Shown here: positions 1 through 35,965 of the stretch, one piece after another
Layout: the number at the start of each line of letters is the position of its first letter
How positions within the stretch are numbered: position 1 is the stretch's first letter
Virus record (IMG/VR): IMGVR_UViG_3300025128_000148
Coordinates: 1 to 35,965 of that record
DNA length: 35,965 nucleotides
Reading direction: 5' to 3' (one strand)
DNA from: a virus
Position numbers and translations under genes: made by a program
The notes under the pieces: generated by a model
Told to the model about the DNA's origin: nothing
Databases searched by the model: none
Seen by the model: the letters and a program-made list of their open reading frames with translations, nothing else

Positions 1-36
1 ATATTGTACCTTGTAGCCTACACTGTTAAGAAATAA
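1..36 (+). CDS. C-terminal end of an upstream gene (partial)
   Basis: Reading from base 1, eleven codons (ending ...AYTVKK) run without a stop to TAA at 34-36. That stop shares its last A with the ATG of the next gene, the same TAATG junction seen repeatedly in this genome. The rest of the gene lies outside the window. By position it is probably another tail or neck gene, but eleven residues cannot identify it. Confidence 0.5.
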   Translation: MLYLVAYTVKK

Positions 37-428
37 TGTTATTCGGTCACGGCAGTATATCTGAGTTTGCCATAGCCTCCGTTAGAGGTGGTGGTGTACA
101 AAACGTAGGATCGCCTTTTGTTAGTGGCTTATCGTTCTCTGCTAATGTAGGAAATGAAAGTGTAACCGCAAGTGCCTCTGTATCTCCTTCTACTGCTGGA
201 GCACCAAGTTTTACCATAGGAACTGAAACTGTAGCTGCTTCTGCTAATGTTAGCACTAGCGCTGCTGGACAAATTACTATAGGATTAGGAGAAGAAACAG
301 CCTTTGGTGAGGCGTTTCAAAATGTTATTAATTTTAGTGTGGGTGATCCTTCGTTCTTTATTTGGAATGAAGTAGACGACTCACAAACAATTACCTGGGT
401 AGATGTGGAGCCAGGTTCAACGGATTAG
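36..428 (+). CDS. Ser/Thr/Ala-rich repeat protein, probable virion protein
   Basis: A 130-residue protein of unknown function. It contains three imperfect repeats of a short beta-rich unit (NVGNESVTASASV, TIGTETVAASANV, GLGEETAFGEAF; residues about 38-50, 61-73, 82-93), rich in small and hydroxylated residues as in phage tail or fiber proteins. No catalytic motif is visible. The start overlaps the preceding stop (TAATG), so translation is probably coupled; no clear Shine-Dalgarno is present. It lies directly before the fiber-like gene. I recall similar repeat proteins beside the same neighbour in uncultured marine podoviruses, but cannot check this. Being a structural protein is inferred from composition and position. 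Confidence 0.7.
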   Translation: MLFGHGSISEFAIASVRGGGVQNVGSPFVSGLSFSANVGNESVTASASVSPSTAGAPSFTIGTETVAASANVSTSAAGQITIGLGEETAFGEAFQNVINFSVGDPSFFIWNEVDDSQTITWVDVEPGSTD

Positions 429-437
429 GAGTAAAAC

Positions 438-1439
438 ATGGCATCATCATATTCAAGTTCCCTTAATCTAGAGTTACAAGCCACAGGTGAAAACTCTGGA
501 ACCTGGGGTAATATTACTAATAACAATTTACAAAAAGTAGAATCAGCAATCAAAGGTTATGTATCTGTAGCGATCGCTAGCACCAATGATACTTTAGCTA
601 CAACCGATGGATCAACAACCGATGAACAAAGTAATGCGATTATCAAACTAACAGGCACACTGACAGGTGATACTGTCATGAGCTGTGAAGCAGTAGAAAC
701 ATGGTATATTGTTGATGATGCAACCACACACAGTGGTAACAGTTTAACTTTTAAACCCTCAGGTGGAACAGGCACAACACTCGTACAAGGTGCAAAGCAT
801 ATCTTATACTCAGACGGTTCTACGATGTTTGATGTCTTGAACGATGCAGGGAATATCACGGCCAACGGAACACTGACCGTATCAGGTAACACATCATTAG
901 ATGGTGGTACTTTCGTGTTTAATGAATCTAGTGCAGACTTAGATTTTAGAATCGAAGGTAATGGTGATGCAAACTTATTCTTTACCGATGCAGGTAATGA
1001 CCGTGTAGGTATCAAAACAAACTCTCCTTCTACTGAGCTTCATGTTGTGGGTGGTATGAAAGTTACTAGCACCGTAGACTTAGATGGTGGTAACTTTACT
1101 TTCAACGAATCAGGTGCTTCTGTAGACTTTAGAGCAGAAACAAATACTTTAACACACGCATTCTTTATTGACGGCTCGGCTGACAAGATTGGTATGGGCA
1201 CATCATCACCGACAAGTGCGTTTGTTACTATTGATCAAGCAAGTTCATCAGCAGGTATTGCTGTATTAACATTGGATCAAGGCGATGCCGATCAAGAGTT
1301 CATTAGATTTGACGGCACTAGTAATTCTGATCAATCATCAAGTATTACAACTGATACAAGTGTAGGATCATTAACAGGACACATAAGGGTTAATATTAAC
1401 GGAACAGACTTCTGGATACCATTCTATGCAACTAACTAA
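438..1439 (+). CDS. Tail fiber-like protein
   Basis: A 333-residue protein whose N-terminus (MASSYSSSLNLELQATGENSGTWG, GNITN, residues about 1-28) is the typical start of a tail-fiber-like family in marine phages. That domain probably attaches to the tail. The distal half has a duplicated unit of about 58 residues (near 155-200 and 213-258) with the pattern LDGG-F-FNES followed by DFR-E, a FFxD segment and GxxTxSP. This suggests a repetitive beta-structured shaft or tip. It would act outside the cell in host recognition. A GGAG ribosome site precedes the start by seven bases. Identity as a fiber is from family resemblance; receptor and fold are not visible. Confidence 0.75.
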   Translation: MASSYSSSLNLELQATGENSGTWGNITNNNLQKVESAIKGYVSVAIASTNDTLATTDGSTTDEQSNAIIKLTGTLTGDTVMSCEAVETWYIVDDATTHSGNSLTFKPSGGTGTTLVQGAKHILYSDGSTMFDVLNDAGNITANGTLTVSGNTSLDGGTFVFNESSADLDFRIEGNGDANLFFTDAGNDRVGIKTNSPSTELHVVGGMKVTSTVDLDGGNFTFNESGASVDFRAETNTLTHAFFIDGSADKIGMGTSSPTSAFVTIDQASSSAGIAVLTLDQGDADQEFIRFDGTSNSDQSSSITTDTSVGSLTGHIRVNINGTDFWIPFYATN

Positions 1440-1450
1440 GGGATTATTGT

Positions 1451-3319
1451 ATGCCATTAACAAAATTACAAATAGCACCTGGTATAGATAAACAAAATAC
1501 AGAGTATGGTGCAGAAGGTCGTTGGGTAGATTGTGATAATGTTAGATTTCGATATGGACTACCTGAAAAAATAGGTGGTTGGGAAAAAGTTACAAGTGAT
1601 GCACTCGTAGGTGCAACTAGAGCTATCTTAACTTACTCTGGTCTTGATGGTGTTAAATATGCTATCTATGGCACTAATAAAAAACTCTACGCTTATTCAG
1701 AAAATAACTATGCTGACATAACTCCTATTCGTGCTACAGGCACAGGTAACATTACACAATTTGCAACAACAAATGGTAGCACTACAGTTACAGTTACTGA
1801 CTCTAGTCATGGTGCTTTAATCGGTGACTTTGTAACTATTGCAAGTGTGAGTGGTGCAGTAGGCGGTATTAGTGCTGCAAATTTACAAGGTGAATTTGAA
1901 ATACTAACAGTTCCTGACTCCAATACATTTACTATTGAAGCAAAAGCTGCGGCTACTTCTGATGCAACAGGAGCCACGGCCAACGGAACATATCAAATCA
2001 ACACAGGATCTGCTGTGTCTTTATTTGGTTATGGTTGGGGTGCAGGCACATGGGGAGCATCCACATGGAACTCTACTCGATCAGGTTTGACAGGTGGCCA
2101 GGGCGTTCTCTTAGAGTCAGCCAAGTGGGCACTTGATAACTGGGGTGAAGATGTTTTAGCATTACAGTTTAACGGTGGATTATTCTATTGGGATACATCA
2201 AGTGGACTATCATCAAATAGATCTTCAACTACCAATGTATCTAATGCACCTACAAAAAGTAGATTTATGTTAGTGTCAGGTGATGATCGACATGTCATTT
2301 GTTTTGGCACAGAGACTACGATTGCCGATAGCTCAACACAAGATAATATGTTTTTACGATGGTCTGGTCAGGATGATCAAAATGTTTGGACACCAACAGC
2401 AACAAACACAGCAGGATCTAAGCGATTAGTGGATGGTAATGTCATACAAACAGCAGTGCGATCAAGAGGTGCTGTCCTTATCTGGACAGATACAGCCTTG
2501 TATCAAATGCAGTTTATTGGTCCGCCACTAACTTTTGGTTTTAATCAGCTTGGTTCTGCTTGTGGTTGTATTGGTTTACACGCTGCTGTCGATGTGGGTG
2601 GTGTATCTTTTTGGATGGGCACAGACTCCTTCTTCTTATTTGATGGTGCCGTGCAAAAGATACCTTGTACTGTGCAAGACTATGTATTTGATGATCTTAA
2701 TCAAAATGCAAAACAAGATATATTCTGTGCAGCTAACACTGACTTTAATGAAGTTATGTGGTTCTATCCGTCACTAAATTCTACTCAAATCGATAGAATG
2801 GTTGTATTTAATTATGCAGAAAATCTTTGGTATGTGGGCACATTAGCAAGAAGCGCCTGGGCAGATAGAGGCACTTATGATAATCCTTACGCTGCTGAGT
2901 TTGAGGCATCGGATACGACTGCAACGATTTCTACTATTACAGGACTCAAGGCAGGTAGAACTTTTATTTATCTACATGAAAGTGGATCAAATGATGATGG
3001 CAGTGCAATGAGTGCTCACATCGAATCAGGAGATGTTGACATCGCTGACGGTGATCAGTTTATGTCAATCAGTAGAGTTATACCTGATTTCAAAGGACAG
3101 TCAGGAACTGTCGACTTAACAATTAAAACTAGACCTTATCCTACGGGAACACAGACTTCACACGGATCGTTTGATATTACAACATCAACAACTAAAAAAG
3201 ACACAAGAATAAGAGGACGACAAGTTGCCGTTAGGGTTGCCAGTGATGCAGTTGATGACAACTGGAGATATGGAACACTTCGACTAGATATAAAACCTGA
3301 TGGAATGAGAGGCGCCTAA
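1451..3319 (+). CDS. Large tail/neck structural protein
   Basis: A 622-residue protein beginning MPLTKLQIAPGIDKQNTEY and then WVDCDNVRFRYGLPEKIGGW (residues about 26-45). This N-terminal signature belongs to a structural family widespread in marine podoviruses (PGIN...W-D...RFR-G-PEKIGGW). The rest is beta-rich with many aromatic and glycine residues and no enzyme motifs. The size and fold type would suit a tail hub or a stabilising plug at the head-tail junction, comparable in role to P22 gp10; that comparison is inference, not sequence homology I can show. It ends with a TAATG overlap with the next small gene. Ribosome site is weak (AAGGGA). Confidence 0.75.
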   Translation: MPLTKLQIAPGIDKQNTEYGAEGRWVDCDNVRFRYGLPEKIGGWEKVTSDALVGATRAILTYSGLDGVKYAIYGTNKKLYAYSENNYADITPIRATGTGNITQFATTNGSTTVTVTDSSHGALIGDFVTIASVSGAVGGISAANLQGEFEILTVPDSNTFTIEAKAAATSDATGATANGTYQINTGSAVSLFGYGWGAGTWGASTWNSTRSGLTGGQGVLLESAKWALDNWGEDVLALQFNGGLFYWDTSSGLSSNRSSTTNVSNAPTKSRFMLVSGDDRHVICFGTETTIADSSTQDNMFLRWSGQDDQNVWTPTATNTAGSKRLVDGNVIQTAVRSRGAVLIWTDTALYQMQFIGPPLTFGFNQLGSACGCIGLHAAVDVGGVSFWMGTDSFFLFDGAVQKIPCTVQDYVFDDLNQNAKQDIFCAANTDFNEVMWFYPSLNSTQIDRMVVFNYAENLWYVGTLARSAWADRGTYDNPYAAEFEASDTTATISTITGLKAGRTFIYLHESGSNDDGSAMSAHIESGDVDIADGDQFMSISRVIPDFKGQSGTVDLTIKTRPYPTGTQTSHGSFDITTSTTKKDTRIRGRQVAVRVASDAVDDNWRYGTLRLDIKPDGMRGA

Positions 3320-3489
3320 TGGCACAAATACAGATACCTAGACTACCTCAAGCTTCCAAAGAGTATAATCAAGTGCAACAAAACACACTGATACAAACAC
3401 TAGATCAGTTGATATTTTTGTTGAACAATACTTACACGCCTGAAACATTACGTGATGATGAAGAAAGGATAAGCTGGTTTTTATCATAA
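3319..3489 (+). CDS. Small conserved protein, 56 aa
   Basis: A 56-residue protein (starts MAQIQIPRLPQASKEYNQVQ, ends ERISWFLS). The start overlaps the stop of the large tail protein (TAATG) and the stop is immediately followed by the next ATG, so it is embedded in the virion operon. The central part (about residues 16-38) is a predicted amphipathic helix. Small proteins of this kind between the same two neighbours occur in related marine phages as I recall them. Function unknown; a minor virion component or tail assembly factor is possible. Support comes from tight packing and codon use consistent with its neighbours. Confidence 0.65.
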   Translation: MAQIQIPRLPQASKEYNQVQQNTLIQTLDQLIFLLNNTYTPETLRDDEERISWFLS

Positions 3490-3816
3490 ATGGCCAATAC
3501 TTATACAAATTACAAAGTAGATCTGACGACAACAAATGCTACCACAGTTTACACTGTGCCAACAGCTACTACAGCAATAATTAAGTCAATAAGAGTGTCC
3601 AATGACGATGCATCGAACGCTTGTACATTGACCCTGACATTGACAGATAGTGCCGCTGCTGTGTTCTCATTAGAGAAAGATAAGTCAATTGCAGCTAAAA
3701 CATCTGCTGAAATATTGACTAGTACACTGGTGGCAAAAGAGTCAGAAATAATTAAAGCAACAGCCCAAAACGCCAATGATTTACACATAATTATCAGCGT
3801 TTTAGAAATAACATAA
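3490..3816 (+). CDS. Small beta-sandwich-like structural protein
   Basis: A 108-residue protein starting MANTYTNYKVDLTTTNATTVYTVPT. Alternating hydrophobic patterns run through the whole length (TAIIKSIRVSN, CTLTLTLTDSA, ISVLEIT), suggesting an all-beta domain. Proteins of this type are common next to the large tail protein in marine podoviruses, where they are annotated as structural or head-tail proteins. No motif gives a finer role. The ATG directly follows the previous stop without a clear ribosome site, so coupling is likely. Confidence 0.7.
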   Translation: MANTYTNYKVDLTTTNATTVYTVPTATTAIIKSIRVSNDDASNACTLTLTLTDSAAAVFSLEKDKSIAAKTSAEILTSTLVAKESEIIKATAQNANDLHIIISVLEIT

Positions 3817-3837
3817 ACATTGCAAGGAGGTTAAAAA

Positions 3838-4068
3838 ATGGGTATAAATAAAGATACTATCGTGGTTGCTGGGACAAGTGTCCCTAAGATAGATGTTGAA
3901 ACAGAGACAACTATTAAACACGCCAAAACAGGAAAAGTCTACGCTACTGAAGAAGAAGCAAATCAAGACGTTCAAGATCCTGCCACCGACACAACTGAAG
4001 AAGACATACAAAAAGATGTCGCCATAAAAGTAAATAAAATGCCGGATATATTCGGAGGAACAAGTTAA
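3838..4068 (+). CDS. Hypothetical acidic protein, 76 aa
   Basis: A 76-residue protein with a strong ribosome site (AAGGAGG, seven bases before ATG). The C-terminal half is charged (EEEANQDVQDPATDTTEEDIQ) and probably helical or disordered. I do not recognise it. Its place between small structural proteins and the first presumed ejection protein suggests a minor virion or assembly function. Confidence 0.6.
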   Translation: MGINKDTIVVAGTSVPKIDVETETTIKHAKTGKVYATEEEANQDVQDPATDTTEEDIQKDVAIKVNKMPDIFGGTS

Positions 4069-4071
4069 AAC

Positions 4072-5208
4072 ATGGATTATAGCATGCAACAATATGAACC
4101 CAGAGGCTTAGAGTCATTTCAAGCTGAGGTTTCTAAAATTGCAGATTTAGGTAGATACGAGGACGCATACATCGCACACGTTGCCGAAGGTGAAACTGTT
4201 GTGCCGATGGAAGTTCTTGATTCTAATCCTAGACTCAAAGCAATGTTGTTCAATCAAATGCTAGACATGGGTATTAACCCTGAAAGATATATTGTAGGTA
4301 ATGAATTTAATTCAATCAATCCTGTTACAGGACAACCTGAGTTTTTTCTAAAAAAGATTTTTAAGGGTGCTAAAAAAGCACTGAAGAGCATTGCACCATA
4401 TGCTGGCACTATCGCTGGTATCTTTGGTGCAGGACCTGTTTATTCTGCACTGATTGGTGCAGGTGTACCCTTACTAACTGGTGGAGATGCTGGCGATGTT
4501 ATTGCTGGTGGTCTAGGTGGATATGGTGCAGGTAGAGCTTTTGGCACTGCTGGTTATGCTAGTGGTTTACCTGGTGCAGATTTATTTGGTTCACCAGATC
4601 AATATGCTTTTACATCTGATCAAGGTTTATTTGATCAATTAGGACAAAACTTAGGTTTTGGACAGGAAACCGCTGGTCAAACTTTAACCGAAGGACAAAA
4701 AACCATATTGGAGGCACAAGGAGTGGATCCTTCAAAAATTACTTATCAAGATGCTGTTTCCATGGATTTAATTAAAGAGGCGCCAAAGTCAAAAGCTGGA
4801 CTTGGTGCTTACGCAAATCTTGCATCCATAGCGGCACCAGCTTTGTATGAAGCATCAAAACCTGAAGATTTAGGTAGCATGGAAGATAGATTCCCAGGGT
4901 TCTACAGCTTATATCCTGAAAACACTTATTTTGGTCAGTTTGGTAATCGTGTTCCTACAGCCGCTGATGGTGGTATAATGGACTTGGAGTATATGGATAA
5001 ATATGCTATGGGTGGAGAGTTTCCAAGAAGACAAGGTCAAATCTCAGGACCGGGTGGACCTAAGGATGATTTAGTTCCTGCAATGCTGAGTGATGGAGAG
5101 TTTGTAATGACTGCAAAAGCAGTAGAAAATGCTGGTGGACCACGGGTCATGTATAATTTGATGAATAGTTTAGATCCTGAGTCATCGAGGGGGGTAGGAA
5201 TAGCGTAA
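4072..5208 (+). CDS. Internal virion / ejection-type protein, 378 aa
   Basis: A 378-residue protein. Residues about 100-165 form a glycine-rich hydrophobic stretch (YAGTIAGIFGAGPVYSALIG, GDVIAGGLGGYGAG) that could insert into or cross a membrane, as expected of DNA-ejection proteins. The C-terminus holds GGPKDDLVPAMLSDGEFVMT AKAVENAGG, a segment I associate with virion proteins of uncultured marine phages. A DGGIMDL motif (about residue 302) recurs in similar form in the following virion genes. Its stop overlaps the next start (TAATG). The ejection role is inferred from composition and gene order. Confidence 0.65.
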   Translation: MDYSMQQYEPRGLESFQAEVSKIADLGRYEDAYIAHVAEGETVVPMEVLDSNPRLKAMLFNQMLDMGINPERYIVGNEFNSINPVTGQPEFFLKKIFKGAKKALKSIAPYAGTIAGIFGAGPVYSALIGAGVPLLTGGDAGDVIAGGLGGYGAGRAFGTAGYASGLPGADLFGSPDQYAFTSDQGLFDQLGQNLGFGQETAGQTLTEGQKTILEAQGVDPSKITYQDAVSMDLIKEAPKSKAGLGAYANLASIAAPALYEASKPEDLGSMEDRFPGFYSLYPENTYFGQFGNRVPTAADGGIMDLEYMDKYAMGGEFPRRQGQISGPGGPKDDLVPAMLSDGEFVMTAKAVENAGGPRVMYNLMNSLDPESSRGVGIA

Positions 5209-6170
5209 TGGCTGAAGAAATAATCACGTATAATAGGCTGGCACCTTATATTGAAGAAAGAGGTAAACAGTTATTAACTGCAACATTTGGAGATCCTAAT
5301 GCTGTACAACAGCCTGGCGAATCTGATGCAGACTTTCAAGCAAGAAAATTAGGTAGAGCAGGTGTACCACAACCGATTGCTGGTTTCCAAGTAGCAGGAC
5401 TTACCGCTCCACAAGAACAAGCTGTAGCGATGGCACAGCAAGGTATTGGAACATTTCAACCTTTCTTAGATCAAGCAGGTCAAACTATCGGTGAAGGTAT
5501 CTCAGCAACTAGAGGAGCTGCAAGAATGTTTGCTCCTACAGCAGAAGGCATACAAGCCTATATGGATCCTTATCAACAAGCCGTTACACAAAACGCTTTA
5601 GCAGAATTAGATAGACAAGCAAAACTACAGCAACAACAAATGGATGCACAAGCAGTGGGTTCAGGTGCTTTTGGCACAGAACGTCAAGGCATACAAAGCG
5701 CAGAGATGGCTAGAAATCTACAAGATATTAAATCAAGACGTATCTTTGAAGACTTATCAAGAAATTTCCAACAAGCACAGCAAACAGCACAACAATCCTT
5801 TGAAGCACAACAAGGCAGACAGTTCAATGTTGGTCAGCAATTAGCAGCCCTTGGTGGCCAACAAGCTGGACTGGGACAACTACAACAAGGATTGATGGCA
5901 CAAGATATTGGACAACTACAACAAGCAGGTGCTTTACAACAGCAACAAAGACAAAATGTGCTAGACGCACAAAGAGCAACACAACAGTTAGCGTCACAAG
6001 AGCCTTTCCAACGATTGTCTTTTGCTTCTGGTATTTTGACAGGTACCCCTGCTTCACAAATGGCAGTTCAACAACAACCTTCTACTAGTCCGTTGATGCA
6101 GATTGCAGGACTAGGGATCATGGGCCTCGGAGCATACAAAGGATTGAATATAGGTAATCCCGTAGGATAA
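5208..6170 (+). CDS. Gln-rich internal virion protein, 320 aa
   Basis: A 320-residue protein very rich in glutamine and alanine. Residues about 140-275 are nearly all Q/A/E/R with heptad-like spacing, so a long helical or coiled-coil region is likely, followed by a hydrophobic C-terminal segment (LMQIAGLGIMGLGAYKG, about 292-308). This resembles the short internal core proteins of T7-like phages in size and character, although no homology is visible. The block around GSGAFGTERQGIQ is typical of related phages as I recall. It overlaps the previous gene by one base. The role in DNA ejection is inference. Confidence 0.65.
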   Translation: MAEEIITYNRLAPYIEERGKQLLTATFGDPNAVQQPGESDADFQARKLGRAGVPQPIAGFQVAGLTAPQEQAVAMAQQGIGTFQPFLDQAGQTIGEGISATRGAARMFAPTAEGIQAYMDPYQQAVTQNALAELDRQAKLQQQQMDAQAVGSGAFGTERQGIQSAEMARNLQDIKSRRIFEDLSRNFQQAQQTAQQSFEAQQGRQFNVGQQLAALGGQQAGLGQLQQGLMAQDIGQLQQAGALQQQQRQNVLDAQRATQQLASQEPFQRLSFASGILTGTPASQMAVQQQPSTSPLMQIAGLGIMGLGAYKGLNIGNPVG

Positions 6171-6171
6171 G

Positions 6172-8160
6172 ATGAGCGTACTTGATAGAAAAATGTTCAA
6201 GAAAGTCGCTAGGCTTAAACACGGTGGCGATCCTAATATTGATCACGAGACGGGTCTACCAATAACTGAAACAGTAAGTAATACACCTCCTTTAATATCT
6301 GATCAAATGTCAGGTATTGTGGCAGGACTCAATGAGTTTCAACCCATTGCAAATCAGTTTGCACTAGAACTTTTTCCTCAAAAAACAGCAGAAGAATACG
6401 CTCAAGAAGCAGCAAAACTTTACACTACTGATTATGGTGCAGAAAGAGCGGCTATAGAACAACAAAAAGAAGCTGATGTAGCATCATCTTTAATTAACTT
6501 TGGTGCAAGATTATTAACAGGTCGAGGCAGAGCATTAGACGTGCTCGGTCAAGCTGTGCAACAAACACTACCTGAGTTTACTGCAGCAAGAAGAACAACG
6601 AGAAAAGAAGAAGCTGCTATTTCAACTGCTGAAAAACAAGTGGAAGCACAAAGAAGTGCTTATGCTCTAACAAAAGAACAAGAAGATGCTGTTGCTCGTG
6701 CTAATATTATGAGTCAAGCTATGTTCTCAAACTTAGGATTTTTTCAAGAACTAGCAAAATCAAAAAATACTAATCAATTAAACTTAGATTCAACATTTAA
6801 ATTGGTAACAGACAAAGAAACTAATTTAAATACAGAAATTACTCTAGGTCAATATTTAAAAGATCTAGAATTACCTGAAGATCAAAGAAAATACAGTGTC
6901 GCTAAAGATTATACTCAACCTTTTGTTGCTTATGACAGTATATTAAAAGAAAACAAATTCTTTACAACATATGAGGAGTTTGCAGTAGCAAACTCGGCAG
7001 AACCTAGTCGATATAAAGATAAAAAAGATATGACTAAGGAGTGGAAAAAAGTAATTAACTTAAATACTAAAAAGGTAGAATATGTAGAATCACAAAAACT
7101 AAATCCAAGTGTACATGTTCCAGCAGATAGTATTGATTACATCGAAGTCATGGACACAAAAAATCAAAATAAACTTGTATATCATCCAAAAAATATACCT
7201 TTGGACACAGAAAGATATGTGCCAAAACAAGAGCCTGTTAATCTGTTTAAGGATTTTGTCATGGGTAGTTTTACACATCCAGCAACAGGTGAATATGGTA
7301 ATTGGCAAATGAAAGAACTTAAAGACGGCACTTACCTTATACCTTCATTGAACAGTGATGGTGATATTATTTTACAAGCTAACGGTCAGCCTGTATGGAC
7401 TACAATAGGCACAGGTTTAGGTGACTTGACAGTCAATCAAAAAGTGGCCATGACCGCAGAAGATGTCTTACCAAGAAAAGCTTTAACAGAAATGTTTGCA
7501 AGTATTCAGCTTTACGATAGAAATATTAACAGTATTGATAGAGTCATATCAAACTTATTAGAAGATCCCTCATTAGCTGGTTTCCCTGGTTTACTACAAG
7601 ATTTGAAACAAAGAGGTCTGGGTATGATGACCGATTTATTTGCAGCCGAAGATCAATTAGCTTTATTTCAAGAAACAATTAAAGATGTTAAAAATAGTTT
7701 TGCTGATGGTCTGATTGAAACTGCTGAAGGATCAGGAGTATTTACAGACGTAAATGCTATATTTGATCCTAATGATCCAGCATCACAGCAATTTTGGGGT
7801 GAGTTTAAACCTGAACTGGCAGAAAACAGAGTGCGTGTTAATGGTATTGCTTATGCTCTGGCTCGAGCGAGAAAAGATTCTGGTCGTTTGAACTTGGACG
7901 ACATCGCAAGAGCTTACGAAAGCTTAAAAATAACAGGTTTAATTGACTCAAAATCAATTATATCTGCGTTAGCGACAGTAAGAGAAGAATTAAGACTCGC
8001 TAACAATGATTTGAAAGTTTTATATAAAATGAATAAAGGGCAGTTTCCAGATGGTTATGTGACTTCTGGTGAAATAAATCCACAAAATATGCCTAAAGCT
8101 GTGTATGATAGTGAAACAAATACTTTTACAGATATAACCTTACCTGTGGAGGTTAATTAA
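6172..8160 (+). CDS. Internal virion protein, 662 aa
   Basis: A 662-residue, mostly helical, charged protein starting MSVLDRKMFKKVARLKHGGDP. The N-terminal KVARLKHGG motif resembles the openings of marine phage virion proteins that I remember. Residues about 80-185 are alanine/glutamate-rich and probably coiled coil. No peptidase, transglycosylase or nuclease motif is visible. It starts two bases after the preceding stop with no ribosome site of its own, indicating coupling. Position among the other large proteins before the lysis genes suggests an ejection-complex component. Confidence 0.65.
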   Translation: MSVLDRKMFKKVARLKHGGDPNIDHETGLPITETVSNTPPLISDQMSGIVAGLNEFQPIANQFALELFPQKTAEEYAQEAAKLYTTDYGAERAAIEQQKEADVASSLINFGARLLTGRGRALDVLGQAVQQTLPEFTAARRTTRKEEAAISTAEKQVEAQRSAYALTKEQEDAVARANIMSQAMFSNLGFFQELAKSKNTNQLNLDSTFKLVTDKETNLNTEITLGQYLKDLELPEDQRKYSVAKDYTQPFVAYDSILKENKFFTTYEEFAVANSAEPSRYKDKKDMTKEWKKVINLNTKKVEYVESQKLNPSVHVPADSIDYIEVMDTKNQNKLVYHPKNIPLDTERYVPKQEPVNLFKDFVMGSFTHPATGEYGNWQMKELKDGTYLIPSLNSDGDIILQANGQPVWTTIGTGLGDLTVNQKVAMTAEDVLPRKALTEMFASIQLYDRNINSIDRVISNLLEDPSLAGFPGLLQDLKQRGLGMMTDLFAAEDQLALFQETIKDVKNSFADGLIETAEGSGVFTDVNAIFDPNDPASQQFWGEFKPELAENRVRVNGIAYALARARKDSGRLNLDDIARAYESLKITGLIDSKSIISALATVREELRLANNDLKVLYKMNKGQFPDGYVTSGEINPQNMPKAVYDSETNTFTDITLPVEVN

Positions 8161-8162
8161 TT

Positions 8163-8825
8163 ATGGCTGAATTTGAATATAACTCTAAATATACAGCTCC
8201 TATAAAAGAAGAGTATAAACAGTGGTTGAAGAAAAATCACCCAGGTGAATACTATGATAAGTTTGGAGGTAAAAAACCTTTTAACAGACTGTCGAAGTTT
8301 GGCAAAATTAGTAAAGTTGGTGGTTACGTTGGATTAGCATCAATGATGTATGAGTTTGCAAAAGAAGTTTTGGATGTAACAGGTGACATACCTAACGATA
8401 TGGATGAAAGAGAACAAATAAGAAGAGAAATGATAATGAGTAATATACCTAAAATAGTTATTGATGAGCAAGGTAATTCAACTCTACAACACCCAGATCC
8501 TAAAGACCTGAAAGATCATTTACCCTACAAAAAATATTTAAGTAATATTCCTAATGTGCCAGGCTCTGGTGATGAAGTGGAGGGGGTTGATTTTGTGTGG
8601 GTAGATCCTTATCAAGAAATGTTTCCTATTAGCACTGATGGATATGAATTAAGTCAATTTGGCTGGACTAAGAAGGTAGACAAAACATTTTTACAAAATC
8701 AAGCTGATATTACAATGAGAGATCTAAGAGCAGTTTCAAGTGTTATACCGCCTGAAATAAAAGAAGTAGGTAAGAATGTAGTATCTTTAGTTACAGGTAA
8801 ACCAGAAATAATGGAGAAGAAATAA
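8163..8825 (+). CDS. Hypothetical protein in virion operon, 220 aa
   Basis: A 220-residue protein starting MAEFEYNSKYTAPIKEEYKQ. One moderately hydrophobic helix is visible (GKISKVGGYVGLASMMYEFA, about residues 47-66); the rest is charged. I do not recognise a family. It lies between two large virion genes, three bases after the first stop and overlapping the next start by one base (TAATG), so it belongs to the same operon. It could be a minor virion protein or a chaperone for its neighbours. Confidence 0.55.
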   Translation: MAEFEYNSKYTAPIKEEYKQWLKKNHPGEYYDKFGGKKPFNRLSKFGKISKVGGYVGLASMMYEFAKEVLDVTGDIPNDMDEREQIRREMIMSNIPKIVIDEQGNSTLQHPDPKDLKDHLPYKKYLSNIPNVPGSGDEVEGVDFVWVDPYQEMFPISTDGYELSQFGWTKKVDKTFLQNQADITMRDLRAVSSVIPPEIKEVGKNVVSLVTGKPEIMEKK

Positions 8826-11812
8826 TGGCTGAACAAGGTGTATTTAGTTTAAAGCAAAGCTATCCTACAATGAATATACAAAACACATTTGGTATACCAG
8901 CAGATGTGTTAGTAAATATTTTTGGTGAAAATGATATTAAAATACAAGTTCCTGACATTAATAATTTTCTAAATCCCGATCAAGTAGGAACGCAGAAATT
9001 TGAAGACGATAAAAAATTGTTGTTGAACCTAATCAACAACATAAGAAAACAAAACAATATTAGTGAACAACCTGTTGAAACCTACAGTGAAGATCAAATT
9101 GCAGAAATAAAAGCATTAAAACAAGCACAATTAGAACAAGAACAGTATAGAGCATATGTAGAAGATCCTTTACGTGAAAAAAACAGAGTGTGGAGAGAAA
9201 AATTAGAAGCCGATAAAAGAAACTGGGCAACCTTTTTACCTAAAGATTTTACTTTTGGTATAGGAGGTCAAGGCAGAGAAGATCTTGAATTAGGTGTAGA
9301 CGAAGTTCTTAACTATTTTGGTGATAGTTTTATGGGTTTACAAAACACCACCATGAAATTTTATCCTGAAGTAAACAAACAAAATGTTAGTATAGCAGGT
9401 GATTTTTTAAGTTTACTACCTTTATACTTCTTAGATAGAAATAAATTACTAAAAGGATTAACAGACCCTAAAAACAATCCAGTTGCTTCTGGCACAGTAG
9501 CCACAACTGCTGGCCTGGGAGCTTACACTGCAGCTACAGCTTATGATGGTTACAATGCTATTATTAGAGAATTAGAGGGTTTACCTGATCCAGAGCTATC
9601 TAATGATCCAAGAGTAGAAAATTTAATTCATGCTAGAAACGCCATGATATTTAGTGGCGGTGCCGCGGCATTAGATCCTGTTTTTAAAATGATGAAAGGT
9701 CTTACACGCTGGACGTATGGTGTGCAAAAAGGAACAAACGCAGAGTATCTTGCACAACTAGCTATCCAGCAAAAGATACCTTTTGGTATTGCTAATGTCA
9801 CAGAGAGATCTTGGGCAAAATGGTTTGGTAAAGTAGTAGGTGTGTTCCCTTTGATTGGAACAGATCTTCGTGCTAATCGTGCGAATATTCTTTGGTACAG
9901 TGATAAAAGAGTGATGGAGAGTCTCAATGAACTTGCACCAATGGCTACTGTCATGGATGCAGGTGCTTTGTTAACTGATGCGGCACAAAAGAAATTTGAC
10001 AAGTTTGCAGGTATATCTGCTTTTATGTACGATGATTTTGCAGCTAAAGCAAAGGCTCTTGATGATGCCATACCATTAGGAACTAATCAATATGGTATGT
10101 CTGTAAAACAAGGTTATATACCTTCTTTCAGAGTGAAAGCGTTAGCTAAAAACTACATTGAAGAATTAGGTAGGGGTAAAATTCCACTAGAAAGAGGAGG
10201 AATGGAGTTTATTCCAGGTAGGCCAAATCAACTAGGTGGATTCGAAGATTTATCTAAGTTCGAAAACTTGCTTTTAGCAATGGGAGATTTACCTGATTAT
10301 CTAAACGCTACACAATTTAGAGCTTTACAAAAACAATTTAATCAAGCTTGGGGAGAATATTCATCTAAATTTGGTGTTAAACAAGTAGATGACATGGCTA
10401 CACAAGCTAGGTATTTCAAAAAAGCTATGGAGCAAGGTTTTAATGACGTCAACGAGTGGAGAGTAATTACAGGGCAAGGTGGTGAAGCCGATCCAGTTAT
10501 TATGGAACAAATGGCTTTAGTAAAAAAATCACTAATAAGAGCGAATGAAATATTTGGTTTTGGCGCTAATACATACAAAAGTCCTGTTGCAAAAATGTTT
10601 CAACAAGTTGATCAAAATATGTTTTTACAAGGTAGTCTTCCTATGGAGGGTTACATCTATCCTGATCAATTAGCTAACACAGTCTTTGATGCTTTTTTTA
10701 GAAATCCAAGTGCAATGGCTCTGAAAGACTTATCTGACATTATAACAAGAAACAAAGCAAACCCTGGTAAAGATCCTTACAATGTTTCAGCGAGAGCATT
10801 CTTAGGAGACTTGTGGGAGAGATCAAGTCAACCTATTGCCTACAATAGAAAAACAGGTGCGGTTGAGTTTGGTAAGACCGATCTAACACAAAGAGTTAAT
10901 TTAACAGGTGGCGGTGAGTTTGGTATTAGCTTTAATCAAAAAGATATTGTTACTGTCAATGTTTTTGATCCTGCAAGATTTAGACAAACTTTAAAACTAG
11001 ATTCCGATCAAGGTCAACAATTCATGATTGAGTTGTATGCTAACACCTTAGGTAAAGATGGAAAACTTCTTGGACAAGCAGGAGGTAAAGCTGCGGTCAA
11101 AGATTTAATGAATTTATTGAAGATTGCTGAAATAGGATATGCTAATAAGATCGCAGAGACATCTCAGTTCGTAGCACGTAGAGCGGGTCTTGCAGGTATA
11201 TCTGGTATTACAGGTGCATTCTTAGCAACAGGAGGAGGCATGAGTCCTTTAACTGGAGTTGGTATTGCCCTACTAGCAAAACATCAAGCAAAAATTTTAT
11301 CGAGTCCAGACGCTCTTAAATATATGGTTACAACTGTAGATGACACCATAGATATGAAAATTAGAAGAGCCAATTATAGTAAACTAGCAAGATTTATATA
11401 CGATGATCCAGACAATGAAAAGATTAAAGGACTTAACTTAGATGATCCTGAGGAAGTCATGCAGTATATCTTTACAAATGAATTTACCAGATCTTCTCAG
11501 CCTGAAGCAGCAGGACCTTCGATAGAAGATCAAACAACAGATCCTGCTCCTGCGCCAGCACCAGCGGCAGTAGACAATCAACAAATGTCTAGTAACATGT
11601 CTAACGAATTAATAACCAAACCAAAGAACAAGTTTGTTGCAAGTAATGTATCCAGTCCTTTCAGACCCGTGGGCGGAGGCACAACATTCTCTCCCGCTAA
11701 ACGTGCAGCTCTAGCTAGTGGTGACTTATATGGAGCCATTGCAACTGCTAAAAAGGGTGGTAGTATAAACAAGCAAGGCATCATGTACTTTGCAGGAAGG
11801 AGGAGACCGTAA
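8825..11812 (+). CDS. Largest internal virion protein, 995 aa
   Basis: A 995-residue protein, the longest in the window. It is largely alpha-helical with hydrophobic glycine/alanine segments (about 218-240, GTVATTAGLGAYTAATAYDG; about 770-800, AGISGITGAFLATGGGMSPL) that could be membrane-interacting. The C-terminus has a low-complexity linker (PAPAPAPAA) followed by SPFRPVGGGTTFSPAKR and AKKGGSINKQGIMYFAGRR. Length, helicity and position just before the lysis genes match the large ejection protein of podoviruses (T7 gp16 position), but the lytic transglycosylase motif of gp16 is not visible. Overlaps both neighbours by one base. Confidence 0.65.
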   Translation: MAEQGVFSLKQSYPTMNIQNTFGIPADVLVNIFGENDIKIQVPDINNFLNPDQVGTQKFEDDKKLLLNLINNIRKQNNISEQPVETYSEDQIAEIKALKQAQLEQEQYRAYVEDPLREKNRVWREKLEADKRNWATFLPKDFTFGIGGQGREDLELGVDEVLNYFGDSFMGLQNTTMKFYPEVNKQNVSIAGDFLSLLPLYFLDRNKLLKGLTDPKNNPVASGTVATTAGLGAYTAATAYDGYNAIIRELEGLPDPELSNDPRVENLIHARNAMIFSGGAAALDPVFKMMKGLTRWTYGVQKGTNAEYLAQLAIQQKIPFGIANVTERSWAKWFGKVVGVFPLIGTDLRANRANILWYSDKRVMESLNELAPMATVMDAGALLTDAAQKKFDKFAGISAFMYDDFAAKAKALDDAIPLGTNQYGMSVKQGYIPSFRVKALAKNYIEELGRGKIPLERGGMEFIPGRPNQLGGFEDLSKFENLLLAMGDLPDYLNATQFRALQKQFNQAWGEYSSKFGVKQVDDMATQARYFKKAMEQGFNDVNEWRVITGQGGEADPVIMEQMALVKKSLIRANEIFGFGANTYKSPVAKMFQQVDQNMFLQGSLPMEGYIYPDQLANTVFDAFFRNPSAMALKDLSDIITRNKANPGKDPYNVSARAFLGDLWERSSQPIAYNRKTGAVEFGKTDLTQRVNLTGGGEFGISFNQKDIVTVNVFDPARFRQTLKLDSDQGQQFMIELYANTLGKDGKLLGQAGGKAAVKDLMNLLKIAEIGYANKIAETSQFVARRAGLAGISGITGAFLATGGGMSPLTGVGIALLAKHQAKILSSPDALKYMVTTVDDTIDMKIRRANYSKLARFIYDDPDNEKIKGLNLDDPEEVMQYIFTNEFTRSSQPEAAGPSIEDQTTDPAPAPAPAAVDNQQMSSNMSNELITKPKNKFVASNVSSPFRPVGGGTTFSPAKRAALASGDLYGAIATAKKGGSINKQGIMYFAGRRRP

Positions 11813-13800
11813 TGACAAAAATTCAAAGATTATATGTTGGAGGTAGAGCTGAGATAGGCACTGATACTAAAAAAACAGGTGGAGGTCGTTCAACAACAGG
11901 ATTTCAAGGTTATACTGGTGGTAATAGGTCCTCTTCTGATCGACAAAAAGATATCGGTAAAATAATGAAAGAAATGCGTGAGAATAAAGATTTTAAAGAA
12001 GAACGCAAAGAATTTGAAAGTAAAAAAGAAAATCAAAATGAAAATAGACAACAGCAAGAGGTAAAAGGAGCACAAACTACTGAGTTTCTTGATGATTTAA
12101 AAGAGGCATATAAAGCAGGATTATTTACAGGTGGTACAAAGACCAAAGCATTCATGGATAAATATAACCTTGATGCTAGTGATATTGTTAAGTTAAGAGT
12201 TGGTATAGATCAAGGACTAGGAACTGTAATTTCATCTTCAGATCGAAGTAAAATTGGTGGTAATGTTTTATCTGATCTTGTAGGAGATCTACGTCAAGAG
12301 GGTATTTTAAGAAATTTTGGAACACCTAGTGGAAAAGTATTTAAAACTGCACAGGACGTTTTTGAACCAGGCATGAAAAAAAGCAATATATTTTTGCCTT
12401 ATGAAGATCCAAAAAATATTTTTCAAGAAGGTGCAAACTTAGCTACTCAATATAATCCTTTTGTAAACATAGTTTCTGGAATTTTTGGTAGTGGTCCTGC
12501 TCAAAGAGCCACATATTTTGGCAACCTAAAAGGTCTTGAAGGAGAGGAGCTTGATAACTTTGCAGCGGCTGTAGCTAATGATCGTAATTTATACAATCAA
12601 CTGATGTCTACTCCTGAGATGCAAGATTATCAATTAAACGAGTTTAGAGCTGAAGCTAACAGAAATATGGTAGCTAGAAAAAGTGACCCTGATCCGATAT
12701 CAGGTGAGCAAGGAGGAGGAGAAGGTGACGATGGATCAGATGATGGAACCACGGACCCCGGATCATCTTATACACCAGTACCACAAAACACTTACACATT
12801 CTTTGATCCTAACCTTGGTAGATACAGATCAGGAACCTACGATGAGTATCTACAATACGTAACTGCTAAAGACGGTGGTATTATACAATTAGAGAATGGT
12901 GGAGAAACAGAAGAAGAAAAGTTTGTAAAAGAAAATAAAATTGTAAATTTAAGAAACATCTTAGAGTTTATTCGTCAAAATAAAGAAATGCCCGTGACTA
13001 CTGAGGATCAAAAGAAAGTTCAAGATGAAACCAGTAAACTACTAGGTGACATGTTGAAAGAGCGTTTTACAGATATGGAGGGTATCACAGGACTAACAGT
13101 ACGATCAGGAGATGCTGTAAAAACGGCAGAAGAAGATCAACCTGCTAGAGGTATATTAAACATAGAGGTTCCTTCTGATTCAGGACCAGCTCTACGAGAA
13201 GATCTTGGTTTAATGGGTAAGATTAAAGATTCTGGTATGTCATTGTTAATGGAAGCATTAAGAAAATCAGATATATCTACAGGATCTGCAAATCAATTTA
13301 TAGAAGAAGCATTAAATAATTTTGTAGCTGCAGGTGTCATACCACCTAATACAAGCTATGATCAACTCACAGATCCTTTTAAAGATTTAGTCACTAGAGA
13401 AGCAGCTATGATAGCTAACTCTATGGCACAAAATATAAGTTATATTCCAGATTATGAGGATATGGAATCAATGCAAATGAAAAACAGATCTTTTCCAATA
13501 ATTAGGAATGAAGGACCTATATCAAGTGAACCTGATATTACTTCTATACCTGGAGCCGATAGAGTATTACCTGGATCTTACATGGAAGAAGTAGAATTGC
13601 CTGCTAGAATACTTAGAGGTAAAGAAGGAGATGAAAGTATGATTAGAAGATCAACTTCAACTGTAGAGCCTACCATGTACGAAGTAGCAGACGGTGGTAT
13701 TATTGGTTTGAAAGATGGTGGCATGAATGATATGATGCAAGCTGACAGCTTAATGTTCAGAGATCCTTCTGATGAAGGACAATGGGAGTATAATGTTTAA
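11812..13800 (+). CDS. Virion-operon protein with DGGII motifs, 662 aa
   Basis: A 662-residue hydrophilic protein. The first 90 residues are extremely charged and glycine-rich (GGRSTTGFQGYTGG; ENKDFKEERKEFESKKENQ). A central acidic linker (GGGEGDDGSDDGTTDPG, about 303-319) separates two parts. The motif AKDGGIIQLENGG (about 353-365) reappears as VADGGIIGLKDGG near the C-terminus (about 629-641). Similar GG-containing motifs occur in the neighbouring virion proteins. No enzyme signature. Probably the last gene of the virion block; its 3' end overlaps the next gene by eight bases. Confidence 0.6.
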   Translation: MTKIQRLYVGGRAEIGTDTKKTGGGRSTTGFQGYTGGNRSSSDRQKDIGKIMKEMRENKDFKEERKEFESKKENQNENRQQQEVKGAQTTEFLDDLKEAYKAGLFTGGTKTKAFMDKYNLDASDIVKLRVGIDQGLGTVISSSDRSKIGGNVLSDLVGDLRQEGILRNFGTPSGKVFKTAQDVFEPGMKKSNIFLPYEDPKNIFQEGANLATQYNPFVNIVSGIFGSGPAQRATYFGNLKGLEGEELDNFAAAVANDRNLYNQLMSTPEMQDYQLNEFRAEANRNMVARKSDPDPISGEQGGGEGDDGSDDGTTDPGSSYTPVPQNTYTFFDPNLGRYRSGTYDEYLQYVTAKDGGIIQLENGGETEEEKFVKENKIVNLRNILEFIRQNKEMPVTTEDQKKVQDETSKLLGDMLKERFTDMEGITGLTVRSGDAVKTAEEDQPARGILNIEVPSDSGPALREDLGLMGKIKDSGMSLLMEALRKSDISTGSANQFIEEALNNFVAAGVIPPNTSYDQLTDPFKDLVTREAAMIANSMAQNISYIPDYEDMESMQMKNRSFPIIRNEGPISSEPDITSIPGADRVLPGSYMEEVELPARILRGKEGDESMIRRSTSTVEPTMYEVADGGIIGLKDGGMNDMMQADSLMFRDPSDEGQWEYNV

Positions 13801-14020
13801 ATTCAACAGTAAAGATGCTATTTGGTTAGCAGGTATCGTTCTCAGCTTTGGTATAACCTGGGGTATGTGGAGCGAGCGCTTAAATGCTGTAGAACAGAAA
13901 GCCAATAGTGTTGCAAAAATGCAACAGGACATCGCTGTTATCAAGGCTCAACTTCAGTCTATGGATGATAAAATGGCCTGGATGGAAGAGTTTTTAATCA
14001 AGAATTACAAGGAGTATTAG
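13793..14020 (+). CDS. Small membrane protein with coiled coil, holin-like candidate
   Basis: A 75-residue protein: one transmembrane helix (IWLAGIVLSFGITWGMW, about residues 10-26), then a short coiled coil (NAVEQKANSVAKMQQDIAVI and on to about residue 68). I chose the ATG at 13793 because GGGAG lies five bases before it; a start 21 bases upstream lacks a ribosome site. It sits immediately before the lysozyme gene, the usual place of a holin or signal-anchor lysis protein. One TM plus coiled coil is also common in phage spacer or antiholin proteins, so holin is only a proposal. Confidence 0.65.
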   Translation: MFKFNSKDAIWLAGIVLSFGITWGMWSERLNAVEQKANSVAKMQQDIAVIKAQLQSMDDKMAWMEEFLIKNYKEY

Positions 14021-14022
14021 AA

Positions 14023-14460
14023 ATGGATATGGAAAGACTTTTGGCTTCGGTACGTCACAACGAAGGCTATAGAAATAAAGTATATTTAGACACACTAGGA
14101 AAAAGAACTGTGGGGGTAGGGCACCTCTGCGTTGAAGATTTTTGGGAAGATGACAAGGAATATGAAGAGTCATTTTTAATGGAAATATTAGAAAAGGATT
14201 TAGAGAACGCCATATCAGGCGCAGAAGAGTTATTGGGTGAATACACAGTCCATGATCAATGTAAGGAACTGATCGTAGAGATGGTTTTTCAGCTTGGAAA
14301 AACAGGCGTCAGTAAGTTTCGCAACATGTGGGCAGCACTAAAAGATAAAACACCACCAGATTACAAGACAGCGGCTCTAGAAATGCTCGATTCGAAGTGG
14401 GCCAAACAGACCCCGAACCGGGCAAAACGCATGTCAGATACAATGGCTAGTTTAGGATAG
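14023..14460 (+). CDS. Endolysin, T4-type lysozyme (glycoside hydrolase family 24)
   Basis: A 145-residue muramidase that would cleave the glycan strands of peptidoglycan at the end of infection. The T4-lysozyme pattern is clear: NEGYRNKVYLDTLGKRTVGVGH at residues 13-34 gives the catalytic Glu14, with Asp23 and Thr29 in place of T4 Asp20 and Thr26. The C-terminal KWAKQTPNRAKRM (about 126-138) matches the T4 helix WYNQTPNRAKR, and MVFQLGKTGVSKF (about 87-99) also matches. Slightly shorter than T4 lysozyme (164 aa). It has no signal peptide, so it needs a holin. AGGAG lies eight bases before the ATG. Confidence 0.95.
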   Translation: MDMERLLASVRHNEGYRNKVYLDTLGKRTVGVGHLCVEDFWEDDKEYEESFLMEILEKDLENAISGAEELLGEYTVHDQCKELIVEMVFQLGKTGVSKFRNMWAALKDKTPPDYKTAALEMLDSKWAKQTPNRAKRMSDTMASLG

Positions 14461-14469
14461 GAGGACGTT

Positions 14470-14505
14470 ATGTGTGAATGTTGTGGTGGCGGATGCGGTA
14501 GATAA
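14470..14505 (+). CDS. Cys-rich leader micro-ORF, 11 aa
   Basis: The best ribosome site in the neighbourhood (AGGAGG at 14459-14464) sits five bases before an ATG that opens an 11-codon frame, MCECCGGGCGR, ending TAA one base before the ATG of the next gene (TAA-A-ATG). Four of eleven residues are cysteine. It may be a leader peptide whose termination feeds reinitiation at 14507, or a real micro-protein. The alternative is that the ribosome site serves GTG 14474 in the other frame, with nine-base spacing. Confidence 0.4.
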   Translation: MCECCGGGCGR

Positions 14506-14506
14506 A

Positions 14507-15076
14507 ATGAAACAAAATTGGTACATGTGGTTATGTTCTATAATTTTAATCACATGTGTTCTAATAATAGGCTTTCAAAAAAAATCTTACGCTGAAACAA
14601 ATACGGTGTCGAGTACGGTTGTAACCAATTCGACACCACCTACGGCCAATGCACCCTCTATAATCAACTCGAACAGTGATATTTGTAAAGTTGGTGTAGG
14701 CGCCAGTGTGCAAAATAATGTCGTTGGTGTAGCCACAGGTGTAGTTATTGACGATGAGCTGTGTCAAAAATTAAAGTTAAGTCGATCTATGTATGCCTAC
14801 GGCATGAAGGTCGCGGCAGTATCTATACTATGTCAAGATGCTCGTGTCTGGGATGCAATGACTGATGCTGGGACTCCGTGCCCTGCACGAGGTTCTATCG
14901 GTGCTGAGGCAGCTCAATACTGGACTGATAATCCAGATGAAATTCCAGACGGTAGTAAATACAAAACAGAATATGTACAGGCGTCAAAACCTGTTGAGGG
15001 AGAGTTTACCGATGCACAAAATGTTGCTCTATTTAAAACTTTGTTTATTCTTACTACTGGTCTCCTTTTATTCTAA
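14507..15076 (+). CDS. Exported conserved protein of marine phages, 189 aa
   Basis: From ATG 14507 the protein begins MKQNWYMWLCSIILITCVLI, a good signal peptide with a likely signal peptidase I site after SYA (about residue 28). The mature part starts with a Ser/Thr/Pro-rich linker (VSSTVVTNSTPPTANAPS) and a compact domain with conserved-looking cysteines (SDICKVGVG, DELCQKLKLS, SILCQDARVWDAM, GTPCPARG), which could form disulfides in the periplasm. I recall this domain in many uncultured marine phages; its function is unknown. A GTG at 14474 would add 11 residues ahead of the signal peptide and is less likely. The 3' end overlaps the next gene by 65 bases. Confidence 0.7.
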   Translation: MKQNWYMWLCSIILITCVLIIGFQKKSYAETNTVSSTVVTNSTPPTANAPSIINSNSDICKVGVGASVQNNVVGVATGVVIDDELCQKLKLSRSMYAYGMKVAAVSILCQDARVWDAMTDAGTPCPARGSIGAEAAQYWTDNPDEIPDGSKYKTEYVQASKPVEGEFTDAQNVALFKTLFILTTGLLLF

Positions 15077-16472
15077 AGCTAATACTTGCTTACCTGATGT
15101 GGAGGGTCTTTGTACGCCAGGAGTTACAATCACAGAAGAAGAAAGTATTGTTATAACTGAAGAAGATAAAGGTACAGAAATAATCACAACCACGACTACT
15201 ACTACGACAACCACTACCACGACTGTTACTAATGAAGACTCAGGAGATATTTTAGATGGTTCTAATGGTTATGTTGGAACAGGAGATGAGGGAGATATGG
15301 ATATAGACTGGGGTGGACAAGGCTCTGCTAGTATGCCTAGTGGTTCTGGTTGTTATGCCTTAGGCACAGATAAGTGTGCACAGATTACAGGATCTGGCAA
15401 TAGCACTTCAACCATGGGTGTGTCTGGAATGGGCACCACCTTTATCATACAAAACATTGACATTTCTGATTTAGAAATAGATAAAGGTGGCCAGGTTCAA
15501 TACACAATTGAAGTAGATAAAAGAGATGCTCAAGATAGAATATACATGCACGTTACAGGATATAATGGAACTAGTTCAGTCTTTTCAGGCACTGACATCT
15601 TGTCTGAGTCTGGAATATCATCCGGCTACCAGTCTTATAACGGGTCTTTCGATTTCAGTGGTGTATTAAACAAGATTACCGTTGAAGTGGGTGGTCGAGA
15701 TATAAACCTGGCTATCGGACCCCTGTTTGATGATGTTACGGTCAATGTGTTTTACAATGTTATCAATACTATCATTACGCAACAGATAACTAGTGTTGAA
15801 GAAATATACTATCTAGATCTCTTTGACCCCACAGAACTAGATTTTGTAGAGGAAGTATTTGAATTAAACGATGTTGTGGTGGATGATGCAGGTGATATAG
15901 ACTTTGCACCAATAGAATCACAGCCTGAAGAAATATCATATGAAACTGTGGAGCTAGAAATAGCAGAGTTAAATATAGATATACCTGAGCCTGAGGTAGA
16001 AGTTGTTCAAGTTGAGAGTGAAATAGAAGCAGAGATTGAGTTAGAAATGGAGGAGATTGAAGTAGTAGAACCTGAACCAGAGGAAACTACAGAAGAACCT
16101 CAAGAAGAATCACAGGAACCAGAACAAGAAACACCGAAAACAGTACAAAAAGAAGAAGATCCAGAAGAAACGGTAGAAGAAGAGAAATCATCAGAACCTA
16201 AGGTATCAGAGAAAGAGAAAGCTGCCACAAAAATAGTCAAAAAAATTGATGATAAAGAGAGGTATGATGAAGCAGCTCAGATGAAAACATTGATTGTTAT
16301 GCAAATATTAGGTAATACTAAGACATTCTTTGAGACACAATCTACGATTGTAGATACAGATGTTAATGAATATTTAAACAAGACAATAGAAGATCAATAT
16401 GGTATTCTATTTGACATGGCTCAAGGCCAGACTATGAACAGGATGGTAAACCAACAATATGGCACAAATTGA
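15012..16472 (+). CDS. Exported Thr-run / Glu-Pro-rich protein, 486 aa
   Basis: I place the start at ATG 15012 because it gives a signal peptide (MHKMLLYLKLCLFLLLVSFY, cleavage near SKA, about residue 23). An upstream in-frame ATG at 14865 would be internal to the previous gene. After the signal comes a run of 13 threonines, then a beta-rich domain (about 80-270; FIIQNIDISDLEIDKGGQVQ, GRDINLAIGPLFDDVTVNVF), a very acidic Glu/Pro/Val linker (about 320-430) and a helical C-terminus (about 440-486). The beta domain is a family I associate with marine podoviruses. It follows the lysozyme and another exported protein, so an envelope role late in infection (lysis or surface modification) is possible, not shown. 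Confidence 0.7.
   Translation: MHKMLLYLKLCLFLLLVSFYSKANTCLPDVEGLCTPGVTITEEESIVITEEDKGTEIITTTTTTTTTTTTTVTNEDSGDILDGSNGYVGTGDEGDMDIDWGGQGSASMPSGSGCYALGTDKCAQITGSGNSTSTMGVSGMGTTFIIQNIDISDLEIDKGGQVQYTIEVDKRDAQDRIYMHVTGYNGTSSVFSGTDILSESGISSGYQSYNGSFDFSGVLNKITVEVGGRDINLAIGPLFDDVTVNVFYNVINTIITQQITSVEEIYYLDLFDPTELDFVEEVFELNDVVVDDAGDIDFAPIESQPEEISYETVELEIAELNIDIPEPEVEVVQVESEIEAEIELEMEEIEVVEPEPEETTEEPQEESQEPEQETPKTVQKEEDPEETVEEEKSSEPKVSEKEKAATKIVKKIDDKERYDEAAQMKTLIVMQILGNTKTFFETQSTIVDTDVNEYLNKTIEDQYGILFDMAQGQTMNRMVNQQYGTN
15182..15228 (+). repeat. ACN trinucleotide run encoding poly-threonine
   Basis: About 15 consecutive ACN codons (ACA, ACC, ACG, ACT mixed) just after the signal peptide of the exported 486-aa protein. 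The codons vary while threonine is kept, which argues for selection on the protein (a flexible, possibly modified linker) and not for a slipped simple-sequence repeat. Confidence 0.8.
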
Positions 16473-16971
16473 ATATGGCGGAATTAAGATATCAGGTGGT
16501 AAAATATTTATTGTACTGTCTTTGCTTGGCACCTTGGGTGGTGCTGCTTGGACAGGCTTTACATTTTACTCCGACTATCTTTCAATGAAAGAAAAGATTT
16601 TGCTCTATACTGAGCCTGACCTTTCTGGATTTGATAAAAAAATATCTCTAGTAGAGTCAGAAACAAATGCACAAATGGAGATTGTCTTACAAAAAGTTGA
16701 TGGTTTGAAGAGTGAGCTTGATATAGTTTTAGAAGAAATAAACCTTATCTCACAAGTAAGTCGAGAACTTAAAGACGATCTTAAAACAGATCTTCGTAAT
16801 ATGGAACAAGATGTTCGTCACATTACTGAGATTGTCAATGATGTAGAAGACAGACAAAAAGAAGACTCAAGAGAGATTATGGATGAAATAAAAATGATTG
16901 AAAAAAATCTTGAATTGAGTGTAGATAAAGCTTTAAATAATCCTTTATCAGGTATGAGTGCCAAAGACTAA
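16459..16971 (+). CDS. Membrane-anchored coiled-coil protein, 170 aa
   Basis: A 170-residue protein with one N-terminal transmembrane helix (IFIVLSLLGTLGGAAWTGFT, about residues 16-35) followed by about 120 residues of charged coiled coil (from SLVESETNAQMEIVLQKV to the end). PDLSGFDKKI (about 53-62) links the two. It overlaps the previous gene by 14 bases. Topology N-in/C-out or the reverse is not determined; a spanin-like or holin-accessory role is suggested by position after the lysozyme and exported proteins. It ends in a 24-base convergent overlap with the minus-strand operon. Confidence 0.65.
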   Translation: MAQIEYGGIKISGGKIFIVLSLLGTLGGAAWTGFTFYSDYLSMKEKILLYTEPDLSGFDKKISLVESETNAQMEIVLQKVDGLKSELDIVLEEINLISQVSRELKDDLKTDLRNMEQDVRHITEIVNDVEDRQKEDSREIMDEIKMIEKNLELSVDKALNNPLSGMSAKD

Positions 16972-17721
16972 ATCAAAGTATTTTTGTTGATTATCATTTA
17001 GATCCGCTAAGTTTTTAATACCACTATCATTACTACAAAGTTGATTGTATATCTCTTTGTCTTTACACCAATTTCTACCTGTCCAAAACTCAAATCCATC
17101 GTATTTTGACTTATACTTACTGCTATTTTCATAGCTATAGGAGAAGTAATAATACTTGTAATTTTGATCTATGCAGTATTTTATCTCGTATAAAGTAGCA
17201 TAGGTTCCCATACCTAACTTGTCATTTTCATAATCCCAAGCAAACTGACCTGTCATAAAGTGATCGCCTTCCATCATCGCTTCAGTAAAAGCAATAGGTC
17301 TCTCTTTGTAATAGTATACAAAATACTTCCAATCAATAGGATCATCACGCATAAACTCTTCACTTTCCCTCTCATGATTTACTTCGTAATAATTTTTGTG
17401 TTGTATATATCTTTTGTAAATCTCAGCTATATCATCTTCTAAATGCCAAGGTAATTTATCGTATGTAGATACATAAATATCTTTTTTATTTAAAGTATAC
17501 TTTTGTTTTTTTGAGAATGTAAAGTCCGATAGCTGCAGTCTACTGGACCTGGCGTTAAGCCAGGTTATGTGATTTATCTTGGTGTAATACCAAGACAGGG
17601 GTAACCAGCCATTATTAAAAGCATAATCATACTCACTCTTATCAAACTCTGCTAAGGGTAGACTATAAAGTAAATCGTAGTGTGTTAATTTACCTGTGAT
17701 ATGATCAAAGAATATTTTCAC
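16948..17721 (-). CDS. Arginyl-tRNA-protein transferase-like (ATE/Bpt, GNAT-fold) protein
   Basis: A 257-residue protein that resembles bacterial/eukaryotic aminoacyl-tRNA-protein transferases. The N-terminal third has the order NNGWLPLSWYYT (about 36-47), W-x-NARSSRLQLSDFTFSKKQKY (about 54-75), matching the family pattern of a GW...Y segment then a basic RxxRLxxxxFxxSxxQ stretch. The C-terminal third, LGMGTYATLYEIKYCIDQNY KYYYFSYSYENSSKYKSKYDG (about 169-209), matches the GNAT-like LGTY...EI.W....YY.LGY.I....KM.YK core. The cysteine pair that binds an Fe-S cluster or metal near the N-terminus in known enzymes is not seen. Known members attach Arg or Leu to N-terminal Asp/Glu to make a degron. 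Overlaps its upstream neighbour by four bases (ATGA). Confidence 0.55.
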   Translation of the reverse strand: MKIFFDHITGKLTHYDLLYSLPLAEFDKSEYDYAFNNGWLPLSWYYTKINHITWLNARSSRLQLSDFTFSKKQKYTLNKKDIYVSTYDKLPWHLEDDIAEIYKRYIQHKNYYEVNHERESEEFMRDDPIDWKYFVYYYKERPIAFTEAMMEGDHFMTGQFAWDYENDKLGMGTYATLYEIKYCIDQNYKYYYFSYSYENSSKYKSKYDGFEFWTGRNWCKDKEIYNQLCSNDSGIKNLADLNDNQQKYFDLVFGTHT

Positions 17722-18356
17722 TCGGGACGTTCAAACTGAGTCATATAAGAATCATCCGTTGTTGTGTCCTCTTCTCTTGTGTTTTCTACTGTGTAGAAGT
17801 TTTGATCAATCTTATATCCAGGGTTTTTAGTTAGTCTTTCTTCCATAAAAGCATCATCATACCAGATAGTTCTATTGTTAGGATAGGCAAAGAAGTTACC
17901 ATCATCCATACGAAACATGTGTGCACACTTATGTTCAGGGTCCTCGCTAAAGTTTGTATCTAACATTCCTGCTTTGTTTTCCCATGCCCAATCTATTGTA
18001 AACATATAAGTGCCTTTTCTTTTTGTGCCTTTGTAATCTACAAGTTCTGCTCTACAGTTAGCTAATCTATTTCTTCTTTGAACATCAACATAAGGTGAAA
18101 AACAATCCCAATACTGGTGTATGTTTAAGGGGTGTTTTGGTGCATCTTTTTTCCAACAGAACGCATGGATAGGTCTTCTGGTCCAATTGACACCGTTAGG
18201 TAATAAGCATTCAAATAACAATGCTCTTCTCTCTAAACTATTGACAGTATGCACATCAGCAAACGTAAATTCACCATGACCTTTTTCATGATCAAATAAA
18301 TACTCGTTTCTAATATATGCGCTAAAAGGTGGTAAATTATGATTAAGATATGCCAT
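17718..18356 (-). CDS. Conserved hypothetical protein, 212 aa, coupled to the ATE-like gene
   Basis: A 212-residue soluble protein starting MAYLNHNLPPFSAYIRNEYL. It is rich in aromatic residues, His and Asp (RPIHAFCWKKD, HQYWDCFSPYVDVQRRNR, YMFTIDWAWENKAG, NNRTIWYDDAFMEE). No known motif is visible. The ATGA overlap with the ATE-like gene implies coupled translation and perhaps a joint task, and the pair follows a helicase gene on the same strand. I recall homologues in marine podoviruses without assigned function. Confidence 0.65.
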   Translation of the reverse strand: MAYLNHNLPPFSAYIRNEYLFDHEKGHGEFTFADVHTVNSLERRALLFECLLPNGVNWTRRPIHAFCWKKDAPKHPLNIHQYWDCFSPYVDVQRRNRLANCRAELVDYKGTKRKGTYMFTIDWAWENKAGMLDTNFSEDPEHKCAHMFRMDDGNFFAYPNNRTIWYDDAFMEERLTKNPGYKIDQNFYTVENTREEDTTTDDSYMTQFERPE

Positions 18357-18369
18357 AAGCTATATTAAC

Positions 18370-19815
18370 CTATACTAGCCAGCTTTTCAATTCTTCACCT
18401 AGAACTTCTGTCGCAATGTCAATCTTAGATCTCAAGCATTGAACTATTTTTTCATCAATGGTTTTTTCTGCTATAAAATCAACATAGGTGACCTTTTGAT
18501 CCTGGCCTATTCTATGTGCTCTATCTTCAGATTGTAGTCTTATCTCTAAGTCGTAACTGTTGCTGTAATACACGACAGTATGACTAGCAGTAAGAGTGAG
18601 TCCATAGCCTCCGGTCTTTGGGTTAGCGACCAGATATTTAAGATCATCTTTTTTATCTTGAAACTTAGATATAATTTGATCCCTCTCGTCCACAGGCGTA
18701 TCACCAAAAAAGCTAGATACAGTTTCTGTTCCATATTTTTTCTCCAATTCTTTTGTTATTGTTTTAATATCATGTCTATAGTTTGCCCAGATAATAACTT
18801 TATCATCTGTCTCCTCTAAAAAATTTAAAAGTTCTTTAACACGATTGTTTTTTATTTCTACGATCTTGCCATCATCTGTAGTCATGTGACCACACGTGAT
18901 TTGATGCAGTCTCATCATTTGAGTCAAAGCAGAGAATGCTGTCATAGAGTTACCTTCTAATTCTGCTACAGCAAATTCTTTCATCTCTTTGTAAGCTTTT
19001 ACCTGGTCAGGTGTAAGTTCAATGAATCTTTTTGTGTATAGTTTTTCTGGTAAGTCCAAGCAATCTTCTTTGAGAACTCTTGTAGAAAAAGCATCTAGCT
19101 TACCATTTAGTTCATCCAATCTTATATATTTAATTACATGATTGTAACTATGTGCGCCACCTGCCGCGTTTCTTTGTGCCATTAATGCGTATCTTGATTT
19201 GAAAGCCCAGAAAGAAGTGTAGCCTAATAGATCCTCGTTAAGAAAAGCACACTGTGTATACAAATCTAATGGTGATTTTGTGACAGGTGAACCTGTTAGT
19301 ATTCGTCTATACTTTGCAAACTTACCAAGCTTGATAGCACTTTTTGTTCTACTAGCTGTGGGTGATTTGATTGTTGTAGATTCGTCTACTGCCATCATGA
19401 CTGCGTGTGATTTTAAAAACTCTAATGCCGCTGCATATCCTTTTGCAGTGCTCAAAGCTTCTACGTTAATAAGAAATATTGAGAGTTTCTCAGAGAAAAC
19501 TTTGAGAGAATCTAATTGTTCTTTTTGTTTTTTATTAGGTGTTGGTGTCCAACACACAATGTTGTGTTCTATTCTATCAGGTAAGTGTTTAGGTAATTCT
19601 GATATCATCCAGTTACGATAAACACCTTTGGGTGCAACAATCAAAGCACCATTAATTTTTCTTTTTTCATGCAACATGGCCAGGTTATCAATCAAGACTT
19701 TTGATTTACCTGTTCCCATCTCCATAAAAAATGCGTAAGAAGTTTTATCCCAAGACTTTTCTAAGGTATCTTTTTGATGTGAAAAAGGTTGTGTTTTATA
19801 AATATATTCTGTCAT
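18370..19815 (-). CDS. SNF2/SF2-family DNA helicase (translocase)
   Basis: A 481-residue superfamily 2 ATPase. Motif I is MEMGTGKSK (residues 31-39), motif II is DEST (144-147), motif III is LTGSPVTKSPLDLY (about 172-185), and the C-terminal RecA domain has GGYGLTLTAS (motif V) and QSEDRAHRIGQ (motif VI, about 435-445), the SNF2 signature. No extra DNA-binding domain is fused, so this is the compact phage form. It probably remodels DNA-protein complexes or assists replication and recombination. First gene of the leftward operon; CTAGGAGAAA precedes its ATG and a promoter lies about 30-55 bases upstream. Confidence 0.9.
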   Translation of the reverse strand: MTEYIYKTQPFSHQKDTLEKSWDKTSYAFFMEMGTGKSKVLIDNLAMLHEKRKINGALIVAPKGVYRNWMISELPKHLPDRIEHNIVCWTPTPNKKQKEQLDSLKVFSEKLSIFLINVEALSTAKGYAAALEFLKSHAVMMAVDESTTIKSPTASRTKSAIKLGKFAKYRRILTGSPVTKSPLDLYTQCAFLNEDLLGYTSFWAFKSRYALMAQRNAAGGAHSYNHVIKYIRLDELNGKLDAFSTRVLKEDCLDLPEKLYTKRFIELTPDQVKAYKEMKEFAVAELEGNSMTAFSALTQMMRLHQITCGHMTTDDGKIVEIKNNRVKELLNFLEETDDKVIIWANYRHDIKTITKELEKKYGTETVSSFFGDTPVDERDQIISKFQDKKDDLKYLVANPKTGGYGLTLTASHTVVYYSNSYDLEIRLQSEDRAHRIGQDQKVTYVDFIAEKTIDEKIVQCLRSKIDIATEVLGEELKSWLV

Positions 19816-19841
19816 TTCTAATTTCTCCTAGTAATCCCATA

Positions 19842-19870
19842 AATATATACTTGCTAAAAAAATAAATCAA
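19842..19870 (-). promoter_or_regulatory. Sigma70-type promoter for the leftward operon
   Basis: On the minus strand TTGATT (19865-19870) and TATATT (19842-19847) are separated by 17 bases. The -10 is followed by TATGGGATTA, the same GGGAT discriminator seen at other promoters here. The transcript would begin about 20 bases before the helicase start. It overlaps the rightward promoter. Confidence 0.55.
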
Positions 19871-19879
19871 GTGTATAAT
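19851..19879 (+). promoter_or_regulatory. Sigma70-type promoter for the rightward replication operon
   Basis: TTGCTA (19851-19856), a 17-base spacer and a perfect TATAAT (19874-19879). Predicted start about 19886, only about ten bases before the first ATG (19897), so that gene would be nearly leaderless. The -35 lies inside the spacer of the opposite promoter, so the two probably compete. Confidence 0.7.
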
Positions 19880-19896
19880 GAAAACAGAAAAATAGA

Positions 19897-20229
19897 ATGA
19901 CAGTTTACGTAATACAAGAAATGCCATACAAAGATATCCTCAGTGCTGAGGAGTATGGTAAATTAGTTCCCCTTATACCACCTGGTTTTCAATTATTGTT
20001 AAGCTCTGATTCTATTGTAGATCAACTAAAAACAAGTTTAAAAGATTTTTCAGATGAGGATTATTTATTATTAATTGGTGATCCATCCATAATAGGTATT
20101 GCATGTTCCGTAGCGTGTGATATAAATATGGGATATTATAAAGTTCTGAAATGGGATAGAAAACGAGAAAAGTATCATCCCATCGAAGTAAACATAAGGA
20201 GAAATAAGAATGACGAAAATAAACTTTGA
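19897..20229 (+). CDS. Hypothetical first gene of replication operon, 110 aa
   Basis: A 110-residue protein starting MTVYVIQEMPYKDILSAEEY. The central part (YLLLIGDPSIIGIACSVACD, about 56-75) and WDRKREKYHPIEV (about 86-98) suggest a small alpha/beta domain. I do not recognise it. It has almost no 5' leader behind a good promoter and no clear ribosome site, so it is likely the earliest gene of this transcript, which is the usual place for a host-takeover or regulatory protein. It overlaps the next gene by 20 bases. Confidence 0.6.
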   Translation: MTVYVIQEMPYKDILSAEEYGKLVPLIPPGFQLLLSSDSIVDQLKTSLKDFSDEDYLLLIGDPSIIGIACSVACDINMGYYKVLKWDRKREKYHPIEVNIRRNKNDENKL

Positions 20230-20764
20230 AGATGATGTCTTTCAAGATGTCGATGACTCTTCCTTAAAAGCACTCGCAGATAAGTGTAAGATACTTGAGT
20301 TTACAGAAGAAGAAATTGTACAACTCGAGGATCAATTAAAAGAAAAAAAAGAAGCTGCAAGAAAATTATCCGAGGAAGATATACCACAATTTTTAGCAGA
20401 AAAAGGCCTGGCTAGTATTACACTAGATAACGGAACTGAAGTTAAAATAACTGAGGAAGTTAGACCTGGTGTTAAGGTAGCTGATAGACCTTATGTATAC
20501 TCATGGCTCAGGGACAACGGATACGGTGACCTTATAAAGAACAATGTATCTGTGTCTTTTGGTATGGGTGAAGACTCACAAGCAATTAAACTTAAAGCAG
20601 CTATACAAGATTTAGGGATGGTGGGATCGGAAAAAGAAGATGTTCACTATCAAACTATGAAAGCATTCGTAACTGAGCAACACAAAAAAGGTGTGTCTTT
20701 GCCAGACGAATTTGGTGTGTACGTAGCCAATAAAACAAAACTCGTACAGAAACGAAAAATATAA
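20210..20764 (+). CDS. Conserved hypothetical replication-module protein, 184 aa
   Basis: A 184-residue protein. Residues about 20-65 form a charged coiled coil (EEEIVQLEDQLKEKKEAARK), followed by a small beta domain (ASITLDNGTEVKITEEV, about 68-84) and a domain containing YVYSWLRDNGYGDLIKNNVS and HYQTMKAFVTEQ (about 96-160). Proteins of this shape stand before the SSB-like gene in several marine phages as I recall; function unknown. AAGGAG lies about eight bases before the ATG. Working on single-stranded DNA together with the next protein is a guess from position. Confidence 0.65.
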   Translation: MTKINFEDDVFQDVDDSSLKALADKCKILEFTEEEIVQLEDQLKEKKEAARKLSEEDIPQFLAEKGLASITLDNGTEVKITEEVRPGVKVADRPYVYSWLRDNGYGDLIKNNVSVSFGMGEDSQAIKLKAAIQDLGMVGSEKEDVHYQTMKAFVTEQHKKGVSLPDEFGVYVANKTKLVQKRKI

Positions 20765-20786
20765 AATCGATAATAAGGAGAAACGA

Positions 20787-21584
20787 ATGACGCAAAACGC
20801 ACAATCGAAACCTCAGCAACAAGAAGTTGTTGAGAAAAAACAAAACGCTGTTGTTGATGGAGGCTTATTTGAAGCAGACGCTTCGTTAGGTCTACAAGAC
20901 TTGCAACAGGAAGACCTTGCTACACCAAGAATTAAAATTCTTATGAATGGTTCCGAAGAATTGGAGGCAGATGAAAAGCTAAAAATGGGACAGATTTATA
21001 ATAATGTTACTGGTGAAGCAGTTGATGGTAAGGAAGGAATCATTGTGATTCCATGTGCCTATCAAAGAAAGTATGCAGAGTGGTTACCAACAAGAGGTAA
21101 AAATCAACCACCTGTTAATACCTACAATGCAGATAGTGATATCCTTACTAAAACAATCAGGAACAAGGATGACAATAAAGATTACTTAGAAAATGGTAAC
21201 TATATTGAAACAAATGCAAATCACTTTGTCATTGTGTACGATCAAAAGACAGGCGTTGGCAGTCCTGCTTTGATTACAATGAAATCTACTCAATTAAAAA
21301 AGAGTAGAAAGTGGAACAGCATGATGTTGAATATTAGAGTTGCAGGATCTAAGGGACCTTTTAATCCTCCTTCTTTCAGCCATATGTATAAACTTACCGT
21401 TGCTAAAGAAGACAACGATAAGGGTAAATGGTTTGGTTGGAACATCGAACTAGTCGGACCTGTTCAAGACAAAAACTTATATGAACAAGCAAAGCTTTTT
21501 CATGCGAGCATAAAGTCTGGTGATATTCAAGCAACTCCAGAGCAGGAACAAGATTCCCCTGGAACTACACAAACACCATTCTAG
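20787..21584 (+). CDS. Probable single-stranded DNA-binding protein
   Basis: A 265-residue protein with a disordered Gln-rich N-terminus (about 1-25), a central beta-rich core (about 45-245) and an acidic, flexible tail (ATPEQEQDSPGTTQTPF) ending in Pro-Phe. An acidic tail ending in aromatic residues is the partner-recruiting feature of bacterial SSB (...DIPF) and phage gp2.5. Placement before primase, helicase and polymerase fits. The core does not show a recognisable OB-fold signature by eye, so the assignment rests on tail, size and context. TAAGGAGAAA precedes the start. Confidence 0.55.
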   Translation: MTQNAQSKPQQQEVVEKKQNAVVDGGLFEADASLGLQDLQQEDLATPRIKILMNGSEELEADEKLKMGQIYNNVTGEAVDGKEGIIVIPCAYQRKYAEWLPTRGKNQPPVNTYNADSDILTKTIRNKDDNKDYLENGNYIETNANHFVIVYDQKTGVGSPALITMKSTQLKKSRKWNSMMLNIRVAGSKGPFNPPSFSHMYKLTVAKEDNDKGKWFGWNIELVGPVQDKNLYEQAKLFHASIKSGDIQATPEQEQDSPGTTQTPF

Positions 21585-21590
21585 TTCAAC

Positions 21591-21624
21591 TTGGGGGTGG
21601 TGCTGGGTTATAGGCCACCCCCAG
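21591..21624 (+). terminator. Intergenic hairpin, possible attenuator or processing site
   Basis: TTGGGGGTGG (21591-21600) pairs with CCACCCCCAG (21615-21624): a nine-base GC-rich stem plus an outer G-T pair, with a 14-base loop. It is followed by TTTATAAAGG, not by a continuous T run, so it is a weak terminator at best. It lies between the SSB-like and primase genes and could lower downstream expression or stabilise the 3' end of the SSB message. Confidence 0.55.
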
Positions 21625-21640
21625 TTTATAAAGGTAGGAA

Positions 21641-23167
21641 ATGCTAGAATACGATATCGGTACATTTAAGAATATTTTTCGTGGCTTGGATAGAGCCTAC
21701 GGACAATATCGTGTCGGTGAACAGAAAGAAAATGGTAAGCAAGGTGGTAAAGCTTACATAACAAAAGGTCAGATTACTGATCAAATGTGGCAGGATCATC
21801 TTGATGGTAAAGATCCTAGCCTTGGCATCATACCAATCATGGACGACTCTAAGTGTTATTGGGGTTGTATTGATGTCGACATGTATCCTCTCAATTTAAA
21901 AGAATTAGTACAAAAGATTAACAAAAAGAATTTGCCTTTGATTGTTTGTAGATCAAAATCAGGAGGCGCTCACATATTTATATTTACAAAAGAACCTGTC
22001 ACAGCATTATTAATGCGTGATAAACTAGCAGATTTTGCAGCTTTTTTAGGTTTTGCTAATTGTGAAATATTTCCAAAACAAATAGAGATTCGTGCTGACA
22101 GAGGGGACACAGGTAACTTTCTAAACTTACCTTACTTTGGTGCACATAAAGAAACAAACAATAGATATGCTATTGATAACAATGGCAAACCTTACAGTTT
22201 AACAGAATTTTTTACTCTTCACAATAAACTTGCCCTGACAGAGACAGAACTAAAAGAGTTATCTACAACAAAAAAGAAAGATAGTTTGTTTGACGGTCCC
22301 CCCTGTCTAGAACATTTAATGAATGAGAAAATACCAGAGGGGGGAAGGGATAATACTTTATATCAATACGCAGTCTACGCCAAAAAGAAATGGCCAGATC
22401 AATGGCAAGACAAGATAGATGAATTTAATCATCAATACATGGATCCAATACTACCTTCTAAACAAGTGCTCAAGACTGTCAACCAACATGAAAAGAAAGA
22501 GTATCAATACAAATGTAAAGATCAGCCTATGTGTTCTGTTTGTAACTCACAGCTCTGTAGGACTCGTAAGTTTGGTATCGGTAATGACTATGATCATGAT
22601 GTAACAGATCTTACAAAATATGAATCTGATGAGTCTGTATGGTTCTTAAATGTAGATGGCAGAAGACTATGTATTAGCACTGATGAATTCTTTGATCAGT
22701 CTAAGTTTAGAAAAGCATGTATGAATGCACTAAATATTTTACCAAACAAAATGTCAGCAAAGGACTGGGATGCAAGAATACAAGCACTATTAGCGTTGGT
22801 AGAAGTTATTGAAATGCCTGAAGAGGTAACAAAGGTAGGTCGATTTGATAATTATCTTGAGTCCTTCTTATCGGATCAAGGTGAAGCAATGACTATCGAT
22901 GAGATATTGATTGACAAAGCTTGGTCACCTGAAGAAGAAGAGGTAACCTATTTTAGATTATCATCACTAGAAAACTATTTAACAAAGAAAAGATTTACTA
23001 ACTTTAGTTCGACACAGATGTGTGCAAGGATAAGGGAACTAAACGGTGACTCTACTAAAAAGAAAATAAGAGGTAAGGTTTATCATTTATGGTATGTGCC
23101 TAGACTAACAAGTGCTGATCAGTCAGATTTACCTTTACCTGACCTACAACCAAAGGTGCCGTTTTAA
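21641..23167 (+). CDS. AEP-family (TOTE-like) DNA primase
   Basis: A 508-residue archaeo-eukaryotic-type primase. The catalytic DxD is in YWGCIDVDMYP (Asp78, Asp80), the SxH-like motif in SKSGGAHIFIF (His111), and a third region CEIFPKQIEI...GNFLNLPYFG (about 141-166) supplies the remaining strand. This is the pattern of TOTE-type AEP domains. Downstream, Cys222 (GPPCLEHL) and Cys292, 298, 301, 306 could form a metal or Fe-S site as in primase C-terminal domains. It would make primers for the polymerase encoded further on. The stop overlaps the helicase start (TAATG). Confidence 0.8.
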   Translation: MLEYDIGTFKNIFRGLDRAYGQYRVGEQKENGKQGGKAYITKGQITDQMWQDHLDGKDPSLGIIPIMDDSKCYWGCIDVDMYPLNLKELVQKINKKNLPLIVCRSKSGGAHIFIFTKEPVTALLMRDKLADFAAFLGFANCEIFPKQIEIRADRGDTGNFLNLPYFGAHKETNNRYAIDNNGKPYSLTEFFTLHNKLALTETELKELSTTKKKDSLFDGPPCLEHLMNEKIPEGGRDNTLYQYAVYAKKKWPDQWQDKIDEFNHQYMDPILPSKQVLKTVNQHEKKEYQYKCKDQPMCSVCNSQLCRTRKFGIGNDYDHDVTDLTKYESDESVWFLNVDGRRLCISTDEFFDQSKFRKACMNALNILPNKMSAKDWDARIQALLALVEVIEMPEEVTKVGRFDNYLESFLSDQGEAMTIDEILIDKAWSPEEEEVTYFRLSSLENYLTKKRFTNFSSTQMCARIRELNGDSTKKKIRGKVYHLWYVPRLTSADQSDLPLPDLQPKVPF

Positions 23168-24753
23168 TGAAAACAAAAATAATCTTAGGACCACCAGGCA
23201 CAGGTAAAACAGAATATTTGTTACGGAAAGTAGAAGAACAGTTAGAGGCAGGTATCAAAGCGAATCGTATTGGATACTTTGCGTATACAGTCAAAGCTGC
23301 TAATGAAGCACGGACCAGGGCTATGTCTAAGTTTTCTTTCTTAGATAAAAAAGATTTTATGTACTTCAGGACTTTACACAGTCTAGCATTTAAACAATTA
23401 GGTTTAACAAAAGATGATGTCATGAAAGACAATCACTATAAAGAATTGTCAGGACTACTTGGTATCAAACTATCTAACACTAATCGTAAGATGGATAGCA
23501 CAGGCTTTCAATTACAAGATGATGTGTTTGCAAAAGTTATTGATATGGCAAGAGTGAGAAACATTAGTTTAAAAGAACAGTTTCATGAGATGCCACCTAT
23601 GGAAGGTGGTTGGTTAAAAATAAAATACATTGCTGATGGTATCAAAGAGTATAAGAAAACTCGTAAGCTGTATGATTTTACAGACATGATTATTGAATTT
23701 AGTAATTCAACAAAAGAAGAGATAGTGCCAAAGCTAGATGTTTTAATCATTGATGAAGCACAAGACTTGCTACCTATTCAATGGAAGATGGTCAAAAAAA
23801 TCATGGACAAAGCTGGTGAAATATACATAGCAGGTGATGATGATCAATCTATATTTAAGTGGGCTGGAGCTAATCCTAATGACTTGATTAGTTTACCAGG
23901 TGAAAGATTTATATTAGATAAATCACATAGAGTTCCTGCAGCTGTACATAAGATAGCTACTAAAATAATTAATAAGGTAGAAAACAGAATACCAAAGGTA
24001 TGGGTACCAAAAACCAGGCCAACTCGATACGGTCTAATCCCTGACGCTGAAGGGATTAATCACGGCACCGTCAAACATCATGTAACACGAATGTCTGTTT
24101 ATGAACAGATGCAAAGGGACAAAGGACAGTGGCTAGTTATGACTAGAGATAACTATACTTTAGAACAAGTAGCCGATGAGATGAAGACAAGAGGGTTTTA
24201 CTTTTCTATGTATGGTCAGCCTTCTGTTAGTAAGAAAAGACTCAAGGCTATCATGACATGGACTAACATAGCCAAAAATAAAAAGGCTGTTCCGTTAGAT
24301 GATGTTCGCACGATGTATCATTACATGACAGTAAGAAAAGGTGTAGCATATGGACATAAAGGTTTAATTCATGCTGACCCTGACAAGTTATATACCTATG
24401 AAGATTTGACTGTGTATCATGGTTTATTGATACCGAGTCATAGGATATGGCATCACGCTCTCGATCGTATGCCAGCACATGAAGTTACTTACATTGTTTC
24501 TCTATTGAGAAGAAAAGAAAAACTAAACGAAGATCCTCGTATTAATTTATCTACCATTCATGGTGCCAAAGGTGGTGAAGCTGACAATGTCGCTTTACTA
24601 GCAGATCTACCTAGAAAAGCAGATGAAGCTTATGGTCAAGATCCTGATAACGAGAGAAGAGTTTTTTATGTGGGTATGACAAGAACAAAAAAGAACTTAC
24701 ACTTAGTAAGATCCGATACGGATAGGGAGTTTAGAGAGATGTTTTATGACTAG
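23167..24753 (+). CDS. UvrD/Rep-like superfamily 1 helicase
   Basis: A 528-residue SF1A helicase. Motif I GPPGTGKT (8-15), motif Ia FAYTVKAANEARTR, motif Ib FRTLHSLAF (about 67-75), motif II LIIDEAQD (193-200), motif III GDDDQSIFKWAGA (223-235), motif IV region ILDKSHRVP, motif V STIHGAKGGEADNV (near 462) and motif VI YVGMTRTKKNL (near 510). It is shorter than UvrD (720 aa). In a phage without a visible DnaB-type helicase it may be the replicative or a recombination helicase. It lies between primase and nuclease genes and overlaps both. Confidence 0.92.
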   Translation: MKTKIILGPPGTGKTEYLLRKVEEQLEAGIKANRIGYFAYTVKAANEARTRAMSKFSFLDKKDFMYFRTLHSLAFKQLGLTKDDVMKDNHYKELSGLLGIKLSNTNRKMDSTGFQLQDDVFAKVIDMARVRNISLKEQFHEMPPMEGGWLKIKYIADGIKEYKKTRKLYDFTDMIIEFSNSTKEEIVPKLDVLIIDEAQDLLPIQWKMVKKIMDKAGEIYIAGDDDQSIFKWAGANPNDLISLPGERFILDKSHRVPAAVHKIATKIINKVENRIPKVWVPKTRPTRYGLIPDAEGINHGTVKHHVTRMSVYEQMQRDKGQWLVMTRDNYTLEQVADEMKTRGFYFSMYGQPSVSKKRLKAIMTWTNIAKNKKAVPLDDVRTMYHYMTVRKGVAYGHKGLIHADPDKLYTYEDLTVYHGLLIPSHRIWHHALDRMPAHEVTYIVSLLRRKEKLNEDPRINLSTIHGAKGGEADNVALLADLPRKADEAYGQDPDNERRVFYVGMTRTKKNLHLVRSDTDREFREMFYD

Positions 24754-25027
24754 ATCGAAAAGTGCTAAAGGTGTAATGGGTGAATTACACATAGCCTCTA
24801 AGTATATCAGAAAAGGATATTGGGTTGCAATGTCTATGTGTCCTCATTGTCCTTTTGATTTAGTGATTGTAGATAAAAAGGGAAGATGTAAACTTATAGA
24901 TGCAAAAACTGAGTCAATTCGCAAAACAGGCAAGCAAAAAGGAATAAAAATAAATAGAATTTTAAATCAAAAACAAAAAGAAATGGATGTAGAAATAGAA
25001 TATGTCGACCCAGAGACCCTTATTTGA
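24746..25027 (+). CDS. Small PD-(D/E)XK nuclease, Holliday-junction-resolvase-like
   Basis: A 93-residue protein with the minimal PD-(D/E)XK core: Glu13 in MGELHIASKYI, Asp38 in CPFDLVIVD, and Asp52-Ala-Lys54 in KLIDAKTES. MCPHCPF (about 31-37) adds two cysteines. Size and spacing fit archaeal Hjc-like resolvases and the small phage endonucleases that resolve branched replication DNA before packaging. Overlaps the helicase by eight bases and the polymerase by 26. Confidence 0.7.
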   Translation: MTRSKSAKGVMGELHIASKYIRKGYWVAMSMCPHCPFDLVIVDKKGRCKLIDAKTESIRKTGKQKGIKINRILNQKQKEMDVEIEYVDPETLI

Positions 25028-26873
25028 ACCACCGAAAGAGTGGAACGCTCCACAAGGCTTACCTGATTTATCACAAGCCAAGGAGATAGCGATCGACTTA
25101 GAGACCTACGACCCAGGGATCAAGGACACCGGACCTGGTTGGGCAACAGGCAAAGGTCATGTCGTTGGTATTGCAATCGCTGTTGATGGATTCAAAGGTT
25201 ATTATCCTTTACGACACGAGGGTGGTGGTAACTTTGATGAAGATGCGGTGCGTAATCATCTAAAAAAATATTTTGAAAACGATGTCGATAAGATATTTCA
25301 CAATGCTAGTTATGACTTAGGTTGGCTGAAACGATGGGGTATCAATGTCAAAGGTAGGATTATTGATACGATGATAGCTGCGGCATTGATTGATGAGAAC
25401 AGAATGCCTGGCCAGTATAATTTAAATGCAGTTGCTAGAGATTACATACAAGAAAAGAAAGACGAGAGTTTATTATACGAAGCTGCACAAGCCTGGCAGA
25501 TTGATGCCAAGGCAGAGATGTACAAATTACCATATCAATATGTTGGACCTTACGCAGAGCAAGATGCAGATCTTACACTAAGACTATGGCAAGCACTCAA
25601 AGTAGAAATGAATAGACAAGAGTTGCACAGTATATTTTATTTAGAATCAGAATTATTACCTGTTCTAGTTGAGATGAAATGGAAAGGTGTCCGAATAAAT
25701 TTAGATAAAGCAGAAAGTCTCAAGAAACAAATTATTACACAAGAGAAAAAGTTATTAAGTGAAATTAAAAAGGATGTAGGCTTTGAGGTCGAGGTATTTG
25801 CACCTAGCTCTGTTGCCAAAGCATTTGATAAAAAAGGTATTGCCTACAACAAAACACCTACAGGATTACCTAGTTTTGATAAAAATTTTCTAGCAACACT
25901 ACAAGATCCGTTGTCAAAAAAGATAGTAGAATCAAGGGAATTGTTCAAAGCCAGGTCTACGTTTATTGACTCGTTACTCAAGCATGAACACAATGGTCGT
26001 ATCCATGGTGAGATTAATCAATTGAAATCTGATCAGGGTGGTACGATTACAGGTAGATTGAGTATGTCCAATCCAAACTTACAACAGATACCAGCACGAA
26101 ATGAAAAGATTGGACCGATGATTAGATCTTTATTTATACCAGAAGAAGGATCGAAGTGGGGTAGCTTTGATTATTCACAACAAGAACCTAGATTGGTCGT
26201 GCACTTCGCAGCTCTAACTCATGGTGGATTAGAAGGTGCTGATGAGTTTGTTGATTCTTATCGTGATAATAATGATACAGACTTTCATCAGATAGCAGCA
26301 GAGATGGCAGGGATCGAGCGTAAGGTTGCCAAGACCATGAACCTCGGACTGTTCTATGGTATGGGTCAAAAGAAATTAGGAAGTGAATTAGGTTTAGGTG
26401 AAGATGATACGAAAGAATTATTTGAAAAGTATCATAGTCGTGTGCCTTTTGTAAAACAACTCATGGGTCTTGCCAGTAAGTCAGCAAATGATAATGGCCA
26501 GGTCAGAACTATTTTAGGTCGTATCTGTCATTTTGATTTGTGGGAACCTACCAAGTGGGGTGTACACAAAGCATTACCAAGAGATGAAGCAATGCGTAAG
26601 TATGGATCTAATCTTAAAAGAGCATTTATATACAAAGCACTAAACAAACTTATCCAGGGTAGTGCAGCTGATCAAACAAAGAAAGCAATGATAGAAGTAT
26701 ACAAGGCAGGTATCACACCACATATTCAAGTGCATGATGAATTAAATTGTTCTTGTAAAGATGAAAAAGAGATTAAGATGATCAAAGAGATTATGGAAAA
26801 CTGTATTGAATTAGAGGTACCAAGTAAGGTAGATCCAAAGGTAGGAGCATCATGGGGAACGATAAAAAATTAA
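25002..26873 (+). CDS. polA: DNA polymerase I (family A) with 3'-5' exonuclease
   Basis: A 623-residue replicative polymerase. Proofreading domain: Exo I IDLETY (Asp32, Glu34), Exo II FHNASYDLGWL (Asn101, Asp105), Exo III PYAEQDADL (Tyr184, Asp188), so proofreading should be active. Polymerase motif A is FDYSQQEPR (Asp390, Glu395), motif B is RKVAKTMNLGLFYG (Arg440, Lys444, Tyr452), motif C is VHDE (577-580). The residue matching E. coli Phe762 is Leu448. There is no 5'-3' exonuclease domain, as usual for phage enzymes. It overlaps the nuclease gene by 26 bases and the zinc-ribbon gene by 22. Confidence 0.95.
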   Translation: MSTQRPLFEPPKEWNAPQGLPDLSQAKEIAIDLETYDPGIKDTGPGWATGKGHVVGIAIAVDGFKGYYPLRHEGGGNFDEDAVRNHLKKYFENDVDKIFHNASYDLGWLKRWGINVKGRIIDTMIAAALIDENRMPGQYNLNAVARDYIQEKKDESLLYEAAQAWQIDAKAEMYKLPYQYVGPYAEQDADLTLRLWQALKVEMNRQELHSIFYLESELLPVLVEMKWKGVRINLDKAESLKKQIITQEKKLLSEIKKDVGFEVEVFAPSSVAKAFDKKGIAYNKTPTGLPSFDKNFLATLQDPLSKKIVESRELFKARSTFIDSLLKHEHNGRIHGEINQLKSDQGGTITGRLSMSNPNLQQIPARNEKIGPMIRSLFIPEEGSKWGSFDYSQQEPRLVVHFAALTHGGLEGADEFVDSYRDNNDTDFHQIAAEMAGIERKVAKTMNLGLFYGMGQKKLGSELGLGEDDTKELFEKYHSRVPFVKQLMGLASKSANDNGQVRTILGRICHFDLWEPTKWGVHKALPRDEAMRKYGSNLKRAFIYKALNKLIQGSAADQTKKAMIEVYKAGITPHIQVHDELNCSCKDEKEIKMIKEIMENCIELEVPSKVDPKVGASWGTIKN

Positions 26874-27046
26874 AAATTTTAGATGCTGAGTGCTATAGCT
26901 GTAAAGAAGTTATAGTGCCAGTAGATGAAAAAAAAGAAGAAGAGGGTAAACAAGTATACTCTTGTCCTAATTGTGGCACTGAATTTTTCATTGAAAAAAC
27001 TATTGTTTTTGAAGCTGAAGAGGACGAAATTGTTACTTATCATTGA
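26852..27046 (+). CDS. Zinc-ribbon protein, 64 aa
   Basis: A 64-residue protein with two CxxC knuckles, CYSC (about 15-18) and CPNC (about 38-41), about 20 residues apart: a zinc ribbon. The C-terminal part is acidic (FEAEEDEIVTYH). GGAG lies a few bases before the ATG. Small zinc ribbons beside replication genes often bind nucleic acid or a partner protein; no closer identification is possible. It closes the replication operon; the next promoter overlaps its stop codon. Confidence 0.7.
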   Translation: MGNDKKLKILDAECYSCKEVIVPVDEKKEEEGKQVYSCPNCGTEFFIEKTIVFEAEEDEIVTYH

Positions 27047-27071
27047 CAAGTCCCATATAGTTAGGTAAAAT
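27043..27071 (+). promoter_or_regulatory. Sigma70-type promoter with palindromic operator candidate
   Basis: TTGACA (27043-27048), 17-base spacer, TAAAAT (27066-27071). The promoter contains CCCATAT (27052-27058) and its inverted copy ATATGGG (27070-27076), 11 bases apart, flanking the -10. It drives the ribbon-helix-helix gene and the following small-gene operon; the inverted repeat is a plausible site for that regulator. Confidence 0.7.
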
Positions 27072-27173
27072 ATGGGGATACATTGGTTAAATATATTTAT
27101 AGTGCTGGTGTTTCTAGCAATATTCTGGAAACAAATACTTATCGCTATAGCTGTATTTACCGTACTATTTTAG
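27072..27173 (+). CDS. Possible 33-aa hydrophobic micro-protein
   Basis: An ATG frame of 33 codons (MGIHWLNIFIVLVFLAIFWK, then QILIAIAVFTVLF) that would form one or two membrane helices. It has no ribosome site, and the promoter at 27043 would start transcription just after this ATG, so only read-through from upstream could express it. Kept because hydrophobicity is uniform and the stop lies just before the ribosome site of the next gene. Confidence 0.3.
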   Translation: MGIHWLNIFIVLVFLAIFWKQILIAIAVFTVLF

Positions 27174-27184
27174 GAGAAAGATAA

Positions 27185-27334
27185 ATGAACTCGAGTAAAT
27201 ATAAATCAGTCGCTGTCTCGATCAACATCTGGCGATTGTTAAAAAAATTAGGAGCCGATGATTTTCGATCAGTCGGTAAAGTTATTGAATGGCTTTGTAT
27301 GCAGGAGTGCGAAAGACGAAACATTGACACATGA
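27185..27334 (+). CDS. Ribbon-helix-helix (CopG/Arc-type) transcription regulator, 49 aa
   Basis: A 49-residue protein with TAGGAGAAAG ahead of its ATG. KYKSVAVSINIWRLLKKLGA (residues 5-24) and DDFRSVGKVIEWLC (25-38) give the strand-helix-helix pattern of CopG/Arc-type dimeric DNA-binding proteins (alternating strand KSVAVS, helix, turn at GADD, second helix starting S-V). It is the first gene behind a strong promoter carrying a CCCATAT/ATATGGG inverted repeat, so autoregulation is plausible. A longer frame in another register covers this stretch, but the domain signature favours this one. Confidence 0.65.
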   Translation: MNSSKYKSVAVSINIWRLLKKLGADDFRSVGKVIEWLCMQECERRNIDT

Positions 27335-27419
27335 GTTATGTCCACAATGTCTTTGCCCTGAGCATACAGGAATGACGTGTTTGTGGTGTGACTGTGTATA
27401 TATTAAGGAGAAAAAAGAA

Positions 27420-27824
27420 ATGACTAACAAAGAAGCAATCGACATTTTACTAAAATATGTTACGACCGATCATGCAGACCATACTCTACAAGAGGCTGTA
27501 CGGGTCTTAAAACAGCAAAATAATGAACAAACTTTTGATAATATTGTTCCAATAAGTAATTTTCCAAAAAGATTTGAAGTGGGAGTCCGTAAAACGGAAA
27601 CTATCTTCTATGAAGTTTTGCATGATACGCAAGAGGAGGCCATTGCTGAAGTGCAAAAGAAAGTAAATGAGAGGGACTGGGATACTTTACTAGCATTTCC
27701 TCCTGGGTCTCCAGACTACTCGCCCATCCCTCCGTTTACAGACTACAAGATTAAGGACGTCACTGTGAAAGAACAAGTCCTTAGACCCAATCCCCACAGC
27801 GAAGGGGGTTCATCTGACACCTAG
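27420..27824 (+). CDS. Hypothetical protein, 134 aa, possible Cys-rich N-terminal extension
   Basis: From ATG 27420 (AAGGAG nine bases upstream) a 134-residue protein starts MTNKEAIDILLKYVTTDHAD. It has an N-terminal helix (to about residue 31), a mixed domain (RFEVGVRKTETIFYEVLHDT, about 50-70) and a proline-rich end. Function unknown. In the same frame upstream the DNA encodes a striking metal-binding-like string (LCPQCLCPEHTGMTCLWCDC, from about 27336) that no good start codon serves: TTG 27324 and ATG 27258 are possible but poorly placed, and the latter would run through the ribbon-helix-helix gene. The start is therefore uncertain. Confidence 0.6.
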   Translation: MTNKEAIDILLKYVTTDHADHTLQEAVRVLKQQNNEQTFDNIVPISNFPKRFEVGVRKTETIFYEVLHDTQEEAIAEVQKKVNERDWDTLLAFPPGSPDYSPIPPFTDYKIKDVTVKEQVLRPNPHSEGGSSDT

Positions 27825-27825
27825 A

Positions 27826-27945
27826 ATGAAACACAAAGGTACCAATGCACATTATCTTCGCAATCCTTTCTTGCTCGGTATCTTTGATCCTTACCTGATA
27901 AAGATAGGAAGTGGTGTGACAGCTCGGAGAGACGGGCACCTATGA
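27826..27945 (+). CDS. Small hypothetical protein, 39 aa
   Basis: A 39-residue frame (MKHKGTNAHYLRNPFLLGIF, then DPYLIKIGSGVTARRDGHL) that starts one base after the previous stop and ends in an ATGA overlap with the next gene. It lacks its own ribosome site. The contiguous arrangement and the ATGA junction support a real gene; function unknown. Confidence 0.5.
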   Translation: MKHKGTNAHYLRNPFLLGIFDPYLIKIGSGVTARRDGHL

Positions 27946-28130
27946 AAGTTTTTCCGTTAGATAAGTATATTAGTCGAATACGATCGATGATTGAGCGCAA
28001 AGAAAAAGCAGTGCGTAATTCTCGTTCTAATGATTTTAAGGATTCTACGCAGCTTGATATCTATCGTGCGAAATTAAATCAGTATTTGACGATGCAGAAA
28101 AACGGTGAAAAATATTATATAAAGTTTTAA
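27942..28130 (+). CDS. Hypothetical basic helical protein, 62 aa
   Basis: A 62-residue, very basic, helical protein (MKVFPLDKYISRIRSMIERK; C-terminus QKNGEKYYIKF). It is translationally coupled to the preceding micro-gene by ATGA. The codons include more CGA/CGT arginine than the virion genes, which prefer AGA. Not recognised. Confidence 0.6.
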   Translation: MKVFPLDKYISRIRSMIERKEKAVRNSRSNDFKDSTQLDIYRAKLNQYLTMQKNGEKYYIKF

Positions 28131-28139
28131 GGAGAAAGT

Positions 28140-28796
28140 ATGGACAAACAGATTAGTTATGACTTATTCACGCCCTTCGGACCACGGATCATGCGTAGTT
28201 CGATCCCGCAGAATATAGTCGATTTAGTAAATGAAAAGGCAGATTCTATCTTAGGAGATGACCAGAAGTCAAATGATTTAGATTATAGTTCTAATTTAGC
28301 AGGAAACGTAAAGAAAGAAGTCGCTTTGTCTTTGGGTGAAGTGAAGTCGTTGGAGACGGTTATTAATAAATTAGTGACGGAGTATATCATGAAGACTGTT
28401 GCGGATCAATTTAAACCTGAAAATACGAACATGACCTATACATCTTGGGTAGTGAGTCAGTATGCAGGTGACTTTAATCCTATGCATATTCATGACTCGC
28501 AGCTATCAGGTGTATTCTTTTTAAAAGTTCCGCCAGGCTACGAAGAAGAATATCGAAGAGAAGATCATTATCCGAGTGTGGGTTGTTTAGAATTTTTAGG
28601 GAGTGTGCCAAATACATTTAGTAAGCATAACTGGATGATTAAACCACAGATCGGTGACTTGTATATCTTTCCGAGTTGGTTGTCTCACCAGGTCTATCCG
28701 TTTCGAAGTGAAGGAGAGCGTAGATCCATGGCATTTAATATACACCTACGAGCCAAGGCTCTTGGAACAGATGTTGGTAAAGGTATCGATAAGTAA
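28140..28796 (+). CDS. 2-oxoglutarate/Fe(II)-dependent oxygenase
   Basis: A 218-residue protein of the putative 2OG-Fe(II) oxygenase family found in many marine phages. DFNPMHIHDSQLSGVFFLKV (about 111-130) supplies the first iron ligands in the HxH(D) segment (His116, His118/Asp119) followed by the typical SGV-FYL strand. GDLYIFPSWLSHQVYPF (about 172-188) supplies the distal His183, and EGERRSMAFN (191-200) the arginine that binds 2-oxoglutarate. Substrate unknown: protein, nucleic acid or a small molecule. AAGGAG precedes the start; the stop overlaps the next gene (TAATG). Confidence 0.85.
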   Translation: MDKQISYDLFTPFGPRIMRSSIPQNIVDLVNEKADSILGDDQKSNDLDYSSNLAGNVKKEVALSLGEVKSLETVINKLVTEYIMKTVADQFKPENTNMTYTSWVVSQYAGDFNPMHIHDSQLSGVFFLKVPPGYEEEYRREDHYPSVGCLEFLGSVPNTFSKHNWMIKPQIGDLYIFPSWLSHQVYPFRSEGERRSMAFNIHLRAKALGTDVGKGIDK

Positions 28797-28900
28797 TGGC
28801 ACACACAGGAAGAGCAGGCTTTCATAAAGGTAGACGCAAGCTTGGGTCGAAGAAAAGAAAGAGACGCTCTTCACGATACAAGAACAGGAGACGTAAGTGA
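28796..28900 (+). CDS. Arg/Lys-rich micro-protein, 34 aa
   Basis: A 34-residue protein (MAHTGRAGFHKGRRKLGSKK, then RKRRSSRYKNRRRK) with about half its residues Arg, Lys or His. The start overlaps the oxygenase stop (TAATG) and its stop overlaps the GTG of the next gene (GTGA). Such a composition implies nucleic-acid binding, similar in style to ribosomal protein tails or protamine-like peptides. Function unknown; a substrate of the upstream oxygenase is possible but only a guess. Confidence 0.6.
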   Translation: MAHTGRAGFHKGRRKLGSKKRKRRSSRYKNRRRK

Positions 28901-29127
28901 AAAAATACATCCATGTGAACCAGCATAAGATTCGCAGTAACAAAAAGAACAATGAGAATGAACCTGTGATCACGGTCAAAGAAGGTCGCAAAAATACGTA
29001 TTGTCATGAAGTGGTGATTAATGGACCGTCTCGAGTTCGTTATGGTGGTAACGATAAGCCTTTGCTAAACTGTGGCGCTCGTGTGGTGATTGAAACTGAA
29101 GCAGAGATAGAGATGAGGTATCTATGA
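28897..29127 (+). CDS. Conserved hypothetical protein, 76 aa (GTG start)
   Basis: A 76-residue protein starting at GTG, with AGGAG seven bases before it. The N-terminus is basic (MKKYIHVNQHKIRSNKKNNE) and the rest contains VITVKEGRKNTYCHEVVING and LLNCGARVVIETEAEIEM, a small beta-rich domain with two cysteines. Similar small proteins occur in other phages as I recall; the role is unknown. Overlaps both neighbours by four bases. Confidence 0.65.
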   Translation: MKKYIHVNQHKIRSNKKNNENEPVITVKEGRKNTYCHEVVINGPSRVRYGGNDKPLLNCGARVVIETEAEIEMRYL

Positions 29128-29258
29128 ACATATTAGTATACGTGTTATTTGGAGTTGTTATCTTGCAGCTCTGTTTTGTAATATTCTTGTTGTGGGTTAT
29201 TGGAACACGACAGTATGAAATTAACAAAGATAAATTTAAGGATAGGTATAAAAAATGA
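29124..29258 (+). CDS. Small single-pass membrane protein, 44 aa
   Basis: A 44-residue protein with one long transmembrane helix (LVYVLFGVVILQLCFVIFLL, residues 4-23) and a short basic cytoplasmic-type tail (TRQYEINKDKFKDRYKK). ATGA overlaps with both neighbours put it firmly in the operon. Role unknown; small phage membrane proteins can act in superinfection exclusion or lysis timing. Confidence 0.6.
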   Translation: MNILVYVLFGVVILQLCFVIFLLWVIGTRQYEINKDKFKDRYKK

Positions 29259-29416
29259 GTGAGATAGACGAATTAAAAGAACAGATCAAAGTGCTCAGAG
29301 AACAGCTACGAGATCAGAAAGAGTTAAATGAATTTCACCGTAAGATCAATGGTGAGCTGAACGAAGAGTTAGAAAAAGAGAAAAAGAAAAATGAGATTAA
29401 CATACCAAAACGGTAA
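29255..29416 (+). CDS. Small coiled-coil protein, 53 aa
   Basis: A 53-residue protein that is almost entirely a charged coiled coil (MSEIDELKEQIKVLREQLRD, then QKELNEFHRKINGELNEELE). Leucines recur at heptad spacing. Coupled by ATGA to the membrane protein before it, with which it may form a complex. Not otherwise recognised. Confidence 0.6.
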   Translation: MSEIDELKEQIKVLREQLRDQKELNEFHRKINGELNEELEKEKKKNEINIPKR

Positions 29417-29567
29417 GCTTTATATTAGTCTAACGAAGATAGAGATAGAAGACGTAAAAGATAAAGAAGGTCGTCCCTGCGAAATTGATATCGGTCATAT
29501 ACCTGTATTGATTGATGATGTTTTTAAGATCGCTAAAGAATATATCGAAGATTTACGTCCTAAATAG
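29391..29567 (+). CDS. Hypothetical protein, 58 aa
   Basis: A 58-residue alpha/beta-type protein (MRLTYQNGKLYISLTKIEIE; C-terminus DDVFKIAKEYIEDLRPK). It overlaps the coiled-coil gene by 26 bases and ends in an eight-base convergent overlap with the minus-strand operon. No strong ribosome site; coupling is likely. It is the last gene of the rightward run that starts at the 27043 promoter. Confidence 0.55.
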   Translation: MRLTYQNGKLYISLTKIEIEDVKDKEGRPCEIDIGHIPVLIDDVFKIAKEYIEDLRPK

Positions 29568-29778
29568 AAGCCTGGTCCTCAGGTATAGGATAAGCTGACA
29601 CACACGTCATACTCATTTGAAATGTCGGATCTTTTTGTTGCATGAGTGTTTCGAAATTGTTCGAGGCTAATGTGCACGATTGTAATGTGTCGTAAGGCAC
29701 GGACCCCGCAACCCGGACACAGTCCGCTGTCGGTTGTGTTACACAAAAGACACCTACCAAAAAATATTTAAGTAGCAT
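29560..29778 (-). CDS. Small exported Cys-containing protein, 72 aa
   Basis: A 72-residue protein with a short hydrophobic N-terminus (MLLKYFLVGVFCVTQPTADC) that may be a signal sequence; Cys20 could alternatively be lipidated, but no canonical lipobox is present. Three to four further cysteines (LQSCTLAS, SMTCVSAY) suggest disulfides outside the cytoplasm. CVTQPTADCVRV is a string I associate with small proteins of marine phages. It is coupled to the metallopeptidase gene upstream (shares one base). Confidence 0.6.
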   Translation of the reverse strand: MLLKYFLVGVFCVTQPTADCVRVAGSVPYDTLQSCTLASNNFETLMQQKDPTFQMSMTCVSAYPIPEDQASI

Positions 29779-30128
29779 CAGTTGAGTTTCTTTGTCATTA
29801 AATGAATGAGGTAGTCTTTGATATTGCTCCTGGTAAGTAGTTCAGTAGTAAAGTTTGCGTAAGCATTAACAATATTTTCTTCTTCTGTAATTTTTTCTAG
29901 TTCGTATTGATAGTAGCACAAGTGAAACAGTTCATGAATCAGGACATTCATTGTTGATTCGTTTTCCATGGCCATGATGTTTTCATCTAAGACAATAGTC
30001 ATGGGTGGTTTAGAATGAAAAGAACCTTGCTGTTCACTCACCTCGTATGCTAACTCGTGGCTCACGAGCTTTAAATGGACTTTAAACGGTCCCATTTCAA
30101 CATATTCAGGAAGTTTAGGTATTTTCAC
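29778..30128 (-). CDS. HExxH metallopeptidase-like protein, 116 aa
   Basis: A 116-residue protein with the zinc-protease motif HELFH in MNVLIHELFHLCYYQ (about residues 60-74), preceded by PPMTIVLDENIMAMENESTM, a typical strand and helix arrangement, and followed by an acidic helix (EEENIVNAYANFTTELL, about 82-98) whose Glu/Asn could be the third ligand region. Size and layout fit the compact phage metallopeptidases related to SprT or ImmA/IrrE-type proteases. The target may be a phage or host regulator. Shares one base with each neighbour. Confidence 0.75.
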   Translation of the reverse strand: MKIPKLPEYVEMGPFKVHLKLVSHELAYEVSEQQGSFHSKPPMTIVLDENIMAMENESTMNVLIHELFHLCYYQYELEKITEEENIVNAYANFTTELLTRSNIKDYLIHLMTKKLN

Positions 30129-30352
30129 TAATTTTTTTTAGTTTTTGGTTTAAATGTACCAACTAATGGTATTACGTTACCAATTTTTTTTGCGATGTTT
30201 CTTAATCCTGTTGCGCCAACACCCTCAGCTACTTGAACTCCTCTCATGTTATTTAAAGATTCTCTTAACTTTTCAAGTTTGTTATCTTTTTGAAACAAGT
30301 TTTTTACTGGTTTGCCCTTACTATCTAAGACAGGTTTTTTGAAGTTTGTCAT
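30128..30352 (-). CDS. Hypothetical basic protein, 74 aa
   Basis: A 74-residue, lysine-rich protein (MTNFKKPVLDSKGKPVKNLF at the start; KIGNVIPLVGTFKPKTKKN at the end). The segment GVGATGLRNIAKKIGNVIPL (about 45-64) could be amphipathic. Not recognised. It lies between a small basic protein and the metallopeptidase, which might act on one of them. Confidence 0.6.
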   Translation of the reverse strand: MTNFKKPVLDSKGKPVKNLFQKDNKLEKLRESLNNMRGVQVAEGVGATGLRNIAKKIGNVIPLVGTFKPKTKKN

Positions 30353-30354
30353 GA

Positions 30355-30480
30355 TTATTTTCCTTTCGGTTTTTTACCAAGTTTTTTCATATTTATAGCA
30401 ATAGCGGCCTGGCGTTTCAATTTCTTTTTACGTTTACCACCAGTTAATTGCTTTGGCATCTGTGCTCGTGAAATCGGCAT
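30355..30480 (-). CDS. Lys-rich micro-protein, 41 aa
   Basis: A 41-residue protein starting MPISRAQMPKQLTGGKRKKK and ending KKLGKKPKGK, about 40% basic. An opening of the kind M-x-SRA-x-x-KQL-x-G recurs in small proteins of marine phages as I remember them, which supports the choice of frame and start. No clear ribosome site precedes it. First gene of the leftward operon behind the GGTTAC repeat cluster. Confidence 0.6.
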   Translation of the reverse strand: MPISRAQMPKQLTGGKRKKKLKRQAAIAINMKKLGKKPKGK

Positions 30481-30528
30481 ATAGTTGTATAGAATATATT
30501 TTTATTTTTCTTTTTCAATTTTTTTCTT

Positions 30529-30558
30529 AATATGAGGTTACTGAGGTTACTTTTACAA
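30529..30558 (-). promoter_or_regulatory. Candidate leftward promoter with operator repeats in spacer
   Basis: On the minus strand TTGTAA (30553-30558) and CATATT (30529-30534) are 18 bases apart. The spacer is made of two copies of the GTAACCTC repeat, so a protein bound there would block the polymerase. Sequence match is moderate, and the only support is position ahead of the leftward operon. Confidence 0.4.
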
Positions 30559-30622
30559 TAAGTAGTTGATTTTACTGTATTTTATAGGTAACTTATAGGT
30601 AACTTATAGGTTACTTGGTAAC
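30534..30622 (+). repeat. Cluster of six GGTTAC/GGTAAC repeats (iteron or operator)
   Basis: GAGGTTAC at 30534 and 30543 (nine bases apart), then TATAGGTAACT at 30584 and 30595, TATAGGTTACT at 30606 (steps of 11) and TTGGTAAC at 30615. All copies point the same way in an AT-rich intergenic region between divergent operons. Helical-turn spacing is typical of cooperative protein-binding sites: operators or replication iterons. Confidence 0.7.
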
Positions 30623-30705
30623 TTTTACTATACATGTCTTGCAAAAAAAATAGTGATAAATAATAATAATAATGTATATATAAAACAACTATATATTGTT
30701 TTGAT

Positions 30706-31176
30706 ATGGGAAACGTAAGAAAGCTAACAACCAAACAGATAAAGTTTGCCACACTAATCGTATCTAAAGGCGATCGTATGTCAGCAAAAGACTGTGCTAT
30801 TGAAGCAGGTTTTTCTGAAGCGTCAGCACAACAGGCAGCAGCAAATCTACAAAACCCTAAAATGTTTCCTCTCGTTGTAGAGGAGATAGAAAGATTACGT
30901 AGAGAATGGCAAGAAAAATACAAGGTTAGTTATTCAAGACACATTAAAAGATTAGATGATTTATCAAGAGGCGCTGAAGAAGCAGGTAATTGGGCAGCAG
31001 CTGTAGCCGCTGAAAAGTCCAGAGGCCAGGCGGCAGGACTCTATATTGATAGAAAAGAAATACTGACAGGATCTATTGATCAGTTATCTAAGGTAGAAGT
31101 AGAAGAAAAACTACGAGAAATCGAAAAACAATTCAGCATTAACACAGACGTAATAGAAATCCAACCTGAAGAATAG
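30706..31176 (+). CDS. terS: Terminase small subunit
   Basis: A 156-residue protein. The N-terminal LTTKQIKFATLIVSKGDRMS AKDCAIEAGFSEASAQQAAA (about 7-46) is the helix-turn-helix DNA-binding domain of Terminase_2-type small subunits (K-x-x-F...G....A...AG+S..SA...A..L...P.V). The middle is helical for ring assembly and the C-terminal part (EVEEKLREIEKQF) is a coiled coil. It would recognise the packaging site and load the large subunit. It lies 4.26 kb from the large-subunit gene, an unusual separation. The start has no ribosome site and overlaps a TATGGG element. Confidence 0.75.
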   Translation: MGNVRKLTTKQIKFATLIVSKGDRMSAKDCAIEAGFSEASAQQAAANLQNPKMFPLVVEEIERLRREWQEKYKVSYSRHIKRLDDLSRGAEEAGNWAAAVAAEKSRGQAAGLYIDRKEILTGSIDQLSKVEVEEKLREIEKQFSINTDVIEIQPEE

Positions 31177-31178
31177 TA

Positions 31179-31218
31179 TTGCATTTTCTATTTTTATGGG
31201 ATAAATTATAGCCCATAA
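31179..31218 (+). promoter_or_regulatory. Promoter with inverted TTATGGG/CCCATAA repeat
   Basis: TTGCAT (31179-31184), 17-base spacer, TAAATT (31202-31207). TTATGGG (31194-31200) and CCCATAA (31212-31218) form an inverted repeat with 11 bases between, centred on the -10; the second arm runs into the ribosome site AAGGAG of the next gene. The repeat could be an operator or an RNA hairpin masking that site. Confidence 0.55.
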
Positions 31219-31230
31219 GGAGAATATAGA

Positions 31231-31452
31231 ATGCCAAGAACTTATGTAAAGATTGAGTTAGACAAAACAGAGTTTGATATTATGTGTAATTATTTAGACA
31301 TGTCATTGTTTGGTCGTAACAATATGAAAGATCCAATGGTGAGAATCCTCTTACCTAAAATTAAACACAAACTAATTGATGAAACGAAGAAAGGAGGTAA
31401 GAAAAAAATAGATCATGAGCAAAATTATCGTAGGCTTACAGCAAATAGATGA
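31231..31452 (+). CDS. Hypothetical protein, 73 aa
   Basis: A 73-residue protein (MPRTYVKIELDKTEFDIMCN; middle FGRNNMKDPMVRILLPKIKH) with TAAGGAGAAT before its ATG. The start resembles a short strand then helix arrangement (TYVKIELDKTEFDIMCNYL) but no family is recognised. First gene after the 31179 promoter. Overlaps the next gene by 38 bases. Confidence 0.6.
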   Translation: MPRTYVKIELDKTEFDIMCNYLDMSLFGRNNMKDPMVRILLPKIKHKLIDETKKGGKKKIDHEQNYRRLTANR

Positions 31453-31810
31453 GGGTGCAATAAATCCTGGAACTGGTATTCATGAACAACCTATCTGGAA
31501 AACAGAGTTACAAGGTGGAGAAGAAAGATTACTAGGCAAACATAAAATGGAAGAGTACATATCAAAAGCATATGGAAAAGCCATACACCGATTTAAAAGA
31601 TGGAAAGTGATGACAAAGACAAGTGAAACACATGTTTATGTTGTTGTATTTTCAGACAGAACACACGAGATGTTAACTCCAAATCAAATTATGGATAAAT
31701 TATATGAAGGTCATAAAGTTAGAAAAGATCCCAAACTTGATTACATAGAATCTGAGTTAGCTGCCAAAGGTGGTCACAGTCCTATCTTCATACCTGATGA
31801 ACAAGCTTAA
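31415..31810 (+). CDS. Hypothetical protein, 131 aa
   Basis: A 131-residue protein (MSKIIVGLQQIDEGAINPGT; C-terminus GGHSPIFIPDEQA). KAIHRFKRWKVMTKTSETHV and VVVFSDRTHEMLTP (about 56-90) suggest a small alpha/beta fold. Not recognised. The long overlap with the previous gene makes the start slightly uncertain; no better start exists nearby. It overlaps the methyltransferase start by 14 bases, so the two are probably translated together. Confidence 0.55.
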   Translation: MSKIIVGLQQIDEGAINPGTGIHEQPIWKTELQGGEERLLGKHKMEEYISKAYGKAIHRFKRWKVMTKTSETHVYVVVFSDRTHEMLTPNQIMDKLYEGHKVRKDPKLDYIESELAAKGGHSPIFIPDEQA

Positions 31811-32882
31811 TCATTTAGATTTATTTTCAGGTATAGGTGGATTTAGTTTAGGATTAGAAGCTACAGGTTATTTTGAGACTGTAGCGTTTTGTGATTTTGA
31901 CCCATACTGTCAAAAAGTTTTACGTAAACATTGGCCGTGGGTTACAATCTATGACGATGTAAAGGAGTTAAATAGTGAAAGATTATCAGCAAATGGACAT
32001 ACTAAAATCGACATCATCACAGGAGGATATCCCTGTCAACCATTCAGCATCGCTGGACGTCAAAAAGGTGAGCAAGATCCGAGACACGTCTGGCCAGAAA
32101 TGTTTAGACTTGTCAAAGAACTCAGGCCGACTTGGGTTATTGGAGAAAATGTTAGTGGACACATTAAACTCGGTCTCGACACCGTACTTGAGAACTTGGA
32201 GAGTGAAGGTTACTCCGCAAGAGCGTTTAGTATTTCAGCTTCGAGCATCGGTGCAAACCACCAAAGAGAGAGGGTCTGGATATTGGCGCACTCCGGATGC
32301 ACACAGTATGAGGGGACCTTGTTCGGAAGCCAGGATGAAGATGAAGCTGGAGAAGGGTATGCCTATCAGTTTGAACGATCAAGTCAGACATCCGAATCTG
32401 ATGTGGCCAACACCGAGAGCGTCAGCAGCTATGGCAGAGAAGACAGAGAGTATACAGAACAGAGGGACACAGAGAGGCAAACTGGAAGAGAAGGTAGCCA
32501 TGTGGCCAACACCACAACACACAGATCATTTGATGAATCAAAGCGAAACATTAGAAACATGGGAGAAAAGAGCGAAGCAAAAGAAAGAGCAGGGGATAAA
32601 TTTACAGTTCGCTCTGAGGCACGCAGTTCAAAAGTTTCCAACACCGACAGCGAGAGATTGGAGGGACGCAGGTCCCAATGTGAACTACGAGAAAGCCAAG
32701 AAGAAGGGCAGATTGGCTGGTCACAGTGGTGGCAGTCTGAACCCAACGTGGGTCGAGTGGCTCATGGGGTATCCAAAAGGGTGGACAGACTTAAATGTCT
32801 AGGTAACAGTTTAGTTCCAATGATACCGTACTATATTGGAATGAGCATAAAGAAAGGAGATATGTTATGGACAAAGAAATAA
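31797..32882 (+). CDS. DNA (cytosine-5-)-methyltransferase
   Basis: A 361-residue C5-methyltransferase that would methylate cytosine in a short DNA motif using SAM. Motif I LDLFSGIGGFSLG (7-19), motif IV GGYPCQPFSIAGRQ with catalytic Cys80, motif VI GENV (116-119), motif VIII HQRERVWILA (155-164), motif X LGNSLVPMIPYYIG (335-348). The region between VIII and X, normally the target-recognition domain, is a highly charged stretch with repeated VANTES/VANTTT/VSNTDS motifs. I start at ATG 31797; a GTG at 31770 would add nine residues inside the preceding gene. It probably protects phage DNA from restriction. A second gene lies nested in another frame. Confidence 0.9.
   Translation: MNKLNHLDLFSGIGGFSLGLEATGYFETVAFCDFDPYCQKVLRKHWPWVTIYDDVKELNSERLSANGHTKIDIITGGYPCQPFSIAGRQKGEQDPRHVWPEMFRLVKELRPTWVIGENVSGHIKLGLDTVLENLESEGYSARAFSISASSIGANHQRERVWILAHSGCTQYEGTLFGSQDEDEAGEGYAYQFERSSQTSESDVANTESVSSYGREDREYTEQRDTERQTGREGSHVANTTTHRSFDESKRNIRNMGEKSEAKERAGDKFTVRSEARSSKVSNTDSERLEGRRSQCELRESQEEGQIGWSQWWQSEPNVGRVAHGVSKRVDRLKCLGNSLVPMIPYYIGMSIKKGDMLWTKK
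31975..32802 (+). CDS. Nested out-of-frame protein inside the methyltransferase gene, 275 aa
   Basis: A 275-residue frame entirely inside the methyltransferase gene, in the frame offset by one base. It has its own ribosome site (AGGAG, 31963-31967) seven bases before a GTG start, right after an in-frame TAA. Its protein has features of a real family: RDTSGQKCLDL (36-46), then YWRTPDAHS, MWPTPRASA, MWPTPQHTD, KFPTPTARDW (four TP motifs between about 103 and 230) and LNPTWVEWLMGYPKGWTDL (255-273). I recall proteins with exactly this WPTP...LNP-WVEWLMG-P-GWT architecture annotated beside or as phage cytosine methyltransferases. Function unknown. Confidence 0.6.
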   Translation: MKDYQQMDILKSTSSQEDIPVNHSASLDVKKVSKIRDTSGQKCLDLSKNSGRLGLLEKMLVDTLNSVSTPYLRTWRVKVTPQERLVFQLRASVQTTKERGSGYWRTPDAHSMRGPCSEARMKMKLEKGMPISLNDQVRHPNLMWPTPRASAAMAEKTESIQNRGTQRGKLEEKVAMWPTPQHTDHLMNQSETLETWEKRAKQKKEQGINLQFALRHAVQKFPTPTARDWRDAGPNVNYEKAKKKGRLAGHSGGSLNPTWVEWLMGYPKGWTDLNV

Positions 32883-33043
32883 CATTGAGTATTGAACGTC
32901 AACAGAGAGCATTGAAAGCTATGCACGCAGCTAAGTCACCTGTGTTTAAGCATTTTTGGTTTAATGTTTTTGGCAAGATACTCTCAAAAAGCATCATTGC
33001 AAACGAAGATGGTGTGCCATATGACAACAAAACCAGAGACTAG
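32867..33043 (+). CDS. Small hypothetical protein, 58 aa
   Basis: A 58-residue protein (MDKEITLSIERQQRALKAMH, then SPVFKHFWFNVFGKILSKSI) with AAAGGAG seven bases before the ATG. It overlaps the 3' end of the methyltransferase gene by 16 bases and the nuclease gene by 23. An amphipathic or weakly hydrophobic helix is possible in the middle. Not recognised. Confidence 0.55.
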   Translation: MDKEITLSIERQQRALKAMHAAKSPVFKHFWFNVFGKILSKSIIANEDGVPYDNKTRD

Positions 33044-33464
33044 ATTTTGGAAAAAACTGAAGGAGATCACTCCGAAGGTACATTGGACTAGAATAGAGTC
33101 TTTCAGTTCGCCTGGGATACCAGATTTACATGGAGTTTTTCGTGGTAAAGATGGTTATCCCGTCAGCGTTTTTGTTGAATTGAAATGTACTAAGCTGAAA
33201 AAAGTGGCATTGACTCCAAAGCAAATATCGTGGAATTACAGCTATAATGAAGCGGGTGGCTTAAATTTTATCTTGGTCGAGACCCTCCCTAATAGAGCCT
33301 TGTATATTTATTCGGGAGGCATGGCCCGTGAACTCTCCATTACGGGTCTAGATACCGAGCCATTGGCCACTATGCCCTATCCCTGGGACCCGGGCCGCAT
33401 GCTGCAGGTGATGGAATCGTTTCTCCATTACCGTGAATCTTGCGACATTGCCACCGAATCATAG
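33021..33464 (+). CDS. PD-(D/E)XK nuclease (VRR-NUC-like)
   Basis: A 147-residue protein starting MTTKPETRFWKKLKEITPKV. The active-site pattern is GIPDLHGVF (Asp near 33), then VFVELKC (Glu near 51, Lys 53), and a following VALTPKQISWNYSYNEAGG (about 59-77), in which the Gln and Trp/aromatic residues fit VRR-NUC and related phage nucleases. It may cut branched DNA or act with the recombination genes. I prefer ATG 33021; a start at 32964 would add 19 residues inside the previous gene. The last 15 residues are encoded by a copy of the CTCCATTA repeat, and the 3' part is GC-richer than its front. Confidence 0.75.
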   Translation: MTTKPETRFWKKLKEITPKVHWTRIESFSSPGIPDLHGVFRGKDGYPVSVFVELKCTKLKKVALTPKQISWNYSYNEAGGLNFILVETLPNRALYIYSGGMARELSITGLDTEPLATMPYPWDPGRMLQVMESFLHYRESCDIATES

Positions 33465-33492
33465 GTCAAAGCTGCATCCCAGCAGGAGACGC

Positions 33493-33519
33493 TTGACAGC
33501 TGCACAAAGATCCTATAAT
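33493..33519 (+). promoter_or_regulatory. Sigma70-type promoter within the repeat array
   Basis: TTGACA (33493-33498) and perfect TATAAT (33514-33519) with a short 15-base spacer (or TAATAT at 33516 with 17). Context CAAAGATCCTATA is identical to that of the promoter at 33985. It is followed by ATTGGGAC. The start would be at about 33526, two bases before the ATG of a hydrophobic micro-ORF, which would make that message leaderless. Confidence 0.65.
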
Positions 33520-33527
33520 ATTGGGAC

Positions 33528-33656
33528 ATGATTAGTTTTGTTCTCCATTCTGCATTAGTCAGTGTTTTGCTGTTTACTGCTATACTCCTCAGGTTTCCCA
33601 GCACCAGGAAGCCCGTGATGGTAGTTGCCGTATTGATGATTCTCCATTACGCTTAG
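33528..33656 (+). CDS. Leaderless hydrophobic micro-protein, 42 aa (two TM)
   Basis: A 42-residue frame whose ATG lies at the predicted transcription start. Two membrane helices are likely: SFVLHSALVSVLLFTAILL (3-21) and VMVVAVLMILHYA (30-42), with a basic loop (RFPSTRKP) between. Such a small two-TM protein could be a holin-, toxin- or exclusion-type peptide. It both contains the 33541 copy and ends on the 33640 copy of the CTCCATTA repeat. No ribosome site, so leaderless translation is required. Confidence 0.45.
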   Translation: MISFVLHSALVSVLLFTAILLRFPSTRKPVMVVAVLMILHYA

Positions 33657-33984
33657 ATCCAAGCAACATACACCTAAGATAGGTCAGCGGAGCTGCAGAC
33701 CAGGATCCCAGTTGGTTTCTCCATTACTGTGGTTCTCACGATTTTGCTACAGGTAGGGTAGGTCACGGATCCCCGCCAGGCAGCGTGCTGCGTTCTCCAT
33801 CGCCCAGTGCCCACGAATCGTTTTCCAAACCAAGTACAAAGCATCGCACACGTGCGCAGCTGTGATGGAAGCTATGTTTGTCCTGACGAATCTCCATTAC
33901 GCTGGATTCCACGACTGCCGCCTTTAAGGTATACTGAGAGGCCAGGAGCTGGTCTGGCGTCTCCAGGGTAATAAAATAAAAGGT

Positions 33985-34013
33985 TTGACAAGGGCGGTCA
34001 AAGATCCTATATT
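33985..34013 (+). promoter_or_regulatory. Sigma70-type promoter
   Basis: TTGACA (33985-33990), 17-base spacer, TATATT (34008-34013), then AATGGGATAAAGGAG. The predicted start is in the GGGATA element, ten to fifteen bases before the ribosome site of the next gene. CAAAGATCCTATA before and within the -10 repeats that of the 33493 promoter. Confidence 0.8.
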
Positions 34014-34038
34014 AATGGGATAAAGGAGAATAAATGCT

Positions 34039-34215
34039 ATGAATAATTATGAAGCCGTTGGGATCTGTGAAGGATTCATTGAGTGTGATAATCAAGAAAG
34101 AATACTGGAAGCATGGCAGCATCTGATAAATACAGGGCTGGCCTGGACGCTTCAGGGATCTTTTGGAAGAATGGCGCAGTCATTGATTGAACAAGGATTA
34201 TGTGAGACAAAGTAA
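34039..34215 (+). CDS. Conserved small phage protein, 58 aa
   Basis: A 58-residue acidic protein ([20 protein letters not shown], then [20 protein letters not shown]). AWQHL-x-TGLAW-LQG-FGR-A-x-LI-x-G is a pattern I have seen in many marine phages, including cyanophages, as a small protein of unknown function. AAGGAG lies upstream; an earlier ATG (34034) opens only a two-codon frame. The stop overlaps the next start (TAATG), so the two proteins are probably made together. Confidence 0.75.
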
Positions 34216-34526
34216 TGACAAAGAGCTGCAAAGAAAGAATAAAAAAAGAATGGGAAGAGCGTCGGCAGGATCTAAAGGATCCTGAGTTTGAAGCGCTTGG
34301 TTTTGATTATGTCGAACCACATACTTGGAACGATCAACCAGAAGGATACTGGCGCTGGCAGTTTTCTTGGGGTGGTCCGAGTGACGAGCTTCGCGGCTAC
34401 GTGAACGAACATAAGGAGCTGCATCGTTTAGAATACTGGTTCCTTGATTGGTTTGATGGTGCGTCTCTGCCGGTGTCTCCTGGGTCAGGAGTGTGGACAC
34501 AGATGCAGGAGATGATTCCCCATTAA
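34215..34526 (+). CDS. Conserved phage protein with YWFLDWFDGA motif, 103 aa
   Basis: A 103-residue acidic protein. The core EGYWRWQFSWGGPSDELRGY (about 43-62) and HRLEYWFLDWFDGA (about 69-82) is a strongly recognisable motif set (WQ-SWGGPSDE-R...EYWF-DWFDGA) in small proteins of many tailed phages; the acidic aromatic surface could mimic nucleic acid, but no function is established to my knowledge. It is coupled to the 58-aa protein before it. Its stop falls within a variant (TTCCCCATTA) of the CTCCATTA repeat. Confidence 0.75.
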   Translation: MTKSCKERIKKEWEERRQDLKDPEFEALGFDYVEPHTWNDQPEGYWRWQFSWGGPSDELRGYVNEHKELHRLEYWFLDWFDGASLPVSPGSGVWTQMQEMIPH

Positions 34527-34623
34527 GCACATATTTACGATTATATTAGTAACAATTGGCCTTGTGCTGCTGTCCCAGGCGGCACAAGTTGCGAAAGCTA
34601 TTCTTACCATCATTCTCCATTAG
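34522..34623 (+). CDS. Possible signal-peptide-like micro-ORF with ATT start, 33 aa
   Basis: If the rare start ATT at 34522 is used, a 33-codon frame reads as a textbook export signal: basic start (KH), hydrophobic core IFTIILVTIGLVLL, then SQAAQVAKA, ending ILTIILH at TAG in the repeat copy. The ATT overlaps the stop of the preceding gene (ATTAA). No ATG or GTG start is well placed, so it may be a decayed gene. Shares the ending ILH with the 33528 micro-ORF. Confidence 0.3.
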   Translation: MKHIFTIILVTIGLVLLSQAAQVAKAILTIILH

Positions 34624-34696
34624 CCGAATTATTACGACTCCTGGCCAGGTATGCTAGGCTCGAAGCTACCGGGCGCTGCAGATGCGTGTGAAGAAT

Positions 34697-34770
34697 CTCG
34701 TGGTGACAGAAGGGTTATGTGTCGTACTGCAACTACGATTATGCGAGTTCGAATCTCGCCCACGAGTCCA
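34697..34770 (+). tRNA. tRNA-Cys (anticodon GCA), CCA encoded
   Basis: A full cloverleaf can be drawn. Acceptor stem CTCGTGG/CCACGAG (seven perfect pairs), D-arm with three pairs ACA/TGT and a GGG-containing loop, anticodon stem TCGTA/TACGA with loop CTGCAAC (anticodon GCA at 34729-34731, U33 and A37 present), four-base variable loop, T-arm GCGAG/CTCGC with loop TTCGAAT. Position 73 is U, the main identity element for cysteinyl-tRNA synthetase, followed by encoded CCA. It lies between two CTCCATTA copies. Confidence 0.95.
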
Positions 34771-34880
34771 AGATCTCCATTACCAGCATTTTTCAGCCTT
34801 GCACCCTGAAGGTATACAGGTGGAAGCCAGACGGCTGCCATCAGGGTTAAGCAGAGGTTTTGCCCTGATAAATAAAGTGT

Positions 34881-34909
34881 TTGACAGATATCCCATAATA
34901 ATGTTTAAT
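34881..34909 (+). promoter_or_regulatory. Sigma70-type promoter with CCCATA in the spacer
   Basis: TTGACA (34881-34886), 17-base spacer, TTTAAT (34904-34909). The spacer contains ATCCCATAATAATG, resembling the ATCCTATAATATTG of the 33493 promoter. It lies 25 bases before the start of the 84-aa gene. Confidence 0.6.
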
Positions 34910-34933
34910 CTTAGGTAGAAAGGAGAATATGAC

Positions 34934-35188
34934 ATGTCTAACGATTTACAATTATCTGACATCAGAGTTATAGTAGAGAATGAACTCAACACTCTCAAAA
35001 GACAGTTATTAGAACAGTCAGCAAATGACAAAATAACTTGTTCTATTAACTATAAAGCTGTGTGTCAGTTTCTTGACTATTCGATTTTTGAGTTTGTGAT
35101 GACATCACAGAATCCCGAAGTCAAGGCGTTCGGTCAAAAGTTAATGCGAGAACTTTCGCAGAAGTTCGGTATTACTGAGCGTTTATAA
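34934..35188 (+). CDS. Hypothetical protein, 84 aa
   Basis: An 84-residue, mainly helical protein (MSNDLQLSDIRVIVENELNT; C-terminus LMRELSQKFGITERL) with AGGAG nine bases before the ATG. It stands alone between its own promoter and a strong terminator, so it is a monocistronic unit, expressed independently of the late genes. Not recognised. Confidence 0.65.
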   Translation: MSNDLQLSDIRVIVENELNTLKRQLLEQSANDKITCSINYKAVCQFLDYSIFEFVMTSQNPEVKAFGQKLMRELSQKFGITERL

Positions 35189-35198
35189 TCTCTAATCT

Positions 35199-35230
35199 AA
35201 TCCCCCTAACTGCGCATTAGGGGGATTTTT
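35199..35230 (+). terminator. Rho-independent terminator
   Basis: AATCCCCCTAA (35199-35209) and TTAGGGGGATT (35217-35227) form an 11-base perfect stem with loop CTGCGCA, followed by TTTTTACTTTTT. It ends the transcript of the 84-aa gene and separates the early region from terL. Confidence 0.92.
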
Positions 35231-35245
35231 ACTTTTTCCCCTAAG

Positions 35246-35254
35246 TTATCCACA
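35246..35254 (+). promoter_or_regulatory. Consensus DnaA box
   Basis: TTATCCACA, an exact match to the bacterial DnaA consensus, in a 206-base non-coding stretch before terL. A single nine-mer can arise by chance in a window this long, so function is uncertain; DnaA could act in replication start or in transcription control. Confidence 0.35.
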
Positions 35255-35351
35255 GTTAATTTCATCTAAGTCCGATCCTGGATTTTGCAGGTATCCCCCT
35301 GGTAAAGATTTCCTATTTGCCAAAAACCACTAGATATAGTATGCTGCCCAT

Positions 35352-35363
35352 GGGGGTACCCCC
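35352..35363 (+). other. Perfect 12-bp palindrome GGGGGTACCCCC, candidate packaging site
   Basis: GGGGGTACCCCC is preceded by CCCAT, and a related GCAGGTATCCCCC (35287-35299) and GCAGGTAC (35376-35383) lie nearby. It sits 74 bases upstream of terL in AT-rich DNA. GC-rich symmetric sites near the terminase gene are typical of cos sites, but no overhang or end can be seen here. Confidence 0.35.
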
Positions 35364-35436
35364 TAAATGCAGCGGCAGGTACTTGACAGCCGAAGGCTAG
35401 GCAAGTTCGAGACAGTCAGCCAGCAACCGAGAAAAT

Positions 35437-35965
35437 ATGGAATCAATAGAAACACTAACGCAAGAAGAAGCGAGACTCCTAGCCCAAAAATTAAAAATAA
35501 AAAAATTAGAATTTTCTGTTCAAGAACAAGCAGAAAAAAATTTTTTACCATTCGTAAGATCTGTTTGGCCAGAGTTCAAAGAAGGTTCACATCATAAAAT
35601 TATTGCAAAAAAATTTGAAGATATTGCATCTGGAAAATTAAAAAGATTAATTATTAATATGCCACCTCGACACACAAAGTCGGAGTTTGCTTCATTCTTA
35701 TTCCCTGCGTGGTTCGTGGGCAAAAATCCAAAAGCCAAGATCATGCAGACTACACACACAGGTGAACTCGCCATTAGGTTTGGTCGAAAAGTCAGGAACT
35801 TGATGGAGACCCAAGAATATAAAAAAATTTTTAAAACTGAATTACAACCCGATAGTATGGCCGCTGGCCGTTGGGAAACATCTCAAGGAGGAGAATACTT
35901 TGCTGCGGGTACAGGAGGTGCGGTTACGGGTCGTGGTGCTGATCTACTCATTATCGATGATCCTC
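35437..35965 (+). CDS. terL: Terminase large subunit (N-terminal part)
   Basis: The first 176 residues of the packaging ATPase, running off the window. The adaptor-type start (NFLPFVRSVWPEFKEGSHHK, about 31-50) is followed by Walker A MPPRHTKSE (about 69-77), a second strand AKIMQTTHTGELAIRFG (about 93-109), and Walker B ADLLIIDDP (about 168-176). This is the pattern of Terminase_6-type large subunits. The C-terminal nuclease domain is outside the window. The start at 35437 has only a weak GAGAA ribosome site. It heads the late block (portal, capsid, tail) expected to continue to position 1. Confidence 0.95.
   Translation, partial: MESIETLTQEEARLLAQKLKIKKLEFSVQEQAEKNFLPFVRSVWPEFKEGSHHKIIAKKFEDIASGKLKRLIINMPPRHTKSEFASFLFPAWFVGKNPKAKIMQTTHTGELAIRFGRKVRNLMETQEYKKIFKTELQPDSMAAGRWETSQGGEYFAAGTGGAVTGRGADLLIIDDP

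Follow-up and report, generated by a model that had tools for sequence, protein, structure and literature searches.

The window analysed here, the whole 35,965-base stretch of viral DNA, carries on its minus strand two overlapping genes that encode proteins of 257 and 212 aa, exactly as an earlier note made from the sequence alone had placed them (Table 1). We refer to the first as the transferase, for its likeness to the aminoacyl-tRNA-protein transferases ATE1 and Bpt, and to the second as its partner. The earlier note had further described an ATGA coupling of the two genes; the overlap is real, but its letters read GTGA, comprising the partner's stop and the GTG start of the transferase. 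Immediately upstream of the partner, on the same strand, lies a gene for an SNF2-family helicase. The virion genes of the window record are related to those of DSL-LC04, HTVC027P and HTVC023P. Elsewhere in the window, we observed a gene for a 2OG-Fe(II) oxygenase and, on the plus strand, two genes in different frames with an overlap of about 210 bases; each of the two has relatives in other contigs.

Table 1. Positions of the features discussed, in the window unless a locus is given
Feature	Position	Strand	Basis or remark
257-aa transferase homologue (ATE/Bpt-like, zinc-finger-free)	16948..17721	-	GTG start; Pfam ATE_C, AF2 model, Foldseek, phage-only clade
Partner, T4-GC171/phrog_3704 family, 212 aa	17718..18356	-	phrog_3704, E 5.5e-55
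Gene overlap, partner stop and transferase GTG start	17718..17721	-	reads GTGA
SNF2-family helicase	18370..19815	-	Pfam SNF2-rel_dom, 3.5e-21
2OG-Fe(II) oxygenase	28140-28796	+	Pfam 2OG-FeII_Oxy_5, 3.1e-21
Overlapping reading frames	14474-15076 and 14865-16472	+	different frames
PSSM2_175 of P-SSM2 (T4-GC171)	L042:4001-4669		directly precedes PSSM2_176
Small gene downstream of distant transferase	L022:8662-8883, L029:8665-8862, L475:5338-5556		conserved core IYEP..TPKG.G.IWLVT.YG

Relation of the 257-aa protein to ATE1 and Bpt

At the level of sequence, the resemblance of the 257-aa protein to the ATE/Bpt enzymes exceeds chance. The protein matches Pfam ATE_C (PF04377) with 35.7 bits and an E value of 1.5e-8, the curated cut-off being 25, and all 14 relatives scanned match the same family (E ≤ 0.01, best 8.4e-14). 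A profile of the phage family, compared with the sequences of the PDB, found yeast ATE1 as its best match (E 1.5e-9). By profile, the closest cellular sequences (best 61 bits, in 398 Pseudomonadota genomes) are those of Bpt, the bacterial aspartate/glutamate leucyltransferase (PRK01305, 'arginyltransferase' in NCBIfam), with which the phage protein has the GNAT core and the order of motifs in common. The NCBIfam Bpt models gave at best 38.3 bits, far below every NCBIfam cut-off (170 for the equivalog PRK01305).

The predicted structure points in the same direction. The AlphaFold2 model (pLDDT 82, pTM 0.83), searched against the PDB with Foldseek, matched human ATE1 first (8tzv; E 4.5e-9, TM 0.60 over the query), then yeast ATE1, and after these MprF/PGS, FemX and Aat; all 50 matches listed are tRNA-dependent transferases of these four kinds. 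Aat (the L/F-transferase), FemX and the MprF/PGS synthases thus have the same superfamily fold (Foldseek E about 1e-5), yet the FemAB, MprF and Aat sequence families gave no match to the 257-aa protein in our Pfam and NCBIfam scans. The ATE/Bpt-like order of motifs proposed in the earlier note is borne out by these data, and a structural search that could have turned up an unrelated fold returned ATE1 instead. Sequence profiles and the modelled fold agree in making the 257-aa protein homologous to the GNAT portion, at the C-terminus, of the ATE1/Bpt aminoacyl-tRNA-protein transferases.

Bpt carries a metal-binding cysteine module, as ATE1 does. Aligned with a bacterial Bpt, the phage protein starts at the first core strand of Bpt; the CSYL that comes before this strand in Bpt is missing, and so is the CHLCRQCLSC loop. 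CxxCxxC and CxY[LI] are both present in 32 of 32 cellular Bpts, whereas CxxC occurs in none of the 98 distinct phage members; in an alignment of 26 phage representatives with 24 Bpts, all four Bpt cysteines are gone from the phage side, and the 257-aa protein has no match to Pfam ATE_N. The missing cysteine cluster, which the earlier note had seen in one protein, is therefore a property of the whole family. We considered a concealed N-terminal extension bearing the cysteines and rejected it, because the open frame spans no more than 260 codons and is closed three codons upstream of the start. The N-terminus itself, (V/M)KIFFDHI, is common to nearly all relatives with small changes.

The core has fared differently from the module. 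G38, R61, Y105, G172, Y192, Y203, K204 and W218 are invariant in all 24 Bpts, and the 26 phage representatives retain them with few or no exceptions; K204, W218 and R61 stay invariant even among phage members of about 30% identity. Many other Bpt-invariant positions are replaced in the phage members, for example the GFRRSG stretch and the invariant D at alignment column 250. The gene is under strong purifying selection, with dN of about 0.05-0.08 and dS of about 1.0-1.4 against loci L005 and L007. In yeast ATE1, whose metal site is CX2C...CC, a zinc finger is built from the cysteines, two of which flank Y22, the residue that touches A77 at the 3' end of the tRNA (PMC10115844). Unlike ATE1, the phage protein has neither this metal site nor the variable domain and is half as long. 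Since a large natural clade does without the cysteine module, the role of that module in ATE1 and Bpt becomes directly testable.

We found at least 235 relatives of the transferase in IMG/VR. The cultured-phage collection held no transferase of the window's type, and pelagiphages HTVC027P and HTVC023P have the partner gene with no transferase found. A pattern search of GTDB contigs confirmed no phage-type enzyme, the plasmids searched gave no significant match, and a profile search of 398 Pseudomonadota genomes returned no phage-type member, only Bpt-like matches of 20-61 bits; divergent phage copies score 262-324 bits with the family profile. In the tree, the phage members form one clade, which a branch with 100/100 support sets apart from Bpt. 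In these searches, the clade is virus-only. A Bpt filed under 'Acinetobacter phage MD-2021a' (L358, CAKLQH020000030.1) was rejected as a phage source, as its neighbourhood of ftsK, trxB, aat, bpt and tufA is that of a bacterial chromosome, and it served as a cellular reference. A partial literature search found no paper on a phage-encoded ATE/Bpt enzyme.

The partner family and its names in databases

The 212-aa protein, described in the earlier note as having no known function, is not an orphan; it belongs to the T4-GC171/phrog_3704 family and is wrongly named in databases. It matches 113 records of phages, for the most part cyanophages and pelagiphages, in which it is annotated as PurM, ferredoxin or hypothetical, and it is 65% identical to a Synechococcus phage protein. 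Strong purifying selection acts on it as well (dN about 0.012-0.016, dS about 1.0-1.4, against L005 and L007).

Neither of the two names fits the proteins scanned. AIRS and AIRS_C domains are absent from the window partner, from the PSSM2_175, CL131, HTVC027P and HTVC008M proteins, and from 23 aligned members. Likewise, no ferredoxin domain (Fer2 and kin) was found among the Pfam matches of 23 partner members at E ≤ 0.1 or in those same four phage proteins. In P-SSM2, PSSM2_175 stands directly before the true purM, PSSM2_176 (T4-GC172), which carries both AIRS and AIRS_C. We therefore rejected PurM as the identity of the partner, and ferredoxin too. Most likely, the PurM label passed to this gene from the genuine purM beside it in P-SSM2 and was copied thereafter.

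This mislabelling reaches the literature. A purM gene was counted in 45% of 82 HTVC023P-type pelagiphage genomes (PMC9599517) and was also reported in cyanophage CL131 (PMC6293099). The published purM of CL131 is a member of the T4-GC171/phrog_3704 family, and the HTVC023P-type purM is the partner family at least in the cultured HTVC023P and HTVC027P, the latter domain-scanned. The gene so counted is thus not PurM in the annotated proteins scanned, and claims about phage purine metabolism that depend on it need rechecking.

The AF2 model of the partner (pLDDT 73.5) has an all-beta core and a low-confidence tail. Its best PDB matches, the Tudor domains of SETDB1 and Spindlin (TM about 0.24), do not go below E 0.05; its three significant viral structure matches, all unnamed or uncharacterised, are probably members of its own family. 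In many pelagiphage-like contigs (e.g. L037, HTVC008M), the partner is flanked by the genes for the two ribonucleotide reductase subunits, large and small, and in others it comes after DNA polymerase A.

Pairing of the two genes

The earlier note had named co-occurrence of the two genes in other phage genomes as a check, and they do occur together elsewhere. The transferase stands directly behind the partner in 91 of 98 distinct transferases, with a 1-base overlap in 45 pairs, a 4-base overlap in 42 and a 3-base spacer in 4, so that 87 of the 91 overlap. Of the remaining seven, one is on a truncated contig and six, all from one distant branch, have no partner. A search seeded with the partner found the transferase behind 75 of 77 close partner relatives, in contigs that overlap with the transferase-seeded set. 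The pairing persists down to about 30% identity, and the pair sits in different genomic settings: loci L013-L018 have no other detectable gene in common with the window. Close partners (88% identical) stand without a transferase behind them in L349 and L350, an apparent loss of the transferase.

The reverse does not hold. Partners that lack a transferase far outnumber those that have one, and among HTVC008M- and HTVC027P-type partners, most of which are found between ribonucleotide reductase genes or behind DNA polymerase, the transferase follows in 0 of 151 with room for it. Dependence thus runs in one direction: the transferase stays with the partner, whereas the partner can do without the transferase. 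As it occurs more often alone, the partner must have its own function.

The partner tree shows pairs at three places, namely the window clade, the 347-kb contig L020, and L019; its starred branches force at least four trait changes, which are compatible with repeated gain and repeated loss alike. The pairing is therefore not a single inherited accident. It is found in at least two and probably three separate partner lineages; two places are solid and the third only likely because the row of L019 on the tree is long and partial. Searches seeded with the divergent pairs L019 and L020 yielded no new lineages.

The helicase, which the earlier note had joined to the two genes as a possible cassette, adjoins only 11 of 67 pairs; we rejected it as a third member, since it probably does not belong to the conserved unit. 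The suggested role of that cassette in anti-defence or host takeover found no support either, neither the transferase nor the partner matching any PADLOC model. The helicase itself matches many defence helicases in PADLOC, as SNF2 domains generally would.

The distant branch (loci L021-L031; six distinct proteins) has transferases of 224-226 aa and no partner gene, even in records of 221 kb and 206 kb, so the partner is not strictly required. In the loci inspected, namely L022, L026-L029 and L475 with its second copy, an overlapping gene of 65-73 aa follows the transferase. It has no family match above cut-off and may be an alternative partner. Both of the long records, G003 (221 kb; L022 and L475) and G004 (206 kb), carry two transferase copies; in G003 these lie in blocks with identical neighbour order, as after segmental duplication.

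Candidate functions of the pair

We suggest that the locus may encode a phage-specific, zinc-finger-free aminoacyl-tRNA transferase of the ATE1/Bpt branch with the T4-GC171 protein as its dedicated partner, a reading in which our belief and doubt are evenly balanced. Its most likely reaction would be to move an amino acid from charged host tRNA onto the N-terminal amine of a protein. The T4-GC171 protein, translated together with it, would serve either as the acceptor or as a subunit that takes the place of the missing zinc domain in holding or presenting the substrate. We infer catalysis, the use of aminoacyl-tRNA, a protein N-terminus as acceptor and physical contact between the two proteins. 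Aminoacyl transfer from tRNA to the N-terminus of a protein is suggested by the fold, by the retained core and by the relatives, and the strictness of the pairing is what suggests T4-GC171 as the acceptor or substrate-holding subunit. The absence of the zinc finger that touches the tRNA 3' end in ATE1 counts against a tRNA transferase.

Products of Bpt go to ClpS/ClpAP degradation. A bolder extension of the same reading, which we think has a smallish chance of being right, is that marine phages possess a metal-free, two-component system of protein aminoacylation, in which a minimal ATE-like transferase, with T4-GC171 standing in for the zinc domain, would re-label proteins during infection. 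Were the two-component reading true, the 'purM' of the literature would be the second half of a protein-modification machine.

Among the alternatives, an aminoacyl-tRNA-dependent transferase with another acceptor (a lipid, a peptidoglycan precursor, a small molecule or a peptide), in the manner of MprF, FemX and the tRNA-dependent peptide modifiers, is unlikely but deserves the most weight. MprF/PGS and FemX fit the model well (E about 1e-5 to 2e-6), and the phage protein has lost the zinc module that putatively binds the substrate in ATE1/Bpt. However, the sequence profiles side with ATE_C rather than with the FemAB or MprF families, the 257-aa sequence has no obvious membrane segment, and the partner is predicted to be a mostly beta protein.

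Many GNAT folds use acyl-CoA, and the phage protein might be an acyltransferase that switched to acyl-CoA or another donor and abandoned tRNA. The missing cysteine loop, with which ATE1 touches the end of the tRNA, would agree with this, as would a match to the Pfam GNAT family Acetyltransf_6, at 22.7 bits barely over its cut-off of 22. Only 1 of 14 relatives shares that match, in contrast to 14 of 14 for ATE_C; moreover, core positions conserved in the tRNA-using Bpts are retained and the PDB fold matches listed are tRNA-dependent enzymes, which makes such a switch quite unlikely.

Loss of the zinc module and the replacement of several Bpt-invariant positions (the GFRRSG stretch and the D at column 250) could also mean that the fold is catalytically dead, a tRNA- or protein-binding decoy beside a partner that is the active component. 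We regard this as very improbable in view of the strongly conserved core, the very low dN relative to dS and the invariance of K204, W218 and R61. Mere hitch-hiking of two functionally unlinked neighbours, for which speak the commonness of overlapping co-directional genes in phages and the many partners without a transferase, has equally little to recommend it, given that 91 of 98 transferases are paired across deep divergence and in backgrounds where no other window gene was detected, that the partner tree demands at least four changes, and that the other neighbour, SNF2, is so seldom retained.

Small, very basic proteins, one type of which ends in WKC, recur beside the partner in many contigs (L352, L186, L333 and others) and could be candidate acceptors or DNA-packing proteins.

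Follow-up and report, generated by a model that had tools for sequence, protein, structure and literature searches.

In a virus genome fragment and its relatives, we have found an array of short, repeated sites beside terS, the gene for the small terminase subunit. The persistence of the same spacing in very different relatives, together with a repeated word that changes among them, suggests from comparison of the sequences a docking site where DNA loading starts. We consider that the array may well be a pac-like packaging-initiation site, a candidate platform for the docking of TerS on bent DNA.

The fragment, hereafter the window, is the whole 35,965-base stretch of IMG/VR virus record IMGVR_UViG_3300025128_000148. 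In sequence comparison, its DNA polymerase is nearest to those of 023Pt_psg01, HTVC023P, DSL-LC04 and HTVC027P, and the window is therefore a relative of the HTVC023P-type pelagiphages, a group described as being among the ocean's most abundant viruses (PMC9599517).

The array and its surroundings in the window

Six copies of GGTWAC, all on the plus strand, occupy the 87 bases from 30536 to 30622, between a short leftward gene and terS, whose ATG at 30706 follows the last copy after 83 bases. This bears out the six same-direction GGTTAC/GGTAAC copies of the preliminary description: in 500 dinucleotide shuffles of the window no 87-base stretch held more than three same-strand copies, and when any comparable hexamer was allowed to compete the shuffles reached at most five (n=60), against six in the window. 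The features of the region are as follows.

29778..30128, minus strand: SprT-like (putative metallopeptidase) leftward ORF; match under Pfam's cut-off
30355..30480, minus strand: short basic leftward ORF of 41 aa, without family match
30480..30488, minus strand: left ACAACTATA, outward-facing; perfect copy
30536..30541, plus strand: site a1, GGTTAC; from the sequence, position conserved in relatives
30545..30550, plus strand: site a2, GGTTAC; 9 bases from a1, conserved in relatives
30559..30571, minus strand: IHF-like bend site, AATCAACTACTTA, in the a-b spacer; match to consensus WATCAANNNNTTR
30587..30592, plus strand: site b1, GGTAAC; 42 bases from a2, conserved in relatives
30598..30603, plus strand: site b2, GGTAAC; 11 bases from b1, conserved in relatives
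30609..30614, plus strand: site c1, GGTTAC; from the sequence, conserved in relatives
30617..30622, plus strand: site c2, GGTAAC; AGTAAC in some relatives
30639..30667, plus strand: sigma-70-like rightward promoter, TTGCAA-17-AATAAT; consensus match only
30685..30693, plus strand: right ACAACTATA, outward-facing; perfect copy, similar element in relatives
30706..31176, plus strand: terS, small terminase subunit with N-terminal HTH; profile and predicted fold
35437..35965, plus strand: start of the putative large terminase gene; open at the contig end

Steps of 9, 11, 11 and 8 bases had been reported between the copies; all are present, with a 42-base gap that had been passed over, so that the series reads 9, 42, 11, 11, 8. 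The proposal that the tandem copies share a helical face fits only the 42- and 11-base steps, since steps of 8-9 bases do not amount to one full helical turn. The leftward promoter that was also proposed earlier, its spacer filled by two of the copies, was not recovered by a sigma-70-like scan of positions 28000-32000, in which the nearest leftward site was at 30518-30491. The -35 element of the rightward sigma-70-like promoter is TTGACA in two relatives (L034 and L035).

An inverted pair of ACAACTATA elements brackets the array and points into both divergent genes. No other perfect copy occurs in the window, and as both lie beside the array we rejected the element as a genome-wide phage promoter; the pair possibly represents promoter or leader elements. 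A C5 cytosine DNA methyltransferase gene (31770-32882) follows soon after terS, and L034 has a similar ORF after its terS. Between the last assigned gene and the ORF that we take, from sequence likeness, to be the large terminase gene, the segment 33465-35400 has a raised GC content (about 0.42-0.47) and only short unassigned ORFs.

Constant layout and changing word among relatives

The array was sought with a full-array pattern for each class in a set of 80 loci, terS relatives in viral contigs, from which five loci with terS at the left edge were left out (L033, L036, L039, L057 and L078). Presence in close relatives, named in the preliminary description as the point on which the repeats would stand or fall, was found almost throughout: the array is complete in 75 of 76 terS loci (the window and 75 relatives), and in the sole incomplete one (L017) the locus edge falls inside it. 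The loci comprise the window clade or clade 1 (GTTAC/GTTAC..GTAAC/GTAAC, 19 loci), clade 2 (GTAAC..GTTAC..GTAAC, 12 loci), clade 3 (GTAACA in the orientation F F / R R / F F, two loci), a GTAGCA or ATAGC class (20 loci) and a TTTACA class (22 loci).

Counterparts were also found in the more distant lineages. The isolate HTVC023P carries CTAGGAAA at steps of 8/44/11/21 in the divergent gap before terS, and phage 023Pt has an array with TGGCACA sites. In HTVC027P, the gp27-gp28 gap contains TGTTACA-like sites at 8/43/11/20, and terS lies beyond gp28 on the opposite strand. This array is the best match in 32 kb (score 25; none of 40 one-strand shuffles scored above 24); taken alone it is only moderately strong, and it is repeated in the relatives of HTVC027P. 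In DSL-LC04 we searched both gaps beside terS and did not find the array. A geometry scan, in which 65 of 160 HTVC023P-like and HTVC027P-like loci were scored with three shuffles per locus, placed an array in 42 of the 65 as judged from the top matches (18/29 HTVC023P-like and 24/36 HTVC027P-like); of the 11 HTVC023P-like loci without one, eight were inspected and had related copies, mostly with just one a copy. We searched the literature and found no description of the array in the available parts of the papers, PMC9599517 and PMC11447400 included; papers behind subscription lay outside this search and may hold one.

Across lineages, the words are GTWAC, GTAACA, GTAGCA, TTTACA, CTAGGAA, CTAAGAA, GNNNCAA and TGGCACA. 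A single word is common to all sites of a genome, and between lineages all sites switch in concert, as further seen in L158 (from CTAGGAA to CTAAGAA) and in L211 and L231 (from GNNACAA to GTCTCAA/GCCTCAA). Clade 1 (L002-L020) and clade 2 (L021-L032) have almost the same flanks and differ in the central base of four sites or more, where T is exchanged for A, or A for T, in complementary fashion.

The layout is made up of two a sites, a spacer of about four helical turns, two b sites and one or two c sites, with steps of about 8 / 42-44 (or about 52) / 11 (or 22) / 20-23 bases. Site a2 thus comes 8-9 bases after a1, the a-b gap is 42-44 or about 52, b1 and b2 are separated by 11 or 22, and a further 20-23 bases lead to c (11 in the window clade). 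Two loci of the TTTACA class (L080 and L081) depart from this layout after b1. That the spacing jumps by about 10 and 11 bases (42 to 52, 11 to 22) points to double-stranded DNA whose helical phase is kept.

We scored the a-b spacers against WATCAANNNNTTR, which we take to be the IHF consensus. Perfect matches occur in shuffled spacers about 1% of the time. Among distinct spacers, they are found in 12/12 of the window clade, 1/8 of clade 2, 0/2 of clade 3, 7/11 of the GTAGCA class, 0/10 of the TTTACA class, 0/21 of the HTVC023P-like and 16/24 of the HTVC027P-like loci. Within the window clade, the site varies at its four free N bases, and its fixed letters are kept. HU/IHF-family proteins are encoded in 10/10 SAR11 genomes, and the curated IHF cut-offs were passed in 0/10.

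Association with terS and the possible roles of the array

A scan of all viral contigs with five array patterns, not anchored on terS, returned 172 matches, and terS adjoins the array in 166 of them: 60/64 for CTAGGAA, 63/64 for TTTACA, 20/20 for GTAGCA, 10/10 for the HTVC027P type and 13/14 for the GTWAC 23-mer. Four of the six misses, the four of the CTAGGAA scan, are contigs that end 26-78 bases beyond the array, and the other two are unrelated phages. In one of these (L484), a helicase-like gene is directly followed by many GTAAAT iterons (780-1020), with the terminase genes of that phage further downstream, an origin-like arrangement; the other (L084, 1881-1903), a contig with a large-terminase-like ORF, holds TATAGGTAACTTATAGGTAACTTATAGGT, which resembles the core repeat of the window, and shares the 23-mer only. 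The array lies upstream of terS in the GTWAC, GTAGCA, TTTACA and CTAGGAA lineages and, in the HTVC027P type, on its 3' side, 354-939 bases from the near end of the gene.

The TerS proteins carry what is predicted to be an SF6/SPP1-type DNA-binding domain. Terminase_2 (PF03592) matches 52/52 aligned TerS sequences at E<=0.01, the window TerS scoring 19 bits, below the Pfam cut-off of 26.1, and a profile search returned the small terminase of SF6 together with its DNA-binding domain (4zc3, 3zqp, 2cmp). AlphaFold2 models the N-terminal domain confidently as three helices, and Foldseek pairs this domain with 3zqq, 4zc3 and 2cmp, with weak E-values of 0.17-0.48 and a TMt of 0.86 for 4zc3. A simple recognition code between helix 3 and the word was considered and is unsupported: helix 3 differs between L038 and L044, yet both have GTAGCA, and it is identical in L198/L220 and L211/L231, though all L211/L231 sites are GTCTCAA/GCCTCAA.

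A regulator, a replication origin and a site for TerS had all been put forward for these repeats. Because of the linkage to terS, the SF6/SPP1-type fold of TerS and the precedent of SPP1 pac, the last of these is the best supported, with the origin and the operator as rivals. In such a scheme, the ring-forming HTH protein TerS would dock several of its HTH motifs on the array, and a host protein of the IHF/HU family would bend the spacer and bring a and b together. The docked TerS might then position TerL to make the initial cut in concatemeric DNA, from which headful packaging would proceed. The promoter immediately downstream of the array may, in addition, be under the control of TerS; in SPP1, TerS represses its own synthesis. 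Five contigs of about 60 kb hold the array internally (L106, L143, L144, L192 and L044). Genomes of the HTVC023P-type group circularise from virome contigs (PMC9599517), as expected of circularly permuted headful DNA. Against a role in packaging stand the failure of helix 3 to track the word, the binding of the SF6 DNA-binding domain to DNA without regard to sequence (PMC4737164), the absence or weakness of the IHF motif in the TTTACA class, the HTVC023P-like phages, clade 3 and most of clade 2, the SAR11 result at the IHF cut-offs, the DSL-LC04 result and the scattered contig ends described below.

More tentatively, and with a probability that we place well below that of a packaging site as such, the packaging start could be coded by spacing and not by the word: TerS would dock on an array of 80-90 bases whose layout around an IHF/HU bend is fixed, whereas its 6-8-base word would drift and be replaced at every site in concert. 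Spacing, bend and a loose word would then be read by TerS rings, which could explain how a weakly sequence-specific TerS finds pac.

The strongest rival, which we hold to be unlikely but by no means negligible, is a replication origin. The sites would then be the iterons of a phage initiator, placed near promoters and accompanied by an AT-rich region for unwinding and by an IHF/HU bend. Tandem short repeats, an AT-rich flank, an IHF-like site and a single array per contig are traits of iteron origins too, and the oriL and oriR of SPP1 contain direct repeats and an AT-rich region (PMC6316719). The array, however, travels with terS and not with replication genes in every lineage tested, and no candidate initiator gene could be singled out. 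The cumulative GC skew, proposed earlier as a check for an origin, has no turn at 30.5 kb in the window beyond the leftward-gene effect, a weak test where nearly all genes run one way. Should it be an origin after all, the array would mark the replication start of the group, for which we know of none.

It is less probable still that the sites form an operator or enhancer array through which a phage regulator, TerS or another protein, controls the adjacent rightward promoter. terS does start 27-118 bases downstream of the array in most lineages, the window has its sigma-70-like promoter between the two, and the next gene in HTVC027P is gp28 and not terS. A single array per contig offers no regulon, however, the rigid layout of more than 80 bases with an internal bend site exceeds the needs of a promoter operator, and the downstream gene varies by lineage while terS remains near. 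The position 3' of terS in HTVC027P-like phages further indicates that the array is not simply an operator of the terS promoter.

We think it very unlikely that the array belongs to a cos site, at which TerS sites beside a fixed staggered cut would yield unit genomes with cohesive ends. The layout does resemble lambda cosB, and both of the lineages tested have an accumulation of contig ends near it: left ends within 500 bases of terS in 13/78 HTVC023P-like loci, and right ends between +750 and +1250 in 14/77 HTVC027P-like loci (L168, L170, L215, L232 and L235 were left out of the binning). The unusual frequency of contig ends at distances of a few hundred bases from the array is seen in L108, L114, L122, L134, L140 and L142 and in the contigs of HTVC027P-like phages. 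In HTVC027P-like phages, which have AT-rich genomes, a GC-rich conserved CCCTNCGCG (often CGCGCGCG) stands just after the last site (L176-L239), a possible cut site or structural element that would suit a cos site. The ends do not fall at one base, as far as assemblies can indirectly tell, and the 60-kb contigs and the circularising genomes noted above also speak against unit genomes. A fixed cos end was accordingly dropped, as the ends cluster but scatter over hundreds of bases; the clustering is itself not decisive, because strain variation or poly-T could break assemblies there.

RNA or single-strand hairpins, in which a would pair with b and b with c, were rejected as most improbable. In their favour, b is complementary to a and c in the relatives of the window, and clades 1 and 2 differ by the concerted change of the central base. 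The arrays of HTVC023P- and HTVC027P-like phages, however, consist of direct repeats throughout and lack such complementarity. Pairing of flanks from the same genome hardly exceeds that of flanks from different genomes of one class, with a clear excess only in a pooled clade 2/3 set and small ones in part of the GTAGCA class, so that there is no clear covariation within single classes; and wobble bias favours neither strand throughout.

Comparison with known packaging sites and origins

The means by which small terminases recognise pac in headful phages are unsettled, and the DNA-binding domain studied in most detail has no sequence preference (PMC4737164); TerS recognition is also the subject of a review (PMC9611059). 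The array amounts to a natural experiment on this question, with about eight words, one fixed layout, sequenced TerS partners and the cultured phages HTVC023P and HTVC027P.

Iteron origins such as those of pSC101, lambda O and P4 ori combine short tandem repeats with an AT-rich flank and an IHF site. The array is like them in all three respects and unlike them in being linked to terS and not to an initiator gene.

The cosB site of lambda adjoins the terS gene Nu1. In cosB (R3-I1-R2-R1) TerS sites flank an IHF site (PMC4856287), and the array may be similar in having repeated candidate TerS sites around an IHF-like bend site, although the consensus is perfect in most spacers of three lineages only and not in those of the others. 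It differs in its shorter 6-8-base sites, two of which lie left of the bend, in a TerS of SF6 type and in its scattered contig ends.

The closest parallel is with the pac sites of SPP1 and SF6. SPP1 pac contains direct repeats at the terS promoter, and the pac repeats of SPP1 and SF6 differ although their TerS proteins are interchangeable (PMC4737164). Here too, direct repeats lie beside a terS promoter, TerS is of the same fold family and words differ between lineages. SPP1 pac overlaps the start of terS (PMC6316719), whereas the present array is wholly outside the gene and may sit 3' of it; and, unlike in SPP1 and SF6, one word recurs five to seven times, with its spacing kept over many lineages and an IHF-like site inside.
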